Positions 1 through 64,000 of a stretch of 64,000 bases of DNA are shown here, piece by piece. Position 1 is the first letter of the stretch; each line of letters starts with the position of its first letter. The notes beneath the pieces are model-generated. The model was not told the DNA's origin and made no database searches. It was given only the letters and a program-made list of their open reading frames with translations. The DNA comes from Microthrixaceae bacterium (GTDB lineage Bacteria > Actinomycetota > Acidimicrobiia > Acidimicrobiales > Microtrichaceae): positions 62,001-126,000 of the forward strand of contig JAMLGK010000004.1 of the NCBI GenBank assembly GCA_023957995.1, read 5' to 3'. A program made the translations under genes and the position numbers.

Positions 1-580
1 CCGCCTGGCCCAACACATCGGACAGGTCGGGCGGGACGACGCGATCTGCCTGCAGCGAAGGCTCGGGCACGACCGGCCAGGGTTGGTCACCCCGAAGTGC
101 CGCGAGCACCTCGCCCAACGACGATGCCCCGAGTGCGTCCTCACGCACCAGGCGCGCCTCGGCGAGCACCGCCGCCGGAACCACCGGACGACCACCGCAT
201 GCAGCCGCCAGCGGCACCATCCCCAACAACGGACGCAGGGAGCCGTCGAGACCCAGCTCCCCCAGGAAAGCCAGACCCTCCACCGACTCGACCGGGACGT
301 GCTCCTCGGCTGCTGCCAGCGCCACCGCCATGGCGAGGTCGAGTCCGGCCCCCACCTTGCGCAGACCCGAAGGGGCGAGGTTGACCGTGGTCCGGCGGTT
401 CGGCCAGGGACCGCCCGATGAGAGCAACGCCGAGCGGACCCGGTCGCGCGACTCCCGGCACGCGGTGTCGGGCAACCCGACGATCGTGTAGCCGGGCAGC
501 CCGTTGCTGGTGTGGGCCTCCACGCGGACCGCGTGGCCCTCGACGCCCAGAAGACTTGCGGACTCGACGCTTGCGAGCAC
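1..580 (-). CDS. comM: ComM/YifB-family Mg-chelatase-like AAA+ ATPase (N-terminal part)
   Basis: This is the first 193 codons of a YifB/ComM protein; the rest lies beyond the window start. ComM-type proteins are hexameric AAA+ helicases that act in branch migration during natural transformation. The family N-terminal motif is clear: VRVEAHTSNGLPGY at residues 18-31, followed by VGLPDTACRESRDRVRSALL. It is the fold preceding the ATPase, so Walker motifs are not yet reached. The start is GTG at 580, with a GGAGG ribosome-binding site 7-8 bases upstream. Position next to yraN and rplS is the usual actinobacterial arrangement. It is divergent from the small membrane-protein gene at 781. Family call is secure; cellular role in this organism is inferred. 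Confidence 0.92.
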   Translation of the reverse strand, partial: MLASVESASLLGVEGHAVRVEAHTSNGLPGYTIVGLPDTACRESRDRVRSALLSSGGPWPNRRTTVNLAPSGLRKVGAGLDLAMAVALAAAEEHVPVESVEGLAFLGELGLDGSLRPLLGMVPLAAACGGRPVVPAAVLAEARLVREDALGASSLGEVLAALRGDQPWPVVPEPSLQADRVVPPDLSDVLGQA

Positions 581-767
581 CCCGTACCTCCAGTTCGACC
601 ACCGGTTGCCCCGAGGGCACTCCGAGTGGTTGTTCGAGGTAGCCGGAGCTACGCGCCCGCCGTTCGCACACCCCGGACCCAGAGCCCGGAGCCGGGAGGA
701 TCGGCCGGTAGGACAGAAGGTATCCGGAGGGTGCGACAGCCATGGTGGTCCCGAGGCCGCAGTGACC

Positions 768-773
768 GATAAT
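768..773 (+). promoter_or_regulatory. Probable leaderless -10 box of the 36-residue membrane protein gene
   Basis: GATAAT lies 7 bases before the ATG at 781. Its spacing matches the leaderless pattern seen at many other genes in this window, and there is no ribosome-binding site. Confidence 0.4.
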
Positions 774-780
774 GGACCCG

Positions 781-891
781 ATGGGCCTCAATCCTCACCG
801 CCAACACCGACGCTCGGCAGCCGACATCGTCCTCGTGGTCGGTTGCCTGCTCGTGATCGCCGCGGTGACCACCTGGGCCATCCTGGGCTGA
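781..891 (+). CDS. Small single-pass membrane protein (36 aa)
   Basis: A 36-codon reading frame encodes MGLNPHRQHRRSAAD, a basic N-terminus, followed by one hydrophobic segment (about residues 16-35, IVLVVGCLLVIAAVTTWAIL) that ends the protein. The positive-inside rule predicts the N-terminus in the cytoplasm. An in-frame ATG at 772 is possible, but a GATAAT box 7 bases before 781 favours 781 as a leaderless start. The stop is only 6 bases before the next start at 898, so the two are probably cotranscribed. No family function is known to me. The gene is real-looking because of the clean hydrophobic profile and tight linkage, but it is short. Confidence 0.6.
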   Translation: MGLNPHRQHRRSAADIVLVVGCLLVIAAVTTWAILG

Positions 892-897
892 CGGCCG

Positions 898-1116
898 ATG
901 CCCAGGTTCCTCGACCACACGGCCACCGCGGAGTGCGAGGTCCGGTTCGTGCAGCCCTACGAGGCCCACAAGGCCTACCTGTGTCCCGGCTGCAACCGCG
1001 ACATCCCGGAGCGCACGGGCCACGTGGTGGCGGTGCCGCTGGATGCCCCGGATCTGCGTCGCCACTGGCACCGGGGCTGTTGGACCCACCGCCTCCGCCG
1101 GGCTCCACGCGAGTAG
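898..1116 (+). CDS. Small putative zinc-binding protein (72 aa)
   Basis: A 72-residue protein with a CPGC pair at residues 29-32 and a HWHRGC cluster at residues 56-61. This gives a plausible Cys2-His/Cys-type zinc site. Basic tail (RLRRAPRE). It resembles short actinobacterial proteins that share a CPGC-RHWHR-CW pattern and are usually left as hypothetical; that recollection is not verified by a search. It follows the 36-aa membrane protein by 6 bases, so they are likely one transcript, divergent from comM and convergent with yraN. Function unknown. A nucleic-acid or protein-binding role would be only a guess. Confidence 0.75.
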   Translation: MPRFLDHTATAECEVRFVQPYEAHKAYLCPGCNRDIPERTGHVVAVPLDAPDLRRHWHRGCWTHRLRRAPRE

Positions 1117-1174
1117 TCCCTCGACGACGAGTATTCCCCCCGGGAACGAACGGTCCTCCAGGGCGAACGGCCCC

Positions 1175-1573
1175 TCAGAACGCGTCCTGGCGCACCTCCA
1201 CCGCGCTCCCGATCACACCTGCCACATCGAACCGCAGCGACCGAGCGCCCGCCGTCTCGCAGCGGAGGAACTCGAGTGCCGCCGAGCGAAGACGACCCTG
1301 TCGGCGCCGGTCCACGGCCTCGAAGGGACTTCCGAAACGCTCCGAGGTGCGGGTCTTCACCTCACAGAAGACCACGGTGGAACCCGTGCGCAACACGAGG
1401 TCGAGTTCTCCCGCGGGGCAACGCCAGTTGCGTGCGATCAGCTCGTAGCCACGTTCGAGGTACCAGGCCGCCGCCAGGTCCTCGCCATGGCGGCCCAACG
1501 CGAGGTGGGCGCCGCCGGAGTCCGGCCGCTCACGAGGTACTGGGCGGATGGACCTTGCTGGATCGACGGACAT
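1175..1573 (-). CDS. yraN: UPF0102 (YraN) family nuclease-fold protein
   Basis: YraN proteins have a restriction-endonuclease-like fold and are found beside comM, rplS and rnhB; no activity is firmly assigned. The sequence shows the family core: [32 protein letters not shown] (the E-x-D of the PD-(D/E)xK fold), then VVFCEVKTR supplying E-x-K. Length is 132 residues, normal for the family. Start chosen at ATG 1573 because of an upstream GGAG/GGTGGG site; a longer frame to 1627 lacks such support. It lies just downstream of rplS on the same strand. Confidence 0.9.
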
Positions 1574-1689
1574 TGTCCCACCTCTCCGACAACAGCTGTC
1601 GGCTCGCCCCGACGGAATGCGGAGCAATGAGGGGGAGGAGCTGGAACTGCGAGCGCGGTCTCTTGTCCGAGAACCCCGAACGGAGAGAG

Positions 1690-2034
1690 TCAGTCGCGCT
1701 TCTCGCGCACCTTGGCGGCCTTACCGATCCGGTCACGGAGGTAGTAGAGCTTCGCCCGACGCACATCTCCGCGGGTGAACACCTCGATGTGATCGATGAT
1801 CGGCGAGTGGAGGGGGAAGGTCCTCTCCACACCCACGCTGTTGGAGAGCTTGCGGACGGTGAAGCTCTCGTGGAGCCCACTCCCCCGCCTGGCGATGACC
1901 ACGCCCTGGAACATCTGGAGACGTTCCTTGTTGCCCTCGACGACCTTCACGTGCACCTTCAAGGTGTCGCCGGCCGCGAAATCGGGGATGTCGTCCCGCA
2001 TGCTCGCCTGGTCGATCACGTCGGTGGACTTCAT
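1690..2034 (-). CDS. rplS: 50S ribosomal protein L19
   Basis: L19 sits at the 30S-50S interface of the ribosome. All 114 residues match the family: [22 protein letters not shown] near residue 25, [11 protein letters not shown] around 69-79, and [21 protein letters not shown] at the C-terminus. The start ATG has AGGAG 6 bases upstream. It follows trmD with a 142-base gap. In many actinomycetes lepB and rnhB lie between rplS and yraN; here they are absent. Confidence 0.98.
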
Positions 2035-2176
2035 TGCGTTCTCCTGGGAGGGCCAGGGCGGTGATCCGCCAGCCCGGTCTGCGATGCGGTGCACCATCGG
2101 TGGATGCACGGAGGAGCCATCGTAGCCAGCCGGAGCGCCGCTACGAAAGCCACGCAGGCGCCCATGTCCGCACATC

Positions 2177-2986
2177 TCACTCCCGGGGCGGGTCCGGTTC
2201 CTCCGGGAACTCCTCCAGCAACGCCAGATCCCCGGCGTCGAGTCCCCCCATCGCGTCGATGAGATCGGGGCGTCTCCGCATCGTGCGCCGCAGCGACATG
2301 GCCCGGCGCCAACGCTGCACCCTCGCGTGGTCACCGCTGCGGAGAACCTCGGGGATGACCCAACCGCGGTACTCCGCCGGCCGTGTGAAGTGCGGGTACT
2401 CGAGTAGTCCATCGCTGAAGGACTCGTCCTCGGCAGAAGCGCTGTTGCCGATCACCCCCGGAACCAGTCGCACCACCGCCTCGAGAACCGCCATGGCAGC
2501 GACCTCCCCACCGTTGAGCACGTAGTCGCCGATCGAGATCTCCTCGTCCACGAGGTGATCGTGGACCCGTTGGTCGATCCCCTCGTAGCGTCCGCAGAGC
2601 AGACTGAAGCCGCCAGCCACTGCCAGCTCGGCTGCCCTGGCCTGGTCGAACCGGGCTCCGGCCGGCCCCAGCGCGATGATCGGGCGGGGCGGGTCGACGG
2701 CTTCGACCGAGGAGAAGATGGGTTCCGGCTTCATCACCATGCCGGCTCCACCACCGAAGGGCGAGTCGTCCACGGTTCGGTGGACGTCGCTGGTGTGCTC
2801 GCGGATGTCGTGCACCCGTAGATCGATCAGTCCTGCCTCGCGGGCCTTGCCCAGCAGGCTGTGAGCGGCGAACCCGGTGACCATCGGCTCGAAGATGGTG
2901 AACACGTCCACACGGAGCCCGCCCGGGCGCGATCCCGCTGAACCCGACCCCGGTGAGGCATCTGCGGCGCCGTCGTGCGAGCTCAC
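2177..2986 (-). CDS. trmD: tRNA (guanine-N1)-methyltransferase
   Basis: TrmD methylates G37 of tRNA using S-adenosylmethionine, through a trefoil-knot SPOUT fold. Diagnostic segments are VDVFTIFEP (26-34), [15 protein letters not shown] (75-89), [12 protein letters not shown] (129-140) and [15 protein letters not shown] (151-165), the last two forming the SAM-binding knot. A 25-residue Gly/Ser-rich N-terminal extension precedes the core. The start overlaps the rimM stop by 4 bases, but an internal GTG at 2911 would give a normal-length protein. Part of the rpsP-khpA-rimM-trmD-rplS operon. Confidence 0.97.
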
Positions 2987-3477
2987 AGCTCGAACAGACC
3001 GGCCGGGGTGGCGACCTCCACGACCCCTTCGGTCGGTCCATCCACCACGAAGGTGACCGGGACGAGTGCACCTGAGTCGAGTTCGAGGAGATCGGATGCC
3101 GGATTCGAGATCACCGACACCACCGAACCGCGGTCGGTGCCGTCGGTCTCGACCACCCGACAGCCCACGAGTTCATGCACCCACAGAACACCTTCGGTGG
3201 CGTCCAGTGGTTCCGAGAAGAGCACGGTTCCCCTGAGAGCATCGGCCTGTTCGCGTTGGTCGTATCCGCGGAAACGCATGAGCCAACGGGTCTGGTGCTG
3301 GCGCGACTCGACGACCTCGAGTGGGCCGACCGACGACGTGAACACGGCGCCGACAGCTCGTCGTTCTGGTCGGTCCGAGGTCAGTTCGACGAGTACCTCG
3401 CCGCGCAGGCCATGGGCCTTGGCCACCCGGCCCACCTCGAGCATGCCCTCGGGCGGGGTCTCGGGTGGTTGCTGCAT
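2983..3477 (-). CDS. rimM: 16S rRNA processing protein RimM
   Basis: RimM assists late maturation of the 30S head and binds protein S19. The 164-residue protein has the usual two parts: an N-terminal RimM domain (LEVGRVAKAHGLRGEVLVEL, residues 13-32) and a C-terminal PRC barrel (LWVHELVGCRVVETDG, then SDLLELDSGALVPV and a closing GLFEL). It lies 15 bases after khpA and overlaps trmD by 4 bases, so it is translated within the rpsP operon. Confidence 0.96.
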   Translation of the reverse strand: MQQPPETPPEGMLEVGRVAKAHGLRGEVLVELTSDRPERRAVGAVFTSSVGPLEVVESRQHQTRWLMRFRGYDQREQADALRGTVLFSEPLDATEGVLWVHELVGCRVVETDGTDRGSVVSVISNPASDLLELDSGALVPVTFVVDGPTEGVVEVATPAGLFEL

Positions 3478-3492
3478 TCAGTCCAGGACTTC

Positions 3493-3747
3493 TCAGTCCA
3501 CGAATTCGATGTCGACCTCGACGCCGTCGCGCACCGCTGCGGCTCGGGTGACCACACGAATCGCGTTGGCCATGCGGCCACGTTTGCCGATGACCCGACC
3601 CATGTCGCCGTCAGCGACCGAGACGTTCAGCTCCAGGCGATCGCCCAGATCCGCGACCTCGACACTCACCTCATCGGGGTTGTCGACCAGTGAACGGGTC
3701 ATGTGTTCCAGCACCGCCACAGCATGGGTGGCCTGATCGTCGCTCAC
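3493..3747 (-). CDS. khpA: KH-domain RNA-binding protein KhpA
   Basis: An 84-residue single type-II KH domain. The nucleic-acid-binding loop is seen as GRVIGKRGRMANAIR (GxxG = GKRG) around residues 50-64. KhpA, often with KhpB/Jag, is a global RNA chaperone involved in cell-wall and division control in Gram-positives. It overlaps rpsP by 4 bases (ATGA) and precedes rimM, its standard location. Confidence 0.95.
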   Translation of the reverse strand: MSDDQATHAVAVLEHMTRSLVDNPDEVSVEVADLGDRLELNVSVADGDMGRVIGKRGRMANAIRVVTRAAAVRDGVEVDIEFVD

Positions 3748-4016
3748 TTCGCGGCCTTCGACGCCTCGAATTCCTCCCAGGCGCCGGAGATCTCCAGGAG
3801 CTTGCGCACCCGTTCGGAGGGAAGGGCGCCGTGGCGCAACCAGTGGATGACCTTCTCGTTGTCGACGGTGATGGCGGACGGCTCGCGACGCGGGTCGTAG
3901 GTGCCCACGATCTCGAGGTAGCGGCCGTCACGCGGGGACCGGCTGTCGGCCGCAACGATGCGGTAGGAGGGTTGCTTCTTCTTGCCCACCCGGGTGAGGC
4001 GGAGTCGAACTGCCAC
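3744..4016 (-). CDS. rpsP: 30S ribosomal protein S16
   Basis: S16 stabilises the 5-prime domain of 16S rRNA. The 90 residues carry the family signature: MAVRLRLTRVGKKKQPSYRI at the N-terminus, SPRDGRYLEIVGTYDPR, then an amphipathic C-terminus with SERVRKLLEISGAWEEF. First gene of the rpsP-khpA-rimM-trmD-rplS operon on the minus strand, 158 bases downstream of ffh. Confidence 0.98.
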   Translation of the reverse strand: MAVRLRLTRVGKKKQPSYRIVAADSRSPRDGRYLEIVGTYDPRREPSAITVDNEKVIHWLRHGALPSERVRKLLEISGAWEEFEASKAAK

Positions 4017-4174
4017 GGTTGTGTATCTCTTTCAGCTGCGATCAGAGGTTGTCACGGGTTCGCACGCGGACCCGAGGTCGTCTCGACCCGGTCGTGCGGA
4101 TCGGCGGCGAGGGTCAATGATGGTCCCCCGGAGGCCCTGTGGGCAACTCCCGGGATTTCGGTGGGCGACCGAGG

Positions 4175-5641
4175 TCAGCCGAGCCCGCCGCCCGGACCCT
4201 TCAGGGCGTCGGGGAGTTGGGCCTCCATCTCCTCCCTGGTGGGGAGCTGGAACGATGACTTCGGGGCCTTGGGACCGCCCTTCGGCGTGACCCTGCCGCC
4301 CTTGCGTCCCTTCTTGCCCTTCTTCTTGCGCTTCGGGGTCTTGCCCATCTGCTGCATCATCTGGCGCATCTGACGGAATTGGGCCACCAGCTGGCTCACG
4401 TCGCCCGCCGATGTTCCGGAACCGCGGGCGATCCGGCTCCTGCGGCTGCCGTCGATGATGTCGGGATCCACCCGCTCGGCGGTTGTCATCGAGTGGATGA
4501 TTCCCTCGATCCGGGCGATGTGGTGATCCTCGATCTCCACATCGCGGACCTCCTTGGGCACGCCGGGCATCATCCCCATCAGCCCCGAGAGCGGACCCAT
4601 CTTCTTGATCGACTGCATCTGCTCCAGGAAGTCGTCGAGGGTGAAGGTGCCCTCGAGCATCCGTTGGGCTGCCTCTTCGGCCTCCTCGGCCTCGAATGCC
4701 TGCTCGGCCTTCTCGATGAGGGTCGCCAGGTCGCCCTCGCCGAGGATTCGTCCGGCCAGACGATCCGGATGGAACAGATCGAAGTCCTCGATCTTCTCGC
4801 CGGTGGAGGCGAAGGCGATCGGCTTGCCCACCACTTCCTTGACCGACAGGGCGGCGCCGCCGCGGGCATCGCCGTCCAACTTGGTGAGGATCACGCCGTC
4901 GAGTGCGAGCGTCTCGTTGAACGACTCGGCGACACCCACCGCGTCCTGGCCGGTCATGGCGTCGACCACCAGGAAGGTGTAGTCCGGCTCCAGTTCCGCC
5001 GAGATCTGGCGGACCTGTTCCATCATCTCGGTGTCGATGGCCAGGCGGCCGGCGGTGTCACAGATGAGCACGTCGCGGCCCAGGGCCCGAGCCTCGTCCT
5101 TGGCTGCCCGGGCGACCTCCAGGGGGTCACCCACACCGGAGGCGACCACGTCGTCCGGAGCGGAGAAGACCGGCACGCCCACCTGCTCGGCGAGGGTGCG
5201 CAACTGCTGCACCGCCGCAGGGCGCTGGAGGTCTGTGCCGACCAGGAGTGGATTTCGGCCCTGAGCCCGGAACCAACGGGCCAGCTTGGCCGAGTTGGTG
5301 GTCTTGCCCGAGCCCTGCAGCCCGGCCATGAGCACCACCGTGGGCGGTTTGGACGCGTAGGTGATCCGCAGGGTCTCGCCGCCGAGGGTCTCGGTGAGTT
5401 CCTCGAGGACGATCTTCCGCACCTGCAGCGCAGGGTTGAGTGCACGCGACAGGTCCTCGCCGACGGCACGTTCGCGAATGCGCGCGAGCATCGACTTGAC
5501 CACGGTGAGGTTGACGTCGGCCTCGAGCAGCGCCAACCGGATCTCGCGCAGCACATCGTCCACGTCCTGGGGCGTCAGGTGGCCCTTGCCGCGCAGGCGG
5601 GTGAAGATTCCTTCGAAACGGTCGCTCAGTGACTCGAACAT
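4175..5641 (-). CDS. ffh: Signal recognition particle protein Ffh (SRP54)
   Basis: Ffh binds 4.5S RNA and signal sequences of membrane and secreted proteins, and docks on FtsY through its GTPase. Domains in order: helical N domain (1-90); G domain with GLQGSGKTT (108-116), CDTAGRLAID and TKLDGDARGGAALS; and a Met-rich M domain with MGPLSGLMGMMPG and MRQMMQQMGK. The C-terminus is lysine-rich (PKRKKKGKKGRKGG), then a 40-residue tail ending GGGLG. At 488 residues it has normal length. It is upstream of rpsP on the same strand. Confidence 0.98.
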   Translation of the reverse strand: MFESLSDRFEGIFTRLRGKGHLTPQDVDDVLREIRLALLEADVNLTVVKSMLARIRERAVGEDLSRALNPALQVRKIVLEELTETLGGETLRITYASKPPTVVLMAGLQGSGKTTNSAKLARWFRAQGRNPLLVGTDLQRPAAVQQLRTLAEQVGVPVFSAPDDVVASGVGDPLEVARAAKDEARALGRDVLICDTAGRLAIDTEMMEQVRQISAELEPDYTFLVVDAMTGQDAVGVAESFNETLALDGVILTKLDGDARGGAALSVKEVVGKPIAFASTGEKIEDFDLFHPDRLAGRILGEGDLATLIEKAEQAFEAEEAEEAAQRMLEGTFTLDDFLEQMQSIKKMGPLSGLMGMMPGVPKEVRDVEIEDHHIARIEGIIHSMTTAERVDPDIIDGSRRSRIARGSGTSAGDVSQLVAQFRQMRQMMQQMGKTPKRKKKGKKGRKGGRVTPKGGPKAPKSSFQLPTREEMEAQLPDALKGPGGGLG

Positions 5642-5767
5642 CGCCGGTCAACGCTACCGGCCTGGTGACCCCACCCGGGAACGCGACTCCCGAACGGGGG
5701 CGAGGAGCAGGGAAACCATGCCGCGAGGACATGGAACAACGGCGCCCCCCGCCCGGTTCCCACCTGC

Positions 5768-6406
5768 ATGCAATTGGACATGTTCAGTGACGTCGTCTGC
5801 CCCTGGTGCTACCTGGGCCATGCGCGGATCCGCAAGGCGATCGAACGGTTGGGCCCCGATGGGGCAGACATCTCGATCCGCTGGCGGGCGTTCCAGCTCG
5901 ACCCCGCGGCAACGGCCGACCCCAGGGACCTGGCGACCGCGATCGACCGCAAGTACGGACCGGGTGCGTTCGAGGTGATGACCGAACGGTTGGGCGCCCT
6001 GGGCGCCGAGGCGGGGATCGACTTCCGTTTCGACCGGGCGCTGCGGGTCGGCACCGTCGACGCACACCGACTGATCCAGTGGACCCAGGCGACCCAGCCC
6101 GGGGCAACCGGCGCCGTGGCGACCCGATTGTTCCGTGCCTACTTCACCGAGGGCGCCAACATCGCCGAGCATTCACAACTGGTCGCACTGGCCGCGGAGG
6201 TGGGTCTGGAGCCAGATCTGGTCGGCGAGATGCTGGCTTCTGGATCCTTCGCCGAGCAGGTGCGCGCTGATCAGGTCGAGGCCGCCTCCATGGGCGTGGG
6301 AGGGGTGCCGGCGGTCACCTTCAACGGTGCGGTCGTGATCCCAGGGGCACAGGACGTCGACACGATGGAACTCGTGCTCCGTCGCCTGCTCACCAAAGTG
6401 GGCTGA
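5768..6406 (+). CDS. DsbA-family (FrnE-like) thioredoxin-fold oxidoreductase
   Basis: A 212-residue cytoplasmic protein with no signal peptide. CPWC active site at residues 11-14 in SDVVCPWCYLG, and the cis-Pro loop MGVGGVPAVTF near the C-terminus, identify the FrnE/2-hydroxychromene isomerase branch of the DsbA superfamily. FrnE of Deinococcus is a cytoplasmic disulfide isomerase; substrate here is unknown. Divergent from ffh and convergent with the MOSC gene. Its stop codon lies inside a 15-base tandem repeat. No clear ribosome-binding site precedes the ATG; a second ATG at 5780 would remove four residues. Confidence 0.9.
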   Translation: MQLDMFSDVVCPWCYLGHARIRKAIERLGPDGADISIRWRAFQLDPAATADPRDLATAIDRKYGPGAFEVMTERLGALGAEAGIDFRFDRALRVGTVDAHRLIQWTQATQPGATGAVATRLFRAYFTEGANIAEHSQLVALAAEVGLEPDLVGEMLASGSFAEQVRADQVEAASMGVGGVPAVTFNGAVVIPGAQDVDTMELVLRRLLTKVG

Positions 6407-6435
6407 ACCAGGATGGGCTGAACCAGGGTGGGCTG
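6399..6435. repeat. 15-bp tandem repeat across the stop codon of the FrnE-like gene
   Basis: The unit TGGGCTGAACCAGG(A/G) occurs twice in full and once in part. The stop TGA of the upstream gene lies in copy 1. Confidence 0.85.
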
Positions 6436-6466
6436 GGCGAACCGGCGCACGACAGAAGCGCAGTCG

Positions 6467-6536
6467 GGGCAGGACCGTCGGGACAGGACCGTCGGGACAG
6501 GACCGTCAGGGCAACACGATCAGGGCAGGACCGTCA
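6467..6536. repeat. 14-bp tandem repeat, five copies, overlapping the 3-prime end of the MOSC gene
   Basis: The unit GG(G/A)CAGGACCGTC(G/A) is repeated five times in register, copy 4 being degenerate. The last copies include the stop codon and final codons of the minus-strand MOSC gene. Confidence 0.9.
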
Positions 6537-7416
6537 CGGGATCGTCGGCGGTAACCGTGCCCGGTCGGACCACCCACGCATAGGCGCGGGCAACTCCCGG
6601 ATACCTGTCATGGTCGATCCGGTCGAATCGCCGCTCGAGGAAGGATCCGGCGATCGATCTGCACGGGGGTGCGAACGACGAGACCTCGAGCACCACGGGT
6701 GACTCGCCCGGGCCGACCGCCATGCGGATGCCCGGGCGGATCCGTGACCAGTCGATTCCGCCCAGAGTGAGGTTCTCCCCCACCGATCCCGGTGAGATCG
6801 GATGGCCCTGCGCTGCGAGCTCGGCGATGACCTCCGACGAATAGATGCAAACGGCCTGGAAGGGCCTGCCGTGGTGGGCACGGGTCGCCTGACGATCTCC
6901 CACCAGCCCGCGGGTGCCCAACTCGGCGGTCGCGCATGGCGACTTGGGCACCCCGCCGTCGGATGAGTGCAGGTGTGCCACAACGCCCTGCTGGGGTTGG
7001 CCGATCTCGCTCGCCACCACCCTCCCGGCCGCGGACAGCAGCCGGTCGCATTCCTCGGTGGCGATGAGAAGTGGATGGTTCTCGCCAAGAACCTCACAGA
7101 GCTTCGAGCGGGCGCCGTGCTCCGCGGACAGAGCTGCGAGCTCGGTCTCGACACCGTCCGCGAGCGAGTCGAGGTCCTGGCCCATTCCTCCGGCGCTGAC
7201 GAGCACGTCCGCCATCGCCTCCAGGGCGACCAGCGCCGCCCCGGGGATCTCGTCCAATCCCTCGGTGATCCAGCGCCACCGTCGGGGCACGCTCCGGATC
7301 GTTCCGCACGAGTCCTGCAGGTCGTACTGGGTGGCGTCGAGCGTCAACGGCACCCGGGCGAGCCCCGACAACAGGGCTCTCGACCGCGACGACGGGTTCG
7401 GCGCGGTGGCGGTCAA
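6520..7416 (-). CDS. MOSC-domain protein with an extra N-terminal domain
   Basis: The C-terminal half (about residues 145-285) is a MOSC beta-barrel: GTRGLVGDRQA, GSVGENLTLGGIDW and the conserved cysteine in SSFAPPCRSI. MOSC proteins carry sulfur on Cys to molybdenum cofactor or act in N-hydroxylated-compound reduction (YiiM/mARC type). The first 140 residues are not typical: a segment rich in Leu/Glu/Ala with CGTIRSVPRRWRWITEG and ECDRLLSAAGRVVA, which I do not recognise. It overlaps the SDR gene by 4 bases, so they are cotranscribed. The 3-prime end is embedded in tandem repeats. Substrate unknown. Confidence 0.85.
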   Translation of the reverse strand: MTATAPNPSSRSRALLSGLARVPLTLDATQYDLQDSCGTIRSVPRRWRWITEGLDEIPGAALVALEAMADVLVSAGGMGQDLDSLADGVETELAALSAEHGARSKLCEVLGENHPLLIATEECDRLLSAAGRVVASEIGQPQQGVVAHLHSSDGGVPKSPCATAELGTRGLVGDRQATRAHHGRPFQAVCIYSSEVIAELAAQGHPISPGSVGENLTLGGIDWSRIRPGIRMAVGPGESPVVLEVSSFAPPCRSIAGSFLERRFDRIDHDRYPGVARAYAWVVRPGTVTADDPVTVLP

Positions 7417-8312
7417 ACCCGGTCCTTTCCCTGCATGTCCGCAGGAGGCCTGGCGTCGGCCAGCAGCGCGGTGACTATCTCCCCGGCGGCCACGGGGTCA
7501 TCCACCGGACGCGCTGTGGGTCCGCGGTGCCAACCCTCTGCGATCGCCAGGGCCACGCCCGAGGCCTCGATCACCCGGCCGGTGACCGCCGACGAGTGCA
7601 CCGAGGCCAGCCAGACCACAACGGGTGCGACCCATCTGGGGTCGAGTGCCGCCTTCGCCTGCTCATCGGCATCGCCCATGGAGAGGTCCTCGGTCATCCG
7701 GGTGAGCGCCGTCGGCGCGATCGCATTCACCGTCACCCCGTAGCGCTGGAGTTCCATCGAGGCGATGAAGCTGAACGCAGCGATCCCCGCCTTGGCAGCG
7801 CCGTAGTTCGATTGCCCCACGTTGCCGTAGATGCCCGACGACGAGGACGTGTTGATGATCCGGGCATCCACGGGGTCGCCGGCCTTGGAACGCTCCCGCC
7901 AGTGGGCCGCTGCGTGGTGCGAGGTGGCGAAGGTGCCCTTCAGGTGCACTCCGATGACCGCATCCCATTCCGCCTCGTCCATGTTCACCAGCATGCGGTC
8001 GCGCAGGATGCCCGCGTTGTTGATCAGCACGTGGAGATCGCCGAAGTGATCCACGGCTTGGTGCACGAGCCTGCGGGCACCGTCGAAGTCGGTCACGTCG
8101 TCGGTGTTGGCCACCGCCGAACCACCGGAGGCGACGATCTCGGCGACCACCTGTTCGGCAGGACCGGCGTCAGACCCGGTGCCGTCGCGCTCACCCCCGA
8201 TGTCGTTCACCACGACCCGCGCACCTTCGGCTGCCAGCCCGAGCGCATACTCGCGCCCGATTCCGCGCCCGGCACCGGTGACTATGCACACCCGGTCCTC
8301 ACAGAGTCCCAT
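7413..8312 (-). CDS. Short-chain dehydrogenase/reductase
   Basis: A 299-residue classical SDR. The NAD(P)-binding TGAGRGIG is at residues 12-19, NNAG at about 96-99, the catalytic Ser in NTSSSSG, and the YxxxK pair in SNYGAAKAG. Sequence style (GREYALGLAAEGARVVVND and the acidic GERDGTGSD insert) resembles the 3-hydroxyacyl-CoA dehydrogenase part of peroxisomal multifunctional enzyme type 2, so a fatty-acyl or steroid substrate is plausible but unproven. GGGGAG precedes the ATG by 8 bases. First gene of a two-gene unit with the MOSC protein. Confidence 0.9.
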   Translation of the reverse strand: MGLCEDRVCIVTGAGRGIGREYALGLAAEGARVVVNDIGGERDGTGSDAGPAEQVVAEIVASGGSAVANTDDVTDFDGARRLVHQAVDHFGDLHVLINNAGILRDRMLVNMDEAEWDAVIGVHLKGTFATSHHAAAHWRERSKAGDPVDARIINTSSSSGIYGNVGQSNYGAAKAGIAAFSFIASMELQRYGVTVNAIAPTALTRMTEDLSMGDADEQAKAALDPRWVAPVVVWLASVHSSAVTGRVIEASGVALAIAEGWHRGPTARPVDDPVAAGEIVTALLADARPPADMQGKDRV

Positions 8313-8339
8313 CGGTCACTCCCCTCTCATGGTCCGGTC

Positions 8340-8410
8340 GGTTCGCATCCGATCGGGTTCGTACTGGTTCGGTTCGTACTGGTTCGGTTCGTACCGGTCC
8401 GGTTCGTGTC
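8340..8410. repeat. 15-bp tandem repeat between the SDR gene and ftsY
   Basis: GGTTCGTACTGGTTC is repeated exactly at 8356-8370 and 8371-8385. A diverged copy follows at 8386-8400, a partial one to 8410, and a diverged leading copy is at 8340-8355. The array runs into the ftsY stop codon. Confidence 0.9.
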
Positions 8411-9554
8411 AGTCCACCGCGACCAGAGCCTCCACGAACTCGTCCGCGTCGAAGTCAACCAGATCAGCAGCGGTCTCCCCGAGACCGACGAGCTTCACCG
8501 GCAGGCCGAGCTCCGAACGGATGGCGAACACGATCCCGCCCTTGGCCGACCCGTCGAGCTTGGTGAGGACCACACCGGTCACATCGGTTGCCTCGGCGAA
8601 CTGGCGCGCCTGGTTCAAGCCGTTCTGGCCGGTCGTGGCATCGAGCACCAGGAGCACCTCGGTGACAGACCCCGATCCCTTGTCGGCGACCCTGCGCACC
8701 TTGGCCAGTTCGTCCATCAGGTTGGTCTTGGTGTGCAGACGTCCGGCGGTGTCGGCAAGCACGACGTCGGCGGACCGGGCTGCGGCCGCCTCGACGGCGT
8801 CGAAGATGACCGAGGACGGATCGCCGCCCTCGGCGCCGCGCACCAACTCGGCACCACAGCGGTCGGCCCAGGTCCCGAGCTGTTCGGCAGCGGCGGCCCT
8901 GAACGTGTCGCCCGCGGCCATCACGACGCTTGCACCCTCGTCCGCCAGACGCCGTCCCACCTTTCCGATGGTGGTGGTCTTGCCCACGCCGTTGACCCCG
9001 ACGAACAGCCAGATCGTGGGCGACTCCTCGGACCTCACGAGCTCGGTCGGTGCTTCGAGTCGCAGTTTCATCTCTGCACGGAGCACTTCGATGAGTTCGG
9101 CGTTGGTGGTGAGTTTGCGCTCCTTGACCGTGGAACGAACGGAATCGAGAAGCTCCTGGGTGGGACCGATCCCGACGTCGGCGAGAATCAGGGCCTCCTC
9201 GAGCTCCTCGTATGACTCCTCGCTGATCTCGGAGCGCGAGAGCACTGAGGTGACATAGCCCGAGAACGTGGAGCGCGCCTTGGCCAACCGCTCGCGGAAA
9301 CTCGGGCGCACCAGCTCCTCGGTCGGTGCTCGATCCTCGGGTGTGGGCGCACCCTCGGGGGCCTCCAGCGCCTCCGGCGGTGTTTCTTCGACCAGCGTGT
9401 CGCCGGGTGGTTCGGCGAGGGCCGTCGAACCGCCGTCCCCACCGGCTCCGACCTCCCCGGGGGCTCCACGATCACGACTGGTGGCGACGAAGGCCACCCC
9501 GCCGCCGACGATGACGATGGCCAGGACGATGAGGACGACAAATATGGGATCCAT
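8409..9554 (-). CDS. ftsY: Signal recognition particle receptor FtsY
   Basis: FtsY is the membrane-docking GTPase partner of Ffh. Residues 4-25 form an N-terminal membrane anchor (FVVLIVLAIVIVGGGVAFVA), typical of actinobacterial FtsY. An acidic Pro/Glu linker follows (26-85), then the NG domain with GVNGVGKTTTIGK (186-198), ADTAGRLHTK and TKLDGSAKGG. The length of 381 is usual. A TAGGCT box lies 9 bases before the ATG. In related genomes ftsY directly follows smc; here an inverted three-gene operon and a PPOX gene intervene. Confidence 0.97.
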   Translation of the reverse strand: MDPIFVVLIVLAIVIVGGGVAFVATSRDRGAPGEVGAGGDGGSTALAEPPGDTLVEETPPEALEAPEGAPTPEDRAPTEELVRPSFRERLAKARSTFSGYVTSVLSRSEISEESYEELEEALILADVGIGPTQELLDSVRSTVKERKLTTNAELIEVLRAEMKLRLEAPTELVRSEESPTIWLFVGVNGVGKTTTIGKVGRRLADEGASVVMAAGDTFRAAAAEQLGTWADRCGAELVRGAEGGDPSSVIFDAVEAAAARSADVVLADTAGRLHTKTNLMDELAKVRRVADKGSGSVTEVLLVLDATTGQNGLNQARQFAEATDVTGVVLTKLDGSAKGGIVFAIRSELGLPVKLVGLGETAADLVDFDADEFVEALVAVD

Positions 9555-9704
9555 CAGAGGCGGAGCCTACAAACTCTGACCTGCGCGGGAATCCTCCGGG
9601 CCATCGGGCAGACTGGATGCCGCCCGATGCCGCCACCGAGGCGGCAGGGCCGAACCGGCCACGCGGAAAGACCCCGGCCACGCGGACAAACGCGGAGAGA
9701 CATA

Positions 9705-10910
9705 GTGCAAACAGGCCCCGATCCGACATCCAGCGCAGACGCGTCCAGCTCGTCCCAGTCCCCACCAGCACAGCCATCCGCTGCACTGGCGACCACGGGA
9801 CCCGGCGCCGGCGAAGCCTCGCCGACCCTCGATGCGGCTTCTGCCAGTCGACGGGTGGAGGCCCTGCTGTTCGAGATGCGCAAGGTGATCGTGGGGCAGG
9901 ACAGGGCGCTGGAGCGCATGCTCACGTGCCTTCTGTGCAACGGCCACGTCCTGCTCGAGAGCGTGCCGGGCCTTGCCAAGACACTCGCCGTGGAGACGAT
10001 GGCCAAGACCGTCGGGGGGTCGTTCTCCCGGATCCAGTTCACGCCCGACCTGCTCCCCGCCGACGTGGTCGGCACGCGCATCTACCGGACCTCCTCGGAA
10101 CGCTTCGACGTCGAGCTGGGCCCTGTGTTCGCCAACTTCGTGCTCGCCGATGAGATCAACCGGGCGCCTGCCAAGGTGCAGTCCGCACTGCTCGAGGTGA
10201 TGGCGGAGAAGCAGGTGACCATCGGAGGCAAACGCCACGAGGTCCCCACGCCGTTCCTGGTGCTGGCCACCCAGAACCCGATCGAGTCCGAGGGCGTCTA
10301 CCCGCTACCGGAGGCACAGCGCGACCGGTTCCTGATGAAGGTCGTGATCGACTACCCCGCACCCGGCGAGGAGATCGAGATCGTCCAGCGGATGGGCACC
10401 AATCCCCCGCAGGCCACCGAGGTGATCTCGATGGCCGAGATCCAGCAGTTGCAGAGGGCAACCGACGAGGTGTTCGTGGAGCGCAGCGTCATGGAGTACG
10501 CCGTCAATCTGGTCCTCTGCACCCGCACGCCGGAGAACTTCGGTCTTCCCGAACTGCGCACCTACATCGAACTCGGAGCCAGCCCACGTGCATCGATCGG
10601 GCTGATCCGTGCGGGCCGGGCGCTCGCAATGATGCGAGGACGCAGCTACCTGACCCCTCAGGACGTGTTCGACGTGGCACCCGAGATCCTCCGACACAGG
10701 CTGCTGTTGTCCTACGAGGCGCTCGCTCGCGACGTGGACGTGGAGTCGGTGCTCGCCCGCGTGCTGGGCACGGTCCCGGCGCCTCACATGAGTTCGGCCC
10801 AGACCCCTGTGGGAGCCGACCCCGGTGGATCCAACGGCGCCCCCGGTGCCGCCCCCGATGCATGGCACGGAACGAGCTCGGATTCGCAGCCCTGGGTAGC
10901 CGGCCAGTGA
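9705..10910 (+). CDS. MoxR-family AAA+ ATPase
   Basis: MoxR ATPases act as chaperones that insert cofactors or activate VWA-domain partners. The modified Walker A is VPGLAKT, Walker B is VLADEINRAPAKVQSALLEVM, and sensor 1 lies in VLATQNPIESEGVYPLPEAQ. The start is GTG 9705, preceded by GGAGAG; an ATG at 9627 would add 26 Arg/Pro-rich residues without support. The first 50 residues are Ser/Ala/Pro-rich and disordered-looking, as is the C-terminal 30. Its stop overlaps the next gene, the classic MoxR-DUF58-VWA order. Confidence 0.92.
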   Translation: MQTGPDPTSSADASSSSQSPPAQPSAALATTGPGAGEASPTLDAASASRRVEALLFEMRKVIVGQDRALERMLTCLLCNGHVLLESVPGLAKTLAVETMAKTVGGSFSRIQFTPDLLPADVVGTRIYRTSSERFDVELGPVFANFVLADEINRAPAKVQSALLEVMAEKQVTIGGKRHEVPTPFLVLATQNPIESEGVYPLPEAQRDRFLMKVVIDYPAPGEEIEIVQRMGTNPPQATEVISMAEIQQLQRATDEVFVERSVMEYAVNLVLCTRTPENFGLPELRTYIELGASPRASIGLIRAGRALAMMRGRSYLTPQDVFDVAPEILRHRLLLSYEALARDVDVESVLARVLGTVPAPHMSSAQTPVGADPGGSNGAPGAAPDAWHGTSSDSQPWVAGQ

Positions 10911-11851
10911 GTGGACTCACATCCACGTTGGGTCTGGTCGGTGAACGTCCCGCAGAGGAGATCCTGCGACGCCTGACGCTCGACGTCTCGCGTCGTCTCG
11001 ACGGAATGCTCCACGGCGATTTCATGGGCCTGGTTCCCGGCCGCGGAACCGAGCCCGGGGAGACCAGGGAGTACGAACCCGGCGACGACGTACGGCGAAT
11101 CGACTGGAACGTGACCGCCCGAACCCAACGGCCACATGTGCGCGAGACCATCGCCGACCGCGAACTGGAGGCGTGGCTGCTGGTGGACCGGTCCTCGAGG
11201 ATGGACTTCGGGACCACCGAGTGCGAGAAGCGTGACCTGGCTCTGGCAGCTGCGACGGGCATGGGTCTGCTCGTCACAAGGGGTGGCAACCGGGTGGGCG
11301 GGATTCTGTTGCGCGGCTCCGAGACGACGACCGTGCCCCCTCGCAGCGGACGCAAACACCTGCTCAGCCTGCTCGAGCGAGTTCTGGCCACGCCGCGTGC
11401 CGACGGCAGCGGCCCCGTGGATCTGGCCGGCGGTCTGCGCACCGTCGGTGCGATGGCGCCCCGACGCGGCCTCGTGGTGGTGATCTCCGACTTCGACGGT
11501 GACCCACAGGAATGGGGAACCGCGATCGGAGTGGTGGCGCTTCGGCACTCGGTGCTCTGCATCGAGACCACCGACCCACGGGACCGCGAGCTCCCGCGTG
11601 CCGGACTCATCGAGTTCATGGACCCGGCGACCGGCTCGGTGCGAGAGGTCAACACCGACAGCGCACGGGTCCGGGCCGACTACGCCGCAGCAGCCACCGA
11701 GCGCAGTGAGCTGATCCGTTCGACCATCCGCGGTGCCGGGGCCGACCATCTGGTGCTGAGCACCGACGGCGACTGGGTGATGGACCTCGCACGGCACGTC
11801 TCGAGACGCCGCCACCGATCCGAGGTCATGGCTGGGAGTGCACCGCGATGA
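10907..11851 (+). CDS. DUF58 domain protein
   Basis: DUF58 proteins are VWA-like partners of MoxR ATPases. The hallmark is GRGTEPGETREYEPGDDVRR (first third), followed by IDWNVTARTQRPHVRE. The rest carries the VWA-like WLLVDRSSRMDFGT segment. The start is taken as GTG 10907, overlapping the moxR TGA as GTGA; an ATG at 10862 is the alternative. It overlaps the following VWA gene by 4 bases. Confidence 0.92.
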   Translation: MSGLTSTLGLVGERPAEEILRRLTLDVSRRLDGMLHGDFMGLVPGRGTEPGETREYEPGDDVRRIDWNVTARTQRPHVRETIADRELEAWLLVDRSSRMDFGTTECEKRDLALAAATGMGLLVTRGGNRVGGILLRGSETTTVPPRSGRKHLLSLLERVLATPRADGSGPVDLAGGLRTVGAMAPRRGLVVVISDFDGDPQEWGTAIGVVALRHSVLCIETTDPRDRELPRAGLIEFMDPATGSVREVNTDSARVRADYAAAATERSELIRSTIRGAGADHLVLSTDGDWVMDLARHVSRRRHRSEVMAGSAPR

Positions 11852-12819
11852 CAGAGAACTTCCTCTCTCCCGGTCGGCTCTGGCTCCTGTTGGTCGTTGC
11901 GGTGGTCGTAGCGGTCTACGTGGGCCTGCAGTTCCGCCGCAGCAAGTACGCGGTGCGCATCTCCAGTCTCGCGATGCTCGACAAGGTGGCACCGAACCGA
12001 CCGGGTTGGCGCCGTCACGTGGTGGCGGGCCTCTACGCCCTGGGACTCGCAGGCCTGGTGCTCGCATATGCACAGCCGGTAGCGACCGAACAGGTGCCGC
12101 GAGAGCGGTCCACCATCGTGGTCGCGATCGACACCTCGTTGTCGATGATGGCAACCGACGTCGCTCCGAGCCGCCTCGAGGCAGCCCAGGTGGCTGCAAC
12201 CGAGTTCGTGCAGGGCCTGCCCGAGAAACTCAACGTGGCGTTGATCGGCTTCGCCGGAACCGCGCAGCTCCTCGTGCCCCCTACGCAGGACCGCGAACGG
12301 GTGGTGCAGGCGATAGACAGCCTCGATCTGGAGGAGGCCACGGCCATCGGCGACGCGATCAAGCTCTCGGTCGACGTGATCGACGACCAGGCACAGCGCA
12401 CCGAGGAAGGACTTCCCGACGCGACGGTGGTTCTGATCTCCGACGGTGAGACGACGGTCGGGCTGCCCACCGCGGACGCGATTCCACTGGCCCAGGACGC
12501 AGGCGTGGCCATCAACACGATCGCGTATGGAACGCCTGATGGAGTCATCACGGTCGACGAGGACGGCGACGGCGTGGGCCAGACTGCACCGGTACCGGTC
12601 AACACGACCGAGTTGGCAACGGTCGCCGAGGAGACGGGCGGGGTGGCACGCACCGCGGACAGCGCCAGCGACCTCGAGCAGGTCTATGCAGACTTCGGCT
12701 CCACGATCGGCTTCGACGAGGAACAGAGCGACATCGCCTACAAGTTCGCCGGGGCCGCGCTGGCGGTGCTGACCCTCGGAGCGGGGCTCTCGCTCTGGTG
12801 GCTCCAACGACTCCCCTGA
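11848..12819 (+). CDS. VWA-domain membrane protein (BatA-like)
   Basis: Two N-terminal membrane segments (about residues 11-27 and 58-75) and a C-terminal one (about 298-318) enclose an exported von Willebrand A domain. The MIDAS motif DTSLSM (95-100) is intact, with a TAIGDAI threonine and VLISDGETT providing the remaining metal ligands. BatA/aerotolerance-type proteins work with MoxR and DUF58 in envelope-related complexes; the target here is unknown. Last gene of the three-gene operon, convergent with the PPOX gene 25 bases away. Confidence 0.92.
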   Translation: MTENFLSPGRLWLLLVVAVVVAVYVGLQFRRSKYAVRISSLAMLDKVAPNRPGWRRHVVAGLYALGLAGLVLAYAQPVATEQVPRERSTIVVAIDTSLSMMATDVAPSRLEAAQVAATEFVQGLPEKLNVALIGFAGTAQLLVPPTQDRERVVQAIDSLDLEEATAIGDAIKLSVDVIDDQAQRTEEGLPDATVVLISDGETTVGLPTADAIPLAQDAGVAINTIAYGTPDGVITVDEDGDGVGQTAPVPVNTTELATVAEETGGVARTADSASDLEQVYADFGSTIGFDEEQSDIAYKFAGAALAVLTLGAGLSLWWLQRLP

Positions 12820-12844
12820 CGGATCCCTTTCCGGTCGCGGAGGT

Positions 12845-13375
12845 CTAGTCGCGCAGCACCTCGGTCAATCCGCTGTGGGGCGCCCAGGAACGGATCCGCA
12901 GCTGTTCACCCTGTACCTCCACGAGCGACATCGAACGGATCGACAGGCTCCACAACTCGCCGTCCATCGTGGCATCGGCACCGAACTCCTCGGTCAGCAG
13001 GCGACGAGCAGTCGTGTCATCCAGACGAACGGCCAGCGCATCGACGGTCGCGTCACCACTACCGGCGGACAGGTCCTCGTCGAGCGGTGCCGAGTGGAGC
13101 GCACAACGAGGGTCGCGCATGAGATCGGCGCCCTTGCGCGATCCCGGCATGGTCCCGATCCACATCATGTGGTCGTCGAAGCCGACGTTGGTCCCGCTGA
13201 CGCGGGGCCGGCCGTCCACGTGCAGGGTGGCGATCACGTGGTGCGGGTGGCTCTCGAAGCGTCGCTGCACCTCCGACGCGAAACCCGGTTCGGTGTCGAG
13301 CACTCCGCTCCAGGGCGTTCCGAGCCTTCCCACGCCGCTGGTGTGGGCCACCGGATCGTCGCCCGAGGCGATCAC
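12845..13375 (-). CDS. Pyridoxamine 5-phosphate oxidase-like flavin/F420-binding protein
   Basis: A 176-residue split beta-barrel protein. The pattern HVIATLHVDGRPRVSGTNV, WIGTMPGSRKGADLMRDPRCALHS is typical of actinobacterial PPOX-fold proteins that bind FMN or F420. A Glu/Asp-rich C-terminal half includes MDGELWSLSIRSMSLVEV. Substrate and cofactor cannot be assigned from sequence. It overlaps the smc stop by 4 bases, so it is translated from the smc operon. Confidence 0.82.
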   Translation of the reverse strand: MIASGDDPVAHTSGVGRLGTPWSGVLDTEPGFASEVQRRFESHPHHVIATLHVDGRPRVSGTNVGFDDHMMWIGTMPGSRKGADLMRDPRCALHSAPLDEDLSAGSGDATVDALAVRLDDTTARRLLTEEFGADATMDGELWSLSIRSMSLVEVQGEQLRIRSWAPHSGLTEVLRD

Positions 13376-16300
13376 CTGACGTCCACGACCTCTGCAGCGC
13401 GCTCGGCGACGACCTTCGACGAGCCGCCGGGTTCCATCGATACGCCGTAGAGAACGTCGGCCGCCTCCATCGTGCGCTTCTGGTGGCTCACGATGAGCAG
13501 CTGCGCGGAGCTTCGGAACTCCTGGATGAGTTCGAGGAAACGGTGCAGGTTCACATCGTCGAGCGCAGCCTCGACCTCGTCCATCACGTAGAACGGGCTG
13601 GGCCGTGAACGGAACACCGCGAACAGGTAGGCGAGTGCGGTCAGGGAACGCTCCCCACCCGACAACAGGGACAGCTTCTTGACGTTCTTGCCCGACGGTT
13701 TGGCATCGAGCTCGATGCCCGTGTTGAGGAGGTCACCGGGTTCGGTGAGCCTGAGCTGTCCCGATCCGCCGGGAAACAGCGTCTCGAACAGATGGGAGAA
13801 GTTCTCGCTGACATCCGCGTATGCGGCCGCGAACACCTTGACGATCTCTTCGTCGACGGCCTTGATCACCTTGGTGAGCTCGCGTCGCGACTGGCGCACG
13901 TCGTGCAGCTGCGACTCCAGGAACTCGTGGCGCTCGGAGAGTTCCTCGAACTCCTGCAGGGCCAGGGGATTGATCGGCCCCATCGCACGCAGGTCCCGCT
14001 GCAGTTCACGCGCCCTCGCCTGCGGTGTCTCGCCTTCTGGGAGCAGCGGACACTCGGCTGCTTCGGCCTCGGCGGGTTCGATGTCGAGTTCGGTTCGAAG
14101 TGCGGTGGTCGCGCCCTCGAGTTTCGTGCGGAGTTCTGCCTCGGCCACCTCGGTCCTGCCCAGCCGGGCACGCACCTCTTCGAGCTCGGTTTCCAGCGCG
14201 GCTCGTTCGGCGCGGAGCGCCTCGAGCCTGGCCGTCGCCTCACGGGCCGTCTCGGACTGGCGCCGACGCTCGTCGCGACGCCGTTGCAGCTCGGACTCGA
14301 TCACGGCCATGCGCGACTCGACGAATCGTCCGAGGACACCGACAGCGGAGGCCTGTGCCTCGAGGAACCCACGACGGGTGGCCGCATCGGCGGCCTCGGA
14401 GGCCAGACCCTCCAACCGAGCATCGAGGTGTTCGAGGCGATCGGTGACGTAGCGACGGCGTTCGGCCATCGCCGCGGAGCGCACATCCATGTCGGTGCGA
14501 CGGGACCGGATGTCGGCCGCGGCCGACTCCAGTGCCTCGCGACCGTCAGCCATGGCGCGAGCCTTGGCGGAGAGCTCGGCTTCCTCCGCTTCGAGCCTCG
14601 GCAGCTCGGCCACGAGGGCTTCGACGCGTTCGTTCTCGGCGCTGACCCGTTGGTCCATCTCGCCCAGCAGGCTCTCGAGGTTGGACACCTCCTCAGCAAC
14701 CTCGGCGGCATCGAGCGCCAGACGGTCTGCGGCGTCGGCGCTCCGTTGCCTCAGCGATTCGTTGGAGTCGCGTGCGGTGACCGCTTCGCTCTGGCTACGA
14801 CGCGAAGCGGCGAGCGCTGCCCGAGCTCCAGAAGCTCGGGTCCGTGCCACCTCGGCAGCTGCTTCGGTCTGCACAGCCCGCTCGGTGGCCTCCTCCAGAG
14901 CCGCCGCGGTGGCACCTGAACCAGCTGCTCCGAGACGCCATCCGGTGTCGCTGAACCGGTGGCCGTCGGTCGTGACCACCACGACGCCCGGGTCGGTCTC
15001 CAGCATCGACGCCGCTTCGTCCCAACCGCCGTCGATCACCCGGACACCCGACAGGAGTCGGTCCAGCAGTCGGTCCACTCCCGCGCGGTCACCCACCTGC
15101 TGGGCAGGGCGGACCCTGGTGCGGATGCCCCGTGGATCCGAGCCATCAACCTGTGGACCCGAGCCATGGACGACCGATGTCGGAGCGCCCAGGGCCAGCA
15201 CGGCGCCGCTGTGATCACCCTCTGCCAGCGCGGCGATAGCCGCACGGGCACTGCTGAGATCCGCGACCACGACGGCGCCGAGCGCGTCCGTCGCAGCGGC
15301 TTCGAAGGCCTGTTGGTAGCCCTGATCCACCTCGACGAGGTCGACGAGCGTACCGAGCACGCCTTCGAGCCCGGCGAGCCGTTCGGTGCCAGCTCGCTGA
15401 TGGGCGTCCTCCAACGCCAGGCCGAGGGCCTCGGCGCGGGCCCGCCAGGCGCTGTGATCTGCCTCGGCGTCGCGTTGGGCGGCCTCAGCCTCCTCGAGCG
15501 CCTTCTCGGCCAGCTCGAGCTCGGACTCGGCTGCGCGGACGGCGTCGTCCAGGCTGCCCGCACCAGCGGTCGCCGAGTCGCGCGCTGCTGTTGCCGCATC
15601 CCGTTCGGAGGTCAACCTGTCGAGCCGCTCGACCATGGCCGCGCGGCGCCTCACCAACTGTTCTCGGTCATCGGCGCTGCGCTGGGCTGCTGTTCTCATC
15701 GAGTTCAGCTCGCTGCGGACCACCGCCGCCTCACCGCTGGGGGCCGGAACCCCTTCACCCCACTCCTGTTCGAATGCCGCCCACCGTTCGGCCAGATCCT
15801 CCTCGGCGAGGTCCACCTCGGTGGCGGCCGTGGCCAGCTTGGCGAGCTCCTCGTCGATCTGTTCGGACTCCGATCGCAGCTGCGTTCGCTCGGCCTCCAG
15901 AGATGCCACGACGGCTGCGTCGACGGTCGCCTCGAGGGCGGCTCCGATGCTCCTCGATCGCTCTGCGAGCACCGCAGACTGGCCCACGGCGCGCTCACGC
16001 AGGCGCTCCAGGCGCATGAGCGAATCACCCACGTCGGCCGCGCCCAGCGCCCCGAGCTCGGCCTCCGCAGCGGTGACCCGCGCATCGAGGTCCGCCAACG
16101 AGGCCCGCAGTCGGTCGCCGCTGCCACGAAGCTCGTTCTGGGTCGACGCAGAACCCTCGAGCTGTTGGCGCAGACGTGCCAGTTCCCTGCCCGCCAGATG
16201 CACCCGCAGCGCCCGGAGCTCCGAAGCAACCTCGCCGTGACGACGTGCGGCGTCGGCCTGACGCTCCAGGGGTTTCAGCTGACGACGGACCTCGCGCAAC

Positions 16301-16881
16301 AGGTCGTTTATGCGGGTGAGGTTCGCCTCGGTCGAGGCGAGCCGGCGCTCGGAACGTTCCTTGCGTCGACGGAACTTGAGCACACCGGCGGCTTCCTCGA
16401 TGATCAGCCTTCGATCCTCGGGGCGGGCGTTGAGAACGCCGTCGATGTTGCCCTGCGAGACGATGACGTGCTGCTGGCGACCCACTCCGCTGTCGCTCAG
16501 GAGCTCCTGGATGTCGAGCAGGCGTGCCGGCGAGCCGTTTATCGCGTATTCGCTGTCCCCGTTGCGGAACAACAGCCTGCTGATCGTCACCTCGGTGAAC
16601 TCGATCGGCAGGATCCCCGCGGAGTTGTCGATGGTGAGCGACACCTCGGCGCGCCCGAGTGCCGGCCGCTTCGAGGTCCCCGCGAAGATCACGTCGTCCA
16701 TCTTCTGGCTGCGAACCGCTGACGGGGCCTGGGCGCCGAGCACCCACCCGATGGCGTCCACCACGTTGGACTTGCCCGATCCGTTGGGACCCACCACCAC
16801 GGTGACACCGGGTTCGAGGCCGAGGTCGGCCGCGTCGGCGAAGGACTTGAAGCCCTTGATCTGGAGGTTCTTCAGGAACAC
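13372..16881 (-). CDS. smc: Chromosome segregation protein SMC
   Basis: The condensin ATPase for chromosome organisation, 1169 residues. Walker A GPNGSGKSN is at residues 32-40, the Q-loop in VRSQKMDDVIFAG. Two long coiled coils rich in Glu/Ala/Arg flank a hinge around residues 500-640. The C-terminal head has LLSGGERSLTALAYLF and Walker B/D-loop YVMDEVEAALDDVN. The start is 10 bases after the Fpg-like gene. The scpA/scpB genes are not in this window. Confidence 0.98.
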   Translation of the reverse strand: MFLKNLQIKGFKSFADAADLGLEPGVTVVVGPNGSGKSNVVDAIGWVLGAQAPSAVRSQKMDDVIFAGTSKRPALGRAEVSLTIDNSAGILPIEFTEVTISRLLFRNGDSEYAINGSPARLLDIQELLSDSGVGRQQHVIVSQGNIDGVLNARPEDRRLIIEEAAGVLKFRRRKERSERRLASTEANLTRINDLLREVRRQLKPLERQADAARRHGEVASELRALRVHLAGRELARLRQQLEGSASTQNELRGSGDRLRASLADLDARVTAAEAELGALGAADVGDSLMRLERLRERAVGQSAVLAERSRSIGAALEATVDAAVVASLEAERTQLRSESEQIDEELAKLATAATEVDLAEEDLAERWAAFEQEWGEGVPAPSGEAAVVRSELNSMRTAAQRSADDREQLVRRRAAMVERLDRLTSERDAATAARDSATAGAGSLDDAVRAAESELELAEKALEEAEAAQRDAEADHSAWRARAEALGLALEDAHQRAGTERLAGLEGVLGTLVDLVEVDQGYQQAFEAAATDALGAVVVADLSSARAAIAALAEGDHSGAVLALGAPTSVVHGSGPQVDGSDPRGIRTRVRPAQQVGDRAGVDRLLDRLLSGVRVIDGGWDEAASMLETDPGVVVVTTDGHRFSDTGWRLGAAGSGATAAALEEATERAVQTEAAAEVARTRASGARAALAASRRSQSEAVTARDSNESLRQRSADAADRLALDAAEVAEEVSNLESLLGEMDQRVSAENERVEALVAELPRLEAEEAELSAKARAMADGREALESAAADIRSRRTDMDVRSAAMAERRRYVTDRLEHLDARLEGLASEAADAATRRGFLEAQASAVGVLGRFVESRMAVIESELQRRRDERRRQSETAREATARLEALRAERAALETELEEVRARLGRTEVAEAELRTKLEGATTALRTELDIEPAEAEAAECPLLPEGETPQARARELQRDLRAMGPINPLALQEFEELSERHEFLESQLHDVRQSRRELTKVIKAVDEEIVKVFAAAYADVSENFSHLFETLFPGGSGQLRLTEPGDLLNTGIELDAKPSGKNVKKLSLLSGGERSLTALAYLFAVFRSRPSPFYVMDEVEAALDDVNLHRFLELIQEFRSSAQLLIVSHQKRTMEAADVLYGVSMEPGGSSKVVAERAAEVVDVR

Positions 16882-16891
16882 TGCAGCTCCT

Positions 16892-17725
16892 TCAGACCTG
16901 GGTCTGCTCGCAGAAGTAGGTGGTCATGTTGCCGTAGCGGGCCTTCGTGATCGGACCCCGGGCTCGGGGGCTCATCTCTCCCGCCCGACCGTAGACCGCC
17001 AGGTGGTCCTTGTAGTTGCCCGGTTCGCCCTGGAGCCCGGTCCATCCGTCCTCCCCCAGGGAGGTGCCCCCGTACTTCACGGCGTCGTGCATGGTCTCGA
17101 CCACCGCTCGGTAGAGCCTGCGGATCTCCGCTGTGGCGAGCGTGTCGGGAGTGCGGTCGTATCGCAGCCCGGCGTGGAAGAGGATCTCGTCGGAATAGAT
17201 GGGCCCGATACCGACCAGGAAGCTGTCGTCCATGAGGATGCCCTTGAGCTTGCCCGACCTGCGTATGAGGGACTCACCGAACACGGTCCACGAGATGGGC
17301 TCGTCCACCGGGTCGAGGCCTAGATTCGCCAACTCGGGATGCACCTCCCGCAGGTCTTCGATCGCCACCCACTCGACGGTCGCTTCCTTCTTGGGATCGA
17401 TCAGACGCAGCTGACCACCCTGGGTGAAGGTGATCACCAGGGCCGTGTGCTTCTCCAGGTCTTCGCGCTCCTTGTTCCGCCGGAGCCTCGAGCCTTCTCC
17501 GAGCGAGATGAGCAGCTCGTTGGTCTTGTCGTAGGTGATGCCCAACAACATCCCGTGGCGCACGACCCCCGAACCCTTGGCTCCCTCCATTGCGCCCGGC
17601 AGTGCCTTGCGCGTGATGCCCGAGAGCACGCCGGCGACGGGAACCTCGACGGCCTTGATCTTCCGGTCGCCGACTTCGCGTTCGAGCTCCCGTCTCAGTA
17701 GTTCGATCTCCGGTAGCTCAGGCAT
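16892..17725 (-). CDS. Fpg/Nei-family DNA glycosylase paralogue with altered active site
   Basis: The 277-residue protein aligns end to end with formamidopyrimidine-DNA glycosylase and sits in the usual fpg position between rnc and smc. The catalytic N-terminus MPELPE is intact (Pro nucleophile and Glu). My manual alignment to E. coli Fpg shows most other key residues replaced. The beta-turn Lys56 (RRAKYLL) is Gly in VRHGMLL, and His70 (IIHLGMSG) is Ser in LISLGEGS. Asn168 (GVGNIY) is Pro in GIGPIYSDE, and the finger Arg258 is Met in GNMTTYFC. Three of four zinc-finger Cys are gone (GEMSPRARG, CEQT). The start at ATG 17725 overlaps rnc by 8 bases. It may be a zincless-finger glycosylase of changed specificity or a DNA-binding protein. 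Confidence 0.85.
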   Translation of the reverse strand: MPELPEIELLRRELEREVGDRKIKAVEVPVAGVLSGITRKALPGAMEGAKGSGVVRHGMLLGITYDKTNELLISLGEGSRLRRNKEREDLEKHTALVITFTQGGQLRLIDPKKEATVEWVAIEDLREVHPELANLGLDPVDEPISWTVFGESLIRRSGKLKGILMDDSFLVGIGPIYSDEILFHAGLRYDRTPDTLATAEIRRLYRAVVETMHDAVKYGGTSLGEDGWTGLQGEPGNYKDHLAVYGRAGEMSPRARGPITKARYGNMTTYFCEQTQV

Positions 17726-18539
17726 CTTCATCTCCGTTCGGAGCCGCGCTGTCGCGCGACTCTCCGTCGTGTTCGGTACCGCCGACGGGCGCCGTGGCGT
17801 CCTCGGCGTTCTCAGCGGTGTCTGACAGCAACCGGGCATGGGCCACTGCCGCTGCCTGCTGTTCGGCTTCCTTCTTGGTGCGACCGGCGCCGGAACCCAG
17901 CACGACACCGTCGAGGGCCACCTCGGCGGTGAAGGTCTTCTCGTGCTCGGGGCCTGATCCCCGCAGGCTGTAGCGCGGAAGTTGCGAGTAGCGGTGCGCT
18001 GCCAGTTCCTGCAGCCTCGACTTGTGATCGGTGGTGAACTCGGCGGCGGCGACGTCGTCCATGCGATCCGAGAACAGCTTGGCGATCAAGCGCCGTGCCG
18101 ACTCCAGGCCTCCGTCGATGTACACCGCGCCGAGCACTGCTTCCAGCGCATCGGCGAGGATCGAGGCCTTCTCCGCACCACCGGTGCTCTCCTCGCCCTT
18201 GCCCAGCCTCACCTCGGACCCGAGGTCGAGTTCACGCGCAACCTCGGCCAGCATCACTGTGTTGACCAGCTCGGACCGACGCCGCGCGAGGACGCCCTCG
18301 GGCGCGTCGGGGTACCTCCGGAAGAGCTCATCGGTGATGACGAGTCCGAGTACGGAGTCCCCGAGGAATTCGAGTCGCTCGTTGGAATCGGCGCCGCCGT
18401 TCTCGGAACACCAGGAGCGGTGCCTGAGTGCGAGTTGGAGCAGAGCAGGGTCACCGAAGGAGTATCCGAGCGTGCCGGAAAGGCCCGTGGAGCGCCGCGG
18501 TGCGGGCTCAGAGTCGGGCGATGACGTAGTCGACGGCAT
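17718..18539 (-). CDS. rnc: Ribonuclease III
   Basis: Double-strand-specific endoribonuclease for rRNA and mRNA processing. The signature NERLEFLGDSVLGLVITDELF begins at residue 53, with second catalytic acids in ILADALEAVLGAVYIDGG. The double-stranded RNA-binding domain (about 170-240) shows KSRLQELAAHRYSQLPRY and GRTKKEAEQQAAAVAH. An acidic 35-residue tail is extra. It overlaps acpP by 32 bases and the Fpg-like gene by 8, so the cluster is translationally compact. Confidence 0.97.
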   Translation of the reverse strand: MPSTTSSPDSEPAPRRSTGLSGTLGYSFGDPALLQLALRHRSWCSENGGADSNERLEFLGDSVLGLVITDELFRRYPDAPEGVLARRRSELVNTVMLAEVARELDLGSEVRLGKGEESTGGAEKASILADALEAVLGAVYIDGGLESARRLIAKLFSDRMDDVAAAEFTTDHKSRLQELAAHRYSQLPRYSLRGSGPEHEKTFTAEVALDGVVLGSGAGRTKKEAEQQAAAVAHARLLSDTAENAEDATAPVGGTEHDGESRDSAAPNGDEDA

Positions 18540-18804
18540 CTCGCACGGTCTTCAGGTCCTCGAGGTCATCGTCCTCGATCCGAAAGCCCACGCTGCGCTC
18601 GCCCAACTCCTCTTCGAGCGCCTCGACGAGCTCGATCAGGGCGAGCGAGTCGGCGTGCAGGTCCTCGGCGAATGAATCGCCCTCGGAAACCTGGGCCGGC
18701 TCGATCTCGAGGATGTCAGCCAACCGGTCCTGCACGAGTTGCAGTATCTCGGAACGGTCGATCGGTCCCTGTTGGACGTGCGTCTCGGCGGGCATGGCAG
18801 TCAA
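18508..18804 (-). CDS. acpP: Acyl carrier protein
   Basis: Carries acyl intermediates of fatty-acid synthesis on a 4-phosphopantetheine arm. The modification serine is in ADSLALIELVEALEEELG (DSL motif), preceded by the acidic SEGDSFAEDLH. The C-terminus is very acidic (GFRIEDDDLEDLKTV). A TTG start at 18804 is preceded by GAGGAG at 4 bases; an in-frame ATG at 18795 is possible. In many bacteria plsX and fab genes separate rpmF from acpP; here acpP lies alone between rpmF and rnc. Confidence 0.93.
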   Translation of the reverse strand: MTAMPAETHVQQGPIDRSEILQLVQDRLADILEIEPAQVSEGDSFAEDLHADSLALIELVEALEEELGERSVGFRIEDDDLEDLKTVRDAVDYVIARL

Positions 18805-18836
18805 TCAGCTCCTCGTCACTCGAGTCCTTGTCGGAA

Positions 18837-18855
18837 CCGGGAATCACTTTCCCGG
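18837..18855. other. Inverted repeat upstream of acpP
   Basis: CCGGGAA, a 5-base loop TCACT, then TTCCCGG, lies between rpmF and acpP. It could be a weak terminator for rpmF or a leader hairpin for acpP. There is no T-tract. Confidence 0.35.
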
Positions 18856-18973
18856 CCCTAACTCGGCGACAGACTATCCCGTCGCGCAACCGCGCATTGG
18901 CGACGGTGGCACAGGCCGGGTCTCGGGTTCGGTATCGGCGGTTCGGCCACGGCGGCCGGAAACACGGGGTCGG

Positions 18974-19153
18974 TCAGTCGACTTCGATGGCCTGACGGCC
19001 GCCGTACCAACCACAGTTCCCGCAGACGACATGGGGCCGCTTGGTGACCTTGCAGCGCGGGCAGGTGCTCCTGGCACCCGTGTCGAGGGTCCAGTTGGAC
19101 GCCCGCCTGCTCCGTGACTTGGATTTGGAGGTCTTTTTCTTGGGTACGGCCAT
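18974..19153 (-). CDS. rpmF: 50S ribosomal protein L32
   Basis: Short ribosomal protein of 59 residues. MAVPKKKTSKSKSRSRRASN is the family start. Four cysteines (TCPRC at 30-34 and CGNC at 44-47) form the zinc ribbon, so this is the zinc-containing form. GCGAGG lies 6 bases before the ATG. It follows DUF177, the usual partner. Two small dyads, GATCA-CA-TGATC at 19187-19198 and GGCC-TGATC-GGCC at 19204-19216, lie in the 178-base upstream gap; their role is unclear. Confidence 0.98.
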   Translation of the reverse strand: MAVPKKKTSKSKSRSRRASNWTLDTGARSTCPRCKVTKRPHVVCGNCGWYGGRQAIEVD

Positions 19154-19331
19154 CAGTAGCCTCGCAGAGTTGCAGATTCTGGGCGTGATCACATGATCCG
19201 AGCGGCCTGATCGGCCGGCCCTCGCCGGGTCAGCCATTGTAGACCCACTCCCACCGCGAGCCGAAACCGTGCCACCCGACGGCGACCGGAGGTCCGTGGC
19301 CGACCAGATCCGCCCACGGCCGGCACTCGTC

Positions 19332-20015
19332 CTAGCCGTCGGATTTCTCCCCGCCCAGATCGAGCTGGGAGAGAGCCGACCAACGTGGATCCGGCACCCG
19401 GTCATCGTCATCCAGACCCTGGGTTCCGGGTCCGGAACCGGCAAGTCCCACCGGGTGGGCCTCGGGATCGGGGCCGGGACAGTCCGGATCGCACAGCGGT
19501 GCCAGCGGAAGACCGAGCAGCATTGCGTCGCGGACCGTGTTTCCCAGGTCTATCCAGCCGTCGTCGACAGGCAGGGGCTCCGACTCGATCTCGGGATCGC
19601 CTGCGAAACCCTCCGGATCGTCCACGAACAACTCCGCGAACTCGGTTTCCTCGCGGCCCGTAGCCCGGTCGAGGCAGCGCCTGCACGGAGCCTGCCATGC
19701 GAAGTCGACCGATCCCGTGGCCCGCACCCCGCCGCTCACGACCTCGAGGTCCACGTCCACCCCGACCGGGCCCGCCACGACGCTCACCTCGCCGACGCTC
19801 AGGGGGGCCGGCTGCACCGAGAGCTGTTCGTGTTCGCGCGCACCGGGCACCCGGCGGAGTTCCAGCACCCGGAACCTCAGCCCGGGAACCGCTTCCACCG
19901 CAACAGCGCCATCAGCAGCACCGTCGGGCTCGGGGTCGTCAGTGGTCTCAGCGGCACCACCGGAACCGGGAGACACGCGAGGGGCGGAGTGGTCCCCCGG
20001 TCGGGAGGGGCTCAA
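19332..20015 (-). CDS. DUF177 (YceD-like) protein
   Basis: DUF177 proteins always neighbour rpmF. In E. coli and plants they are linked to 23S rRNA accumulation. The characteristic cysteine motif APCRRCLDRA is at about residues 108-117, with a second pair in LCDPDCPG near residue 177. The N-terminal 40 residues are low-complexity Gly/Ala/Asp-rich. The start overlaps the sepIVA-like gene by 4 bases, giving the order sepIVA-DUF177-rpmF as in mycobacteria. Confidence 0.9.
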   Translation of the reverse strand: MSPSRPGDHSAPRVSPGSGGAAETTDDPEPDGAADGAVAVEAVPGLRFRVLELRRVPGAREHEQLSVQPAPLSVGEVSVVAGPVGVDVDLEVVSGGVRATGSVDFAWQAPCRRCLDRATGREETEFAELFVDDPEGFAGDPEIESEPLPVDDGWIDLGNTVRDAMLLGLPLAPLCDPDCPGPDPEAHPVGLAGSGPGTQGLDDDDRVPDPRWSALSQLDLGGEKSDG

Positions 20016-20644
20016 AGTTCCTGGTCATAGGGTGCAGCGACCCCGGCATCACCGGTGCCGGGCTGTTCGGCTCCGGGTTCGAAACCCGCGAGTTCCGATT
20101 CCTCGAGGCTGGGAGCAGCCAGTCGTTGGCGGCCCACCGCGACCGAGCGTTGCACCTTGGCGAGCACGTTCTCGAAACTTGCGAGGCGCTGGTCACAGAA
20201 GTCCTCGGCCTCTCGGCGCATCCTGCGCGCGTGCGCCTCCGCCTCCTCGTTGATGCGCCGCGCCCGGTGCTCGGCTGCCTTGACCACCTCGGTCTTCTGG
20301 ACCATCTGGGCCACCCGCGTACGAGCCTCGTCGATAAGGTCCTCGGCTTCGCGCCGGGTCCGCGCCATGTATTCGTCGCGCTCCTTCAACAACCAGCGAG
20401 CGGCTCGCACCTCTTCAGGGAGGTTCTCGACTGCTTCGTCGAGCAGGTCGAGCAACTCGTCGCGGTTCACCCGCACCGACGCCGACATGGGAATGCCGGG
20501 TGCGTTCTCGATCGTCTCGATCGCGCGCCGCAACAGCCCGTCGATGTCGACCCGGTCGCGCTGGGCTCCGCTCGGCGGTTCTGGTTCGACGCGACCAGCT
20601 GCCGCCGGCGTGTGGTCACCGTGGGCATCACGCGAGGCGTTCAT
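20012..20644 (-). CDS. sepIVA: SepIVA-like coiled-coil septation protein
   Basis: A 210-residue protein dominated by a charged coiled coil (LLKERDEYMARTRREAEDLI and RARRINEEAEAHARRMRREA). It has a DivIVA-type N-terminal segment with SVRVNRDELLDLLDEAVENL. The mycobacterial protein in the same place (between the rnc/DUF177 genes and coaD-like neighbours) is SepIVA, essential for septation; many genomes label it ATP synthase b-like. Two adjacent ATGs (20647 and 20644) abut GGAGG, so the second is favoured. The C-terminal tail is acidic and probably disordered. Function assigned by synteny and architecture. Confidence 0.75.
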   Translation of the reverse strand: MNASRDAHGDHTPAAAGRVEPEPPSGAQRDRVDIDGLLRRAIETIENAPGIPMSASVRVNRDELLDLLDEAVENLPEEVRAARWLLKERDEYMARTRREAEDLIDEARTRVAQMVQKTEVVKAAEHRARRINEEAEAHARRMRREAEDFCDQRLASFENVLAKVQRSVAVGRQRLAAPSLEESELAGFEPGAEQPGTGDAGVAAPYDQEL

Positions 20645-20713
20645 CATCCTCCAGTGTGGAACCTTCGGGGCGCAGGTTGGTGGCAATCCGCGCGTCTCGC
20701 CGGCCGGACGGCA

Positions 20714-21196
20714 TCAGGAGCTCTCGAACCGGTCTGCCAGGCGACGTTGCACGCACTCGGGAACCATGTCCTGGACCGAGCCACCGAAGCGGGCCACCTC
20801 GCGTATCAGCTTGGATGCCAGGAAGGAGTTGCCCGACGCCGAGGGGATGAAGAGGGTGTCGACTCCCGAGATGTTCTTGTTCATCTGCGCCATCTGCAGC
20901 TCGGACTCGAAGTCGGACACCGCGCGGAGGCCCTTGACGATGAAATCCGCACTGACGTCGCGCGCCAGGTCGACCACCAACGACGAGAACATCGTGACCG
21001 TCACGTTGTCGAGGTGGCCGAGGGACTCCCCGATGAGACTCTCGCGTTCGTCGAGGGAGAACAACGGTTCCCCCTTCTGGGGATTCCGCATGGCCGCGAC
21101 CACCACGCGGTCGAACAGCCGCGAGGCGGTCTCCACGATCTCCACGTGACCGTTGTGGATCGGATCGAAAGAGCCTGGATAGAGGGCGACGGTCAA
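20714..21196 (-). CDS. coaD: Phosphopantetheine adenylyltransferase
   Basis: Penultimate step of coenzyme A synthesis: ATP plus 4-phosphopantetheine gives dephospho-CoA. The nucleotidyltransferase motif YPGSFDPIHNGH is at residues 6-17, with RNPQKGEPLFSLDERE and VKGLRAVSDFESELQMAQMN further on. At 160 residues it has normal length only if translation begins at TTG 21196, whose TTGA overlaps the rsmD stop. A GGAG lies 10 bases upstream. Coupled to rsmD, the standard pairing. Confidence 0.95.
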   Translation of the reverse strand: MTVALYPGSFDPIHNGHVEIVETASRLFDRVVVAAMRNPQKGEPLFSLDERESLIGESLGHLDNVTVTMFSSLVVDLARDVSADFIVKGLRAVSDFESELQMAQMNKNISGVDTLFIPSASGNSFLASKLIREVARFGGSVQDMVPECVQRRLADRFESS

Positions 21197-21753
21197 CTTT
21201 CGATCTCCGGATGATCGGGGGCCTCGGCACGTTCGAGGATCGTCACCACCGTAGTGCCGTAGGCGCGGCACCTCAGGACGCGCCAGGGCGGCGGGGCTCC
21301 GATCTCGCGGTCCGACTCGATCACCACCGTCGATGCATCGAGCGCCGACAACAGCTCGTCCCAACGGTCGAAGGAGTAGGGGGGATCAGCGAGAGCCACA
21401 TCGAACCGGCGGCCCTGCAGCGTGCCGCCGGGCGAGATCATGTCGAGCGCATCACCGCGCATCACCTCGGCGGAGGCCTCGAGGTGTGTCCGGCCCAGGT
21501 TGTCCCGCACCAGTTCCACCGCAGCGGGATCCGACTCCACGAACACGCACTCGGAGGCTCCTCGCGACAGTGCCTCGATCCCCAGTGCGCCGGTGCCGGC
21601 GAAGAGGTCCACGAACGCGGCACCTGTCACCTTCGCCTGGGAGTTGAGCGAGTTGAACAGCGACTCGCGCACCCGATCGGTGGTCGGGCGCACCGTCGAA
21701 TCATCCGGAGCTCTCAGGGCCAGACCCCTCGCACTGCCTGCAACGACCCTCAT
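21193..21753 (-). CDS. rsmD: 16S rRNA (guanine(966)-N2)-methyltransferase RsmD
   Basis: SAM-dependent Rossmann methyltransferase of 186 residues. The family N-terminus MRVVAGSARGLAL, motif I DLFAGTGALGIEALSRGA and the catalytic DPPY (VALADPPYSFD) are all present. GGGAG stands 7 bases before the ATG. It is the first gene of the rsmD-coaD unit. Downstream of the lipoprotein and recG genes on the same strand. Confidence 0.96.
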   Translation of the reverse strand: MRVVAGSARGLALRAPDDSTVRPTTDRVRESLFNSLNSQAKVTGAAFVDLFAGTGALGIEALSRGASECVFVESDPAAVELVRDNLGRTHLEASAEVMRGDALDMISPGGTLQGRRFDVALADPPYSFDRWDELLSALDASTVVIESDREIGAPPPWRVLRCRAYGTTVVTILERAEAPDHPEIES

Positions 21754-21825
21754 CGGGTCACTCCCGGGCCGGTCGCCGTGTCGCAGCCCGATCGCCCGCT
21801 CCTCCTTCTCACCTGCGGGCCCGCC

Positions 21826-22575
21826 TCACGTGTTGAGTGCCGAGGGCGGCAAGGTCGGCAACGAGGACTCCGGAGCGAAGGCGATCGTCAGTGCGGCACC
21901 ATCGGAGACGATCGGAGCATCCTGGGGGTCGGTCACCAGCATCCGGACCCGGTCACCGCTGTCGGCGGCCTCGGCCGTGTAGTACCAGAGCTGGACCTCT
22001 GCGCGTTCGGTGCCACACGAGCCACCGGTCACCAGGTCCAGCCCGGCCAGCGGGGTGTCGTCGGTTCCGATGGTCGCGGTCGCGGGATCCCATGACGGGC
22101 CGAAACCGAGCTCGGCGGTCGTGAGGCTGATGTCGAGCGCATCGGTGATGTCCGCCACGGTGATGTCGTGACCGGCAGGGCCACCGGGTTGCGGGGCGAT
22201 GCTGACCACGCCGGCTGCATCCACGTCCACCCCGGAAGGGCCGCTGACCGAAGGCATCTCGAGGAACCGACCGCACACGTTCACTCCGAGGAACACGTCG
22301 AACTGCTCGCCCGGCTGGGGCCCGTCGCCGAGAGCGGCGATGTCCTCGGGCAGGACGGTCTCGGGAGCCAACGCGCTGTCCTCGGAACTGTGGTCATGGA
22401 TGCCGGGGACATCTGTCGGTCTCGGACGCGTGGAGCTGGATGCCGAACCCTCCGATGAACAGGCCGTGCCCACCAGCACGCCGACACACAACACGGCCAT
22501 GCAGATCCGATGGCCGAAGCCGTGTGCGCCCTGACCGGCACCGGGAGGACTGGAGATGCGACGCTGCCCGAACAC
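21826..22575 (-). CDS. Putative secreted lipoprotein
   Basis: A 249-residue protein of unknown function. A hydrophobic segment (AVLCVGVLVGTAC) ends in a lipobox GTAC at about residues 36-39, followed by SSEGSASSSTRPR, so the mature protein would be lipid-anchored outside the membrane. The body is acidic and beta-rich with two cysteines (VNVCGRF and GGSCGTE). The start is placed at GTG 22575 because TACCCT lies 7 bases upstream, a leaderless promoter; this leaves a 25-residue n-region before the hydrophobic stretch. Between recG and rsmD. Confidence 0.75.
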   Translation of the reverse strand: MFGQRRISSPPGAGQGAHGFGHRICMAVLCVGVLVGTACSSEGSASSSTRPRPTDVPGIHDHSSEDSALAPETVLPEDIAALGDGPQPGEQFDVFLGVNVCGRFLEMPSVSGPSGVDVDAAGVVSIAPQPGGPAGHDITVADITDALDISLTTAELGFGPSWDPATATIGTDDTPLAGLDLVTGGSCGTERAEVQLWYYTAEAADSGDRVRMLVTDPQDAPIVSDGAALTIAFAPESSLPTLPPSALNT

Positions 22576-22582
22576 CGACCGC

Positions 22583-22588
22583 AGGGTA
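22583..22588 (-). promoter_or_regulatory. Probable leaderless -10 box of the lipoprotein gene
   Basis: On the minus strand TACCCT precedes the GTG start by 7 bases, with no ribosome-binding site. Confidence 0.5.
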
Positions 22589-22602
22589 GTGGTCGCCGGT
22601 GG

Positions 22603-24825
22603 TCACCCCTTGGTCAGGAACTCCTCGTCCTCCTCGGCCAGGAGCACCTCCACCTCGTCCCGGAGCTGTGGGTGCGCGCCCAGGCCGCCGGGACCGTCCA
22701 CCAACTCGAAAGCGACGCCCCGCGCCAGTTCCACCAGTGCCCGGTCCTTGCGCAGTGACGCCAACTTGAGGTCACTGCGACCCTTCTGGCGCTCCCCCAT
22801 CACCGTTCCCTCGCCCCTGAGCTGCAGGTCGACCTCGGCCAACTCGAAACCGTCGGTGCTCTGGACGAGGGCCTCGAGGCGCTCCACCCCGTCATCGGTG
22901 AGTTCCCCGCCGGCCACGAGCACACAATGGCCAGGATGGTCCCCCCGACCGACACGGCCGCGGAGCTGGTGTAGTTGCGCGATTCCGAAGTGGTCTGCAT
23001 CCAGAACCACCATCACCGTCGCCTCGGGCACGTCCACGCCCACCTCGATCACCGTCGTGGCGACCAACACCTGGAGCGCGCCGTTGCGGAACGCGGTCAT
23101 CACCTGCGCCCGCTCGTCGGATCGAACCCGGCCATGGATCAACCCGACGTCGAGGCCGGCGAGTTCGGTCGCCGCCAGGTCGCTGAACACGACCTCCGCG
23201 GCCGAGGCCTCCGACCGGTCCGAGCCCTCGATCAGGGGACAGACGACGAACGCCCGACGACCCTCACCAACCTCGCTGCGCACCAGTTCCCAGGCTCCGG
23301 CAACCTCCTCGGGGCTCCGAGCGAGTGTCGTTGCGACCGGGGTCCGCCCGGGCGGAAGCTCGTCGAGCACCGTCACATCCAGATCGCCGTACACGGTCAT
23401 CGCGGCGGTCCGGGGAATGGGCGTGGCCGTCATGACCAGCACATCGGGAACGGTTCCATCCGGGTTGGCGGAGCGAAGAGCCGCCCGCTGTTCGACACCG
23501 AAGCGATGCTGCTCGTCGACCACCGCCACGCCAAGCGAATGGAACTTCACCGCTTCCTGTATCAACGAGTGGGTGCCGACCACGATGTCCACCGACCCCT
23601 CGGCCAGTCCGGCGAGCACCTCGCGCCGCCGCTTGGCCGGAGTCCGGTTGGTCAGGGCCGCCACGTTCAGCGCCCGGGTACCGAACAGATTGTCCTCGGC
23701 CGACAGGTCGAGACCATCGAGCATCTGGCGCAGCGACACATGGTGCTGTTCGGCCAGAACCTCGGTCGGTGCCATCAGAGCCCCCTGGTGACCGCCCTCG
23801 ACCGAGCAGAGCAGGGCCGCCACGGCCACTACGGTCTTTCCGGCACCCACATCTCCCTGGAGGAGGCGGTGCATCGGCACGTTGCGAGCGAGGTCGTCAC
23901 GGATCTGGCTGATCGCCCGACGCTGCGCCCCGGTGGGTTCGTAGGGCAGCTCGTCGAGGAACTGGTCCACCAGCAATGAGCCATTCGGCGGTGCACCGCC
24001 GCCCACGGGATGTGGGATGCCGGTGGAACTCGCCTCCATCTCACGCTTGGTCCGCACCAGCGAGAGCTGGATACGCAACAGTTCGTCGAACGCCAGCCGG
24101 TGCCGCGCCGCGACCACGTCGGGCATGGCAGCGGGGTTGTGGATGTCGTGGAACGCCTCGGCGCGTGCCACTAGCTCCAGGCGCTCGCGCAACTCAGCGG
24201 GTAGCGGGTCCCCCAGGGTCCGCCTCGAGCAGCGCCGCAGTGTCTGGTCCACCCATTCGCCGAGCTCCCAACTCGTGAGTCTGGCCTTGTCGGACTGGGG
24301 GTAGATGGGCACGATCCGTCCGGTTCGGTCACCCACGAGGTCGACCACGGGGTTGGTCATCCGGCGTTGACCCCGATAGAGCTCCACCTTGCCGAACACC
24401 GCCACCTCACCGTCGACGGAGTCCGGATCCAGCTGGTTGGCGCGCCACGGCTGGTTGAAGAACGTGCATCCGAGCGTGCCGGTGCCGTCGTTGATCGAGA
24501 CGGTGACCATCGCCTTTCCGCGACGGGTGCGTCTGGACTCGACGCGGGTGACCCGGCCGATCACCAGGGCCTCCTCTCCCTCATCGAGGTCCCGCACCCG
24601 TGCTTCCCGGGTGCGGTCCACGTAGCGACGCGGGTAGTGGAACAGCAGATCCAACAGTGAGGTGATCCCCATGGACCGGAGGCCGTCGAGCTTTCTGGGT
24701 CCGACACGGACGAGCAACTCCACCCCCATGGTGGAGAGTTCGGCCAGCGTTATCGGGCTCTCATCCTTGGACGTCGCATCCGGTGACGTCGCATCCGGCA
24801 CCGATGCTTCAGGCATCGGCATCAT
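22603..24825 (-). CDS. recG: ATP-dependent DNA helicase RecG
   Basis: RecG remodels stalled forks and Holliday junctions. The 740-residue protein has the N-terminal wedge (OB fold), then helicase motifs: LLQGDVGAGKTVVA (motif I), PTEVLAEQH, DEQHRFGVEQR (motif II), VLVMTATPIPRTAAM (III), and the C-terminal half with ATTVIEVGVDVPEAT and HQLRGRVGRG (V/VI). A near-duplicate PDATS pair in the N-terminal tail comes from a 15-base repeat. The start MMPMPEAS lacks a good ribosome-binding site, so a downstream ATG cannot be excluded. Confidence 0.97.
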   Translation of the reverse strand: MMPMPEASVPDATSPDATSKDESPITLAELSTMGVELLVRVGPRKLDGLRSMGITSLLDLLFHYPRRYVDRTREARVRDLDEGEEALVIGRVTRVESRRTRRGKAMVTVSINDGTGTLGCTFFNQPWRANQLDPDSVDGEVAVFGKVELYRGQRRMTNPVVDLVGDRTGRIVPIYPQSDKARLTSWELGEWVDQTLRRCSRRTLGDPLPAELRERLELVARAEAFHDIHNPAAMPDVVAARHRLAFDELLRIQLSLVRTKREMEASSTGIPHPVGGGAPPNGSLLVDQFLDELPYEPTGAQRRAISQIRDDLARNVPMHRLLQGDVGAGKTVVAVAALLCSVEGGHQGALMAPTEVLAEQHHVSLRQMLDGLDLSAEDNLFGTRALNVAALTNRTPAKRRREVLAGLAEGSVDIVVGTHSLIQEAVKFHSLGVAVVDEQHRFGVEQRAALRSANPDGTVPDVLVMTATPIPRTAAMTVYGDLDVTVLDELPPGRTPVATTLARSPEEVAGAWELVRSEVGEGRRAFVVCPLIEGSDRSEASAAEVVFSDLAATELAGLDVGLIHGRVRSDERAQVMTAFRNGALQVLVATTVIEVGVDVPEATVMVVLDADHFGIAQLHQLRGRVGRGDHPGHCVLVAGGELTDDGVERLEALVQSTDGFELAEVDLQLRGEGTVMGERQKGRSDLKLASLRKDRALVELARGVAFELVDGPGGLGAHPQLRDEVEVLLAEEDEEFLTKG

Positions 24826-24887
24826 CCAATGGTCGGGCTTCCACCTGCTGATCCGACAGAGCCTGCTGATCCGACAAGACGCTGCAC

Positions 24888-25868
24888 TCAGCCGGTGACG
24901 CCGAGCGCCGGTGACCTGCGCAGACCCCGGTGTTCGTCCGGCGACACCGCTATGTGCAACTCACGGAGCCGGCCCGCCGCGGCCAGGCATTCGACTGTGG
25001 AACCGGGAGATGTGGTCTCGAGTCGGATGATCCAGCGTTCCGGACCGGCCTCGAAGCGATCGAGATCCGCGAGTGCACCGAGTTGGGCCTCGAGGTCCGC
25101 GGCAGCTTCCACCCCGGAATCCTCGGGCAGGAGCTCACAGCTCACCCGGTAGTGCACCGCGGTGGCCTCAGAGGTGTGGCCATCCTCCACCGCCGGGCCC
25201 TCGACGGGCGGTTCAGGAAGCGGTTCGCCGGTGAGCACACTGGCCAGCACATCGAGTACCAACAGCAGGCCCGCGGCCGATGCGTCCACGGTTCCCCGCT
25301 CGGCCAGGCGGGCGTCGAGCGCAGGACCGCGCTCCAGTTCCTCCACCCCCGCGCCGGCAGCGGCGATAACCGTGCCCGCCAGGTCGAGTCCGCGGTCGGC
25401 TGCGGTGAGCGAAGCATCTGCGATCGCGTTGGCCACCGCCGTGAATCCTCCAGGGTGCCGACCGTCGTCGCCGGGGGCCAGGCGCTCCGCGCCGGCCTCG
25501 AGCCCCAGGGCGAAGCGGTGGGCATCTATGCGATCGGCATTGGCGAACACCTCGCCCAGCCCGCCGAGCAACCGCGCCATCGAACGCCCGGCCCTGCCCG
25601 AGGCGGCGCCGTCGGCGCCGCTGGCCATGGCGGAACACATCGAGGCGAAGTCCCGGCACGATCGAGCGGCATCCACCGCGGCGGTGAGGGTGACGGACAT
25701 GTCGCTACCGGGACCCGACGGCCGGGTCGTGGGGTGCTCGACGGTGTCGGGCTCCGGCGGCCGATCGAGCTGGTCCAGGCCTGTCGCGTGGTCCTCCAGC
25801 ACCGCCGCTGCACTGGTCATCGCGGACAGGTAGGCCTGTGGATCAAGTGCCCCGACCGTGGATGCCAT
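24888..25868 (-). CDS. Degenerate DAK2/FakA-like protein lacking kinase residues
   Basis: The sequence follows the layout of FakA, the fatty-acid kinase DAK2 subunit, and lies between rpmB and recG where fakA usually sits. The Mg-ATP loop DGDTGTNM is here SGPGSDM, and the glycine loop GARGNSG is AASGRAGRS. The helical barrel continues with [17 protein letters not shown] and [14 protein letters not shown]. The middle domain follows ([31 protein letters not shown]). FakA then has a C-terminal DegV-like region, which is missing: 326 residues against about 550. Without the aspartates it probably does not phosphorylate. A leaderless TAGAAT box is 6 bases before the ATG. Confidence 0.7.
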
Positions 25869-25874
25869 GGACTC

Positions 25875-25880
25875 ATTCTA
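25875..25880 (-). promoter_or_regulatory. Leaderless -10 box of the DAK2-like gene
   Basis: TAGAAT on the minus strand is 6 bases from the ATG at 25868; near-consensus -10 with no ribosome-binding site. Confidence 0.6.
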
Positions 25881-25905
25881 CAGAGCCGGGGACTCCGTGG
25901 TCCGC

Positions 25906-25935
25906 TTGGGATCACCGAGCTCTGGCGTCTAACAT
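25906..25935 (+). promoter_or_regulatory. Candidate promoter for rpmB
   Basis: TTGGGA (25906-25911), an 18-base spacer and TAACAT (25930-25935) point toward rpmB, which starts about 140 bases downstream. A long untranslated leader would result. No other element was recognised in this 215-base divergent gap. Confidence 0.35.
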
Positions 25936-26083
25936 CTTCGGCTGGCCCGTGGAGCCCCTGAAGGGGACGCGGTCACTCGGCATGGTTCGCACCGTGTGCG
26001 CCCTGTGCAGAGTGGTGCCAACAGTTTCAAAATGCCAACCAGTCCGGCCCCAGCTGCCGTCGGACACGACCCGGGAACACCCA

Positions 26084-26275
26084 ATGGCTTCGGTCTGTGA
26101 GATCTGCGACAAGCGTCCTTCGTTCGGGATGAACGTGAGCCACTCCCATCGGCGCACCAAGCGTCGTTGGAATCCGAACATCCAGCGCATCCGCGTGCAG
26201 GTCGGACGCTCCACCAAGCGGATGAACGTCTGCACCTCCTGCATCAAGGCCGGCAAGGTCACCAAGCCGAGCTGA
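26084..26275 (+). CDS. rpmB: 50S ribosomal protein L28
   Basis: A 63-residue L28. [22 protein letters not shown] gives the family start, followed by [18 protein letters not shown]. Two Cys pairs (CEIC at 5-8 and CTSC at 50-53) make this the zinc-binding form. The gene is divergent from the DAK2-like gene and recG, the pairing seen across Gram-positives. Confidence 0.97.
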
Positions 26276-26424
26276 CCCGACGCAGCGGCACGCTCCTTCG
26301 TGTCGCGTATTGGCGGAGCAACTGAGCCCGCGGATACTCTCGGGACGGATTGTTATTCCGTTCACAAGCGGCATTCAGGCACCGCCCGGTGCCACCGCCA
26401 AGACCGAGCCGAGGAGCCAATCAG

Positions 26425-26679
26425 GTGCAAGGCGTCATCAAGTCCTACGACCCCACCACCGGGATCGGGACCCTTCTGGTTGACACCGACCTGACCGAGT
26501 ACGAACTCGCCCCCGGCGCCCTGGACGGCTCGCTGTTCCGGATGCTCAGGCAGGGCCAGCGCGTCCGCTTCGAACTCGACGAGAACTCCCTGGCGACCAA
26601 ACTGAGCCTGGGGTCCGAGGTCGACATGGGCACGCCGGACTTTGCAGCTCATGCTGAGCCGGCACCGGAATTGCGATGA
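26425..26679 (+). CDS. Cold-shock-domain-like small protein (84 aa)
   Basis: The sequence QGVIKSYDPTTGIGTLLVDTD resembles the first strands of a cold-shock OB fold (compare GTVKWFNAEKGFGFI). RQGQRVRFELDENSLATKL resembles the closing strands. The aromatic RNP residues of true Csp proteins are missing, so RNA binding is uncertain. The start is GTG 26425, with GAGGAG 8-9 bases upstream. The C-terminal 25 residues are acidic and Ala/Pro-rich. It lies between rpmB and pckG in the same direction; a link with either is not evident. Confidence 0.65.
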   Translation: MQGVIKSYDPTTGIGTLLVDTDLTEYELAPGALDGSLFRMLRQGQRVRFELDENSLATKLSLGSEVDMGTPDFAAHAEPAPELR

Positions 26680-26765
26680 CCCGCATCCAGCGGGTTCAGT
26701 CCCCGACATCAACCGATGGACGACCTGAGCGCGCCCACCGGCCCACTAGCCACTGAGAGGCAGCC

Positions 26766-28568
26766 ATGGCAGGAACCACTACCAACCAGAAGCTGATCGA
26801 CTGGGTCGAGCACTGGCGAGAGATCTTCGAACCCGCAGATGTCCACTGGTGTGACGGCACTGCCGAGGAGTACGACCGCCTCGCGCAGGTGCTCGTCGAC
26901 GCGGGGGGCTTCGAGAAGCTCAGTGAGGCCAAGCGCCCCAACAGCTACCTGGCCCTGTCGGATCCCGACGATGTCGCGAGGGTCGAGGACCGCACGTTCA
27001 TCGCCTGTGAGGCCGAGATCGATGCCGGACCCACCAACAACTGGCGCGAGCCCTCCGAGCTGCGCGAGGAGATGCTGGGACTGTTCCGCGGTTCGATGAG
27101 GGGACGCACCATGTACGTGGTGCCGTTCTCGATGGGGCCGCTCGGCTCCCCCATCGCCCATATCGGGGTGCAGCTCACCGACTCTCCCTACGTGGCGGTC
27201 TCGATGCGGATCATGACGCGCATGGGCCAGGGCGCCCTGGACGTGCTCGGCGACGGCGAATGGGTTCCGTGCCTCCATTCGGTGGGTTACCCACTGGTCG
27301 ACTCCGAGGGCAACGAGCGGCCCGATGTCGCATGGCCCTGCAACTCCGAGAAGTACATCTCTCACTTCCCCGAGACCCGCGAGATCTGGAGCTTCGGCTC
27401 GGGCTACGGCGGCAACGCACTGCTCGGCAAGAAGTGTTTCGCGCTCCGGATCGCCTCCACGATGGCCCGCGACGAGGGCTGGATGGCCGAGCACATGTTG
27501 ATCCTCGGGATCACCCCTCCCGATGGCGAGACCAAGTACATCGCCGCGGCATTCCCCTCGGCCTGCGGCAAGACCAACATGGCCATGTTGATCCCGACCC
27601 TGCCGGGCTGGAAGGTCGAGACCGTCGGCGACGACATCGCCTGGATGAAGTTCGGTGATGACGGTCGCCTCCACGCGATCAATCCCGAGGCCGGCTTCTT
27701 CGGCGTCGCTCCCGGGACGTCGGACAAGTCGAACCCGAACGCAATGGCCTCGGCGCACAGCAACTCGATCTTCACCAACGTGGCCAAGACCGACGACGGC
27801 GATGTCTGGTGGGAGGACATGACCGATGAGCCACCGGCCCACCTGATCGACTGGAAGGGCAACGACTGGACGCCTGACTCCGACACGCCGGCGGCCCACC
27901 CCAACGCACGGTTCACCGCTCCGGCATCCCAGTGCCCATCGATCTCACCCGACTGGGAGAACCCCGCCGGTGTACCGATCTCCGCGATCCTCTTCGGAGG
28001 ACGACGGGCCTCGAACGTCCCGCTGGTCACACAGTCCCGCAACTGGGAACACGGCACCTTCCTCGGAGCGATCATGAGCTCGGAGAAGACCGCAGCAGCC
28101 GCGGGTACGGTCGGCGAGGTCCGGTTCGATCCGTTCGCGATGCTCCCCTTCATGGGCTACAACGTCGGCGACTACATCCAGAACTACCTCGACATCGGAA
28201 ATTCCACCGAGGCGGACAAGCTGCCCAAGATCTTCTGGGTCAACTGGTTCGCCAAGAACGAGGCGGGCAAGTTCATCTGGCCCGGGTTCGGCGAGAACAG
28301 CCGCGTCCTCAAGTGGATCCTCGAACGGGTCGAGGGCGGCGCCGACGCCGTCGAGACCCCGATCGGCCTCGTCCCGACACCGGATTCGCTCGACCTCGAA
28401 GGCCTCGATCTGGCCGACGAGGACCTGCAGCGCATCCTCACCGTCGACAAGGACTCCTGGAAGGACGAACTCGAGTTGATCGAGGATCACTTCGAGTTCA
28501 TCGGCGAGCGACTGCCCGATCCGATGAAGGCACAACTCGACGACCTCCGCAGCCGACTCTCGCAGTAG
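26766..28568 (+). CDS. pckG: Phosphoenolpyruvate carboxykinase (GTP)
   Basis: Converts oxaloacetate plus GTP to PEP, CO2 and GDP, for gluconeogenesis. At 600 residues it matches the GTP class. The active-site loop [11 protein letters not shown] lies at about 265-275, and [11 protein letters not shown] is the metal-binding region. [15 protein letters not shown] and [19 protein letters not shown] are typical C-terminal-half motifs. GAGAGG precedes the ATG. Monocistronic between the cold-shock-like gene and a ligase gene. Confidence 0.98.
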
Positions 28569-28617
28569 CAGCCGGGGCTGGTCCCGCTGACACGCCACCG
28601 GGACGTGGGCCCGTGGG

Positions 28618-28623
28618 TACGGT
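28618..28623 (+). promoter_or_regulatory. Probable leaderless -10 box of the GCS2 gene
   Basis: TACGGT lies 7 bases before the ATG at 28631; no ribosome-binding site is present. Confidence 0.45.
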
Positions 28624-28630
28624 TGTCGCG

Positions 28631-29791
28631 ATGTCCCGACCCCAGGTTGGTCAGAGCCACATCCGATTCAACTCATCGCCCGCCCCGACCGTGGGTGTGG
28701 AGGTGGAGCTCTGGCTCCTCGACCGACACACCGGCGCGCTCGTCCCCGCGGCCGACGACGTCCTGCGGACGATGTCGGAGGGGCATCCCGGTGAGCACCC
28801 CAAGGCGAAGCACGAGCTGTTCCGATCCACCATCGAGGTGATCACGGGCATCTGTGACACGGTGCCCGCCGCCGGTTCGGACCTGCGGGCCACCATCGCT
28901 GAACTGGCGACCGTCGGGGACTCGATGGAGATCGACCTGATGGCGAGTGGCACCCACCCGTTCTCGCGCTGGCAGGACCAGCTGATCTCCCCCGGCGCCA
29001 GATACCAGGAGTTCGTGGGCCGACTCGGCTGGCCGGTCAGACGCCTCGCCATCACCGGCCTGCACGTGCACGTCGGGGTGTCGGGTCCCGGCGCGGCCAT
29101 CGCACTCACCAGGTCGCTCTGCGAGCAGCTGCCGCTGCTGCTCGCGTTGTCTGCGTCGAGCCCGTTCTGGGAGGGAGCCGACACCGACCTGGCAAGCGTC
29201 CGCACCAAGGTCTTCGAATCGCTACCCACCTCGGGACTGCCGCCACGGATGAACGACTGGCGTGATTTCGAGCTGTTCATGCACGCGTTGCTGCGCGCCC
29301 GGGTGATCAGCTCGGTGCGCGAGGTCTGGTGGGACATACGTCCGCACCCCAACTTCGGCACCGTGGAGTTCAGGATGTGCGATGCGGTCCCGACCCTCTC
29401 GGAGACCCTGGGGGTGGCGGCGCTGGCCCAATGCCTCGTGGTTGAGGCCGAGCGACGCTTCGCCGACGGTGATCCACTGCCGGGCCCGCGGGACTGGGTG
29501 CTGGCGGAGAACAAGTGGCTCGCGTGCCGGCACGGGCTGGAGGCCGAACTCCTGGTGGATGACGTAGGCAATCGGCAGGACGCCCGGACCCTCCTCGCCG
29601 CTCTGGTGCAGCGCCTGGCACCCCTCGCGGTGGAACTGGGTTGTGGCTCCGAACTGTCGGGAGTACTCGAGGTGTTGGAGCGCGGCGGAGCGAGTTCGAG
29701 GCAGCGCGCGGTGCTCGAATCCGGCGGAGGCGTCGACGCCGTGGTCGAACACCTGGTGGCGGAGTTCCGGGGACCGGGTGGGTTCCTGTGA
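28631..29791 (+). CDS. GCS2/YbdK-type carboxylate-amine ligase
   Basis: Family of ATP-dependent glutamate-cysteine ligase-like enzymes (type 2). Motifs: TVGVEVELWLLD (ATP/Glu-binding start), HELFRSTIEVITG, MASGTHPFSRWQDQ, TGLHVHVGV and WWDIRPHPNFGTVEFRMCD. Length of 386 is typical. YbdK itself has only weak glutamate-cysteine ligase activity, so the amino and carboxyl substrates are unknown. The M20 peptidase gene overlaps the stop by GTGA, suggesting the two act on a related peptide-like compound. Confidence 0.9.
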   Translation: MSRPQVGQSHIRFNSSPAPTVGVEVELWLLDRHTGALVPAADDVLRTMSEGHPGEHPKAKHELFRSTIEVITGICDTVPAAGSDLRATIAELATVGDSMEIDLMASGTHPFSRWQDQLISPGARYQEFVGRLGWPVRRLAITGLHVHVGVSGPGAAIALTRSLCEQLPLLLALSASSPFWEGADTDLASVRTKVFESLPTSGLPPRMNDWRDFELFMHALLRARVISSVREVWWDIRPHPNFGTVEFRMCDAVPTLSETLGVAALAQCLVVEAERRFADGDPLPGPRDWVLAENKWLACRHGLEAELLVDDVGNRQDARTLLAALVQRLAPLAVELGCGSELSGVLEVLERGGASSRQRAVLESGGGVDAVVEHLVAEFRGPGGFL

Positions 29792-31026
29792 AACGGGGTG
29801 ACCGAGCACCAACCGGGTCGGCCGAGGACCGACAGATCACCGACTGGGTGGAGGAACACGATGACGACCTGGTGGCGTTCAGACGCCACCTGCACGCCAA
29901 TCCCGAGTTGAGCGGTGAGGAGTACGGCACCACCGCCATGCTGTGCGAACGCCTGGTGGCTGCGGGTTGGTCCCCAACCGTTCTCGACAGCGGAACGGGC
30001 CTGATCTGCGACATCGGAGCCGACGGCAGCACCCCGAGGATCGCCATCCGCGGCGACATCGATGCGCTGGCCATGGACGAGGACAACGACGTGCCCTACC
30101 GCTCGAGGGTCGCCGGGGTGGCACACGCCTGTGGTCACGACGTGCACAGCACCGTGGTGCTGGGCAGCGGTCTGGCGCTGGCCGATTCGCTCGTTGCGGG
30201 CGGACACTCGGTACGCCTGATCTTCGAGCCGGCGGAGGAACAGGTGCCCGGTGGCGCCATGGAGGTGATCGCCAGCGGGTGGCTGGACGGCATCGACTCG
30301 GTCTACGGCCTGCACTGCGATCCGAAGATCGATGTGGGACATGTGGGAACCCGCCGGGGTGCGATCACCTGGGCCGCGGACCTGGTCGAGATCTCGCTAC
30401 ACGGACCGGGCGGCCACACGGCGCGTCCCGAGCAGACCGTCGACATGGTGCGCGAGGCATCGTCGCTGGCTCTGGAGCTGCCCCGGCTCGTCTCGGAGAG
30501 GGCCCCCGGCGAGGTGCTGCTCAGCTTCGGAGCGTTGCAGACCGGTGAGGCCTGCAACGTCGTACCGGCCCACGCCCGTCTGGGAGGATCATTGCGCACA
30601 CCGGACCCACAGGTGTGGGCCGCGGCGGAGACGATCGTTGCCTCCGCCGTGGCGGAGATCCTCGAGGACACTGGACTCGACTGGCAGATCGAACACCGAC
30701 GGGGAGTTCCTCCGGTGATCAATCACGACCGGCAGACCGACCTGGTGGAACAGGCGGTACGGGACTCGATAGGCCCCGACGCGCTGGTGGAGACACCGCA
30801 GAGCCGCGGCGGCGACAGCTTCGCCTGGTACCTCGAGGCGACGGGGGGCACCTACGTTCGCCTCGGCACCCACGATCCGGGTCTCGCACGACGGGTGGAT
30901 CTGCACTCCGGTGACTTCGACGTCGACGAGTCGGCCATCGGCATCGGAGTGCGGGTGCTGGCTTCGGTCGTCCTGGCAGACCTCGGCAGGCCGAACCGGG
31001 GGATCAGCCGAGCAGCATCGCCCTGA
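29788..31026 (+). CDS. M20-family amidohydrolase
   Basis: Zinc-dependent aminoacylase/carboxypeptidase-type enzyme (M20D, IAA-amino acid hydrolase-like). Zinc ligands are visible in GVAHACGHDVHST, the catalytic Glu in IFEPAEEQVPGGA, and later VYGLHCDP and GGDSFAWYLE. HGPGGHTARPEQTVD marks the dimerisation domain. The start is GTG 29788, overlapping the ligase stop. The 3-prime end overlaps a convergent membrane-protein gene by 23 bases. Confidence 0.92.
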   Translation: MKRGDRAPTGSAEDRQITDWVEEHDDDLVAFRRHLHANPELSGEEYGTTAMLCERLVAAGWSPTVLDSGTGLICDIGADGSTPRIAIRGDIDALAMDEDNDVPYRSRVAGVAHACGHDVHSTVVLGSGLALADSLVAGGHSVRLIFEPAEEQVPGGAMEVIASGWLDGIDSVYGLHCDPKIDVGHVGTRRGAITWAADLVEISLHGPGGHTARPEQTVDMVREASSLALELPRLVSERAPGEVLLSFGALQTGEACNVVPAHARLGGSLRTPDPQVWAAAETIVASAVAEILEDTGLDWQIEHRRGVPPVINHDRQTDLVEQAVRDSIGPDALVETPQSRGGDSFAWYLEATGGTYVRLGTHDPGLARRVDLHSGDFDVDESAIGIGVRVLASVVLADLGRPNRGISRAASP

Positions 31027-31372
31027 TCGCAAGTCCCATGAGGAACAGGCTCCCGAACCCATAGAGCAGGTACAGCCAGGGCTTGATCTGCGTCCGGTAG
31101 CTGTAGAGGAGCGCCACCGATATGAGGGCGACGAAACCGTAGAACATGTGGAACTCGGGTGCGTCGATACCCTGCCCGGCCACGAGCACGACACCCAGGA
31201 TCACCTGCACCGCGATGGTGGACTCCGCGGCGATCACCGACCACCAGAGTGCCTTCACCCGCAGGGGGGCGAACCAGTGCGCCCCCAGGCACCAGGAACC
31301 CACGAGCGCATTGGAGAGAACGACCACCCAGGCCCACACCACGTGAATGTCGAGCACGATCGAGGCGACCAC
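31004..31372 (-). CDS. Four-helix membrane protein, unknown function
   Basis: A 122-residue hydrophobic protein with about four membrane segments: VVWAWVVVLSNALVGSWCLG, a second around VIAAESTIAVQVILGVVLVA, FYGFVALISVALLYSYR, and LLYGFGSLFLMGLAIRAMLL. Loops contain PEFHMFYGF and RTQIKPWL. I do not recognise the family. It overlaps the amidohydrolase 3-prime end in a convergent layout. Confidence 0.7.
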   Translation of the reverse strand: MVASIVLDIHVVWAWVVVLSNALVGSWCLGAHWFAPLRVKALWWSVIAAESTIAVQVILGVVLVAGQGIDAPEFHMFYGFVALISVALLYSYRTQIKPWLYLLYGFGSLFLMGLAIRAMLLG

Positions 31373-31422
31373 GGCGATGGAGCCTAACCACGCCCCTGAC
31401 CACCACCTGCAAAGCTGATCGG

Positions 31423-31746
31423 GTGAAGCACTGCCGACTGCTCGTTCACCGTCTGGAGGTCGACTCCACCGACGTTGCGGTGAGGTTGGGCACGCTGGTG
31501 GTCGTGCGGCGGCCCGGTTCGGAACACCTCGACTGGGAGGTCGTGGCCCAGACGACCGGCGACAGCACCGCGGAGTTGGGAGAGAACCTGTTGGGTATGA
31601 CCGTGGTGTCGGGAGCCGATCCGAACGGCGTCCCCGAACTGTCGGAGCTGTCAGGCAACGCCGTCGTGGCCCGCTACGTGGATGAGGCGGTGGTCTGGCG
31701 CGGCAACGGAGTGCTGGTCGGATTCGACGACGACTGGCTCGCCTGA
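31423..31746 (+). CDS. Hypothetical protein (107 aa)
   Basis: GTG-started frame of 107 residues, acidic, with alternating hydrophobic positions suggesting a small beta-rich domain (LGTLVVVRRPGSEHLDWEVV, GNAVVARYVDEAVVWRGNGV). No signal peptide or membrane segment. No family is recognised. It is divergent from the membrane-protein gene and convergent with the deacetylase gene 25 bases downstream. The codon-position bias looks like neighbouring real genes. Confidence 0.6.
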   Translation: MKHCRLLVHRLEVDSTDVAVRLGTLVVVRRPGSEHLDWEVVAQTTGDSTAELGENLLGMTVVSGADPNGVPELSELSGNAVVARYVDEAVVWRGNGVLVGFDDDWLA

Positions 31747-31771
31747 GCCGGGGCTCCGGAGTCCCCGGGTA

Positions 31772-32569
31772 TCACCAGACCGAACCGCGCAGTTCCTCGC
31801 CGCCGACCCGGGGCCGGCCCGACTCGATGAACCACTCGATGCCGAACGCCCTGGCGAACATCTCGTCATCGAGCTTCAGGAACCAGGAGTCGTCGGATAT
31901 CTGGCTCGCATGGGCCGCGAGCGCCCGCCGCTTCAATCGGAGCTGATCCGAGACGTCGACACCGTGGGTGAGCTCGACCTCGGGCTTGCCGAAGTCGTCC
32001 GAGGGCGCCGGGATCTCGACCCCGTCGGCTGCCTGTTCGGCCATGGCCACAGCCTGTTCTGCCATGGCGGCCTGGATCTGGGTACGGTTCATCGTCGCCT
32101 GCAGCACGCGGGGCACACCGGTCATCTCGGCGGCCCGGTGACCGACGCGGTGCACCTGAATGTGATCGGGGTGGCCGTAGCCGCCGTTGTCGTCGTACAC
32201 GGTGAGTACGTCGGGCTTCTCCTCGGCGAGGATCGCTGCCAGACGCCTCGCCGCCTGGTCCACATCGGCCTGCCAGAAGGCATACGGGAAGTCATTGGTC
32301 GCCTCGCCCATCATCCCCGAGTCGACGTACCCGAGGAACTCCACACGATCCACCCCGAGCACCTCCGCAGCAGCGAAGGTCTCGGGGATCCGTCGCTCCC
32401 AGAGCGCCTCGCCCTCCTCGAGGACCCCTGGCTGGGGTTCACCCCGTTCGCCACGGGTCGCCACCACCAACACCACACGTCCACCGGCCGCCGCGGTCTG
32501 GGCCATCAGCCCACCGGTGGCAATGGCTTCGTCGTCGGGGTGGGCATGGAAACAGACCAGTGTGTTCAC
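31772..32569 (-). CDS. LmbE/PIG-L-family deacetylase (MshB/Mca-like)
   Basis: Zinc-dependent N-deacetylase family that includes mycothiol-synthesis MshB and mycothiol-conjugate amidase Mca. The zinc motif HAHPDDEAIATGG is at residues 8-20, with the third ligand in GGYGHPDHIQVH. LKLDDEMFARAFGIEWFIE near the C-terminus resembles mycothiol-conjugate amidases. The substrate cannot be fixed. The start is GTG 32569, with TATTCT 6 bases upstream. Confidence 0.9.
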   Translation of the reverse strand: MNTLVCFHAHPDDEAIATGGLMAQTAAAGGRVVLVVATRGERGEPQPGVLEEGEALWERRIPETFAAAEVLGVDRVEFLGYVDSGMMGEATNDFPYAFWQADVDQAARRLAAILAEEKPDVLTVYDDNGGYGHPDHIQVHRVGHRAAEMTGVPRVLQATMNRTQIQAAMAEQAVAMAEQAADGVEIPAPSDDFGKPEVELTHGVDVSDQLRLKRRALAAHASQISDDSWFLKLDDEMFARAFGIEWFIESGRPRVGGEELRGSVW

Positions 32570-32852
32570 GGCCGCAGAATACAGGCCCGCGCAGGTGCTC
32601 CGGTCCAGATCGACACGCCGATCGATGCGGTAGGGCCTGCCGCAGAGGGAGCGGGCCCAGAGCGGCAGGGGCCTGTTGGCTGTTGGGCCGTTGGACTGCC
32701 GGGCCCGATTCGCGCTGGGACATCATCCCATCGCCTCCGGACCCCTCGCCCGGCACACTCGAAGAACGGCGGCGGGGGCACCGCGGGTCGGGCGGGCCAC
32801 AGAGCTCCCCGACCCGCGGGCAGCATTCGAGCGGCCCGCCGGAGCCCGCGGA
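32570..32852. other. Non-coding gap of 283 bases
   Basis: Apart from the -10 box of the deacetylase gene at its left end, I see no gene, hairpin or repeat here. It probably holds the 3-prime untranslated end of the TetR gene. Confidence 0.4.
32576..32581 (-). promoter_or_regulatory. Leaderless -10 box of the deacetylase gene
   Basis: TATTCT on the minus strand lies 6 bases before the GTG at 32569; no ribosome-binding site is present. Confidence 0.55.
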
Positions 32853-33512
32853 TCAGTTCTCGGGCACACGCTGCACCGCAGCTGCGGTGAAACCGGCAAC
32901 GACGGATTTGGTGAGGGTGTCGACCAGCACCTCGCGCGACGGGGTGCGCCGCAGCTTCCACGACTCGATCGAGAAGAGCAGGAATCCGAAGGCGCCGTCC
33001 ACCAGCACTGCTCTGGTCTCGGTCGAGATGTTCGGGTTGGCGAACTCGACCAGACGACCCCCGCGTTCCCGGATCACCTCCACCAGTGCGTTGTCGAAGA
33101 AGCCCCGCTCGCCACTGCGGATGGTGCGGACCAGAAAGCCGTAGATCGCCGGCTCCGTCTCGACCAGATCGACCAGTGACGACACGATCGCTGCCACTGC
33201 TGCTTCGAAGTCGATCCCCTGGCCCTGTCCGGCCTCGGCCAACTCGGCCTGACGCTGCACCGCCTGCAGCGTCACCTCGGTCACGCCGTCGGCCATCACC
33301 ACAGCGATCGCGTCGGCGAGTCCGAGCCGGTCTCCGAAGTGCCCGTAGATCACCGGCTTGGAGACCCCACTGTCCGCAGCGATGTCATCGACGGAGACCC
33401 CAGCGCCCCGATCGCGGATCGAGTCCATGGCCGAGGCCAACAGGTCGGAACGTTGAGCGGACCGTTGGGCGTCGGTGAGTCGCGGACGACCCCGCCGAGT
33501 TCTCTGCGCCAT
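32853..33512 (-). CDS. TetR-family transcriptional regulator
   Basis: The N-terminal helix-turn-helix is clear: GVSVDDIAADSGVSKPVIYGHFGDRLGLADAI (in two parts, about residues 37-68). The ligand-binding C-terminal domain is unassigned. The start is ATG 33512, with TACCGT 6 bases upstream. It is divergent from the metal-dependent hydrolase gene across 106 bases, so it likely controls that gene and itself. An inducer is not apparent; lipid-like ligands are common for such pairs. Confidence 0.9.
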   Translation of the reverse strand: MAQRTRRGRPRLTDAQRSAQRSDLLASAMDSIRDRGAGVSVDDIAADSGVSKPVIYGHFGDRLGLADAIAVVMADGVTEVTLQAVQRQAELAEAGQGQGIDFEAAVAAIVSSLVDLVETEPAIYGFLVRTIRSGERGFFDNALVEVIRERGGRLVEFANPNISTETRAVLVDGAFGFLLFSIESWKLRRTPSREVLVDTLTKSVVAGFTAAAVQRVPEN

Positions 33513-33518
33513 GCCCCC

Positions 33519-33524
33519 ACGGTA
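33519..33524 (-). promoter_or_regulatory. Leaderless -10 box of the TetR gene
   Basis: TACCGT on the minus strand lies 6 bases before the ATG at 33512. Confidence 0.45.
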
Positions 33525-33596
33525 CCCGCGGCGCTTCACCCTCTCGGATGTCGACCGTAGGGCAGCTGTGACGAACGACACCCTAGCTTTTCGCTA

Positions 33597-33606
33597 CTAC
33601 TCGTAG
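33597..33606. promoter_or_regulatory. Possible TetR operator half-sites
   Basis: CTAC-TC-GTAG dyad in the TetR/hydrolase divergent region, 12 bases before the hydrolase start. Short, so low confidence. Confidence 0.2.
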
Positions 33607-33618
33607 AAGAATAGACCC

Positions 33619-33708
33619 ATGCCAACGGACACCTCCATGCCAACGGACACCTCCATCCCAACGGACACTGCCACGCCAGCGGACACCTCCACGCTGACGG
33701 ACACTTCC
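33619..33708 (+). repeat. 18-bp coding tandem repeat, five copies
   Basis: ATGCCAACGGACACCTCC is repeated exactly twice, followed by three diverged copies in frame. It encodes repeats of MPTDTS at the N-terminus of the hydrolase. Each exact copy carries its own ATG. Confidence 0.95.
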
Positions 33709-34590
33709 GCCGACGACCGGATCCACCAGAACGCCCGACAGGGCCAGGCGCCACCCACGAGACGGATCGACTTCGGTTTCGGCGAGGTCGACCTCCCGCG
33801 CCACTTCATGGGCGACGATCTCGTGTTCAGCCATGTGGTCGCGGTGCTCAGCTGCCTGTTCCCCGAGGGCGAGGACTTCTTCGTGCGGTCGGTGCGCAAC
33901 TACCGCGACCAGATCGACGATCCACTGCTCGCCCGCCAGGTGAAGGGGTTCATCGGCCAGGAAGCCATCCACGGTCGCGAGCACCGGGCGTTCAACGAAG
34001 CCCTGGGTGATCTCGGCTACCCGGTCCGCTTCCACGATGCACGGGTGAGGTTGGGCCTCGGGATCTTCTCCAGAGTGGCTCCAAAGTCCTACCAGCTGGC
34101 GCTCACAGCAGCGCTCGAGCACTACACCGCCACGCTGGCGGAGGTGTTGTTGAACTCGGACACGCTCCAGACCGGCACCGAGATCGAGCAGGTACGCGAG
34201 CTGTTCCTCTGGCACGCCCTCGAGGAGAACGAACACAAGTCGGTCGCATTCGACGTGTTCCAGCGGGTGTGCGGCAAGGAACGGATCCGCGTCAACGTGA
34301 TGCGATTCGCCACCGTCGGTTTCATCACAGCTCTGTTCGCCGGCACAGCTGCCTCGTTGGCGTTGGATCCCGCAGCGCGCGACCTACCCCGCCTGCGCCG
34401 CAGCTTCGCCCGGTTCCGCCGCAACCCACTCGTCTCGCGCCAAGTGCGTGCCCGCATCCGCGACTACAACCGTCCCGGATTCCATCCCGAGGACCACGAC
34501 ACGAACGAGCTGCTGGACACCTGGCGGGCACGACTGTTCGGCCCCGAGGGTGAGCTCAACCACCGGCTCAAGGGAGATCGCGCAGCCTGA
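33619..34590 (+). CDS. Metal-dependent hydrolase (PF10118-like)
   Basis: The core (residues 45-320) matches the uncharacterised metal-dependent hydrolase family: FSHVVAVLSCLFPEGEDFF, KGFIGQEAIHGREHRAFNE, then LEHYTATLAE and WHALEENEHKSVAFDV. The E..H pairs are the likely metal ligands on a ferritin-like helical bundle. The N-terminus is a Thr/Asp-rich 6-residue repeat (MPTDTS) that is probably disordered. The true start could be the ATG at 33637. A perfect hairpin follows the gene. Likely regulated by the divergent TetR. Confidence 0.85.
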   Translation: MPTDTSMPTDTSIPTDTATPADTSTLTDTSADDRIHQNARQGQAPPTRRIDFGFGEVDLPRHFMGDDLVFSHVVAVLSCLFPEGEDFFVRSVRNYRDQIDDPLLARQVKGFIGQEAIHGREHRAFNEALGDLGYPVRFHDARVRLGLGIFSRVAPKSYQLALTAALEHYTATLAEVLLNSDTLQTGTEIEQVRELFLWHALEENEHKSVAFDVFQRVCGKERIRVNVMRFATVGFITALFAGTAASLALDPAARDLPRLRRSFARFRRNPLVSRQVRARIRDYNRPGFHPEDHDTNELLDTWRARLFGPEGELNHRLKGDRAA

Positions 34591-34643
34591 GCGCTCTCAC
34601 ACCCCCTCAGGGCTGTCACACCCCGTCGGTACGTTTGGAGCTG

Positions 34644-34684
34644 CCGGACGGGTGGACAATTTCGCCCCATCTCCACCCGTCCGG
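34644..34684. terminator. Perfect 13-bp hairpin between convergent genes
   Basis: CCGGACGGGTGGA (34644-34656) pairs without mismatch with TCCACCCGTCCGG (34672-34684) around a 15-base loop. It sits between the hydrolase stop (34590) and the CoA-transferase stop (34762), so it can serve both strands. No T-run. Confidence 0.7.
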
Positions 34685-34761
34685 TGCCCCTGAACCGGCG
34701 GACTCCGACTGCTGCTCTGCGCAGCTCTGCAGACCGTGCGCCGGCGGCGCTAGCGCCGTCC

Positions 34762-35925
34762 TCAGGCGACCGCTCCGCCCTCGCGCAGCGACGCTGTGGC
34801 GGCGGCATCCAGATCGAGCCAGTCCCGCAACACGTCATCGGTGTCCTGACCCGGATGCGAAGGCACCCGCTGGATCTCTCCCGGAGTGCGGCTGAAGCGG
34901 GGGGACGGAGCTGGTTGGGTCACGCCACCGTGCTCCACGAAGGTCCCACGCGCCACGTTGTGTGGATGCGCTGCGGCTTCGCTCATGGTGAGCACCGGGG
35001 CGAAGCACACATCGGTCCCTTCCATGATCTCGCACCACTCGTCGCGACTCCTGGAGGCGAAGATCTCCGTGAGCTCGGCCTTCAGCTCGCCCCAGTGGTT
35101 CTTGTCCATCTGGTAGGGAAGCTCCCGGCCCTTTGCAGCGAGGTGCTCCTCCAGACCCGTCAACCGCAACAGTTCAGCGTAGAACTGCGGTTCGATCGAT
35201 CCGATAGAGACGTACTTGCCGTCGGAGGTCTCGTAGGTGTCATAGAAGTGGGTACCGGTGTCGAGCATGTTGGTGCCACGCTCCTCGGTCCATATCCCCA
35301 TCGCCGAGAACGCCCAGATCATCGTCATCAGCGTGGCAGTTCCGTCCACCATCGCAGCGTCGACAACCTGACCCTCACCCGAGCGCTGGGTCTCCAGAAG
35401 TGCACAGACCACACCGAACGCCTGGAGCATTCCGCCGCCACCGAAATCGCCGATCAGGTTCGCTGGGGGTGTCGGCTTCTCACCCTCGCGCCCGAGATGG
35501 GCCAAGGCTCCCGCGAGCGCGATGTAGTTGATGTCGTGGCCCGCCGTGTGCGCATACGGTCCTTCCTGACCCCATCCGGTCATCCGGCTGTAGACCAGGC
35601 GCGGGTTGCGCTCGAGGCACTCATCGGGGCCGAAACCGAGTCGCTCGGCCACACCGGGACGGAATCCCTCGATGAGCGCGTCTGCGGTCTCGACCAGATC
35701 CATCATCACCGCGAGACCCTCGGGAGACTTCAGATCCACGCCGATCGAACGCCGACCACGGTAGAGAACGTCTGCCGGCGGAGATGCCGGATCGCCTCCG
35801 ACCCTGTCAGCACGGTCGACGCGAACCACGTCGGCGCCCATGTCGGAGAGCATCATCGCGGTGAACGGTCCCGGGCCGATGCCCGCCACCTCGATCACCT
35901 TGATGCCATTGAGTGGCCCCTTCAC
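34762..35925 (-). CDS. CaiB/BaiF CoA-transferase family protein (alpha-methylacyl-CoA racemase-like)
   Basis: Class III CoA-transferase fold of 387 residues. The N-terminal LNGIKVIEVAGIGPGPFTAMMLSDMGADVVRVD is typical of alpha-methylacyl-CoA racemase; the catalytic His lies in TAGHDINYIALAGAL and the Asp in NLIGDFGGGGM, both retained. RPGVAERLGFGPDE and SRMTGWGQEGPY support the racemase branch. The start is GTG 35925, overlapping the hydrolase TGA as GTGA; a longer frame is unsupported. Probably acts on branched or steroid side-chain acyl-CoA. Confidence 0.92.
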   Translation of the reverse strand: MKGPLNGIKVIEVAGIGPGPFTAMMLSDMGADVVRVDRADRVGGDPASPPADVLYRGRRSIGVDLKSPEGLAVMMDLVETADALIEGFRPGVAERLGFGPDECLERNPRLVYSRMTGWGQEGPYAHTAGHDINYIALAGALAHLGREGEKPTPPANLIGDFGGGGMLQAFGVVCALLETQRSGEGQVVDAAMVDGTATLMTMIWAFSAMGIWTEERGTNMLDTGTHFYDTYETSDGKYVSIGSIEPQFYAELLRLTGLEEHLAAKGRELPYQMDKNHWGELKAELTEIFASRSRDEWCEIMEGTDVCFAPVLTMSEAAAHPHNVARGTFVEHGGVTQPAPSPRFSRTPGEIQRVPSHPGQDTDDVLRDWLDLDAAATASLREGGAVA

Positions 35926-36809
35926 CGTGCGACCTTCTGGGAGAGGTCGGCCACAGCAGCCACCAGTCGGTCCCAATAGGCGGGCGGCAGGTCGTGGCCC
36001 ATGCCCGGCATCACCCGGAGTTCCGCGCCGGGGACGAGCTCGGCGGTCCGCTCGCCACCACTGATGTTGACCAACGGGTCCGCATCACCGTGCAGCACCA
36101 CCGTGGGCAGAGAGAGTTCCGACAACCCCTCGGCACGCGAACCCGAAGCGAGGATCGCGGTCATCTGCCGGGCGACGCCGTCGGGGTCATAGGCGCGATC
36201 CACCGCGGCGGCAACCCGCTGGCGGGTCCATCCCTCGTCCCAGACGCCCTTCGTGCCGATCAGCTTCTGCAGCTGCACACCCGCTTCGATCCGTTGCGCG
36301 CGGTCCCCCGCCGGAACCATCAGGGTGGCGAGTCCTGCGAGGCACTCCGGATCCGGCGTTCCGTACTCGGGTTCTCCGGTGGTCGACATGACCGAGGTGA
36401 GCGACAGCACCCGACCCGGGTGTTCGATGGCCATCGTCTGCACGATCATCCCGCCCATCGATGAGCCGAGGATGTGGGCAGCACCGATGTCGAGGGAATC
36501 GAGCAGACCGATTCCATCAGCCGCCATGTCGCTCAGGGTGTAGGGAGCATCGACCTCCCCACCGCCCAGAGCCGTGGCAAAGGACTCCATCACGTCGCCG
36601 ACGTCCGAATCCACATGGGTCGACAAACCGACGTCACGGTTGTCGTAACGGATCACGTGCAGGCCCAGCGCGGCCAGTGCCTCGCAGTACTCCTGATCCT
36701 GTCCGATGGCCTGCGTACCCAGTCCGTTGACCAGCAGCAGTGTGGGATCTGTCGGGTCACCGAAGGTCTCGTAGAACACCTCGATGCCGTTGGCCTGTGT
36801 GGTTGACAT
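35922..36809 (-). CDS. Alpha/beta-fold hydrolase
   Basis: A 295-residue alpha/beta hydrolase. The nucleophile elbow GSSMGG, oxyanion region LLLVNGLGTQ, acid in VLHGDADPLVN and His in PGMGHDLPP complete the triad. RYDNRDVGLS resembles esterases/lipases of the 3-oxoadipate enol-lactonase group. The start is MSTTQANG at 36809. Translationally coupled to the CoA-transferase gene, and probably controlled through the palindrome just upstream. Confidence 0.9.
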   Translation of the reverse strand: MSTTQANGIEVFYETFGDPTDPTLLLVNGLGTQAIGQDQEYCEALAALGLHVIRYDNRDVGLSTHVDSDVGDVMESFATALGGGEVDAPYTLSDMAADGIGLLDSLDIGAAHILGSSMGGMIVQTMAIEHPGRVLSLTSVMSTTGEPEYGTPDPECLAGLATLMVPAGDRAQRIEAGVQLQKLIGTKGVWDEGWTRQRVAAAVDRAYDPDGVARQMTAILASGSRAEGLSELSLPTVVLHGDADPLVNISGGERTAELVPGAELRVMPGMGHDLPPAYWDRLVAAVADLSQKVAR

Positions 36810-36816
36810 GAACCGA

Positions 36817-36847
36817 AGTGTTGACGGACTTGACCGTGCGGTCAAGT
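36817..36847 (-). promoter_or_regulatory. Promoter with a perfect 20-bp TetR-type operator
   Basis: ACTTGACCG-TG-CGGTCAAGT (36828-36847) is a perfect palindrome with 9-base arms. On the minus strand its TTGACC (36845-36840) can be a -35, 17 bases from AACACT (36822-36817), which is 7 bases before the ATG at 36809. Repressor binding would cover the -35. A second dyad GTGAC-AGT-GTCAC lies at 36846-36858. Confidence 0.65.
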
Positions 36848-36865
36848 GACAGTGTCACCAGGGCC

Positions 36866-37984
36866 TCAGACCAGGCGTCGGCCATGACGCCAGGCCTGAC
36901 ACACCTCCATGGCATCGTCGAGCACCACCACGTGGGCCGGATCACCCGGGAGCAGGGACCAGGGCTGCAGCCCCAGAGCTTCGGCCTGGGGAGCGTGGAG
37001 CGCCCGGACGGCGCTCGGGAAATCGACGCCTGCGGCATCGAGCACGCGCAACATGTCACTCGGCGTGGCCACCGAACCCGCGAGGGTTCCGTCGGCCAAC
37101 CGGGCCGCCCCGTCGCGCACCACCACGCCCCGCATGGGAGCACCAACGGTGGGGCCGGGCCCGTCGGACCCCGGTACCGCGGGCGCGATCGCATCGGTGG
37201 TCAACGCCACCCGGTGCGGAGCCGCAGCAAAGGTGAGGGCCAGGACCTCGGGTGCCACGTGAATACCGTCCGCGATCAGACCGACGGTGACGCCCTGCCG
37301 GGAGAGAGCCCAACCGGCAGGACCCGGGTCACGTGGGGCGAAGCGGCGGTGGGCGTTCCAGCAATGCGTGACCGCAGAGGCCCCGAGCTTCTGTGCCGCC
37401 GCGCACTGCTGCACGGTCGCGTCACTGTGTCCGATCGACACCACCACGCCAGCGTCCACCAACGCCGGGATCAGCGCTTCCACGCCGGGCTGCTCGGGGG
37501 CCAACGTCAGCATCGACACCTCACCGGAACCGAGAAGTGCCGTGAGCAGGTCCGGGGTGCCGTGGTGGAACGACCCTTCATCGTGAGCGCCGTGCCAGCG
37601 CGGCGACAGGAAGGGCCCCTCGAGGTGGGCACCCAGGAGACCGCTGTCGGGAACAGAGGCCCGGTAGTGGGCCAGTTCGTCGAGTGCGCCCAGGTAGCCA
37701 TCGACCGAGGTGTTCAGGACCGTCGGCAGCGCGAGCACGATCCCCGCGCACGCCAGGGCGTACTCGGCTGTTGCGAACCCGGACGCATCGGCGTCGGTGA
37801 AGTGCACTCCAGCGAAGCCGTTCACCTGCCAGTCGAGGAACCCCGGTACCGCCACGCCGGAGGCCCCGGGTGCCGGGGGTAGGCCGACGGCCTCGACCAC
37901 TCCTGCGCACACCGACACGTCGCCGGCAACCAACTCGCCGCCGACGAGCGCCGATTCCACCGAGAGTCTCCGGGAACCGCCCAC
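36866..37984 (-). CDS. nagA: N-acetylglucosamine-6-phosphate deacetylase
   Basis: Amidohydrolase-superfamily enzyme of amino-sugar use and cell-wall recycling. Metal-site and catalytic motifs: LDWQVNGFAGVHF, GAHLEGPFLSP, SIGHSDATVQQC, THCWNAH, and LIADGIHV with TTDAIAP as the catalytic Asp region. Length of 372 is normal. The start is GTG 37984 with TACTCT 6 bases upstream (leaderless). Divergent from the LLM-galT-galK operon; no nagB or PTS genes are nearby. Confidence 0.93.
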   Translation of the reverse strand: MGGSRRLSVESALVGGELVAGDVSVCAGVVEAVGLPPAPGASGVAVPGFLDWQVNGFAGVHFTDADASGFATAEYALACAGIVLALPTVLNTSVDGYLGALDELAHYRASVPDSGLLGAHLEGPFLSPRWHGAHDEGSFHHGTPDLLTALLGSGEVSMLTLAPEQPGVEALIPALVDAGVVVSIGHSDATVQQCAAAQKLGASAVTHCWNAHRRFAPRDPGPAGWALSRQGVTVGLIADGIHVAPEVLALTFAAAPHRVALTTDAIAPAVPGSDGPGPTVGAPMRGVVVRDGAARLADGTLAGSVATPSDMLRVLDAAGVDFPSAVRALHAPQAEALGLQPWSLLPGDPAHVVVLDDAMEVCQAWRHGRRLV

Positions 37985-37990
37985 CGTTCG

Positions 37991-37996
37991 AGAGTA
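37991..37996 (-). promoter_or_regulatory. Leaderless -10 box of nagA
   Basis: TACTCT on the minus strand is 6 bases before the GTG at 37984. Confidence 0.5.
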
Positions 37997-38085
37997 GCCC
38001 CGGACCCTCCGGTTACGATCGGTGTCGCGCGGCCACGTTCATCGGCAACGGCACCCCGGGCAGCGGCGGATCGGAGAGACCGAGC

Positions 38086-38985
38086 ATGGAAGTCACATTC
38101 GGGGTCCACACAGGACCCGCCAACACGACCGCGGGGGAACTCACCGGTCTCTGGCGGCGGATCGAACAGATGCCCTTCGACTGGATCTCGATCTGGGACC
38201 ACTTCTACTCCGCCGATGGCCATTCGACCCGGTGCTTCGAGGGGGTTGCCGCCCACGCCGCACTCGCCACCTCCACCGAACGGGTCCGTTGCGGCTCACT
38301 GGTGTACTGCGCCGCCTACCGACATCCAGCAGTCCTCGCGAACGCCATGGCGACCATCGACCACTTCAGCGGCGGGCGCTGCGAAGTGGGGATCGGAGCC
38401 GGCTGGGACCAACAGGAGTTCGCGGTCCACGGCATCGAGTTCCCCTCCGCCGGCCGTCGCCTCGACCGACTCGACGAGTACGCCGCCGTGTTGAAGGGCC
38501 TTCTCGGAGGCTCGGCCTTCGACTTCAGCGGCGAGTACTACCAGATCGACGGGGCTGTCTGTGACCCCGCCCCGCTGCAGTCACCGCTGCCGCTGTGGAT
38601 AGGGGGTGGCGGTGAGAAGCGGACCCTGGGGATCGTGGCAAAGCACGCCGACGGCTGGAACGTGCCGTTCATCTCACCGCGCGACTACGCCCACAAGAAC
38701 CGCGTTCTCGACGAACAGTGCACCTCGGTGGACCGCGATCCCGCGGCAGTGGTGAGGTCGGTCAATGTCGGTGTGGCTCCCGACGACGCGTCGCTGAGGC
38801 GCCAGTTCGGGGCGATCTCGGAGTTCGTGGCGCCGGGGGTGCTGATGGGTTCACCGGCCGAGATGGTCGAGGGCATCGGTCGCTACGCCGAGGCCGGCGC
38901 CCAACAGATCAACGTGGCGATGCGCGCCCCGTTCGAGATCGACGCGCTCGAAGCGATCGCAGTCGCGATCGGTGAGTTCGGTTGA
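38086..38985 (+). CDS. LLM-class flavin/F420-dependent oxidoreductase
   Basis: A 299-residue TIM-barrel of the luciferase-like monooxygenase class. Visible are DWISIWDHFYSADGHSTRCF, GSLVYCAAYRHPAVLANAMATID, GRCEVGIGAGWDQQEF and PLPLWIGGGGEKRTL, the last binding the cofactor phosphate. F420 use is typical for actinobacterial members, inferred only. GGAG is 9 bases before the ATG. It overlaps galT by 4 bases, so it is the first gene of a galactose operon though its link with galactose is unclear. Confidence 0.9.
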   Translation: MEVTFGVHTGPANTTAGELTGLWRRIEQMPFDWISIWDHFYSADGHSTRCFEGVAAHAALATSTERVRCGSLVYCAAYRHPAVLANAMATIDHFSGGRCEVGIGAGWDQQEFAVHGIEFPSAGRRLDRLDEYAAVLKGLLGGSAFDFSGEYYQIDGAVCDPAPLQSPLPLWIGGGGEKRTLGIVAKHADGWNVPFISPRDYAHKNRVLDEQCTSVDRDPAAVVRSVNVGVAPDDASLRRQFGAISEFVAPGVLMGSPAEMVEGIGRYAEAGAQQINVAMRAPFEIDALEAIAVAIGEFG

Positions 38986-39899
38986 ACACCGGGCCCGAGC
39001 GCGACGTGCGTCCGGAAGCGGTCTCCGCCACACCCGGACCGCTGGACCGCAGAACCGATCCACTCAGCGGAGTCGAATGCGTCGTCGTCCCGGCACGCCA
39101 GGGTCGACCGAACCTGCCCGATGCCGGATGTCCGTTCTGCCCGGGGGGCCTCGAGGCCCCGGACGGACCCTATTCAGCCAGGTGCATTCCCAACAGATGG
39201 CCCGCGATGCCCGATCGACGCTGCGAGGTGGTCCTGTACACCGACCAGCACGATCTCGCCTTCTGGCAACTGGGCCATGGCGGCGCACTCGAGGTGGTGG
39301 AGTTGTGGGCCCGACGGACCCGAGAACTGTCGCGTCGTGGTGACGTCGGCTACGTGCTCATCTTCGAGAACCGCGGACCGGAGGTGGGAGCGACCATCGC
39401 CCATCCCCATGGGCAGATCTACGCCTACCCCGAGATCCCGCCGGTCCCCCTGGCAGAGATCGTCGACGGGGTTCTCGAGATCCCGGCGGTGGACCATCCC
39501 AACTCCGTGTCCACCCGTGGCGACTGGTCGGCCTGGATACCCGAGGCCCCCGTCTGGCCCTATGAGCTCCTTCTGGCGCCCGCAGGCGCACAGCGATCCC
39601 TCGACGACCCGGGAACCGATCTCGACGGCTTGGCCGACCTCCTGGTCGATGTGTTGGCCCGACTGGACCAGTTCGCCCAGGGGGCAATGCCCTACATGTT
39701 GTGGATCCACCAGCTACCCGCGGACGATCGCGTCTCGGGCGGGCCGCCGGTCCACGTCCACATCGCCCCCTACCTCCGTGCGCCCGGCACGGCCCGCTAC
39801 GTCGCAGCAGCAGAGCTCGGAGCGGGCATCTACTTCGACCCCGTGGATCCCGCCAGCGCCGCCGGCGACCTGCGTTCGATGGCTGGCTCGACCCCGTGA
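38982..39899 (+). CDS. galT: Galactose-1-phosphate uridylyltransferase
   Basis: Leloir-pathway HIT-superfamily enzyme: UDP-glucose plus galactose-1-phosphate. The active site HPHGQIYAYPEIP carries the covalent His. GCPFCPGG is the zinc site and FENRGPEVGATIAH a nucleotide contact; the C-terminal HVHIAPY is also typical. Length of 305 is short but usual for actinobacterial GalT. The start is TTG 38982, overlapping the preceding stop as TTGA. Followed by galK after 117 bases. Confidence 0.92.
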   Translation: MNTGPERDVRPEAVSATPGPLDRRTDPLSGVECVVVPARQGRPNLPDAGCPFCPGGLEAPDGPYSARCIPNRWPAMPDRRCEVVLYTDQHDLAFWQLGHGGALEVVELWARRTRELSRRGDVGYVLIFENRGPEVGATIAHPHGQIYAYPEIPPVPLAEIVDGVLEIPAVDHPNSVSTRGDWSAWIPEAPVWPYELLLAPAGAQRSLDDPGTDLDGLADLLVDVLARLDQFAQGAMPYMLWIHQLPADDRVSGGPPVHVHIAPYLRAPGTARYVAAAELGAGIYFDPVDPASAAGDLRSMAGSTP

Positions 39900-40016
39900 A
39901 ACCCACGGCGGGATGAGGGGCCACGGTCAGGTGAAGGGCCACTGTCGGATGACGCGCTGCGAGCACGTGCACGGGTCCGGGCCGGTGGAGGCGACACCGC
40001 GCGGAGCGGCGCACCG

Positions 40017-41063
40017 ATGATCACCGCATCGGCAGCGGGACGGGTCAACCTCATCGGTGACCACACCGATTACATGGGCGGCCTGGTGTTGCCGATGGCG
40101 ATAGACCTCGCCACCACGGTCACCGCTGTTGCGGGCGGCGACCGGATCGAACTCAGCTCGGCGATGGATCACGACTCGATCTCCATCGCGTTGCCGGCGG
40201 ATGATCCTGCAGGGGTTTCACCACCGTGGGGGCGCTACATCGCGGCGGTCGCCGCAGAACTGGGAGCCCGCACCGGCCTGCGTGGCGCGGTGACGAGCAC
40301 GCTCCCCATCGGAGCGGGACTCTCCTCGAGCGCCGCACTGGAAGTGGCCTCGGCGCTCGCCCTAGGGGCCGCCGACGGCAATCCGGCTCCCGGCAACACC
40401 GCCGAAGCCGTCGAGCTGGCCCGCTCGTGCCAGCGGGCCGAACACGCAGCTGTCGGCGTGCCGAGCGGAATCATGGATCAGCTCTCCATCTGTGCGGGCA
40501 GGGAGGGACACGCCACGCTGATCGACTGCAGTTCGCTGCATCTGGAGCAGATCGAGCTGCCTCCCGGAGCTGCGATCTGGGTCATCCACAGCGGCAGCTC
40601 GAGAACGCTGGTGGGCTCTGCGTACGCCGAGCGCCGCCGGACTGCAGAGCGCGCAGCGGAGCTGGTCGGTCCCCTCCCCGGTGCTGACCCCGACAGGATC
40701 GAGGCCCTCGAGGACCCGGTGCTGCGTCGTCGGGCTCGCCATGTCCGCTCCGAGTGCGACCGGGTGCGGCAGTTCGCGGACGCTCTGGCGGCCGACGACC
40801 TGGTCGCCGCGGGTGCGCTCATGTGCCAGAGCCACACCTCGTTGCGCGACGACTACGAGGTCTCCACACCGTCGCTCGATCAGCTCGTGAGAGAGCTGCT
40901 CGCCACTCCGGGAGTGTTCGGCGCCCGCCTCACCGGGGCCGGCTTCGGAGGCTGCGTGGTGGCACTGGCCGAACCCGGCGCGGACCTGCGACCCTCCGCA
41001 CCGGGCGCAGACACCGCCTGGCGGGTGTCCCCGGCGCGCGGCACACACCTCCACCTGAGTTGA
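40017..41063 (+). CDS. galK: Galactokinase
   Basis: GHMP kinase phosphorylating galactose at C1. Signature AAGRVNLIGDHTDYMGGLVLPMA lies at residues 6-28 (in two parts; Asp replaces the usual Glu of GEHTDY). The ATP loop LPIGAGLSSSAALEVA is at about 95-110, and LTGAGFGGCVVAL is the third GHMP motif. The catalytic Asp lies in GVPSGIMDQLS. Length of 348 is normal. It forms with galT the minimal Leloir set; galE is not present here. Confidence 0.95.
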   Translation: MITASAAGRVNLIGDHTDYMGGLVLPMAIDLATTVTAVAGGDRIELSSAMDHDSISIALPADDPAGVSPPWGRYIAAVAAELGARTGLRGAVTSTLPIGAGLSSSAALEVASALALGAADGNPAPGNTAEAVELARSCQRAEHAAVGVPSGIMDQLSICAGREGHATLIDCSSLHLEQIELPPGAAIWVIHSGSSRTLVGSAYAERRRTAERAAELVGPLPGADPDRIEALEDPVLRRRARHVRSECDRVRQFADALAADDLVAAGALMCQSHTSLRDDYEVSTPSLDQLVRELLATPGVFGARLTGAGFGGCVVALAEPGADLRPSAPGADTAWRVSPARGTHLHLS

Positions 41064-41106
41064 AGGTCCGCTCGTCTGAAGATCCCCGAGTTGGAGGGCC
41101 CGGGAG

Positions 41107-41730
41107 TCACTCCGCCAGCAGGCGCGCCTTCTGGGACTCGAACTCCTCGTCGCTGAGCACACCCTGGGCGTGCAGGTCGACCAGCTTCTTTATCTCGTCC
41201 GCCGTGGACAACTGCCCGCCGCCGCCGATGCGGTCGAACTTGCGGTTCTCGTTGTCCTCCATCTCCTGGTAGAGCACGTTCTGGACGTGCACGGGATCCC
41301 GGACATCCTCGAAGGTCTGGCGACCCATCTCACCTGCGGACTCGATCACCAGAGAACCGGCACGCACCAGTCGGTCGATGAACCCCTGTTCGAAGAAGAT
41401 CGTGTTGATGCGCTCCAGGGGAATCTCGATTCCGCGCTTCGCGATGATCCCCGATCGGTAGATGCAGCGATCGGTGGTGACCACGAAGTTCGTTGAGTAC
41501 CAGGTGATCCAACGCTGCGCGAAGTAGCCGAGGCTCGAGAGTATGAGCAGGAACCCGATCCATCTGAGGATCGTCGACAGAGTGCCTTCCCCGGTGTTCA
41601 TCCAGAGGAAGATGCCGACCAGTGTCGAAACGATGACCGCCACGACCGCCTTGACGAGCATCACCCAATGGGGGTGCAGGTCCAGCACGATCTGTTCGTT
41701 GCGATGGAGATGGCTCTCGGAGATTCCCAC
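41107..41730 (-). CDS. PH-domain membrane protein with C-terminal SHOCT motif
   Basis: Residues 20-70 contain two membrane segments (VMLVKAVVAVIVSTLVGIFLW and IGFLLILSSLGYFAQRW). A bacterial PH-like domain (STNFVVTTDRCIYRSGIIAK, IPLERINTIFFEQ) follows. The end is a SHOCT segment (IKKLVDLHAQGVLSDEEFESQKARLL), a short oligomerisation module. The start is placed at GTG 41730 because TACGCT lies 7 bases upstream; a frame to 41772 has no such support. Function unknown. Convergent with galK. Confidence 0.85.
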   Translation of the reverse strand: MGISESHLHRNEQIVLDLHPHWVMLVKAVVAVIVSTLVGIFLWMNTGEGTLSTILRWIGFLLILSSLGYFAQRWITWYSTNFVVTTDRCIYRSGIIAKRGIEIPLERINTIFFEQGFIDRLVRAGSLVIESAGEMGRQTFEDVRDPVHVQNVLYQEMEDNENRKFDRIGGGGQLSTADEIKKLVDLHAQGVLSDEEFESQKARLLAE

Positions 41731-41737
41731 GGGCTTC

Positions 41738-41743
41738 AGCGTA
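41738..41743 (-). promoter_or_regulatory. Leaderless -10 box of the PH-SHOCT gene
   Basis: TACGCT on the minus strand is 7 bases before the GTG at 41730, deciding the start. Confidence 0.45.
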
Positions 41744-41803
41744 ACGGTGATCAGCCGCCCGGTGACGCCCATGTGGGGCGAATCGGATGTCCCGGGCCGC
41801 TGG

Positions 41804-41809
41804 TAACTT
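41804..41809 (+). promoter_or_regulatory. Leaderless -10 box of uvrD2
   Basis: TAACTT is 7 bases before the GTG at 41817, favouring this start over the ATG at 41787. Confidence 0.5.
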
Positions 41810-41816
41810 CCGGGGC

Positions 41817-43841
41817 GTGCCCGTTGCCCGCAACCGCGATACCTCCCCCGGCGACTCCGAACGACTGCTCGAGAGCCTGAACGCCGAACAACGGATGGCC
41901 GTCACCTCCGAGCACTCGCCCCTGCGGATCCTGGCGGGGGCGGGATCGGGCAAGACCCGCGTGCTCACCCACCGGATCGCCCACCTGGCCCACGAAGGGG
42001 CAGCAGACCCCGCGAGGGTGCTCGCCGTCACGTTCACCCGCAAGGCCGCGGCCGAGCTGCGCGATCGTCTCGGCAAGCTCGGGCTGCGCCACGGCGTGCA
42101 GGCCGGCACGTTCCACTCGATCGCCTACGCACAACTGAGGGGCCGCTGGGAAGAACGGGGGATCCGACCACCTGAGCTGCTCGACCGCAAGGTCGGGTTC
42201 ATCGCCCGCCTCTGTCCGTCCGGCCCACGCACCCTCGCACTCGATGTCACCTCTGAGATCGAATGGGCTTCCGCACGCCTCATCGAACCGGAGGACTACG
42301 CACGGGCGGCGGTCGCATCGGGCCGTTCGATCCCGCTGGAGGCCCCTGTGCTCGCAGAGATCTACCAGCGCTACCGCGACACCAAGAAACGACGGCGGAT
42401 GGTCGACTTCGACGATCTGCTGCGCCTGGCCGTGCGCGACCTGCAGGCGGATCCGGTCTACGCCTCGGCACGTCGCTGGCGTTTCAGGCACCTCTACGTC
42501 GACGAGTTCCAGGACGTGAACCCACTGCAGTACGAGTTGCTGTCCGCCTGGTCCGGTCCAGAATCCACCCTCTGTGTGGTCGGCGATCCGAACCAGGCCA
42601 TCTATTCCTGGAACGGCGCCGACGCCCGCTATCTCGTCGACTTCGACCGCTACTTCCCCGGCGCCGAGACCGTGACCCTGCGCGACAACTACCGATCCAG
42701 CCCGGAGATCCTCGCTGCGGCCAACGCGGTGCTCGCTGCCGGCGGGGGGCGCATCGCCTCACTGCGGGCCAACCGACCGCCCGGCCCGCGGCCCACGGTC
42801 AGGGGATACGCGGACGAGACCACCGAAGCAGCAGCTGTGGTTCGCTCCTGCCGCGACCTGCGGCGGCCCGACAGGCCCTGGCGCAGCCAGGCCGTGCTCG
42901 TGCGGACCAACGCGCAGGCGGCGGCGTTGGCCGAGGCCTTCGTCGCCGCAGGTGTTCCGCACAGGGTCCGGGGCAATGCGTCGCTGCTCACCAGACCCGA
43001 GATCAACGACGCCCTCACGAAACTGTCGTCGATGACGACCGTCGCCGACTTCCTCGCGGAGTGCGAGCGGGTGGTGGCCGCAGCAGATCCCGGCGCAGAC
43101 AGCGCAACGGCGCCGCGACTCAACGACGAACGCCGCTCCAACGTGGCAGAACTGATCAGACTCGGCCGTGAATACCTCTCGCTGCACCCGGAGGGATCCA
43201 CGAGTGACTTCTCCACCTGGCTGCGGATCACCCTGCGCGACACCGATTCCTCGAGCGACGCGGTCGAAGTGGTCACCTTCCACGCCGCGAAGGGTCTGGA
43301 GTGGCCGATCGTGCACATCGCAGGACTCGAGAAGGGCTACGTGCCGATCCACCAGTCCCTCGACGATCCCGACGCGCTCGATGAGGAACGCAGGCTCCTC
43401 TACGTCGCCCTCACCCGCGCACGCGACGAACTGCACTGCTCCTTTGCCAGCAGCCGCACATTCGGCAGCCGCACGGTCAAACGCCAGCAGTCCCCGTGGC
43501 TCGACGACCTCCGGGCGGGGCTGGGTGAGCCCGCAGCCCGACCGTCCGGCAGCCAGATCTCCGAGCGCACCCGCAGCACCCGCAGCGCACTGCGGCGCAA
43601 ACGCGACGACCTCGGCGACACCGACCGTCCCCTGTTCGAGTCACTCCGCGACTGGCGGAAGGTCCAGGCCAACCGCGGCGACGTGCCCGCCTACGTGGTG
43701 TTCAGCGATGCCACCCTCGTGGCGGTCGCAGAGAAACGCCCCACCACGGTCGCCGAGTTGCTCGACCTTCCCGGGATAGGCACGGTGAAGGCCGAACGGT
43801 TCGGTGAGGACCTTCTCCGCCTGGTGGCCGAAGCCGACTGA
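41817..43841 (+). CDS. uvrD2: UvrD2-type superfamily 1 helicase with HRDC domain
   Basis: SF1A 3-to-5 DNA helicase. Motifs: LNAEQRMAV (Q), ILAGAGSGKTRVL (I), AVTFTRKAAAEL (Ia), LYVDEFQDVNPLQYEL (II), VVGDPNQAIYSWNGAD (III), LRDNYRSSPEIL (IV), VVTFHAAKGLEWPIV (V), RRLLYVALTRARDEL (VI). A C-terminal HRDC domain (about residues 600-670: DRPLFESLRDWRKVQ, YVVFSDATLVAVA, LPGIGTVKAERFG) is the mark of actinobacterial UvrD2. The tetracysteine zinc motif that bridges the helicase and HRDC parts in mycobacterial UvrD2 is absent. Start by -10 position. Confidence 0.92.
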   Translation: MPVARNRDTSPGDSERLLESLNAEQRMAVTSEHSPLRILAGAGSGKTRVLTHRIAHLAHEGAADPARVLAVTFTRKAAAELRDRLGKLGLRHGVQAGTFHSIAYAQLRGRWEERGIRPPELLDRKVGFIARLCPSGPRTLALDVTSEIEWASARLIEPEDYARAAVASGRSIPLEAPVLAEIYQRYRDTKKRRRMVDFDDLLRLAVRDLQADPVYASARRWRFRHLYVDEFQDVNPLQYELLSAWSGPESTLCVVGDPNQAIYSWNGADARYLVDFDRYFPGAETVTLRDNYRSSPEILAAANAVLAAGGGRIASLRANRPPGPRPTVRGYADETTEAAAVVRSCRDLRRPDRPWRSQAVLVRTNAQAAALAEAFVAAGVPHRVRGNASLLTRPEINDALTKLSSMTTVADFLAECERVVAAADPGADSATAPRLNDERRSNVAELIRLGREYLSLHPEGSTSDFSTWLRITLRDTDSSSDAVEVVTFHAAKGLEWPIVHIAGLEKGYVPIHQSLDDPDALDEERRLLYVALTRARDELHCSFASSRTFGSRTVKRQQSPWLDDLRAGLGEPAARPSGSQISERTRSTRSALRRKRDDLGDTDRPLFESLRDWRKVQANRGDVPAYVVFSDATLVAVAEKRPTTVAELLDLPGIGTVKAERFGEDLLRLVAEAD

Positions 43842-43861
43842 ACGCCCACTTCCAGATCCTC

Positions 43862-43897
43862 GGGACCGACGGGACCGACGGGACCGACGGGACCGAG
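43862..43897. repeat. 9-bp tandem repeat, four copies
   Basis: GGGACCGAC is repeated three times exactly and once as GGGACCGAG, ending 2 bases before the stop codon of the minus-strand thioesterase gene. Between two convergent genes. Confidence 0.9.
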
Positions 43898-43899
43898 AT

Positions 43900-44751
43900 C
43901 TAGGAGTCGTCCCCACCCGGGACCGCGTCGGCATCCCGGGCCTCGAGCAGCTCATCGAATGCACCGGGACCGAGGGCGAGGAACAGCGCACGTGCTTCCG
44001 CACAGAGTCGATCGCCGACCGACATGGTCGCGCTCGCCCAGATCTTGCGACCCTCGGTGCGTTCCACCCATCCCAGTAGGGACAGATCCTCACCGAGGGG
44101 CGTGGGGCTCCGGTAGTCGACGTCCAGATGAGCGGTCATGCCCTGGATGCCCGACAGCGACTGCGTGGCCCCCAGGAGTTCGTCGAACACCGCCGCCACG
44201 AATCCTCCGTGGACACAGCCGGGCGGGCCCTCGTAGGCCGGTCCGAAGTTCACCGTTCCATGCACGACATCGCGGTCGCCCCGGTCGTGTTCGAGCACCA
44301 GCGGTGGTGAGAGTGGGTTGGACAACCCGATCAGCGGACTGTGATCGAAGAAGGCGAACCGTTCGGGGTCGCCCTCCTTGCCATACCCCTCAGCCATCGC
44401 CCGCAGCGCGGGCCCGGCGTTGGCCGCTTCGGAGAAGCCCTCGTAGGCGAGTCCCGTCGGCAGCTCCCCTATCAGGTCGACAACCTCCTCGAGCCGGTCC
44501 GCCGCTGTGGCCAGCTGCCCCGCATCGGCGTCCGATGCCACCATGCGTGTCAACAGCTCCCTGGCCACCGACGCCAGCCGCCGGCGCTGCACCCGCTCCG
44601 GTGTGGGGACGAGAGAGGACAATCCGTCCACCCGCACGCTGCGATTGGGCGGCACACCTCCCACATCGTCGGAGCCATACGCGGCGCCGACGTGACGGGT
44701 TCCGTCCGCAGGGGCCCCCGAACCTGTGGCGTGTGAATCAGAAGTGGTCAT
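43900..44751 (-). CDS. PaaI-type hotdog thioesterase with N-terminal extension
   Basis: The C-terminal 140 residues form a hotdog domain: GPAYEGPPGCVHGGFVAAVFDELLG holds the family HGG motif and acid, then LDVDYRSPTPLGEDL. The N-terminal 140 residues (VQRRRLASVARELLTRMVAS, LEEVVDLIGELPTG) are helical and unusual in length. Likely hydrolyses an acyl-CoA; the substrate is unknown. The start ATG 44751 is preceded by GGCGG. It lies 38 bases downstream of xthA on the same strand. Confidence 0.85.
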   Translation of the reverse strand: MTTSDSHATGSGAPADGTRHVGAAYGSDDVGGVPPNRSVRVDGLSSLVPTPERVQRRRLASVARELLTRMVASDADAGQLATAADRLEEVVDLIGELPTGLAYEGFSEAANAGPALRAMAEGYGKEGDPERFAFFDHSPLIGLSNPLSPPLVLEHDRGDRDVVHGTVNFGPAYEGPPGCVHGGFVAAVFDELLGATQSLSGIQGMTAHLDVDYRSPTPLGEDLSLLGWVERTEGRKIWASATMSVGDRLCAEARALFLALGPGAFDELLEARDADAVPGGDDS

Positions 44752-44789
44752 GCGTGTGCCGCCTGTGTGTGTTCGATCGGCGCGCCCGA

Positions 44790-45560
44790 TCAGGTGAATC
44801 GCCCCAGCACCGGGGCGTGGTCCGACGGCTTGGTGCCCTTGCGGGCATTGCGGTCGATCAGGTCCATCGTCGATCGTTCCGCGAGGCTCTGCGAACTCAA
44901 CAGGTAGTCGATGCGCATCCCCCGGCGCTTGTGGAAGTCGCCGTTGCGGTAGTCCCAGTAGCTGTAGATGCCAGGTTGCGGGTAGTGGTTCCTGAGAGTG
45001 TCGACCAGCCCCCATTCGCACACGTTCGCCAGCGCTTGTCGCTCCGGTTCGCTCACATGGGTCGAACCCTCGAATGCGGCGGGATCCCACACGTCCAGGT
45101 CCGTCGGCGCGATGTTCCAGTCACCCAGGACGACCAGGTCCTCGGTGGGCTCGTGATGCTGATCGAGATGGGTGCGGAGTCGGCCGAGCCAGTCCAGTTT
45201 GTAGTGATAGTGATCGTGATCCAGCTCGCGGCCGTTGGGCACGTAGACCGAGGCCACCCTCACTCCCCCACAGGTTGCCCAGACGATGCGTGCGTCGGGA
45301 TCGGGGTCGGCGCCATCATCGAAGCCTGCCACGACGTCCTCGAGGCCCACCCGGGAGAGGATGGCAACGCCGTTCCAGCGTCCCTCACCATGGTGGACCG
45401 ACTCATATCCCAGCGCTCCGAACTCCAGGGACGGGAACTTGTCGTCGGCCAACTTGGTCTCCTGGAGGCACAGCACGTCCGGTTCCATGGCACTCAGCCA
45501 TTCGGTCACCCTCGGCATGCGGGCATTGAGGGAGTTCACGTTCCAGGTGGCGATCAGCAC
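44790..45560 (-). CDS. xthA: Exodeoxyribonuclease III
   Basis: Mg-dependent AP endonuclease/3-prime exonuclease of base-excision repair. ATWNVNSLNAR, LCLQETKLAD (Glu ligand), SVYVPNGREL, VVLGDWNIAPTD and RIDYLLSS with SDHAPV (catalytic Asp-His) are all present. 256 residues, normal. The start is GTG 45560, since TATCGT lies 7 bases upstream; the GTG at 45569 would overlap that box. Divergent from kgd by 104 bases. Confidence 0.95.
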   Translation of the reverse strand: MLIATWNVNSLNARMPRVTEWLSAMEPDVLCLQETKLADDKFPSLEFGALGYESVHHGEGRWNGVAILSRVGLEDVVAGFDDGADPDPDARIVWATCGGVRVASVYVPNGRELDHDHYHYKLDWLGRLRTHLDQHHEPTEDLVVLGDWNIAPTDLDVWDPAAFEGSTHVSEPERQALANVCEWGLVDTLRNHYPQPGIYSYWDYRNGDFHKRRGMRIDYLLSSQSLAERSTMDLIDRNARKGTKPSDHAPVLGRFT

Positions 45561-45567
45561 AGCGCGC

Positions 45568-45573
45568 ACGATA
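45568..45573 (-). promoter_or_regulatory. Leaderless -10 box of xthA
   Basis: TATCGT on the minus strand is 7 bases before the GTG at 45560. Confidence 0.5.
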
Positions 45574-45652
45574 CCGCTCCACGACCACCGAGCAGTGAGC
45601 CGCGCCCGGCCGATCACCGACCGCGGCCGAATCGAGGGGGCAGCACCGGCAG

Positions 45653-45658
45653 TAGGAT
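45653..45658 (+). promoter_or_regulatory. Leaderless -10 box of kgd
   Basis: TAGGAT lies 6 bases before the GTG at 45665. Confidence 0.5.
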
Positions 45659-45664
45659 CGGGGT

Positions 45665-48600
45665 GTGAGCGACACCACCGAGGATTCCAACTTCGCCAAC
45701 GGCGATCAGTCAGCAGAGCAGATCGGGCCCAACGCCTGGCTCGTGGAGGAGATGTACGAGCAGTTCCTCGACGACCCCGACTCGGTCGGATCCAATTGGC
45801 AGGAGTTCTTCGAGGACTACGCCACAGCGAGCCCGAGCACCGCCAGCCACGGTGCAGCGAGTCGCCGGACCGCGAGCCATGGCACACCGGCGCCGGCCTC
45901 GCCCCCGCCGGCCGGGACAACGCCCGCCGCGCAACCCGGCCCTGCGCCGACCGCCACGGCGGCGGCGAACGGTGGCTCGCCCACAACCCCGTCATCCGCA
46001 ACACCCTCAACCGCAACGCCCTCAACCGAAACAGCACCGGCCGCACCGTCCCCAACGGCAACGCCCCCAACCGCAACAGCACCGGCCGGAGCCGACGCTG
46101 CGGTCGAAGTGCCGGGCGAGGAGATACGGGGCGTCGGCAAACGCATCGTGGCCAACATGGAGTCGAGCCTCCAGGTCCCCACGGCCACCTCCTACCGGGA
46201 GGTGCCTGCCAAGCTGCTCGAGATCAACCGCAAGGTGATCAACGGCTACCTGGGACGCACGAGGGGCGGCAAGGTCAGCTTCACCCACCTGATCGGCTAC
46301 GCGCTGGTGACCGCTCTCGCGGAGCACGTCCCTGCGTGCAACGCCTCCTTCGCCACCGGACCCGACGGCGAACCGCGGGTCGTGCGCAACGAACACGTCG
46401 GGCTCGGTCTGGCGATCGACATGGAGAAGCGCGACGGCTCCCGGAGCCTGATCGTGCCCTGCATACGCAACGCCGACACCATGGACTTCGCAGAGTTCGC
46501 CGCCGCGTACGACGAGCTCGTGCGAAAGGCCAAGACCAACAAGTTGACCGTCGACGACTTCGCAGGTGTGACCGTCACCCTCACCAACCCGGGCACCATA
46601 GGCACCGAACGATCGGTCCCCCGGCTGATGCCCGGGCAGGGAGCGATCATCGGTGTCGGCAGCCTGACCTTCCCCACGGGGTTCGCCGGGTCGGATCCAC
46701 ACACGATGGCCGAGCTCGGTGTGTCGAAGGTGATGACGATCTCCTCCACCTACGACCACAGGATCATCCAGGGTGCCGAGTCAGGCATGCTCCTCAAGAA
46801 GATCGACGAGCTGCTCCTCGGCGAGGACGACTTCTACGACGGGATCTTCTCGGCCCTCGGCGTTCCCTACGAGGCGGTGCAGTGGCGTCAGGACGTCAAT
46901 GCCGGGGACAGGGCGGCCACCCAGGTCGCAAAGCAGATGCAGGTGTCGACCCTGATCAACATGTATCGGGTGCGCGGCCACCTGATAGCGGATCTGGACC
47001 CGCTGGCAGCCAAGCCGCCCGAGATGCACTCCGAGCTCGATCCCGCCACCTACGGCCTGACGATCTGGGACCTCGACCGCGAGTTCCTGACCGGTGGAAC
47101 CCAGGGCATCTACGCCCGGGTGGGCAACACCGAACGCATGGCCTTGGGTGACATCCTCCATGTGCTGCGTGACGCCTACTGCCGCACGGTCGGCATCGAG
47201 TACATGCACATCCAGGATCCCGAGGAGAAGCGCTGGATACAGGAACAGGTCGAAGGAACCTCGATCAAGCTCGACAACGACGAGCAGCGTCACATCCTGG
47301 CCAAGCTCAACGGGGCCGAGGCGCTCGAGAAGTTCCTCGCCACCAAGTTCCTCGGACAGAAGCGATTCGGTCTCGAGGGTGCTGAGTCGCTCATCCCCCT
47401 GCTGGACGCGGTGTTGGAGCAAGCGGCCTCCGGTGGTCTCGACAGCGCGATCGTGGGCATGCCCCACCGTGGGCGCCTCAACGTGTTGGTGAACCTGATC
47501 GGAAAGGCCTACAGCCGGCTCTTCCGCGAGTTCGAGGGCTATCTGGACCCCGACTCGATCCAGGGTTCCGGCGATGTGAAGTACCACCTCGGCCAGGAGG
47601 GCACCTTCCGCTCCAGGGCTGGCGCCGAACTCCCCGTGAGCCTGGCGGCCAACCCGTCACACCTCGAAGCGGTGGATCCGGTCGTCGAGGGAATGGCCCG
47701 AGCACGAATGGACCACATCCCGCCCGACGACAACCGGCCCTATCCGGTCCTCCCGATACTGCTGCACGGCGATGCCGCCTTCGCCGGCCAGGGAGTGGTG
47801 GCCGAGACGCTCGCAATGTCGCAGATCAAGGGCTACCGCGTAGGCGGCACGGTGCACATCGTGGTCAACAACCAGCTCGGATTCACCACACCACCGGAGT
47901 CGGCCCGGTCCTCGGAGTACTGCACCGACATCGCCAAGTCCGTACAGGCGCCGATCCTGCACGTGAACGGCGACGACCCCGAAGCCTGCGTCCGCGTTGC
48001 CCGGCTTGCATTCGCCTACAGGCAGCGGTTCCACAAGGACGTGGTGATCGACATGGTCTGCTACCGCCGACAGGGCCACAACGAGGGTGACGATCCCAGC
48101 TACACCCAGCCCAAGATGTACCGAACCATCGAGTCGCTGCGAAGCGTGCGCAAGATCTACGTGGAGAACCTGGTACGCCGAGGGGACATCACCCTGGACG
48201 AGGCCGAGTCGGCTCTTGCAGATTTCCAGGGCCGGTTGCAGGACGCGCTCGACCAGACCCGCAGTGCTGCGCCCGAAGGGGCGATCGTGGCCGCTCCCCA
48301 CCCACCCAATGTGGGTGTGCTCCCGCGGGTACCGACCGGGGTGGCGATGGACGAACTGAAGCGGATCCACGACACGCTCGAATCCGTTCCCGATGGCTTC
48401 CGGGTACACCCGAAGCTCGCCAAACAGTTCGAGACCCGTCGAAAGATGTTCTCGGAGGGTCAGGCGGATTGGGCGTTGGCGGAGAGCCTGGCCATGGGCT
48501 CACTGCTGGTCGAGGGAACCTCGGTGCGCGTGTCGGGACAGGACTCGCGGCGCGGCACCTTCTCACACCGGCACTCCACCCTTTTCGACTACGACACCGG

Positions 48601-49498
48601 AGCGGAGTTCGTGCCGCTCCGGTCACTGGCGGAGGCGCACAACTCCGAGTTGTGGATCTACGACTCCCTCCTCTCGGAGTACGCCGCCCTCGGGTTCGAG
48701 TACGGCTACACCGTGGTGAACCAGGACGCGCTCGTGATCTGGGAAGCACAGTTCGGCGATTTCGCCAACGGTGCGCAGATCATCATCGACCAGTTCATCG
48801 TGGCCGCCGAGGACAAGTGGTCCCAGAGATCCTCCCTGGTCATGCTGCTCCCGCACGGCTACGAGGGTCAGGGTCCCGAACACTCCTCGGCGCGCCTCGA
48901 GCGATTCCTCACCCTGTGTGCCGAGGACAACATCCAGGTCTGCCAACCGACCACACCGGCGCAGTTCTTCCACCTGCTCCGCAGGCAGGTCCACCACACC
49001 GTCCGGAAGCCACTCGTGGTGGCGACCCCCAAGTCGGGGCTGAGGGACCGGCGGTGGCGATCCTCGCTGGAGGACTTCACGAGTGGTTCGTTCCTCGAGG
49101 TGATCGGCGACTCGACGGTCACCGACACAGAAGCAGTGTCACGGGTGGTCCTGGCCTCGGGCAAGATCGCCGTGGACGCGGCCACGATGCGCGACGAGCT
49201 GGGACTCGCCGTCCCCGTGATCCGGGTCGAGCAGCTGTACCCGTGGCCCACCGACCTACTGGCTGCGGAAGTGGCTCGCTACCCCAACTGCACAGAGGTG
49301 GTCTGGTTGCAGGAGGAGCCCGAGAACATGGGCCCCTGGAACTCCTCGAAGGGCTACCTGTACGACGGCCTCGGCCAGACGCGCACCATCCGCCGCGCAA
49401 GTCGGTCGGACGAAGCCTCTCCTGCCACCGGCAGCCACGCCATACACGTGCAGGAACAGGAGATGATCCTTCGATCCGCGTTCGGCCTCGACGGCTAG
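45665..49498 (+). CDS. kgd: Multifunctional 2-oxoglutarate dehydrogenase E1/E2 (Kgd)
   Basis: Actinobacterial fusion carrying the E2 succinyltransferase catalytic core ahead of the thiamine-diphosphate E1 component; it works with lipoylated partners of the pyruvate complex. Order in 1277 residues: short N-terminal helix (PNAWLVEEMYEQFLDDPDSV); Ala/Pro/Thr-rich linker (about 58-140); E2 core ending in TYDHRIIQGAESG with the catalytic His; E1 with PHRGRLNVLVNLIGKAYS, thiamine loop GDAAFAGQGVVAE and MVCYRRQGHNEGDDPSYTQP. Then SVRVSGQDSRRGTFSHRHS. No lipoyl domain. The linker is built on short DNA repeats. Start by the leaderless box. Confidence 0.97.
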   Translation: MSDTTEDSNFANGDQSAEQIGPNAWLVEEMYEQFLDDPDSVGSNWQEFFEDYATASPSTASHGAASRRTASHGTPAPASPPPAGTTPAAQPGPAPTATAAANGGSPTTPSSATPSTATPSTETAPAAPSPTATPPTATAPAGADAAVEVPGEEIRGVGKRIVANMESSLQVPTATSYREVPAKLLEINRKVINGYLGRTRGGKVSFTHLIGYALVTALAEHVPACNASFATGPDGEPRVVRNEHVGLGLAIDMEKRDGSRSLIVPCIRNADTMDFAEFAAAYDELVRKAKTNKLTVDDFAGVTVTLTNPGTIGTERSVPRLMPGQGAIIGVGSLTFPTGFAGSDPHTMAELGVSKVMTISSTYDHRIIQGAESGMLLKKIDELLLGEDDFYDGIFSALGVPYEAVQWRQDVNAGDRAATQVAKQMQVSTLINMYRVRGHLIADLDPLAAKPPEMHSELDPATYGLTIWDLDREFLTGGTQGIYARVGNTERMALGDILHVLRDAYCRTVGIEYMHIQDPEEKRWIQEQVEGTSIKLDNDEQRHILAKLNGAEALEKFLATKFLGQKRFGLEGAESLIPLLDAVLEQAASGGLDSAIVGMPHRGRLNVLVNLIGKAYSRLFREFEGYLDPDSIQGSGDVKYHLGQEGTFRSRAGAELPVSLAANPSHLEAVDPVVEGMARARMDHIPPDDNRPYPVLPILLHGDAAFAGQGVVAETLAMSQIKGYRVGGTVHIVVNNQLGFTTPPESARSSEYCTDIAKSVQAPILHVNGDDPEACVRVARLAFAYRQRFHKDVVIDMVCYRRQGHNEGDDPSYTQPKMYRTIESLRSVRKIYVENLVRRGDITLDEAESALADFQGRLQDALDQTRSAAPEGAIVAAPHPPNVGVLPRVPTGVAMDELKRIHDTLESVPDGFRVHPKLAKQFETRRKMFSEGQADWALAESLAMGSLLVEGTSVRVSGQDSRRGTFSHRHSTLFDYDTGAEFVPLRSLAEAHNSELWIYDSLLSEYAALGFEYGYTVVNQDALVIWEAQFGDFANGAQIIIDQFIVAAEDKWSQRSSLVMLLPHGYEGQGPEHSSARLERFLTLCAEDNIQVCQPTTPAQFFHLLRRQVHHTVRKPLVVATPKSGLRDRRWRSSLEDFTSGSFLEVIGDSTVTDTEAVSRVVLASGKIAVDAATMRDELGLAVPVIRVEQLYPWPTDLLAAEVARYPNCTEVVWLQEEPENMGPWNSSKGYLYDGLGQTRTIRRASRSDEASPATGSHAIHVQEQEMILRSAFGLDG

Positions 49499-49523
49499 GA
49501 CCTGCCGGAAACCCACCAGCCGA

Positions 49524-49551
49524 CCCGGACGATCAGCCGGCCCGGACGATC
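49524..49551. repeat. 17-bp-spaced direct repeat after kgd
   Basis: CCCGGACGATC occurs at 49524-49534 and 49541-49551, between kgd and the HAD gene. Confidence 0.6.
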
Positions 49552-49576
49552 GGGAGTCCGACCCGGTCGGGCCCGT

Positions 49577-50203
49577 TCAGCTGAAGGTGGTCCCGAGCAC
49601 GGTCGCCAGTTGCGCCAGTGCGTCATCGGGGTCAGCGACCTTGATCGTGGTCATTCCCATCGCCCTGGCAGGCTTCAGGTTGATTCCCAGGTCATCGAGG
49701 AACACCGCTTCGTCGGCCCCGACACCAATGCGCTCGAGAGCGATCTCGTAGAACTCGGTCTCCGGTTTGCGGAAGCCGATCATCGAGGACTCCACAACCA
49801 CATCGAACAGGTCGACCAGCTCGGCGAAGGATCCCCCCGAGGACCATTCAGGGGTGCCGGTGAGGAAGTTGTTGGTGAGCAGCCCGGTGGCATAGTCGTC
49901 ACGGAGCTGACGGATCGCCGCCACCATCGCAGGGCGGATCTCGCCCCGCAGACATGCGATCACCTCGGCTCCCGAGACCTCGTGCCCGAGCTGCGCCGCC
50001 TCGGCTTCGAAGAGCTCCTGGAACTCCGCGAGGCTCACCTCGGCCCGTTCGAGTCGCGCCCAGGCGTTGGTGTGCGGATGGGTCGAGTTGATCGAGCGGA
50101 TGGTGCCCGGTTGCAGACCTGCCTCGCGCTCGTAGGACTCGAACGCCTCGAATGGACTCGAGAGAATCACTCCCCCGAAGTCGAACAACACCGCGCGGAA
50201 CAT
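49577..50203 (-). CDS. HAD-superfamily hydrolase
   Basis: A 208-residue HAD-IA-type protein. Motif I FDFGGVI (residues 7-13) has the nucleophile Asp, with Gly at the usual second Asp. Motif II is GLLTNNF, Lys in IGFRKPETEFYEIAL, and motif IV in VFLDDLGINLKPARAMG. This form is common in sequences labelled as N-terminal phosphatase domain of epoxide hydrolase. The substrate is unknown. The start has TACCAT 6 bases upstream. Confidence 0.9.
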   Translation of the reverse strand: MFRAVLFDFGGVILSSPFEAFESYEREAGLQPGTIRSINSTHPHTNAWARLERAEVSLAEFQELFEAEAAQLGHEVSGAEVIACLRGEIRPAMVAAIRQLRDDYATGLLTNNFLTGTPEWSSGGSFAELVDLFDVVVESSMIGFRKPETEFYEIALERIGVGADEAVFLDDLGINLKPARAMGMTTIKVADPDDALAQLATVLGTTFS

Positions 50204-50209
50204 CGTGCG

Positions 50210-50215
50210 ATGGTA
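50210..50215 (-). promoter_or_regulatory. Leaderless -10 box of the HAD gene
   Basis: TACCAT on the minus strand is 6 bases before the ATG at 50203. Confidence 0.5.
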
Positions 50216-50284
50216 GGCCCGACCCGCGCGAACCGACGGATGTCCGCGTGTTGTGCGCGTCTAGCTGCTTCACTTGAGCACGTC

Positions 50285-51649
50285 ATGACAGAAACTCATC
50301 TCGTTGTCGACGGGTCGAACATCGCCACCGAGGGCCGAAGCGATCCATCGTTGAAGCAACTCGACGAAGCCGTGCGCGCGTTGATGGCGGAGCGCTCCTT
50401 CGACAACGTCGTCGTGGTGGTCGACGCGACGTTCCCGAACCGGATCGACCAGTCCGAACGCGACGAGTTCGAGGAGGCCGTGGAGGCGGGCGAGGTACTG
50501 ACCCCTCCCGCAGGAACCGTCGGCAGGGGTGACGCCTTCGTGCTCACCATCGCCGAGCGCAGCGGAGCCACCGTGCTGTCGAACGACTCGTTCCAGGAGT
50601 TCCATCCCGAGCACCCCTGGTTGTTCGACGAGGGCAGGCTCCTCGGAGGCAAACCGGTTCCACATGTCGGTTGGGTCTTCGTGGAACGGAGTCCGGTCAA
50701 GGGGCCACGCAGCCGGCGCGCCACCGCGGAGGCCAAACGCAAGGCGTCCACGGGCTCCGGCGGCTCCGACAGCGGCAAGTCGCCGAGCAAGAGGAAGGCG
50801 CCTGCCAAGAGAGGCGGGGCCAAGAGCGCAGCTGTGACCAGCAAGGCGCCCGCCAAGCGACCGGCGGCGAAGAAGGCTCCTGCCAAGCGCAAGGCACCTG
50901 CGGCCAGCTCCGGGACCGACACCGCGTCGGAGTCCGTAGATGCCGGGTCCAGGCCCAAGCGTTCGAGGCGTTCCCAGAAGCAGAACCGAAACCTCGAACC
51001 GATCAACACGCCGCAGGAGTTCCTGAGTTTCATCACCGAGCACCAACCCGGTGCGGAGGTCACTGCCAACGTCGTGGAGTTCACTTCACACGGCGCCTAT
51101 GCCGAGGCCGAGGGTGTCCGCTGCTACATACCGTTGAAGTCGATGGGTGACCCAGCGCCGCGCAGTCCGCGCGAGCGGCTCGACCTCAACGAACCAATGA
51201 TCTTTGTCGTGCAGGAATACGACACGCCTCGAAGAGGCATCGTTCTTGCACTCCCGGGAGTCGGCGACGCCGAAACCGGATACCGTGAACCCTCGTCGTC
51301 CGCTGGGGAGGACGACGAACGGTTGACCAGCAATACAACAACCATGAAGCCCGCCGAGGAGGCATCAGTGGCAGCAAAGAAGAAGGCACCAGCCAAGCGC
51401 AAGGCGCCGGCCAAGAAGAAGGCGCCAGCGAAGCGCAAGGCACCAGCAAAGAAGAAGGCGCCCGCGAAGAAGGCTCCGGCCAAGCGCAAGGCACCAGCAA
51501 AGAAGAAGGCGCCCGCGAAGAAGGCCCCGGCCAAGCGCAAGGCACCAGCAAAGAAGAAGGCGCCCGCGAAGAAGGCCCCGGCCAAGCGCAAGGCACCAGC
51601 AAAGAAGAAGGCACCGGCAAAGCGCAAGGCACCCGCCAAGCGTCGCTGA
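50285..51649 (+). CDS. NYN/Zc3h12a-like ribonuclease fused to S1 domain and histone H1-like Lys/Ala/Pro repeats
   Basis: 454 residues in four parts. Residues 1-135 form a PIN-like NYN domain resembling Regnase/Zc3h12a: VVDGSNIA (Asp9), VVVDATFPNR (Asp47), GRGDAFVLTIAE (Asp83), VLSNDSFQEF (Asp101), the acidic set expected of a metal-dependent RNase. Residues about 137-235 are Lys/Ala/Ser/Pro-rich (KRKAPAKRGG). Residues about 250-325 look like an S1 RNA-binding barrel (GAEVTANVVEFTSHGAYAEA, CYIPLKSM, FVVQEYDTPRRGIVLALPG). From about 365 to the end are histone H1-like KAPAKRKAPAKK repeats. It could be a nucleoid- or ribosome-associated RNase. Domain calls are by eye; I know no characterised homologue. 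Confidence 0.8.
   Translation: MTETHLVVDGSNIATEGRSDPSLKQLDEAVRALMAERSFDNVVVVVDATFPNRIDQSERDEFEEAVEAGEVLTPPAGTVGRGDAFVLTIAERSGATVLSNDSFQEFHPEHPWLFDEGRLLGGKPVPHVGWVFVERSPVKGPRSRRATAEAKRKASTGSGGSDSGKSPSKRKAPAKRGGAKSAAVTSKAPAKRPAAKKAPAKRKAPAASSGTDTASESVDAGSRPKRSRRSQKQNRNLEPINTPQEFLSFITEHQPGAEVTANVVEFTSHGAYAEAEGVRCYIPLKSMGDPAPRSPRERLDLNEPMIFVVQEYDTPRRGIVLALPGVGDAETGYREPSSSAGEDDERLTSNTTTMKPAEEASVAAKKKAPAKRKAPAKKKAPAKRKAPAKKKAPAKKAPAKRKAPAKKKAPAKKAPAKRKAPAKKKAPAKKAPAKRKAPAKKKAPAKRKAPAKRR
51458..51610 (+). repeat. 51-bp coding tandem repeat, three copies
   Basis: A 51-base unit encoding APAKKAPAKRKAPAKKK is repeated three times in frame at 51458-51508, 51509-51559 and 51560-51610. Copies 2 and 3 are identical; copy 1 differs by one base. 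Shorter KAPAKR units flank it. Confidence 0.95.
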
Positions 51650-51671
51650 GTACCTCCAGGTTCACCTGCAT

Positions 51672-51706
51672 CGGGTCCCGTCCCACCCTCGGGGGGGCGG
51701 GACCCG
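51672..51706 (+). terminator. Strong GC hairpin between the NYN fusion gene and ettA
   Basis: CGGGTCCCGTCCC (51672-51684) pairs with GGGGCGGGACCCG (51694-51706), a 13-base stem with one G-T pair and a 9-base loop. It is 23 bases after the stop codon. No T-tract follows, as is common in high-GC actinomycetes. Confidence 0.7.
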
Positions 51707-51748
51707 GTCGCGTACGGGTGGGCGTTCGGGGTCGGTCGCGCGTCGGTT

Positions 51749-51754
51749 TAGGCT
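51749..51754 (+). promoter_or_regulatory. Leaderless -10 box of ettA
   Basis: TAGGCT lies 7 bases before the ATG at 51762. Confidence 0.5.
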
Positions 51755-51761
51755 CCCGGGC

Positions 51762-53462
51762 ATGGCAGCGCAGTTCATCTTCACCATGCGTGGAGTGTCG
51801 AAGTTCATCCAACCCGACCGCGAGGTGCTCAAGGACATCACGCTCGCGTTCTACCCGGGAGCGAAGATCGGGGTGATCGGTCCCAACGGGTCGGGCAAGT
51901 CGAGCCTTCTCGGGATCATGGCGGGACTCGACGACGCCTTCACCGGTGAGGCACGACTCACCGACGGCTTCTCGGTCGGGTTGCTCGAACAGGAGCCGAG
52001 CCTCAATGACGACACCGACGTGATCACCAACGTCATGGACGGCGTGTCGGAGGTGAGCGACCTTCTCGGTGAGTACGAGTCCTTGATGACGAAGTGGTCC
52101 GATCCCGACGCCGACTACGACAAGCTCGGCACCCAGCAGGCCGACCTCGAGGCGAGGATCGAGACGGTGGGCGGTTGGGATCTCCAACGCACCATCGACA
52201 TCGCCATGGACGCGCTGCGTCTTCCGCCTCCGGACGCGCCGGTGGCCGAACTCTCCGGTGGGGAGCGGCGACGCGTGGCACTCTGCCGGCTGTTGCTCTC
52301 CAAGCCCGACCTCCTGCTGCTCGATGAACCCACCAACCATCTCGACGCGGAGTCGGTGGCCTGGCTGGAACGATTCCTGTCCGAGTACCACGGGACCGTG
52401 GTGGCGATCACCCATGACCGCTACTTCCTCGACAACGTGGCGAAGTGGATTCTGGAACTCGACCACGGGAAGGGCATCCCCTTCGAGGGCAACTACTCCG
52501 GTTGGCTCGAGCAGAAGCGCGACCGCCTGGCCCAGGCCGAGAAACAGAACGATGCCCGTCGGCGCACCCTGGAGCGAGAGCTGGAATGGGTTCGGATGGC
52601 TCCGAAGGCCCGGCAGGCCAAGTCCAAGGCGAGGCTCTCGGCCTATGAACAGCTGCAGAGTGAGGCCGAGTCCGCGCGTTCGGACTCCGAAGGATTGCAG
52701 ATCACCATCCCCCCCGGTCCACGTCTCGGTGACCAGGTGATCGAGGCAGACGGTCTCACCAAGGGCTTCGGGGACCGGCTGCTGATCGACGACCTCACCT
52801 TCAGCCTTCCCCGGGCAGGGATCGTGGGGGTGATCGGACCCAATGGGGCCGGCAAGACGACCCTGTTCCGGATGATCGTGGCGGCCGCCACCGGCGACGT
52901 GGACGACTCGACGGCAGCCGACGGAGGAAAGCTCGTCGTCGGCTCGACGGTTGACCTGGCATACGTGGACCAATCCCGTGACTCGCTCGACGACTCACGC
53001 ACGGTCTACGAGGAGATCACCGATGGCCACGAGATCCTCGACGTGGGAGGCCGCGAAGTGAACGGTCGCGCATACTGCGCCAGCTTCAACTTCAAGGGTT
53101 CCGACCAGCAGAAGCGGGTCGGGGTGCTCTCCGGCGGCGAGCGCAACCGGGTCCACCTCGCCAAGCTCCTTCGCAGTGGAGGCAACGTCCTGCTGCTCGA
53201 CGAGCCGACCAACGATCTGGACGTGGACACCCTCCGCGCACTCGAGGGGGCGTTGGACAGCTATCCCGGCTGTGCGGTCGTGATCTCGCACGATCGCTGG
53301 TTCCTGGATCGGATAGCCACCCACATCCTGGCCTTCGAGGGTGACTCGCAGGTGCGGTTCTTCGAGGGGAACTTCAGTGAGTACGAGGCATTCCGTCGCA
53401 AGGAACTCGGCGCCGAGGCCGACCAACCGCACCGGATCAAGTACAAGCCACTCACCCGCTGA
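51762..53462 (+). CDS. ettA: Energy-dependent translational throttle protein EttA (ABC-F)
   Basis: ABC-F ATPase that binds the ribosomal E site and gates the first translocation according to ATP/ADP. Two ATPase cassettes: GVIGPNGSGKSSLL with LSGGERRRVALCR and LLLLDEPTNHLDAES; then GVIGPNGAGKTTLF with LSGGERNRVHLAK and VLLLDEPTNDLDVDT. The arm and linker between them (YSGWLEQKRDRLAQAEKQND, RMAPKARQAKSKARL) match EttA rather than resistance ABC-Fs. 566 residues, normal. Own leaderless promoter. Confidence 0.96.
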   Translation: MAAQFIFTMRGVSKFIQPDREVLKDITLAFYPGAKIGVIGPNGSGKSSLLGIMAGLDDAFTGEARLTDGFSVGLLEQEPSLNDDTDVITNVMDGVSEVSDLLGEYESLMTKWSDPDADYDKLGTQQADLEARIETVGGWDLQRTIDIAMDALRLPPPDAPVAELSGGERRRVALCRLLLSKPDLLLLDEPTNHLDAESVAWLERFLSEYHGTVVAITHDRYFLDNVAKWILELDHGKGIPFEGNYSGWLEQKRDRLAQAEKQNDARRRTLERELEWVRMAPKARQAKSKARLSAYEQLQSEAESARSDSEGLQITIPPGPRLGDQVIEADGLTKGFGDRLLIDDLTFSLPRAGIVGVIGPNGAGKTTLFRMIVAAATGDVDDSTAADGGKLVVGSTVDLAYVDQSRDSLDDSRTVYEEITDGHEILDVGGREVNGRAYCASFNFKGSDQQKRVGVLSGGERNRVHLAKLLRSGGNVLLLDEPTNDLDVDTLRALEGALDSYPGCAVVISHDRWFLDRIATHILAFEGDSQVRFFEGNFSEYEAFRRKELGAEADQPHRIKYKPLTR

Positions 53463-53547
53463 CGCCACGGCGCCGGCAGCTCGGTGCGCCGAGACGCATG
53501 CTGGGGAGATCCCTCATCTTCTCGGCCGTCGTGCCGACGGTGTGTGC

Positions 53548-53934
53548 ATGCCTACGAAGAAGGCCGATTCCTCTCCGAGAGCGCGCAAGAACGCCAAGAA
53601 GAGCTCGAAGAACTCCGCTTCGGCGACCACCGAGCGTTCGCGGGCAGGCTCCTCCAAGTCCACCAAGCTGTCCAGCCGTGCGGTGTTGCGCGAGGTGGAG
53701 CCGGGAAGCACCGTCGAGTGCACCCACTGCGGCGAGCGTGTGAAGTTCCAGGCCAAGATGCGCCACAAGCAGGTGATCTGCAACGTCTACGTTGGGCGAC
53801 GCTGGGATCGGGTCGAACACTTCCATGCACCCTGCTACGACGAGGCTGACGCCCCCTACGGCGAGCCCGACACAACCCCTCCCATCCGTCTGCCCAAGTC
53901 GGCCAGGGCAGCCGAGGCGGCAAAGGCCTCCTAG
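53548..53934 (+). CDS. Lys/Ser-rich protein with putative zinc site (128 aa)
   Basis: Residues 1-48 are a highly basic, low-complexity tail (PTKKADSSPRARKNAKKSSK). A compact segment follows with CTHCGERVKFQAKMRHKQVI and HFHAPCYDE, giving a likely Cys2-His/Cys zinc site, and an acidic/Pro end. The basic tail plus zinc finger suggests nucleic-acid binding; no family is recognised. It lies 85 bases after ettA in the same direction, near the histone-tailed NYN fusion. No good ribosome-binding site; ATG 53548 chosen as the start of the Lys-rich region. Confidence 0.7.
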   Translation: MPTKKADSSPRARKNAKKSSKNSASATTERSRAGSSKSTKLSSRAVLREVEPGSTVECTHCGERVKFQAKMRHKQVICNVYVGRRWDRVEHFHAPCYDEADAPYGEPDTTPPIRLPKSARAAEAAKAS

Positions 53935-53957
53935 GCACTCACCGGCAGAGGTGCGTT

Positions 53958-54548
53958 TCAGAGCAGTTCTGCGACGCGCATCGCCTGGGCGCGGGCGGAG
54001 GAACCATCGGGGGTGATCTCCAGCTCCGGCCGCTCGGGGGGTTCATAGGGCGAGTCGATGCCGGTCATGCCGGTCAACTCCCCTGCCCTGGCCCTCGAGT
54101 AGAGACCCTTGGGATCGCGTTGCTCACAGACCGCCAGCGGGGTGTTCACGAAGACCTCCACGAACCGGATCCCGGCCTGCTCACACCGCTGTCGAGCTGC
54201 ACCTCGTGCCGCTCTGAACGGCGAGATGAGAGGCACCACCGACACCAGTCCGGCGTCCGCGAACAGCAGGGCGACCTCACCCACCCTGCGGATGTTCTCG
54301 GTGCGGTCCTCGTCGGAGAATCCCAGGTCTCCGTTGAGTCCATGACGCAGGTTGTCGCCGTCGAGCAGGTAGGCGGCCCGGCCGGATTCGACCAGGAGAC
54401 GCTCGAGCTCCACAGCCACGGTCGACTTGCCCGACCCCGAGAGGCCGGTCAACCAGACGACCGACCCGACTCCGCCGGTCAACCCGGCACGAAGATCGCG
54501 GCTGACCGCCCCGTCGTGCCAACGGACATCGGGTGAGCGACCGCTCAC
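53958..54548 (-). CDS. cysC: Adenylylsulfate kinase
   Basis: Phosphorylates APS to PAPS with ATP. P-loop GLSGSGKST is at about residues 35-43; [22 protein letters not shown] (residues about 61-82) and the ISPFRAARG segment are family hallmarks. 196 residues. It overlaps cysN by 4 bases in the cysD-cysN-cysC operon. Confidence 0.96.
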
Positions 54549-55801
54549 TGCGATTCGCCGAGGATCATCCCTGCGGCCACGGTGTTGTTCGACACCTCGT
54601 CGATCAGGATGAAGGAGCCGGTCTCGCGGTTCCTGCGGTACTCGTCGAAGAACAGTGGCTGTGTGGTGCGGAGCCGGACCCTCCCGATCTCGTTCAGCTC
54701 GAGGGTTCCGTTCGCCTCATCGCGATGAAGGGTGTTGACATCGAGGCGGTACTGGAGATCCTTCACCAGAGCCCGGGTCGACCGTGTCGTGTGCTTGAGG
54801 GCGAACTTGGCGCCGGGTGCCAGCGCACCGGTCTCGCTAAGCCAACACACCATCGCATCCACGTCCTGGGACACGGTCGGTTGGTTGTGCGGACGACACA
54901 GCATGTCCCCACGACCGACGTCGAGTTCGTCCTCGAGAAGAACCGTGACCGCCATCGGCGCGAACGCCTCGTCCAGCGGGCCGTCCATGGAGTCGATCCG
55001 TGCCACCCGTGAGGTGAAGCCCGAGGGGAGCGCCACGACATCGTCACCGGGTTTGAGCACTCCGCCTGCGACCGTGCCCGCGTAGCCGCGGTAGTCGTGG
55101 TGTTCGTCGGTATGTGGTCGCAGAACGAACTGGACCGGAAAACGGGCGTCGATGAGGTTGCGGTCCGACGAGATGTGCACCGTCTCGAGATGGTGCAACA
55201 GCGATGTGCCCTCGTACCAGGGTGTGTTCCCGGAGCGTGCGACCACGTTGTCGCCCCGGAGCGCCGACAGCGGGATGAACGTGAGGTCACCGATGTCGAG
55301 CTTGGCGGCGAAGCCCCGGAACTCCTCGACGATCTCGTTGAACCGGTCCTCGCTGTAGTCGACGAGATCCATCTTGTTGACGGCCACCACGAGATGGGGG
55401 ATCCGGAGCAGCGAAGCTATGAACGCGTGTCGCCGGGACTGCTCGATCACACCCTTTCGGGCATCCAGCAGCACGATCGCCAGGTCGGCGGTTGAGGCTC
55501 CCGTCACCATGTTGCGGGTGTACTGGATGTGGCCAGGGGTGTCCGCGATTATGAACTTGCGCTTGGGAGTGGCGAAGTACCGGTACGCCACATCGATGGT
55601 GATCCCCTGCTCCCGTTCGGCCCGGAGACCGTCGGTGAGCAGCGCGAGGTTGGTCTCGCCGAGACCCATCCGCTCGCTCGCGTCCTCGACCGCACTCAGC
55701 TGATCCTCGAAGATCGACTTCGAGTCGTGCAGCAGCCGTCCGATCAGGGTGGACTTCCCGTCGTCCACCGAGCCCGCGGTGGCGAATCTGAGCAGCTCCA
55801 T
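54545..55801 (-). CDS. cysN: Sulfate adenylyltransferase subunit 1 (GTPase)
   Basis: CysN is the GTPase that drives APS formation by CysD. EF-Tu-like motifs: [48 protein letters not shown]. The C-terminal beta-barrels include [14 protein letters not shown]. 418 residues with no fused CysC domain, which is encoded separately downstream. It overlaps cysD by one base. Confidence 0.97.
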
Positions 55802-56706
55802 CAGAAGTAGCCCTCTCGCTTGCGGTCCTCCATGGCAGCCTCCGATGCGCGGTCGTCCGCCCGCGTTGCACCACGTTCGGTGATCCTCGTCGAAGCTACC
55901 TCTGCGATGACCGCCGAGACATCGGATGCGTCGGACTCCACCGCTCCGGTGCAGGAGGCGTCACCCACGGTGCGGAAACGCACCTTGCGGCGCTCCACCT
56001 CCTCGTCATCGGCCACGGTCACGAAGCGGGTGACCGCCAACCACATGCCGTCACGGGCGAACACGTCGCGCTCATGGGCGTAGTAGATCGACGGTACGTC
56101 GATGTTCTCGGCCTCGATGTACTGCCAGATGTCGAGCTCGGTCCAGTTGCTCAGTGGAAACACCCGGATGTGCTCGCCGCGGTGATGCCGGCCGTTGTAG
56201 AGGCTCCACAGTTCAGGGCGCTGGTTCTTGGGGTCCCACTGTCCGAAGTCATCGCGGAACGAGTAGAACCGCTCCTTGGCGCGAGCACGTTCCTCGTCCC
56301 GCCTGGCACCTCCGAATGCGGCGTCGAACCCGTGGTGCTCGATCGCGTCCAGCAGGGTCGTCGTCTGCAGCTGGTTGCGGCTCGCCCGTGGACCGGTCTG
56401 CTCCACCACCCGACCTGCGTCGATCGACTCCTGCACCGAGGCGACCACGAGTCGCAGACCGTGCTCGGCCACCACTCGGTCGCGGTACTCGTAGACCTCG
56501 TCGAAGTTGTGGCCGGTATCGATGTGCATCAGCGGGAACGGGGATCGAGCGGGCCAGAAGGCCTTGATCGCCAGGTGCAGCATCACGATCGAGTCCTTGC
56601 CGCCGCTGAAGAGCAACACCGGGCGCTCGAACTCGGCAGCCACCTCGCGCATCACGTGTATCGACTCGGCCTCCAGGGCCAACAGGTGTTCCAGCTCGTA
56701 GTTCAT
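55801..56706 (-). CDS. cysD: Sulfate adenylyltransferase subunit 2
   Basis: PAPS-reductase-like ATP pyrophosphatase that adenylates sulfate. [20 protein letters not shown] (residues 29-48) is the PP-loop; [19 protein letters not shown] and [17 protein letters not shown] are typical. C-terminus ends [10 protein letters not shown] as in most CysD. The start ATG 56706 has AGGAAG upstream. First gene of cysDNC, divergent from cysQ across 153 bases. Confidence 0.97.
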
Positions 56707-56846
56707 GGATGCTTCCTGTGGAGCCCGTGGTCCGCTCGGTGCTGTCGGATCACCACGGGCTGGGGTCGGGCCGTCGAGAGGCGAAAGCGTACAGACGTCA
56801 ATCTCGACCAATCCAGTCGGGATCAAACGGTTCGTCCTTCTCCGCG

Positions 56847-56852
56847 TAGGGT
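56847..56852 (+). promoter_or_regulatory. Leaderless -10 box of cysQ
   Basis: TAGGGT lies 7 bases before the ATG at 56860. Confidence 0.5.
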
Positions 56853-56859
56853 CTGAGCG

Positions 56860-57735
56860 ATGGAGTACTCCGATGACGACCACCGGTTGGCCGCGCAGCT
56901 GGCTGATGGAGCCGGTCGACTGCTGGTCGAGATGCGCACCTCGATGCTGGCCGACGGATCCGACGCCGCCGAGGTCAAGGACGCCGGTGACCGGGCGAGC
57001 CACGAATGGCTGATGGACGCTCTCGCCGCCGCCCGCCCTGACGACGCCGTGCTGTCCGAGGAAGCCACCGCCGAGGAGTCGCGGAACTCGAGGCGCCTGT
57101 CCGCCGAGCGGGTCTGGGTGATCGATCCCGTGGACGGGACCCGGGAGTACGGAGAGGGTCGTTCGGACTGGGCGGTACACGTGGCGCTGGTCATGGACGG
57201 GTCACCCACCGCTGCCGCGGTGTCCCTACCAGCGCTCGGGGTTGTGTTCTCGAGTGATCCACCATCGACTGCACCTCCAGCAGCGGAACGCCTGAGGGTG
57301 GTGGTGAGCCGGAGCCGCCCACCAGCGGAGGCCCTGGCCGTGGCCTCCGCACTCGGAGCCGAGTTGATCGAGATGGGATCCGCCGGGGCGAAGGCGATGT
57401 CGATCCTGCGCGGCGAGGCCGACATCTATGCGCACTCCGGGGGTCAGTACGAATGGGATTCCTGCGCCCCCGTCGGAGTGGCGACGGCCGCGGGTCTGCA
57501 CTGTTCGCGCCTGGACGGCTCCGACCTCATCTACAACCGTGCAGACCCCTACCTTCCGGACCTCCTCATCTGTCGCCCGGAACATGCGGGGGCGGTGCTC
57601 GGCGCGCTCGAGGAGTTCTGGCGCGACGGTGCCGATGAAGACGGGCCCGCTCCGACGGCGAGCGGCCGGGACGACGGTGACCCGGCGGTTGTCGACGGGA
57701 CGCCCGCCGAAGCGAAAGGTGGGGTACGGCAATGA
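56860..57735 (+). CDS. cysQ: 3(2),5-bisphosphate nucleotidase CysQ-like (inositol-monophosphatase fold)
   Basis: Removes the 3-phosphate from PAP/PAPS, relieving by-product build-up in sulfate assimilation. Metal motifs: SEEATAEES, VIDPVDGTREYGEGRSDWAVH (DPxDGT) and QYEWDSCAP for the C-terminal Asp. The position divergent from cysDNC supports CysQ over inositol phosphatase. The C-terminal 35 residues are acidic and extra. It overlaps the ubiB-like gene by 4 bases. Confidence 0.9.
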   Translation: MEYSDDDHRLAAQLADGAGRLLVEMRTSMLADGSDAAEVKDAGDRASHEWLMDALAAARPDDAVLSEEATAEESRNSRRLSAERVWVIDPVDGTREYGEGRSDWAVHVALVMDGSPTAAAVSLPALGVVFSSDPPSTAPPAAERLRVVVSRSRPPAEALAVASALGAELIEMGSAGAKAMSILRGEADIYAHSGGQYEWDSCAPVGVATAAGLHCSRLDGSDLIYNRADPYLPDLLICRPEHAGAVLGALEEFWRDGADEDGPAPTASGRDDGDPAVVDGTPAEAKGGVRQ

Positions 57736-59315
57736 GCCCGGGTCAGATCGAAGGTGACCGCCGACGGTGGGCGTTCACCGAGGACGGCCCGTGGCAGGTC
57801 GAGGAATCCGAGCTCCAATGGCTCTCGGGCATCGACGTGCTGCGGGCGACCACGCGCAGACAGGTTCCCCTGTTGACGGGCCGGCGCCGGGTTCCGGACC
57901 TCGGACGACTCGCAACGGTGTCGTTCAGATTGGGCGTTGCCCTGCTCGGATGGGTCGTGTTCGATCGCCGCAGGGGTGGCGACGCCTCGATCGCGGGACT
58001 GTCCCGACGTCTTCGCATGGCTGCGGAACACCTGGGTCCCACCTACATCAAGCTCGCCCAGATCATCTCCAGCGGAGAGGGACTCTTTCCCGCACCGCTC
58101 GTCGAGGAATTCCGGCGTTGCCGCGACCAGGTGCGCCCGGAGTCCTTCGCTTCGGTGCGCGACGTGGTGGAGGGCGACATCGGCCGGCCCATCGAGGAGG
58201 TCTTCTCGCAGTTCGATCCGGTGGCGCTGGCCTCCGCCTCGATCGCACAGGTGCACTGCGCAACCCTGCACTCGGGTGAGGAGGTGGTCGTGAAGGTCCA
58301 ACGCCCGACCATCCGCACACAGGTACACCGCGACCTGAAGGTGATGTCCTGGCTGGCACCGTTCCTCGTCGGGCGGATCCCGGTGGCCGCTCTCGCCAAC
58401 CCGCCCGCGCTGGTGGAGCTGTTCGCGGAGACGATCGGCGAGGAGTTGGACTTCCGGCTCGAGGCTCAGAACATGCTGGACGTGGCAGAGGCCTTCGCCG
58501 CGCTCGACCAGCGTGGGTACGTCGTCGCCCGTCCCCACCCCCGGCTCGTGACACGGCGGGTCCTGGTGATGGAACGCCTCCACGGCTTCGCGTTCGAGGA
58601 CCTGGAATCGATGCGGAACGCAGGTATCGACACCCACGACGTGATCCGCATCGGCGTGGTCGGCTTCACCGAGGGATGCCTGGTGCACGGCATATTCCAC
58701 GGCGACCTGCACGCTGGCAACCTCTTCGTCACGCCCGAGGGCCGGATCGCCCTGATGGATTTCGGGATCACCGCGCGGCTGACACCCTTGGAGCGAACCG
58801 CATTCCTGCGCTTGATGCTCTCGGGGGCGATCGGCGATGTGCGGTCGCAGATCGAGGCGCTGCGGGACCTCGGAACCCTGCCTCCGGACACCGACATCGA
58901 CGATGTCATGAGCGAGTTGGGCCTCGACAGGGATCCGATAGACCCGACCGCGCTCACCCAGGAGGAACTGGTGGCGGAGATCCAGCGCGTGGTCAAGGCG
59001 TTGCTGGCAATGGGCGCCCGACTCCCGAAGATCCTGATGCTGTACGTCAAGAACCTGGTGTTCCTCGACGGGGCGATCGCGCTGCTCGCACCGGACCTGG
59101 ACATGGTGGGTGAGATGGCACGGCTCTCCACGCACATGGCAACCACCCACGGAGAGCGCCTTGCAAGGGACGCCGGCATGGATCTAGCCGGATTCGAGGC
59201 CGACCGGGGAGCGATCCGAGCCGGTTTCGGGATCGTGGATGGAGACACTGACAGCGCTGTGACCTACCGTGAACTCAAGGCGCGCCGCGAATTGATCCGC
59301 AAACGCCTGGGCTGA
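57732..59315 (+). CDS. ABC1/UbiB-family atypical kinase
   Basis: UbiB/AarF proteins are membrane-associated atypical kinases/ATPases tied to isoprenoid-quinone metabolism in proteobacteria; the role in actinomycetes is unsettled. Motifs: LGPTYIKLAQIISSGEGLFP (the KxGQ-like signature, here KLAQ), ASIAQVHCA, VVVKVQRP, VHGIFHGDLHAGNL and ALMDFGITARL. 527 residues. Coupled to cysQ by ATGA overlap; a link with sulfur metabolism is not obvious. Confidence 0.92.
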   Translation: MSPGQIEGDRRRWAFTEDGPWQVEESELQWLSGIDVLRATTRRQVPLLTGRRRVPDLGRLATVSFRLGVALLGWVVFDRRRGGDASIAGLSRRLRMAAEHLGPTYIKLAQIISSGEGLFPAPLVEEFRRCRDQVRPESFASVRDVVEGDIGRPIEEVFSQFDPVALASASIAQVHCATLHSGEEVVVKVQRPTIRTQVHRDLKVMSWLAPFLVGRIPVAALANPPALVELFAETIGEELDFRLEAQNMLDVAEAFAALDQRGYVVARPHPRLVTRRVLVMERLHGFAFEDLESMRNAGIDTHDVIRIGVVGFTEGCLVHGIFHGDLHAGNLFVTPEGRIALMDFGITARLTPLERTAFLRLMLSGAIGDVRSQIEALRDLGTLPPDTDIDDVMSELGLDRDPIDPTALTQEELVAEIQRVVKALLAMGARLPKILMLYVKNLVFLDGAIALLAPDLDMVGEMARLSTHMATTHGERLARDAGMDLAGFEADRGAIRAGFGIVDGDTDSAVTYRELKARRELIRKRLG

Positions 59316-59371
59316 GGCCCCGCCCGCCCGGCAGCCACCACTGGCGCCGGGCCCCCCGAGGAGTGCTGACC

Positions 59372-61291
59372 ATGGCGAACGAGACAGACAATGACGCGCC
59401 GCTGCACGCGCACGCGGACCAAGGCACAGAGGCGGTTCCCGTTGCGGACATCCGCAACGTTGCGATCATCGCGCACGTTGATCACGGCAAGACCACCTTG
59501 GTCGATGCGCTGTTGAACCAGGCCGGAGCCATGGGGCGGCGGATGGCCGACACCGACCGCGTGATGGACTCGCTCGATCTCGAGCGGGAGAAGGGCATCA
59601 CGATCCAGGCCAAGAACACCGCGGTCCGCTGGAAGAACGACGAGGGCGAGATCGTCAAGGTCAACATCGTCGACACCCCCGGCCACGCGGACTTCGGAGG
59701 CGAGGTGGAACGGGCCCTCACGATGGTGGATGGCGTGCTCCTGCTCGTTGACGCATCCGAGGGTCCACTGCCGCAGACCCGATTCGTTCTCCGCAAGACC
59801 CTCGAGCTGCACCTGCCGGTGGTGTTGGTGGTCAACAAGATCGATCGACCCGACGCCCGAATCGCCGAGGTCGTCTCCGAGGTCGAGGAGCTCTTCCTCG
59901 ATCTCGACGCAGAGATGGACCAGCTCGACTTCCCCGTCATATATGCCAGTGCGCGCGAGGGTCGTGCTTCTCTGCAGCGCCCGGAAGGGCTCGACGACCT
60001 CGACGATGACCTCTCGGTCCTGATGGACGTGCTGATCGACCACCTACCGGCGCCCGAGACCGATCCCGATCATCCACTTCAGGCGTGGGTGACCAACCTC
60101 GATGCCAACGAGTTCGTCGGCCGGTTGGCCATGTGCAGAATCCGCCAGGGCACGATCCGCAAGGGCCAGGAGATCGCCTGGTGCGCAAGGGACGGGAGCA
60201 TCACCAAGCAACGTCTCGGTGTGCTCTACGTGACCGAGAACCACGAGCGGGTCGAGGTCGAACAGGCCGGCCCCGGAGAGCTGATCGCGGTGGCAGGACT
60301 GCCGGACGTGACCATCGGCGAGACCCTCGCCGATCCCGCAGACCCCCGGCCGCTGCCGGTCATCTCGGTGGACGAGCCCAGTCTCGCCATGACGATCGGC
60401 GTGAACACCTCACCGCTGGCGGGGCGCGACGGAAAGCTGCTCACGGCGCGTCTGATCAAGGGACGTCTCGACGCCGAACTGGTCGGCAACGTCAGCTTGC
60501 GCGTTCTGCCGACCGAGCGACCCGACGCCTGGGAGGTGCACGCCCGCGGCGAGCTCCAGCTGGCCGTGCTGGTGGAGACGATGCGCAGGGAGGGCTTCGA
60601 ACTCACCGTCGGCAAGCCACAGGTGGTCACCCGCGAGATCGACGGCACCATCCACGAACCGGTCGAAGCGGTCTCCATCGACGTCCCCGAGGAATACCTC
60701 GGAGCGGTCAGCCAGCTGTTGGCCACCCGACGGGGCCAACTGGTGAACATGGTCAACCACGGCACCGGATGGGTCCGTATCGACCAGCGGGTCCCGGCGA
60801 GGGGGCTGTTGGGGTTCCGCACCGACTTCCTGACCGAGACCCGCGGCACCGGCATGATCCACTCCGTCTTCGACGGCTGGGCTCCCTGGTTCGGCGAGAT
60901 CCGCACCCGGGACCGGGGTTCGGTTGTCGCCGATCGGCGCGGCAAGGTCACGCCGTATTCGATCGTGGCCCTGCAGGAGCGTGCGACCCTCTTCGTTGCT
61001 CCCACCGAGGAGGCCTACGAGGGCATGGTCGTGGGTGAGAACTCCCGTGCGGAGGACATGGATGTGAACATCTGCCGCGAGAAGCACCTCACCAACATGC
61101 GGGCATCCGGGTCCGACAACACACAGAAGCTGACGCCACCCACCCGGATGTCGTTGGAGCGGGCGCTCGAGTTCCTGGCGAACGACGAATGCGTGGAGGT
61201 CACACCCTCTGACATCCGCCTGCGCAAGGTGGTGCTCGATGCCGGCAATCGTGCACGTTCACTCAAGGCGATGAAGGCCGCGCGCTCCTGA
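59372..61291 (+). CDS. typA: Translational GTPase TypA/BipA
   Basis: Ribosome-binding GTPase involved in stress-related 50S assembly. G motifs: AIIAHVDHGKTTLVD, EREKGITI, VDTPGHADFGGEVER, VVNKIDRPDAR. Domain III/V and the TypA-specific C-terminal region follow (PTEEAYEGMVVGENSRAEDM, HLTNMRASGSDN). 639 residues. ATG 59372 follows GAGGAG; a GTG at 59363 is possible but worse spaced. Confidence 0.97.
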   Translation: MANETDNDAPLHAHADQGTEAVPVADIRNVAIIAHVDHGKTTLVDALLNQAGAMGRRMADTDRVMDSLDLEREKGITIQAKNTAVRWKNDEGEIVKVNIVDTPGHADFGGEVERALTMVDGVLLLVDASEGPLPQTRFVLRKTLELHLPVVLVVNKIDRPDARIAEVVSEVEELFLDLDAEMDQLDFPVIYASAREGRASLQRPEGLDDLDDDLSVLMDVLIDHLPAPETDPDHPLQAWVTNLDANEFVGRLAMCRIRQGTIRKGQEIAWCARDGSITKQRLGVLYVTENHERVEVEQAGPGELIAVAGLPDVTIGETLADPADPRPLPVISVDEPSLAMTIGVNTSPLAGRDGKLLTARLIKGRLDAELVGNVSLRVLPTERPDAWEVHARGELQLAVLVETMRREGFELTVGKPQVVTREIDGTIHEPVEAVSIDVPEEYLGAVSQLLATRRGQLVNMVNHGTGWVRIDQRVPARGLLGFRTDFLTETRGTGMIHSVFDGWAPWFGEIRTRDRGSVVADRRGKVTPYSIVALQERATLFVAPTEEAYEGMVVGENSRAEDMDVNICREKHLTNMRASGSDNTQKLTPPTRMSLERALEFLANDECVEVTPSDIRLRKVVLDAGNRARSLKAMKAARS

Positions 61292-61354
61292 GGAGGCCGA
61301 ACCGTCCCCCGCTGCAACCGGGCCGCCCGGGGAATGAATCCTGACAATCCCGAG

Positions 61355-61383
61355 TTGATAGGTCAGGAATCGACGAATAGGTT
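61355..61383 (+). promoter_or_regulatory. Promoter of the DUF4395 gene
   Basis: TTGATA (61355-61360), a 17-base spacer and TAGGTT (61378-61383), 8 bases before the ATG at 61392. The best -35/-10 pair in the window and apparently leaderless. Confidence 0.65.
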
Positions 61384-61391
61384 GTCAAACC

Positions 61392-61937
61392 ATGTCCTCC
61401 GGGAACCACTCGCCCTCTGAACTCACGACCTCCGAGAGCACGGGAATCCTCGGCTTCCCGAATCCGGTCAACGAGAAGGCCGCCCGGGTCGTTGCGGCTG
61501 GCGCCACGCTGATGGCTCTCGCGGTGGCGGTCCTCGGATGGGGCTGGGTGCTGATCCCTCTCACCTACGGGTTCGTCGCACGCGTGTTGACCGGGCCGAC
61601 GCTGAGCCCACTCGGCCGATTCGCAACCGAACTGGCCGCTCCGCATCTCGGCCCGGCGAAGTACACACCCGGACCACCCAAGCGCTTCGCCCAGGCGATC
61701 GGAGTGGTCTTCTCGGTGAGCGCCTCGATTCTCTGGCTGGTGGGGCTACCGACCGCTGCCAGGGTGGTGGTCGGACTCCTGGCCGCCGCCGCATTCCTCG
61801 AATCGGCACTCGGGTTCTGCCTGGGCTGCCGGATCTTCGCTGTGTTGATGAGACTGGGAGTGATCCCCGAGGAGGTCTGCGAGGAGTGCAACGACCTCTC
61901 CCTGCGGATCCCGAGCCTCGCCGGGCACAGCGAATAG
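61392..61937 (+). CDS. DUF4395 membrane protein
   Basis: 181 residues with two hydrophobic regions, each probably a pair of membrane helices (AGATLMALAVAVLGWGWVL, and AIGVVFSVSASILWLVGL with VVGLLAAAAFLESALG). The DUF4395 hallmark is the Cys-rich end GFCLGCRIFAVLMRLG and ECVCEEC-like EEVCEECND, possibly redox or metal active. Neighbours of DUF4395 elsewhere include thioredoxin/rhodanese genes; none is present here. Function unknown. Confidence 0.88.
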   Translation: MSSGNHSPSELTTSESTGILGFPNPVNEKAARVVAAGATLMALAVAVLGWGWVLIPLTYGFVARVLTGPTLSPLGRFATELAAPHLGPAKYTPGPPKRFAQAIGVVFSVSASILWLVGLPTAARVVVGLLAAAAFLESALGFCLGCRIFAVLMRLGVIPEEVCEECNDLSLRIPSLAGHSE

Positions 61938-61969
61938 GCAGGCTTCACCGGGGCCCCACCCCTGCACAG

Positions 61970-62710
61970 TCATTCCACGGGCGTGTCGAGGACCTGTAGG
62001 CGCACCCGACGGAAGCCCTTCCCCTTCGACTGCACCTTGGTCACGCGGAGCCCGCCCACCTCAGCGGTAGAACCCACATGTGTGCCGCCGTCCGCCTGGC
62101 GGTCCAGGCCCGCTATGTCCACCACCCGAACCTCCGGAACCGACTCGGGGATCAGGCTCACCTTCGTGCGGATCAGGCTCTCGTCGAGCAGCGCCTCCGC
62201 ACGCGGCAGGAACGAGACCGAGATGGGCCGGTCGGCGAGTACCTCGGCATTGAGGGCCCGCTCGAGGTCCTGGGCGAACCCGTCCGGTGGTTCCGGGAAC
62301 TCGAAGTCCAACCGACCCGACAACGGTTCCATGTTGCCTCCGGTGACCACGACACCGTGATCGCGCCACATGACCCCGCAGAGAATGTGCATCGCCGTGT
62401 GGGTGCGCATCAACTGGTGGCGACGTTGGCTGTCGACCACGACCTCCACGGTCTCACCCACCTCGGGCGGGTGCTCCCCCTCGGCGAGGGTGTGGACCAG
62501 CCGTTCGTGATTCCCGGGATCATGGCGCACGCTCACGACCTGGCGGCCTGCGATGGTGCCGGTGTCGCTGGGTTGTCCGCCACCGGTTGCGTACATGACG
62601 GTCCGATCCAGCTCGACCTCGTGCAATCCGCTGTCGCCCACATCGACCAGGACGACCTCGGACCTGCAGCTGAACATCGAGGAGTCGGCGAGGTAGAGCT
62701 GTTCTGTCAT
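61970..62710 (-). CDS. Alanyl-tRNA editing protein AlaX
   Basis: Trans-editing hydrolase that deacylates mischarged Ser/Gly-tRNA(Ala), related to the AlaRS editing domain. The first zinc pair is HTAMHIL (HxxxH, about residues 103-109), and the second site reads DGGTHVGST where AlaRS has CGGTH, so the Cys ligand is Asp here. MYATGGGQPSDTG and the closing KVQSKGKGFRRV match the family. 246 residues. Divergent from nucS, 29 bases apart. Confidence 0.9.
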   Translation of the reverse strand: MTEQLYLADSSMFSCRSEVVLVDVGDSGLHEVELDRTVMYATGGGQPSDTGTIAGRQVVSVRHDPGNHERLVHTLAEGEHPPEVGETVEVVVDSQRRHQLMRTHTAMHILCGVMWRDHGVVVTGGNMEPLSGRLDFEFPEPPDGFAQDLERALNAEVLADRPISVSFLPRAEALLDESLIRTKVSLIPESVPEVRVVDIAGLDRQADGGTHVGSTAEVGGLRVTKVQSKGKGFRRVRLQVLDTPVE

Positions 62711-62725
62711 GAGCTGATTCTGGCC

Positions 62726-62731
62726 TACTGT
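62726..62731 (+). promoter_or_regulatory. Leaderless -10 box of nucS
   Basis: TACTGT lies 8 bases before the ATG at 62740, inside the 29-base divergent gap with alaX. Confidence 0.5.
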
Positions 62732-62739
62732 GCCCTGCG

Positions 62740-63399
62740 ATGCGTCTGGTGATTGCACGCTGCACGGTTGACTACCAGGGCCGGCTGGCCGCGCACCTGC
62801 CCGAGGCGATTCGCCTGATCATGGTCAAGGCCGATGGATGCGTGGCGATCCACGCCGACGGCGGTGCCTACAAACCGCTCAACTGGATGAACGCCCCCAA
62901 CAAGCTCTCCGAGGACGGCGACACCTGGACGGTCACCAACCCTGCCCAGGAATCACTCACGATCACCGTGCACGAGATCATCTCCGACAGCGACCATGAC
63001 CTCGGGATCGATCCCGGCCTCGTCAAGGACGGGGTCGAGGCCCACCTCCAGGAGCTGTTGGCCGCGGATCCCACCACGCTCGGCGACGAACTCGAGCTGG
63101 TTCGTCGCGAGTACCCGACCGACATCGGTCCCGTCGACCTCCTGTGCCGGGATGCCGAGGGCACGGCCGTCGCCGTAGAGGTGAAGCGGCGTGGCGAGAT
63201 CGATGGTGTCGAACAACTGGCGCGCTACCTCGAGCGCCTCGAACGTGACCCGATTCTGCGAGGGGTCAAGGGAGTGTTCGCCGCGCAGGTGGTCAAGCCG
63301 CAGGCCAGGGTTCTGGCAGAGAGCCGCGGTATCCGCTGGGTGGAGATCGACTACGACGCCCTGAGGGGTATCGAGCGACCGCAGATGCGGTTGTTCTGA
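62740..63399 (+). CDS. nucS: Mismatch-specific endonuclease NucS (EndoMS)
   Basis: NucS cuts both strands at G-T, G-G and T-T mismatches and is the core of the MutS/MutL-independent mismatch repair of Actinobacteria and archaea. 219 residues. N-terminal DNA-binding/dimerisation part: [44 protein letters not shown]-terminal RecB-like nuclease: [29 protein letters not shown]. The last residues QMRLF fit a beta-clamp-binding peptide. Leaderless start. Confidence 0.97.
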
Positions 63400-63556
63400 T
63401 CTGAGCTCTGCCAGCTCGGGTCCACCACGGAGGGGCTCCGCTAACCCAGCACACCGCGGCGGTAGCCTTGCGGAGGCCCATCCGGCCCGGACCAGCCGCC
63501 CCGCGGTGGATCCCGTCGTGCACCACAGTTGCAGGACCACGAGGAAGACCCGAGGC

Positions 63557-64000
63557 GTGCACACATCTGACCCAGAGGACAACCCGGCCCGGCACGACCC
63601 CGATGGTTCCGGCGTACCCGGTACCACCGTGTCGGAACTACCGGTGACTGCGACCTCCCCAGCGGTGGGCAACGGCGGCGATTCCGTTCCCACACCCCCA
63701 CCGGACGAACCGGGGGTCCGGGTGCAGCGGACCCGTCCGAGTCGTTGGCCGAAACGACTCGCGATCGCATTGGCGATCCCGGTCGCCGCGGTGTTGTTGA
63801 TCATCGCGGCCTGGGCGATGGACACCTGGTTGGCCGGTGACACGGTGGCTCGCAACACCGACCTCGCCGGTGAGCCGGTGGGCGGCATGGACGCCGCACA
63901 ACTCGAGGCGACCGTGGACGACCTGGCGACCCAGCTGCCCGACACCGAGGTGGTGATCGACGCAGGTGACGTGACCCTGACGAGCACGGCCGGCGAGCTG
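63557..64000 (+). CDS. Membrane-anchored VanW/peptidoglycan-binding-type protein (N-terminal part)
   Basis: Runs off the window after 148 codons. A disordered Pro/Asp-rich cytoplasmic stretch (1-60) is followed by RPSRWPKRLAIALAIPVAAVLLIIAAWAM (one membrane helix, about 61-83). An external repeat follows: TVARNTDLAGEPVGGMDAAQLEATVDDL, split here for description, which resembles the PG_binding_4/VanW N-terminal unit (VARNVxVAGxxVGGMSxxEL). The start GTG 63557 is preceded by GAGG. Whether it ends in a VanW or L,D-transpeptidase domain cannot be seen. Confidence 0.75.
   Translation, partial: MHTSDPEDNPARHDPDGSGVPGTTVSELPVTATSPAVGNGGDSVPTPPPDEPGVRVQRTRPSRWPKRLAIALAIPVAAVLLIIAAWAMDTWLAGDTVARNTDLAGEPVGGMDAAQLEATVDDLATQLPDTEVVIDAGDVTLTSTAGEL

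Follow-up and report, generated by a model that had tools for sequence, protein, structure and literature searches.

Fpg is among the most conserved of DNA-repair enzymes, and Pro2, Glu3, Lys60, Asn174 and Arg264 are conserved in the entire Fpg/Nei family (PMC3188539). In Msm Nei2 the K51A change, at the equivalent of Lys60, abolished both AP lyase and glycosylase activity, and P2A in mycobacterial Nei2 abolished the lyase only (PMC11323726). M. tuberculosis Fpg1 (Rv2924c) is encoded next to rnc and is active as an 8-oxoG/FaPy glycosylase (PMC2734929). Mtb Fpg2 (Rv0944), which is without its N-terminal part, is an Fpg-family protein with an incomplete active site and an active paralog alongside; its gene is unlinked, and the protein is truncated in M. 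tuberculosis, whereas M. smegmatis and M. avium have it at full length (PMC2734929). NEIL1, plant Fpg and Mimivirus Nei1 form the finger hairpin without zinc ligands, but they are active enzymes in which the finger Arg and the catalytic set are retained (PMC3188539); the sequence-only reading of this DNA likewise stated that family members such as NEIL1 have equivalents of the finger Arg.

Our study concerns an fpg-type gene in the window, by which we mean the whole 64 000-nucleotide stretch of DNA that was analysed. Like M. tuberculosis Fpg1, the gene lies beside rnc in an actinobacterium, a position also shared by the rnc-linked canonical copies L251 and L285–L288, but unlike active Fpg1 its product is without the residues for catalysis. 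The protein resembles Bst MutM (1r2y) and E. coli Fpg (1k82) in its whole fold, length, H2TH, finger hairpin, core residues and PELPE start, and differs from both in lacking K60, H74, M77, R112, F114, N174, R264 and three zinc Cys (Bst numbering), in being acidic rather than basic, and in scoring below the NCBIfam equivalog cut-offs. As with Mtb Fpg2, an incomplete active site is accompanied by an active-type paralog, whereas the window type keeps the whole fold and loses point residues across a large clade. Since M. tuberculosis Fpg1 is active beside rnc, the ancestor of the locus gene very probably encoded an enzyme, and we consider it likely that the window gene descends vertically from the actinobacterial fpg of the rnc–fpg–smc operon and has turned into a conserved pseudoenzyme. 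The literature searched, which covered few subscription papers, held no description of an inactive Fpg/MutM family, a pseudoenzyme glycosylase or an Acidimicrobiia formamidopyrimidine protein of this kind. What is new, as far as our tools show, is a clade-wide Fpg pseudoenzyme that has been replaced and retained; its fold and its ancestry were already known.

Gene, fold and active-site residues

The features of the locus, all on the minus strand, are as follows.

17718..18539, minus strand: rnc (RNase III), directly upstream, with an 8-bp overlap with the fpg-type gene
16892..17725, minus strand: probable fpg-derived pseudoenzyme gene (locus copy, P0001, 277 aa; Pfam, NCBIfam, AlphaFold2)
13372..16881, minus strand: smc, directly downstream of the fpg-type gene after a 10-bp gap
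17717..17725, minus strand: codons 1–3, MPE, nucleophile Pro2 and Glu3 retained in the window member (sequence, alignment)
17549..17551, minus strand: Met59 replacing Lys60, phosphate contact/catalysis (alignments)
17504..17506, minus strand: Ser74 replacing His74 (alignments)
17495..17497, minus strand: Glu77 replacing Met77, void filler (MAFFT alignments)
17384..17392, minus strand: Lys112 and Glu114 replacing Arg112 and Phe114, intercalation loop (MAFFT alignments)
17201..17203, minus strand: Pro175 replacing Asn174, H2TH phosphate contact (alignments)
16901..16972, minus strand: zincless C-terminal finger with Ser252, Ala255, Met267 (for Arg264), Cys272 (kept) and Thr275 (alignments)

The three genes form a tight, operon-like arrangement, with the Fpg between rnc and smc as the sequence-only reading had stated. 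The protein begins MPELPEIE, and translation most likely starts at the ATG at 17725, because GGAG lies 6 nt upstream; a second in-frame ATG, two codons further upstream (MKMPELPE), directly adjoins the GGAG and is the less likely start.

Both Pfam domains, Fapy_DNA_glyco and H2TH, scored above cut-off, and the protein fell below two Fpg equivalog models, with 169.1 bits against a cut-off of 203.3 for NCBIfam TIGR00577 and 181.6 bits against 212 for PRK01103. The AlphaFold2 model (pLDDT 94.5, pTM 0.90) is a complete Fpg fold, and its best solved structural match was Bst MutM 1r2y (Z 33.8, rmsd 2.0 Å, 272 residues aligned). Pfam and this comparison together describe a Fapy_DNA_glyco and H2TH fold with a C-terminal finger, in which the beta hairpin (260–264/267–271) is retained in the model despite the missing zinc ligands.

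Residues were mapped by phmmer alignment to Bst MutM and by MAFFT alignment with >80 relatives. P2, E3 and E6 are all present, so the kept nucleophile of the earlier reading (MPELPE) stands. The phosphate-binding triad Lys60/Asn174/Arg264 is Met59/Pro175/Met267, and the base-eversion/intercalation set Met77/Arg112/Phe114 is Glu77/Lys112/Glu114. Most DNA-contact and zinc residues had been called replaced from a manual alignment to E. coli Fpg: of these calls, His70 to Ser, Asn168 to Pro and Arg258 to Met were reproduced by phmmer and MAFFT, neither of which placed canonical Lys, Asn or Arg at these sites. Lys56 is indeed lost, but the aligned residue is Met59 and not the neighbouring Gly58, which is off by one. 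The losses of M77, R112 and F114 are additions to that list. In the finger (SPRxRxPI...TYYCxQxQV), the predicted loss of three of four zinc Cys to Ser, Ala and Thr was also seen (C249 to S252, C252 to A255, C272 to T275, with C269 kept as C272), and with 1/4 Cys remaining the protein has no Cys4 zinc finger. Its finger hairpin without zinc ligands is like that of NEIL1, plant Fpg and Mimivirus Nei1, but the finger sequence differs from those of the zincless-finger Fpg/Nei enzymes and, with Met267 at Arg264, is not of NEIL1 type. Misalignment was rejected as a cause of these substitutions, as phmmer and two MAFFT alignments gave the same residues.

Conservation and descent of the locus copies

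A protein match was found in 31/33 genomes of the window's family, including 17/17 of those ≥90 % complete, and nearly all matches were full-length orthologs without stops at 53–84 % identity. A search of genome contigs added 80 orthologs, nearly all of them in Acidimicrobiales (Microthrixaceae, Candidatus Microthrix, Acidimicrobiaceae), with rnc directly upstream in 79/80 and smc downstream in 77/80. Degenerate orthologs at the same locus also occur in five families of other actinobacterial classes. Chance or sequencing error was rejected as an explanation because nearly every family genome shows this pattern in an intact ORF, and a pseudogene because intact orthologs with low dN/dS occur throughout.

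Among the 81 locus-linked orthologs, P2 is kept in 28 and is otherwise Phe, Leu, Ile, Ala or Tyr; K60 is present in 12, H74 in 11, M77 in 10, N174 and R264 in 25 each, the first zinc Cys (C249) in 16, Cys269 in 78 and E6 in 80. About 10 of the 81 are fully canonical, and canonical and degenerate forms therefore share one syntenic slot. Losses in degenerate copies fall on 8/11 conserved first-shell positions versus 21/67 other conserved positions (p=0.016), and second-shell and core positions are kept (L4, E8, R57, D110, G135, D138, K160, G171, G173, Y176, D178, E179, R190).

These data bear on the suggestion that the protein recognizes a different lesion, that is, that it is a catalytic Fpg/Nei-type enzyme in which Pro2, Glu3 and Glu6 stay and new residues serve an altered substrate. 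The three residues are present in the window protein and most family members, E6 and E3 are found in 100 % and 86 % of degenerate copies, the fold is intact, and some activity may persist on account of P2, E3 and E6, the last being invariant in degenerates. However, K60, N174 and R264, conserved family-wide (PMC3188539), are all gone; the K60-equivalent mutant of Nei2 is dead as both lyase and glycosylase (PMC11323726); and the nucleophile has been lost repeatedly in close relatives, Pro2 being missing in 40/58 representative degenerate relatives and N-terminal extensions burying residue 2 in some. No new residues are conserved at the vacated active-site positions in the alignment of degenerate copies, and the protein is acidic. 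We therefore regard an altered-substrate enzyme as improbable. Most likely the window protein has neither glycosylase nor lyase activity, and the earlier suggestion that classical 8-oxoG removal is absent is probably correct.

When the active-site columns were masked, the tree grouped the locus copies, canonical and degenerate alike, as one family, with the unlinked canonical Fpg described below (Fpg-B) forming a separate, strongly supported clade of one Acidimicrobiia and one other-class branch. By this clustering and by synteny, the window gene is an ortholog of the rnc–fpg–smc gene, and the phylogeny called for by the sequence-only reading places its set of substitutions with the canonical locus copies and apart from Fpg-B. 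Fpg-B is therefore a replacement lineage and not a recent duplicate of the locus gene; local duplication as its source was rejected, since it forms its own clade and has relatives in other classes. In a locus tree of 94 rows, 3–4 changes each are needed for K60, M77 and F114 and 3 for the first zinc Cys, compared to 12 for Pro2 and 13 for R264, which suggests that backbone and lesion contacts were lost first and that the nucleophile drifted later. Quick trees gave 2–3 transitions to the degenerate state, which would fit independent convergence in other classes, but a single clade of all degenerate copies is not rejected by the AU test (p=0.78); there may have been one to three origins.

Degenerate locus copies are under purifying selection. 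Their median pairwise dN/dS, calculated by a simple method, was 0.142 (217 pairs); canonical locus copies gave 0.295 and unlinked Fpg 0.21 when treated identically, and the window gene gave 0.13–0.16 against its nearest relatives. A remnant in decay, which persists solely because a deletion between rnc and smc would be polar, would fit the tight operon with its overlap and the scattering of active-site residues over many states, as expected without constraint. A dN/dS of 0.14, below that of canonical copies, largely refutes this explanation; ORFs are intact and full length in nearly all genomes, structural and surface positions are invariant across the order, and we consider decay very improbable.

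Several individual loci depart from the common arrangement. In L096, L100, L123 and L135 the fpg-type gene and smc are separated by an extra 1.2–1.7 kb, so that smc is displaced. In a same-genus MAG that is 55 % complete, the ortholog (L073:7001-7832; G021:C12:209460-210291) is split over two frames near codon 110–115, which may be a frameshift or an assembly error. Eight genomes of ~1 Mb in family f107 of the same class (G412, G416, G421, G426, G429, G432, G435, G438) gave no match to the window protein at E 1e-15, and the locus copy is therefore dispensable in this reduced lineage. Five MAG records (L064, L075, L099, L071, L120) have rnc–fpg–smc loci that are clearly of Acidimicrobiales type under the titles Bifidobacterium breve, Thermoanaerobacterales or Acidobacteria, and are probably mislabelled.

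A second, canonical Fpg

The search for a second, canonical fpg proposed by the earlier reading was successful. The window genome (3.54 Mb, 36 contigs) encodes three H2TH glycosylase-type proteins: the locus copy, a canonical Fpg (L001) on contig C36 and a Nei-like protein (L003) on C10. L001 is fully canonical, with the key residue set PEEKHMRFNRCCCC. It also contains an internal tandem repeat (L001:1345-2352, minus strand, contig C36) of GSEVD five times and then GSAGD, which is inserted into the catalytic domain ahead of the strand of the intercalation loop.

Co-occurrence was assessed in 61 genomes of the order that were ≥90 % complete, by TIGR00577 search checked by gene extraction. An unlinked canonical Fpg-B accompanied the locus copy in 21/25 genomes where that copy is degenerate and in 0/34 where it is canonical, none of the latter having a second Fpg above the curated cut-off (Fisher p=2.4e-12, for genomes that are phylogenetically clustered and not independent, an independent-pairs test having one usable pair). 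The remaining 2/61 genomes had neither form. Fpg-B was not detected in four degenerate-locus genomes, namely G037, which is only partly degenerate, G049, G085 and G089. In other actinobacterial classes, 23/23 Fpg-B genomes inspected (five families) have a second, locus-type copy, and every such copy examined was rnc-linked and degenerate; no Fpg-B genome without a degenerate copy was seen among those inspected. These other-class degenerate copies mostly keep the zinc Cys, which L313 has lost independently.

Judging from the intact residues of Fpg-B, repair in degenerate-locus genomes is probably performed by this protein. Annotation pipelines will label the window gene Fpg, with the genome's real Fpg elsewhere, and 8-oxoG repair should not be inferred from the conserved locus alone. 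If confirmed, this would be a large natural experiment in which a repair enzyme was replaced by another lineage and the original kept its fold and operon place but lost its chemistry.

Other unlinked family members were also observed. In family f106 of the same class (L290, L291, L293), a degenerate locus copy occurs with an unlinked Fpg other than Fpg-B, in which the finger Arg264 is Ser, Val or Thr and the remainder is canonical. L208 and L220 belong to a separate Fpg/Nei-like group in the order whose finger has apparent Cys-Asp-Cys-His ligands (CPRD...WC..HQ) and not Cys4; in L221 the ligands are Cys-Cys-Cys-Glu.

Charge and the proposed retained role

Sequence, dN/dS and the structural model together describe a probable conserved pseudoenzyme, in which the catalytic residues are lost and the fold and gene are under purifying selection. 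Degenerate copies have also become acidic. Median net charge was +6.8 (pI 9.25) for canonical locus copies and +7.5 for unlinked Fpgs, compared to −1.2 for degenerate copies (+6.8 to −1.2, p=4e-11), and the window protein is at −5.7 (pI 5.8), with relatives down to −24. The locus copy was more acidic than Fpg-B in 44/45 same-genome pairs, and the shift is therefore not proteome-wide.

The sequence-only reading had also raised DNA binding without excision, and a non-catalytic protein that still uses the Fpg groove to bind lesions, DNA structures or the nucleoid would account for the H2TH helices and two DNA-contact positions that degenerates largely retain, K258 (K/R 95 %) and Y242 (aromatic ~92 %). 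Mycobacterial Nei2 has a repair role that is not tied to lyase activity (PMC11323726). However, most phosphate contacts are gone, and the basic charge has been lost, from pI ~9.3 and about +7 to the acidic values given above, −24 in one relative, although overall net charge says nothing on the local groove. This suggestion is therefore possible but disfavoured, and general DNA binding is an unlikely retained function.

With the protein now acidic, a protein–protein role for the pseudoenzyme is more likely than general DNA binding. We envisage that Fpg-B was acquired and took over 8-oxoG/FaPy repair; that the locus copy would then have lost its glycosylase and AP-lyase activities, with K60, M77 and F114 lost at an early stage, followed by repeated later losses of Pro2, the finger Arg and Cys; and that it may have been kept since the Fpg body already had, or gained, a non-catalytic role. 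Candidate protein partners are Fpg-B, SMC and RNase III. More tentatively, in several actinobacterial classes an Fpg-fold glycosylase may have become an acidic, non-catalytic protein that acts by contacting other proteins; it might, for instance, be a partner or regulator of Fpg-B or of the SMC/RNase III operon products. The idea of a partner or regulator of Fpg-B comes from the presence of a degenerate copy in every Fpg-B genome inspected. If confirmed, the pseudoenzyme would make testable what role the Fpg body has beyond base excision and why fpg lies between rnc and smc in actinobacteria. Finally, 18 positions are conserved in canonical and degenerate locus copies alike but not in Fpg-B; they include R188, D190, E200, R202 and R206, which lie around the long helix that follows the H2TH, and suggest a locus-specific interaction surface, and with it a second role that would be older than the catalytic loss.
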